A stretch of DNA of 6,642 nucleotides from positions 1 through 6,642 of the forward strand of contig MNYV01000149.1 of assembly GCA_001873285.1 (NCBI GenBank). The letters run 5' to 3'. Shown here in pieces: positions 1 through 6,642 of the stretch. A program made the position numbers and the translations under genes. The number at the start of each line of letters is the position of its first letter. Within the stretch, counting starts at the first letter, position 1. Below the pieces are notes generated by a model that was not told the DNA's origin, searched no databases, and saw nothing but the letters and a program-made list of their open reading frames with translations. The DNA is from Nitrospirae bacterium CG2_30_53_67. Its GTDB lineage: Bacteria; CG2-30-53-67.

Positions 1-159
1 ATCGTTCTCCCTGGACTCCATTCGTAACCTCGCGTCGCCTCCCAGGGTGATCTTACTGAGACCCGCCGTATTCTCAAAACTCACGCTTGCCATCAGATCA
101 GGTACAGAAGTCATGGCCAGGAATAGCATAAGCAATAATAATGGAAACACGTATCGCAT
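1..159 (-). CDS. N-terminal fragment of an exported protein, possibly an outer-membrane porin
   Basis: Only the first 53 codons are present; the gene continues past the left edge. The ATG is preceded by a strong AAGGAGG ribosome binding site that begins right after the stop codon of the upstream cytochrome gene, so the two are very likely co-transcribed. Residues 1-24 look like a signal peptide: an Arg at residue 2, a hydrophobic core rich in Leu, Met and Phe, and a plausible cleavage site after the Ala of LMA. The mature part begins SVSFENTAGLSKITLGGDAR and then RLRMES. A short polar lead followed by a GGDxRLRxE strand resembles the first beta strand of alginate-export/porin-type barrels. 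The export signal and start are seen directly; the porin identity is inference from about 30 residues and could be wrong. Confidence 0.7.
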   Translation of the reverse strand, partial: MRYVFPLLLLMLFLAMTSVPDLMASVSFENTAGLSKITLGGDARLRMESREND

Positions 160-173
160 CTTTCCCTCCTTGA

Positions 174-1637
174 TTATTTTACCTTCTCGATCAGCTCCTT
201 GGTGTCGACAGGTTTGCTCTTGACCTCCTCAGGTTTCTCCCTGGGCTTCATGAAATCCGGGACCGGTGAGACATCCTTCCAGTTGATTCCTTCTTTCTTC
301 TCCAGGGCGTTGAGTCTCCGGATCATGCTGGCGTCTTCCCAGATCTCGGAAAGCATCAGCTTCAGGGGGGCATTCCCGTACCAGTGGCTCCAGTCCGGGC
401 TCATGTGGTAGGCCCCCTTCCAGGCATGGATGTTGTAGAACTTGTACATGTGGAAAAACTTGGCCTCGATCCCCGAGACCTGCTCATAGAGCTCATGGCC
501 CGTGAGCCAGATATCCTTGCCCTTGGGGAAGGGCGCCGGATTTTCGATCCGGTCAGACGGCATGGGGCTGAGCAGTCCGTCATCTTTCAGACCCTGGATG
601 ATCTTGTAGGCCTCGCCGGTCACGCCGTCGGTCGCGATCTTGATCCCGTCCGCTGTGCCCAGCTTGTGCCTTGCGAATCGTTCCGAATGGCAGTTCTTGC
701 AGATGGCCAGCATCTTGTCCCTCTCTCTCTTAAAGTCATCGGGGCTGATCTCGTTCATGTTGATCCCATTCGGGTCCGGGTGGTATGCGTCACCGCTCGG
801 ATTATTCCCGATGAATTTCCCCTGCGAGGACCCGCCCAGGGTGATCCCCTGGCTCACATCATGGGTCCCCCTGGACATGTGGCAGGTCACACACCCGGGG
901 GCACGGCCCCCTTCTTCAAAGATCTTTCCCTCGACCGAAGCGATGACCCCATGCTTGGAGGATTCGTAGTACTCGGTCTGCGCATGGTCAGGCCCCATAT
1001 GGCAGGTGGCGCAGGCCTCAGGCCTGCGTGCCTCGGCCGGATCGAACCGGTGCCTGGTATGGCAGGAGTCGCATTTCAGCGCAACGCTGTGGCACGTGCC
1101 GCATCCCATCTCTTTCATCTCCTCATACTGCGCCCCGCGCCGTCCGGCCTGGGTGTGCGCTCCGTAGAAACCGTACCGCCCGTGCTTGCCCGCAAAATGC
1201 TGCTCCACGCGTCCGGGATGGCAGGTCCCGCAGGTCTTGGGCAGGGGCATGAAAACCTGGGGGTGGGTGCCGTGACAGACGGAGCAGTCTATCCCGTTCT
1301 TGCCGTGCTTGCTTGCCTTCCATTCTTCAACCGCCGAGGGTGTATATTTCTCGTGGCACTCGACACAGTTCTTCTTGCCGGCGGCCTCGGGCACATCCGG
1401 CGGCGTGTACTGGGTGGGATCATAGTACCCCTGCCCCGCATCGTTCCAGGATGCAGTCATAGAGGTGTAACGGTCATGATAACCCTTCTGCGGCGTGGGG
1501 ATTTCCCGGGTCCCTTTTGAATATTTTGTCGGGTCAAACGAGGTCTCCGGGCCCGCGGCAAAGCTCCACAGCGGAAAGGCCAGGACTGCGGGCAGCAGGA
1601 CGCAAAAAATAAACCTCCTTCGGTGTTCTCCTTCCAT
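174..1637 (-). CDS. Octaheme c-type cytochrome, hydroxylamine oxidoreductase (HAO)-like
   Basis: A periplasmic multiheme cytochrome of 487 aa. Residues 1-28 form a Sec signal peptide (basic HRRR, then a hydrophobic stretch ending near SFAA). There are exactly eight CXXCH heme-c sites, starting at residues 91, 118, 136, 179, 189, 209, 249 and 313. Repeated KHG motifs (His111, His152, His229) and other His residues could be distal ligands. The last ~90 residues have no heme site but hold a conserved-looking block rich in aromatic and His residues (HAWKGAYH, PDWSHWYG, about 404-421). Length, heme count, absence of CXXCK and this C-terminal block fit the HAO family, which oxidises hydroxylamine or hydrazine or, in many anaerobes, reduces nitrite or hydroxylamine. 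I cannot tell whether the Tyr that cross-links the P460 heme is present. The ATG follows a GAGGAGG site. No quinol-oxidising NapC/NrfH partner is visible; the next gene encodes an exported, possibly porin-like protein. Confidence 0.88.
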   Translation of the reverse strand: MEGEHRRRFIFCVLLPAVLAFPLWSFAAGPETSFDPTKYSKGTREIPTPQKGYHDRYTSMTASWNDAGQGYYDPTQYTPPDVPEAAGKKNCVECHEKYTPSAVEEWKASKHGKNGIDCSVCHGTHPQVFMPLPKTCGTCHPGRVEQHFAGKHGRYGFYGAHTQAGRRGAQYEEMKEMGCGTCHSVALKCDSCHTRHRFDPAEARRPEACATCHMGPDHAQTEYYESSKHGVIASVEGKIFEEGGRAPGCVTCHMSRGTHDVSQGITLGGSSQGKFIGNNPSGDAYHPDPNGINMNEISPDDFKRERDKMLAICKNCHSERFARHKLGTADGIKIATDGVTGEAYKIIQGLKDDGLLSPMPSDRIENPAPFPKGKDIWLTGHELYEQVSGIEAKFFHMYKFYNIHAWKGAYHMSPDWSHWYGNAPLKLMLSEIWEDASMIRRLNALEKKEGINWKDVSPVPDFMKPREKPEEVKSKPVDTKELIEKVK

Positions 1638-1771
1638 CTTTTCTCCTCCTCTGTTGATATAGACACCATGTACCCTTTAAAACGGCCATAAATCCACGTT
1701 ATTCATCCACCACCCGGCGGGACGGTCGGTAAGCAGAGAGAGATGGAACAGAAACAAATAGAATGCAAGTA

Positions 1772-1800
1772 ATTATACAGAGCGTCATAAATCAACAACG
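1772..1800 (-). promoter_or_regulatory. Possible sigma-70-like promoter of the cytochrome gene
   Basis: On the minus strand TATAAT lies at 1772-1777, a perfect -10 hexamer directly preceded by TG. The segment 17 nt upstream (1795-1800) reads CGTTGT, a poor -35; TTGTTG at 1793-1798 is better but only 15 nt away. If used, it would give a leader of roughly 130 nt. The -10 is good and the -35 weak, so an activator may be needed, or this may be a chance match in AT-rich DNA. Confidence 0.35.
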
Positions 1801-1815
1801 TCATTCACCGACTTG

Positions 1816-1974
1816 GAGACTGTGTCGCAATGCAACGCTATTTTAAGAAGTGGGGAATGAGCGCTTACATGAGCAACCAACTTGCTTGTCGATCCCACAA
1901 CATAACTTCCCCTGGTTAAAATGTGGGAAACAATTTTTTATTTTTCGCTCCAAAATGCATTACGACACAGTCTC
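1816..1974. mobile_element. MITE-like element with 19-bp terminal inverted repeats
   Basis: The left end GAGACTGTGTCGCAATGCA (1816-1834) is matched at 18 of 19 positions by the reverse complement of the right end (1956-1974). The 121 nt between them are AT-rich and carry no open frame of note. TTG flanks both ends (1813-1815 and 1975-1977), consistent with a 3-bp target duplication, though so short a match can occur by chance. Size, ends and lack of coding content fit a miniature inverted-repeat transposable element, or the joined ends of a deleted insertion sequence. I do not recognise which transposase family would act on these ends. Confidence 0.65.
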
Positions 1975-1984
1975 TTGATCGGGG

Positions 1985-2028
1985 AATCCAGATAAAAGAA
2001 ACTGGATTGTCCGGTCAAGCCGGACAAT
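1985..2028. repeat. Small double-hairpin palindromic repeat
   Basis: ATTGTCCGG (2006-2014) and CCGGACAAT (2020-2028) form a perfect 9-bp stem around a TCAAG loop. Just to the left, AATCCAG (1985-1991) can pair with CTGGATT (2002-2008) across a 10-nt loop. The two stems share ATT at 2006-2008, so they compete. The pattern resembles the short palindromic repeats scattered between genes in many Proteobacteria. There is no T-run to make it a good terminator. Confidence 0.5.
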
Positions 2029-2066
2029 GACAAACTGATTACTACTTCTGTCGCTGTGTATAAATG

Positions 2067-2084
2067 GAATTTTATATAAAATTC
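2067..2084. repeat. Perfect 18-bp AT-rich palindrome
   Basis: GAATTTTATATAAAATTC reads the same on both strands. With one bulged G at 2066, the flanking ATG (2064-2066 area) and CAT extend the symmetry. It ends 10 nt before the CRP-like site, so it could be a second operator, or part of a promoter region since it contains TATAAA-like hexamers on both strands. No regulator can be named. Confidence 0.4.
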
Positions 2085-2094
2085 ATCTCATGTA

Positions 2095-2110
2095 TGTGAT
2101 CTGGATCACG
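2095..2110. promoter_or_regulatory. CRP/FNR-family-like operator
   Basis: TGTGATCTGGATCACG contains the perfect inverted repeat GTGATC-TG-GATCAC (2096-2101 and 2104-2109). It matches the classical CRP consensus TGTGA-N6-TCACA in 9 of 10 defined positions. The site and its symmetry are seen directly; binding by a CRP-type regulator is inference. Its target is unclear: the cytochrome start lies about 460 nt away on the minus strand, and on the plus strand only a 10-codon open frame follows. Confidence 0.45.
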
Positions 2111-2153
2111 AACAAGGACTTTATATGAAAATCTTCGTCCCGTCAATTCATTG

Positions 2154-2323
2154 CTAAGTGGTCCTGTTCGTAAATATGGTGACGTACCGAGAGGGTCGTA
2201 GGGTGGTCTCATCAAGGCGCGCAACTGAGGCGTACCCCTCTGGTACACCGCAAGGAGCACAACGCCGAGGAGACCGCCCTACGGCACTCGAATGCCACCG
2301 TATTTACGAATAGGGCCACTAAG
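2154..2323. repeat. 170-bp imperfect long-hairpin repeat element
   Basis: The left arm (about 2154-2210) and right arm (about 2270-2323) are inverted copies. They share TTCGTAAATA with TATTTACGAA, AAGTGG with CCACTA, and CGTAGGG(T/C)GGTCTC with GAGACCGCCCTACG. Overall identity is roughly 75-80% by eye, with a 3-nt offset between outer and inner parts. The apical segment holds a further small stem, GTACC (2232-2236) with GGTAC (2242-2246). An open frame reading through it on the minus strand has no protein-like features. It ends about 34 nt short of the 3' end of murI. It may be a non-autonomous mobile repeat or a structured RNA; I do not recognise a named family. Confidence 0.6.
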
Positions 2324-2356
2324 GGGATGAAAGGGAGTCTTCCGGAGAAGAACCGA

Positions 2357-3151
2357 TCAGATCACGGCCCTTTCCACATTTGTGAGAGGATGTTTCAGGA
2401 AACACTCCCCGACCTTACGGAAACGGTCCGGAGAGTCGGTCACATAGAATTTTCGAATCGGATGCGGATTCCCGGTCCTGGGGTTACCGTTCACGGCCAG
2501 CATCCGCTCCACTTCACGGGCCGTCTCCTCGGCTGAATCCACGAGTCTCACCCCTTCACCCATGACATCCTGGATGGCAGACCTCAACATGGGATAGTGC
2601 GTGCAGCCCAGGACCAAGGTGTCGATACCTGTATTCCGAAAATCTTTCAGATACTCCATGGCCACAAGGGACGTCAACTGATGGTCGGCCCAACCTTCTT
2701 CTGCCAGGGGAACGAAGAGCGGGCAGGCCTTGGTGTGGACCTCCACGCCTGCATCAATCCCGTGAATTGCCTTGACATAGGCGCTGCTCCCGATCGTCGC
2801 CTCGGTCCCGATCACCCCGACCTTCCTGCAGGCCGAGTAGGAAACGGCGGCACGGGCGCCGGGAATGAGCACACCGATGACGGGTACGTCGTATCGGGCA
2901 GTCAAATCCGGGATGGCTACCGAGGAGACCGTATTGCATGCCACGACCAGCATCTTGACTCTATGCTCAATCAGGAAATCCGCGATCTCCACGGAATATC
3001 TGGTTACAGTTTCAGCGGACTTGATCCCGTAGGGGACCCTGGCCGTGTCTCCAAAATAGATCAGATCCTCAAATGGGAGGCGGTTCATAATCTCATGAAG
3101 AACGGTCAAACCGCCTACTCCGGAATCAAAGATGCCTATCGGACGGTCCAA
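2357..3151 (-). CDS. murI: Glutamate racemase
   Basis: Converts L-glutamate to D-glutamate in the cytoplasm for the MurD step of peptidoglycan synthesis; cofactor-independent. The protein is 264 aa, usual for the family. It shows the N-terminal IGIFDSGVGGLTVL with Asp9 and Ser10, FGDTARVPYG at 33-42, and both catalytic cysteines: Cys72 in VVACNT and Cys183 in VLGCTH, followed by His185. The start is TTG; it begins 1 nt after the stop codon of the GerMN gene and its GGAG ribosome binding site lies inside that gene's end, so translation is probably coupled. It is last in a three-gene cell-wall unit. No clear T-rich terminator follows; the 170-bp hairpin repeat begins 34 nt downstream and could fold at the transcript end. 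Confidence 0.96.
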   Translation of the reverse strand: MDRPIGIFDSGVGGLTVLHEIMNRLPFEDLIYFGDTARVPYGIKSAETVTRYSVEIADFLIEHRVKMLVVACNTVSSVAIPDLTARYDVPVIGVLIPGARAAVSYSACRKVGVIGTEATIGSSAYVKAIHGIDAGVEVHTKACPLFVPLAEEGWADHQLTSLVAMEYLKDFRNTGIDTLVLGCTHYPMLRSAIQDVMGEGVRLVDSAEETAREVERMLAVNGNPRTGNPHPIRKFYVTDSPDRFRKVGECFLKHPLTNVERAVI

Positions 3152-3152
3152 C

Positions 3153-3743
3153 TTAGTCTCCTGCCTTAAGATCCGGTAAAGGGGCGCGGATATCCATGTG
3201 GCCGAAGAAGGTCTCGGCCTCCATGCCGTTCAGCAGGACCTTTATCTTCTCAATTTCAGGAAAGTTCTTCATCAAAGAGGACTGAATGGAGGAGAGAGCA
3301 AGATATTCCATCAAACATCCTGCGGAACCTGCCTTGGATGCCGGGATCTGAAAATCCAGATAGACGCACCCGCCGGAGAGATAGAGTTCCCTGAGCATGA
3401 TCCCCTCCGGAAAGACCGGAAGCAGGGAATCGGACCGGGGGCCTCTCAAAAGGAGGACCAGAACCTGCCGCATGCGGTCCACAGGGTCCTTGGACTTGTA
3501 GATCACGCCGTTCTCCCCCTTGAGTACGAGGTCTCGGCCCGGGAAAAAGAGCTGGATGGGCATACGCTCCATATCCTCGCTATAAAGAGAAAAACCGGGC
3601 ATATAGACACTCTCCACCTTGTCTTTCTTCGGCGCATGGGTTTTCTGCAGAACCAGATAGAAAGCCCCGGCTGCGGCAAGGATCAGGACAAGAACCGTCC
3701 AGAACCTGGAAAATCTGAAACCCGGTTTCTCCTGTTCATTCAT
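3153..3743 (-). CDS. Membrane-anchored GerMN-domain protein
   Basis: A 196-aa protein with a short basic cytoplasmic N-terminus, one hydrophobic segment at about residues 14-32 (FWTVLVLILAAAGAFYLVL) and an extracytoplasmic remainder. There is no lipobox Cys, so it is a membrane anchor rather than a lipoprotein. Residues about 60-180 fit the GerMN fold: LFFPGRDLVL, then RQVLVLLLRGP, then FPEGIMLRELYLSGGCVYLDF, then a helix with SSIQSSLMKNFPEIEKIKVLLNG. The family was named after spore-germination protein GerM and also occurs in non-sporulating bacteria next to amidases; it is thought to act at the cell envelope but has no settled biochemical function. Its ATG overlaps the amidase stop by 8 nt (ATGAATGA) and murI starts 1 nt after its end, so it is plainly part of the same operon. 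Confidence 0.85.
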   Translation of the reverse strand: MNEQEKPGFRFSRFWTVLVLILAAAGAFYLVLQKTHAPKKDKVESVYMPGFSLYSEDMERMPIQLFFPGRDLVLKGENGVIYKSKDPVDRMRQVLVLLLRGPRSDSLLPVFPEGIMLRELYLSGGCVYLDFQIPASKAGSAGCLMEYLALSSIQSSLMKNFPEIEKIKVLLNGMEAETFFGHMDIRAPLPDLKAGD

Positions 3744-4482
3744 GGCCTGCTCCTGAACCTGCCTGTTTTACAAAGAGCCGAATCCCTTCATAGATGGCAT
3801 TCGCGATCTCTTCCCGGAAATCTTCTTTGCTGAGCATCCCTTCCTGTACCGGATTGGTCAGGGCTGCAGGCTCGATCAAGACCGCAGGCATGTCCAGGGC
3901 GGCAAAGGGATAGACGGGAACGGCATGGACTCCGAGGTCAATTTGTCCGGAGAAGCGCTGGATCCATACCTGGTGAAGGGTATCGGCCAAGCGCCGGCTC
4001 TCTTTGATGTAGGGAGCCTGCTGCCGATCCCAGATGGAAAGTTTACTTTCCGGATGATCCTCAGAGGAAGCCCTCAGATAGGCCTGGTCGATATAGAAGA
4101 GTCCGAATCCCTGGGTCGTTTGATCCGGAAAACCGGAGAGATGGATGCTGACATAGAGCGTTCCCCGGTTATTGTCCGCCAGAGAGGCCCGCTCAGTCAG
4201 GGTGAGCGCTTCATCCCTGGAACGGGTCAGGAAGGTCCGATACCCCAGACCTTTGTCAATCAGACTTTTGACCTTACCCGCGAGGTCCAGACAGACCTCT
4301 TTCTCGGTCAGCCCGCCCGGTCCCACCACTCCCGTGTCCTGGCCGCCGTGGCCGGCATCGATGACGATCACCAGATCCTGCTCGGACAAGGTATATCCCT
4401 CAGGCGGAAACATCGTCATCCATATCAAGACGAGGAGTAAGAACGGATAGCAGATCTTTATTCCACGGCTTCTTTCTTGCAT
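3736..4482 (-). CDS. N-acetylmuramoyl-L-alanine amidase (Amidase_3 type)
   Basis: A zinc hydrolase that cuts the amide bond between N-acetylmuramic acid and the stem peptide of peptidoglycan, as AmiA/B/C do in cell separation. From this ATG it is 248 aa. Residues about 10-31 form a signal peptide or anchor. The catalytic domain shows IVIDAGHGGQDTG (His45), TEKEV (Glu60), TRSRD...LTERASLAD, VSIHLSG (His114) and VLIEPAALTN (Glu204), which supply the zinc ligands and catalytic Glu. SIHLS and IEPAALTN differ slightly from the usual SIHxN and ExGFxSN. No separate wall-binding domain is present. An upstream in-frame GTG at 4494 is possible, but AGGAG lies immediately against it; the same AGGAG is 11 nt from the ATG at 4482, so I prefer the ATG. 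It is first in the operon with the GerMN gene and murI. Confidence 0.9.
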   Translation of the reverse strand: MQERSRGIKICYPFLLLVLIWMTMFPPEGYTLSEQDLVIVIDAGHGGQDTGVVGPGGLTEKEVCLDLAGKVKSLIDKGLGYRTFLTRSRDEALTLTERASLADNNRGTLYVSIHLSGFPDQTTQGFGLFYIDQAYLRASSEDHPESKLSIWDRQQAPYIKESRRLADTLHQVWIQRFSGQIDLGVHAVPVYPFAALDMPAVLIEPAALTNPVQEGMLSKEDFREEIANAIYEGIRLFVKQAGSGAGHE

Positions 4483-4531
4483 GCGGCAATCCACTCCTGC
4501 AACCCGACAAATCCCTCTTTAAAAGTGATTG

Positions 4532-4560
4532 ATCATAGTGCAATTGAGGAAGGTTGTCAA
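4532..4560 (-). promoter_or_regulatory. Strong sigma-70-type promoter for the amidase-GerMN-murI unit
   Basis: On the minus strand, TTGACA (4555-4560) is separated by exactly 17 nt from TATGAT (4532-4537). The -35 is perfect and the -10 matches 5 of 6. It sits about 50 nt upstream of the amidase start with nothing in between, so it probably drives the whole three-gene unit. Confidence 0.8.
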
Positions 4561-4581
4561 ATGGATGGAGCAAGATAATTC

Positions 4582-4613
4582 TTGACTCAGGATCGGAAAA
4601 TCATTAGTATAAT
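4582..4613 (+). promoter_or_regulatory. Promoter for rph-rdgB
   Basis: TTGACT at 4582-4587 is a good -35. Two -10 choices overlap: TAGTAT at 4605-4610 with the ideal 17-nt spacer, or the perfect TATAAT at 4608-4613 with a long 20-nt spacer. Either gives a leader of about 25-30 nt before the rph start. It lies back-to-back with the amidase promoter, the two -35 boxes being only 21 nt apart. Confidence 0.65.
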
Positions 4614-4643
4614 TAAATTTTATCACAAATCAAGGAGGCATCC

Positions 4644-5378
4644 GTGATTCGGATGGACGGCAGGACAAAAGATGCCTTAAGATCGGTCAAGATAACCCGC
4701 AGATTCATCCGGCATGCGGAAGGATCGGTGCTGATCGAGATGGGTGAGACCCGCGTGGTCTGCACGGCCACGGTGGAGTCCAGGGTCCCTCCGTTCATCA
4801 AGGATTCCGGACGAGGCTGGGTCACGGCGGAATACGGTATGCTTCCCCGGTCGGCTCACGAGCGGATCGTACGGGAGTCCGCCAAGGGGAAGGTCGGCGG
4901 CAGGACCCATGAGATCCAGCGTCTGATCGGCAGGTCCATGCGCTCCGTGGTGGATATGAGCGCCATTCCCGAACGGACCATCCTGCTGGACTGCGACGTC
5001 CTCCAGGCCGACGGCGGCACCCGGACGGCTTCGATCACCGGTTCTTTTATCGCTCTGGTGGATGCCTTGGACTGGATGAACAGAGGCGGCCTGATCCGAA
5101 AGATCCCGGTCGGCGACTATCTTGCCGCGGTCAGCGTGGGGATCCTGGATGGGGAGGTTATTCTCGATTTATGTTATGATGAAGATTCGAAGGTCCAGGT
5201 GGACATGAATATCGTCATGACCGGGAGCGGACGTTTTATTGAAATACAGGGCACGGCGGAAGGCAATCCCTACACGCGCAGGGAACTCGACGAGATGCTT
5301 TCCTATGCCGAAAAAGGGATCCGTGAACTGATCGGCATTCAGAAAGAGTCTATCGGTGAGATCCTCCACCTCTCATAA
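4644..5378 (+). CDS. rph: Ribonuclease PH
   Basis: A phosphate-dependent 3'-to-5' exoribonuclease of the cytoplasm that trims tRNA precursors to the CCA end; normally a hexamer. The protein is 244 aa against about 238 in E. coli. It shows [10 protein letters not shown] at 4-13, [13 protein letters not shown] at 58-70, [14 protein letters not shown] at 87-100 (phosphate-binding Arg region), [18 protein letters not shown] at 116-133, and [15 protein letters not shown] at 175-189 carrying the conserved acidic residues, then [16 protein letters not shown]. The start is GTG, chosen because AAGGAGG lies 5 nt upstream; the ATG three codons in is 14 nt from it. rdgB follows after 9 nt. The tRNA genes further down are potential substrates, but that adjacency may be incidental. 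Confidence 0.97.
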
Positions 5379-5387
5379 AGGAATCAG

Positions 5388-5999
5388 ATGGACGTCGTGA
5401 TTGCGACCAGGAACCGGAACAAGGTTGAAGAAATCTCACAGATGCTTCAGGGATCAAAGTTCAAAGTCATCTCCCTGCTGGATTTCAAGGATCGGAATCT
5501 GCCCGAAATTCAGGAAGACGGCCTGACCTTTGAAGAGAACGCCAGAAACAAGGCCCTGACCATCGCCAAGATGACCGGACGCCTCACGCTTGCGGATGAC
5601 TCAGGACTCATGGTGGACGCGCTGAACGGCAGGCCGGGGGTCCTCTCGGCCCGATATTCCGGGGAAAATGCGACACCCGAAGAGAACAACCGGAAACTGC
5701 TCGATGAGATCAAGGATGTGCCCACGAAAAAAAGAACGGCCCGGTTCGTCTGCGTGGTGGCCATTGCCAGGCCTTCAGGCAAGGTTCACGTGGTCGAAGG
5801 GAGATGCGAAGGGCTGATTGCCAAGGAGATCAGAGGGGAGACCGGCTTCGGTTATGATCCGCTTTTTATCGTCCCTGAATATGATAAAACCTTTGCAGAA
5901 TTGGGAATTGCCGTAAAGAACCGGATCAGCCACCGGGCCATCGCCATTCAGAAGGCCGTGGAGGTCCTGACCGGCCTGTCGGAACATGAAAAAGGTTGA
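5388..5999 (+). CDS. rdgB: dITP/XTP pyrophosphatase (non-canonical purine NTPase, Ham1 family)
   Basis: Hydrolyses dITP, ITP and XTP to the monophosphate plus pyrophosphate, keeping deaminated purines out of DNA and RNA. The protein is 203 aa, normal for the family. It shows IATRNRNKVEEI at 5-16 (nucleotide-binding TxNxxK), DGLTFEENARNKA at 44-56, LADDSGLMVDALNGRPGV at 68-85 with the metal-binding acids, GFGYDPLF at 153-160 (base recognition) and NRISHRA at 178-184. The ATG is preceded by AAAGGA with 5 nt spacing. It is the second gene after rph; rph-rdgB pairing is common in bacteria. Its stop codon overlaps the -35 box of a likely tRNA promoter. Confidence 0.97.
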   Translation: MDVVIATRNRNKVEEISQMLQGSKFKVISLLDFKDRNLPEIQEDGLTFEENARNKALTIAKMTGRLTLADDSGLMVDALNGRPGVLSARYSGENATPEENNRKLLDEIKDVPTKKRTARFVCVVAIARPSGKVHVVEGRCEGLIAKEIRGETGFGYDPLFIVPEYDKTFAELGIAVKNRISHRAIAIQKAVEVLTGLSEHEKG

Positions 6000-6024
6000 A
6001 TTTCTGTTCTGAAGCCGTTATACT
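5996..6024 (+). promoter_or_regulatory. Likely promoter of the tRNA cluster
   Basis: TTGAAT (5996-6001) overlaps the rdgB stop codon and lies 17 nt upstream of TATACT (6019-6024), a 5-of-6 match to the -10 consensus. Transcription would start about 45 nt before tRNA-Pro. The leader can form a TGCCA/TGGCA stem (6025-6029 with 6050-6054). No T-rich terminator separates rdgB from the tRNAs, so read-through from rdgB is also possible. Confidence 0.55.
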
Positions 6025-6077
6025 TGCCATATCGTCAGCGGTAACGCCGTGGCATCTCTCTTCATGGGAGTCAACGA

Positions 6078-6154
<77 letters not shown>

Positions 6155-6168
6155 GCATGACGCAGGAT

Positions 6169-6245
6169 GCGCCTGTAGCTCAGTTGGATAGAGCAACGGC
6201 CTTCTAAGCCGTGGGCCCGGGGTTCGAATCCCTGCAGGCGCGCCA
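6169..6245 (+). tRNA. tRNA-Arg (anticodon TCT)
   Basis: A full 77-nt cloverleaf with encoded CCA, 14 nt after tRNA-Pro. The acceptor stem GCGCCTG pairs perfectly with CAGGCGC; D arm GCTC/GAGC; anticodon stem ACGGC/GCCGT around CTTCTAA with TCT; T arm CGGGG-TTCGAAT-CCCTG. Discriminator base is G, normal for arginine tRNAs. It reads AGA and AGG. Confidence 0.97.
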
Positions 6246-6270
6246 ATGAATTTTGCAAAGAGAAATTCAT
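6246..6270. repeat. Hairpin in the tRNA-Arg/tRNA-His spacer
   Basis: ATGAATTT (6246-6253) and AAATTCAT (6263-6270) form a perfect 8-bp stem with a 9-nt loop. The stem starts at the very first base after the CCA of tRNA-Arg and fills nearly all of the 28-nt spacer. It could mark an RNase processing site in the tRNA precursor. Confidence 0.5.
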
Positions 6271-6273
6271 GAT

Positions 6274-6350
6274 GGTGAGTGTAGCTCAATGGTTAGAGCA
6301 CTGGACTGTGGCTCCAGGGGCTGGGGGTTCAAGTCCCCTCACTCACCCCA
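6274..6350 (+). tRNA. tRNA-His (anticodon GTG)
   Basis: A full cloverleaf with encoded CCA. Acceptor stem GTGAGTG (6275-6281) pairs with CACTCAC; D arm GCTC/GAGC; anticodon stem CTGGA/TCCAG around CTGTGGC with GTG; T arm GGGGG-TTCAAGT-CCCCT. A genomically encoded G at -1 (6274) faces discriminator C73 (6347), the histidine-specific identity pair, so 6274 is counted as the first base. Third in the tRNA cluster. Confidence 0.97.
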
Positions 6351-6351
6351 A

Positions 6352-6372
6352 TTTTTTCTCTTTGAGAAAAAA
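6352..6372. repeat. AT-rich hairpin just after tRNA-His
   Basis: TTTTTTCTC (6352-6360) pairs perfectly with GAGAAAAAA (6364-6372) around a TTT loop. It follows the tRNA-His CCA by 1 nt. The stem is AT-rich and on the plus strand is followed by A rather than T, so it is a poor intrinsic terminator; a role in 3'-trailer processing is equally possible. Confidence 0.4.
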
Positions 6373-6397
6373 AGTAATTTGCATCGCAAATAAATAT

Positions 6398-6416
6398 CCT
6401 CCGGCAAAGCCGGAGG
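6398..6416 (+). terminator. Possible intrinsic terminator after the tRNA-His gene
   Basis: CCTCCGGC and GCCGGAGG form a perfect 8-bp GC-rich stem around an AAA loop, followed by TATTA. The T-tract is weak, so termination is uncertain; it may instead be one of the palindromic repeats that fill this spacer. Confidence 0.35.
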
Positions 6417-6421
6417 TATTA

Positions 6422-6458
6422 CGATTGCCGGCCCCTCAAAGGGGCCTGATCGCAATCG
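6422..6458. repeat. Two-tier palindrome in the tRNA spacer
   Basis: The outer stem CGATTGC (6422-6428) pairs with GCAATCG (6452-6458) and the inner stem GGCCCC (6430-6435) with GGGGCC (6441-6446) around TCAAA, with a 1-by-5 nt internal loop. It follows the previous stem by only 5 nt. On the minus strand a run of T precedes rather than follows it, so it is not a clear terminator in either direction. Confidence 0.5.
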
Positions 6459-6469
6459 GTTAAAAAACA

Positions 6470-6556
6470 CCCTCCCCTCAATCCCCTCCCATCAAGGGAG
6501 GGGAAGCCCACTGGCAGTTCCCTCGCCCCTTGTGGGAGAGGGTAAGGGTGAGGGGT
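6470..6556. repeat. CCCTC/GAGGG-rich dispersed-type repeat
   Basis: CCCCTCCC (6483-6490) pairs perfectly with GGGAGGGG (6496-6503) around ATCAA, and CCCTC (6520-6524) pairs with GAGGG (6538-6542). The outer CCCTCCCCT-type segment near 6470 can also pair with GGGTGAGGGG near 6547-6556. This composition and layout resemble the short CCCTCACCC/CTCTCCC repeats found in many copies between genes in diverse bacteria. Only one copy is visible here, so copy number is unknown. Confidence 0.5.
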
Positions 6557-6596
6557 AAAGCATTTCGATTAAAGGTGCCTTTGCGGAGCAAAAATT

Positions 6597-6621
6597 CTAA
6601 ATTTTATGAAGTAAAATTTAG
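6597..6621. repeat. Perfect 10-bp hairpin abutting a tRNA 5' end
   Basis: CTAAATTTTA (6597-6606) and TAAAATTTAG (6612-6621) pair perfectly around TGAAG. The last base of the stem is also the first base of the next tRNA, so the hairpin would sit exactly at the RNase P cleavage side of the precursor. Confidence 0.5.
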
Positions 6622-6642
6622 CGCCCGTAGCTCAGCTGGATA
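6621..6642 (+). tRNA. Partial tRNA, probably tRNA-Arg, cut by the window edge
   Basis: The final 22 nt give a tRNA 5' half: acceptor strand GCGCCCG, then TA, D-stem GCTC and the start of the D-loop AGCTGGATA. It matches the start of the tRNA-Arg at 6169 in 20 of 22 positions and is, from memory, the same as the start of the E. coli tRNA-Arg(CCG). The anticodon is outside the window, so the identity is a guess. Confidence 0.75.

Follow-up and report, generated by a model that had tools for sequence, protein, structure and literature searches.

The stretch of DNA analysed here (the window) is the complete contig C149, 6642 bases long, from a draft genome (G000) that is 95% complete. On its minus strand lies a gene for a 487-aa octaheme cytochrome c of the hydroxylamine oxidoreductase (HAO) family, which runs from a start at 1637 to an end at 174; an earlier note on this DNA had described the gene and given no strand. 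Fourteen bp past the HAO stop and on the same strand is a gene that the earlier note missed, encoding the first 53 aa of an outer-membrane porin of the alginate-export type (window 159-1) that is cut by the contig end. The other genes in the window are those for MurI, a germane-domain protein, an amidase, RNase PH, an XTP/dITP diphosphatase and three tRNAs, and among them, as stated previously, there is no ammonia-oxidation gene and no NapC/NrfH gene. The leader 5' of the HAO gene (1638-1740, minus strand) is conserved, aligning closely with the region just past murI in a sister genome (G001, from Hainich groundwater). Two MITE-like elements, at window positions 1803-1987 and 2154-2323, are also found between murI and the HAO gene and carry terminal inverted repeats of 32 and 28 nt. 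A gap of about 105 bp takes their place in the sister genome, and a 94% copy of the first element occurs at G000:C13:3434-3605.

In a Pfam search, the 487-aa protein matched PF13447 (Multi-haem_cyto) with an E value of 2.3e-28 and a score of 99.7 bits, where the cut-off is 21.9. Its best solved relatives in a search of the PDB were 4n4j (E 2e-41), 6h5l, 4fas and 6hif, with E values ranging from 2e-41 to 8e-35. Of these, 4fas is Nitrosomonas HAO and 6hif is hydrazine dehydrogenase (HDH), and 4n4j and 6h5l are entries that we take to be the Kuenenia proteins kustc1061 and kustc0458, respectively. Because the PF13447 score is far above its cut-off and the PDB E values extend down to 2e-41, the assignment to the HAO family is, judged by these matches, not due to chance, which bears out the earlier description of the protein as an HAO relative. 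An HDH identity was ruled out by score, since the protein reaches 122.7 bits with the NCBIfam hydrazine dehydrogenase model, whose cut-off is 900. NrfA and the octaheme nitrite reductases (ONR, CXXCK type) were also rejected, as the protein has no PF02335 match and all eight of its motifs are CXXCH.

An ortholog that is 90% identical is encoded in the sister genome (L022 5652-7121, G001). Compared with this gene, the HAO gene has a dN/dS of 0.13, about equal to that of the neighbouring murI, and it is therefore under purifying selection. A Sec-type signal peptide covering about residues 1-28 (1554-1637, minus strand), with a basic n-region, a hydrophobic stretch and an SFA-A end read by eye, points to probable export to the periplasm. 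A viral-contig scan provided no further HAO sequences eligible for the modelling alignment, and the AlphaFold2 model, built from a two-row alignment of the only two eligible sequences, has a pLDDT of 32, too low to confirm the fold, the heme packing or the trimer of HAO.

The eight CXXCH sites reported earlier were recovered at residues 91, 118, 136, 179, 189, 209, 249 and 313, all encoded on the minus strand. A motif scan identified sites 1 (CVECH, 1353-1367), 2 (CSVCH, 1272-1286), 3 (CGTCH, 1218-1232), 6 (CATCH, 999-1013), 7 (CVTCH, 879-893) and 8 (CKNCH, 687-701). Site 4 (CGTCH, 1089-1103) aligns with the P460 heme site C229-H233 of Nitrosomonas europaea HAO (NeHAO), and site 5 (CDSCH, 1059-1073) follows it by 5 residues, as in nitrifier HAO. 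The pair D217-H218 (984-989, minus strand) aligns with the catalytic D267/H268 of NeHAO, and this Asp-His pair is kept in 34 of 34 aligned HAO-family rows, a full conservation suggesting that heme 4 is a catalytic heme. His111, 152, 196, 229, 259 and 411 align with the set of conserved His residues in NeHAO. The NeHAO pocket residue Tyr334 has no clear counterpart in the alignments.

In NeHAO, the Tyr that cross-links the P460 heme is the Tyr of GGWTY, residue 467, as confirmed by counting on the PDB sequence. The C-terminal aromatic block that had been noted in the protein is present as H411-MSPDWSHWYG-421 (375-407, minus strand), and Tyr467 pairs in the phmmer alignment with the His of DWSHWYG, His418 (codon 384-386, minus strand). 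His418 also stands at the Tyr467 column in MAFFT alignments with as many as 38 members of the family and in an HMM-HMM alignment of the oxidative group with the query group; kustc0458 has a Trp at the cross-link column by HMM-HMM alignment. One pairwise alignment differs, a BLASTP comparison with Ruegeria HAO in which the cross-link Tyr is paired with Tyr420 instead. Tyr467 lies 8 residues past the conserved His and 13 ahead of the conserved Glu in the helix that follows, and the corresponding distances are 7 and 13 for His418, 8 and 12 for Trp419, and 9 and 11 for Tyr420. His418 or Trp419 therefore fits the loop better than Tyr420, as either calls for one single-residue indel and Tyr420 for two. 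In the MAFFT alignment, moreover, nearly all relatives without the cross-link Tyr have a Tyr or a His at position 420, so that Tyr420 looks like a shared feature of the loop and not like the cross-link residue. Alignment with NeHAO, anammox proteins and HaoA thus indicates that the cross-link Tyr is likely absent at the aligned position, where His418 is found; we say likely only because the single BLASTP alignment picks Tyr420.

In a maximum-likelihood tree, the protein groups with its 90% ortholog and with L044, from the same class. This group is sister to L110, kustc0458, Nitrosomonas and Ruegeria HAO, and kustc1061 and HDH, with support of 95/88 and 96/91. In AU tests, whose p values are indicative as the groupings were named after inspection of the tree, joining the protein to the large standalone octaheme clade (p 0.015) or to the NapC-linked HaoA clade (p 0.022) was disfavoured, which counts against membership of either large Tyr-less clade, and a clade of its own with kustc0458 was rejected (p 0.001). 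Hemes 4 and 5 are joined by a linker of 5 residues in the query and L044 as well as in the Nitrosomonas, Ruegeria and kustc0458 proteins. The linkers of kustc1061 and HDH have 6 residues, and elsewhere the length ranges from 8 to 67, L110 (29 residues) being an exception within the sister group. The short linker is an independent trait that agrees with the position in the tree beside the nitrifier/anammox group. Given the long branches, the thin sampling and the PDB rows assembled from printed alignments, we regard this as moderate evidence for a sister placement to that group.

Several known HAO types come close to this protein. One is kustc0458, which we take to be the Tyr-less, nitrite-reducing HAO of Kuenenia (HAOr): it has eight hemes, the same 5-residue linker, a loop of identical length and no Tyr at the cross-link column, but its identity to the query is low and, as described above, a joint clade of the two was rejected. 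kustc0458 is not known to have a porin partner. The HAOs of N. europaea and Ruegeria pomeroyi share with the query the heme pattern, the linker, the Asp-His pair and the His ahead of the aromatic loop (28% identity to Ruegeria HAO by BLASTP); unlike them, the query has by most alignments no Tyr467 equivalent, and it has no HaoB gene and no AMO nearby. The NapC/NrfH-linked HaoA proteins (the epsilon type, and those of Desulfobaculum and Desulfosarcina plasmids) are likewise octaheme, Tyr-less and presumed to be reductive, but most have a linker of 32-67 residues, a Met where the query has His411, and a NapC neighbour. The standalone DYxxWYG octaheme clade, which spans many families, is Tyr-less in most rows and shares the WYG end, but its linker is mostly 19-27 residues and its fetched loci contain no homologous porin. 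Among other family members, L110 (8925-10670, G080) has a cbb3 subunit III-type cytochrome c domain fused N-terminally to the HAO octaheme. HAO-like octahemes in L115, L121 and L122 lie directly 3' of a cytochrome b gene and a short Rieske-looking gene, and are possibly the electron outlets of a bc-type complex.

The porin is complete in the sister genome (L022 7136-8461, G001), where it has 441 aa and matches PF13372 with an E value of 1.2e-77. The order of genes there is HAO, porin, a dCache-HAMP-PAS histidine kinase and a sigma54 response regulator. In G000, the end of contig C105 carries the porin C-terminus followed by the kinase and the regulator, and the gene order is therefore most likely the same as in G001. 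The sensor kinase is a single 746-aa gene in G001 and is split by a frameshift in G000 (L127 3153-5414). Values of dN/dS of 0.16 for the porin tail and 0.15 for the regulator indicate purifying selection. No homologous porin lies beside any other fetched HAO gene, only beside that of the sister genome, so the pairing is demonstrated for two close relatives alone; as far as our literature search went, such a pairing has apparently not been described before for the HAO family. The pairing suggests that the porin may be a substrate-uptake partner of the HAO-family protein. A scan for sigma54 promoters gave chance-level matches only, and the kinase and regulator may control genes other than the HAO operon.

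NapC/NrfH is absent beside both orthologs, and no dedicated electron donor gene adjoins the HAO gene at the locus. Across G000, there is no strong NapC/NrfH match (the best, at 24.8 bits, falls within an eleven-heme ORF) and no NrfA above the cut-off, so no rival nitrite reductase of the NrfA kind was found. AMO (PF02461) had no match in the eight genomes that represent this phylum in the collection, in which the control search was equally silent, so that an AMO may have been missed. Of 11 molybdopterin enzyme matches in G000, seven were identified with NCBIfam models as NuoG-, PhsA-, QrcB- or TtrA-like or as formate dehydrogenase, and none of the seven reached the cut-offs of the models for NapA or assimilatory nitrate reductase. 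A single prismane match in G000 was rejected as Hcp, since by its size (664 aa) and neighbours it looks like CooS (CO dehydrogenase); an Hcp-like gene is present in G001. The sister genome also has a second HAO at a separate locus, in the order amtB-NapC/NrfH-HaoA-amtB-glnK-amtB-porin, which was not found in G000. This locus (L025 7162-15194, G001:C143) comprises the NapC/NrfH-HaoA pair, three amtB genes, a short glnK/PII-looking ORF and a BBP2 porin, and suggests ammonium handling around this HAO. The non-nitrifier setting that the earlier note described is supported, and its remark on the missing NapC holds at the HAO locus itself, but the second HAO of the sister genome has NapC/NrfH beside it.

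Published work holds that an HAO lacking the cross-link Tyr is reductive (PMC8940962, PMC12758564). The Kuenenia nitrite reductase HAOr, Tyr-less and biochemically shown to be reductive, is cited in PMC12758564, and the Hao of N. profundicola is quoted in support of the same rule (PMC2628731). Most bacterial HAOs outside the anammox bacteria are Tyr-less with a His at the key site (PMC12758564), although the column meant there may differ from the Tyr467 column used here. By this rule, the likely lack of the Tyr at the cross-link column favours reduction, and there is a slightly better than even case for a periplasmic octaheme HAO that works reductively on nitrite, NO or hydroxylamine. The HAO heme spacing, D217/H218, the His or Trp found in place of the Tyr in most alignments and the porin paired with the gene in two genomes speak for this reading; the lack of a Tyr334 equivalent, the BLASTP pairing with Tyr420, the low-scoring structure model, the lack of a dedicated donor gene beside the HAO gene and the failure to find a nitrate reductase or Hcp in G000 speak against it. 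Heme 4 would remain a plain five-coordinate heme c, binding nitrite, NO or hydroxylamine, and would receive electrons from a pool of periplasmic (soluble) cytochrome donors through the other seven hemes, with NO, hydroxylamine or ammonium as the product. A possible role for the porin would be to admit the small anionic substrate to the periplasm. Control of the HAO operon, or of one nearby, could lie with the Cache sensor kinase and the sigma54 activator encoded downstream. We infer the substrate, the direction, the electron donor and the role of the porin from sequence comparison. Of the reductive role proposed earlier, the absence of the Tyr stands by most alignments, but the nearest kin of the protein are not the NapC-linked epsilon-type HaoA, and its direction and substrate remain conditional. 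Since no nitrate reductase and no Hcp were found in G000, a full nitrate-to-ammonium pathway is weakened, and detoxification or the use of external nitrite would fit.

It is possible, though doubtful, that the protein is not a nitrogen enzyme but an octaheme electron-transfer cytochrome, a reductase acting on some other small oxyanion, or a step in porin-linked extracellular electron transfer. G000 does carry other multiheme cytochromes as well as PhsA/PsrA-, TtrA- and QrcB-like Mo enzymes, none of them above the nitrate reductase cut-offs, and the locus offers no nitrogen gene, its partner being a porin. However, the conservation of D217/H218 across the family suggests a catalytic heme, and the 441-aa porin is of the alginate-export type and has, in the sister locus, no neighbouring gene for an outer-surface cytochrome, unlike porin-cytochrome conduits. 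A P460-bearing dehydrogenase of the oxidative kind, acting on hydroxylamine or hydrazine with Tyr420 in the role of Tyr467 through a shifted loop, is quite improbable: the protein's place beside the nitrifier/anammox clade (96/91), the linker shared with that group and the BLASTP pairing with the Ruegeria Tyr are outweighed by His418 at the cross-link column in the HMM-HMM and multiple alignments, by the Tyr or His at position 420 of nearly all Tyr-less relatives, by the HDH model score and by the failure to find AMO, in a search whose control was silent.

Tyr-less HAOs are a poorly characterised route by which anaerobes reduce and detoxify nitrite, and it is presumably from them that the enzymes oxidising hydroxylamine and hydrazine in nitrification and anammox arose. 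A Tyr-less protein that branches beside these oxidising enzymes and belongs to a small, uncultured phylum would be a useful comparison for the change of enzyme direction. It is rather unlikely, but conceivable, that this lineage kept the pre-Tyr state beside the root of the nitrifier/anammox HAOs, with the short linker already present and an outer-membrane porin of its own. If so, a single change of His418 (or Trp419) to Tyr could show the switch from a reductase to the hydroxylamine-oxidising enzymes of nitrification and anammox. Outside the nitrifier/anammox clade, an HAO octaheme in L130 (8995-10233, G362) carries a Tyr at the cross-link column in both MAFFT and HMM-HMM alignments (HNNPQYTYRYGW), and is a candidate for an independent gain of the cross-link Tyr.
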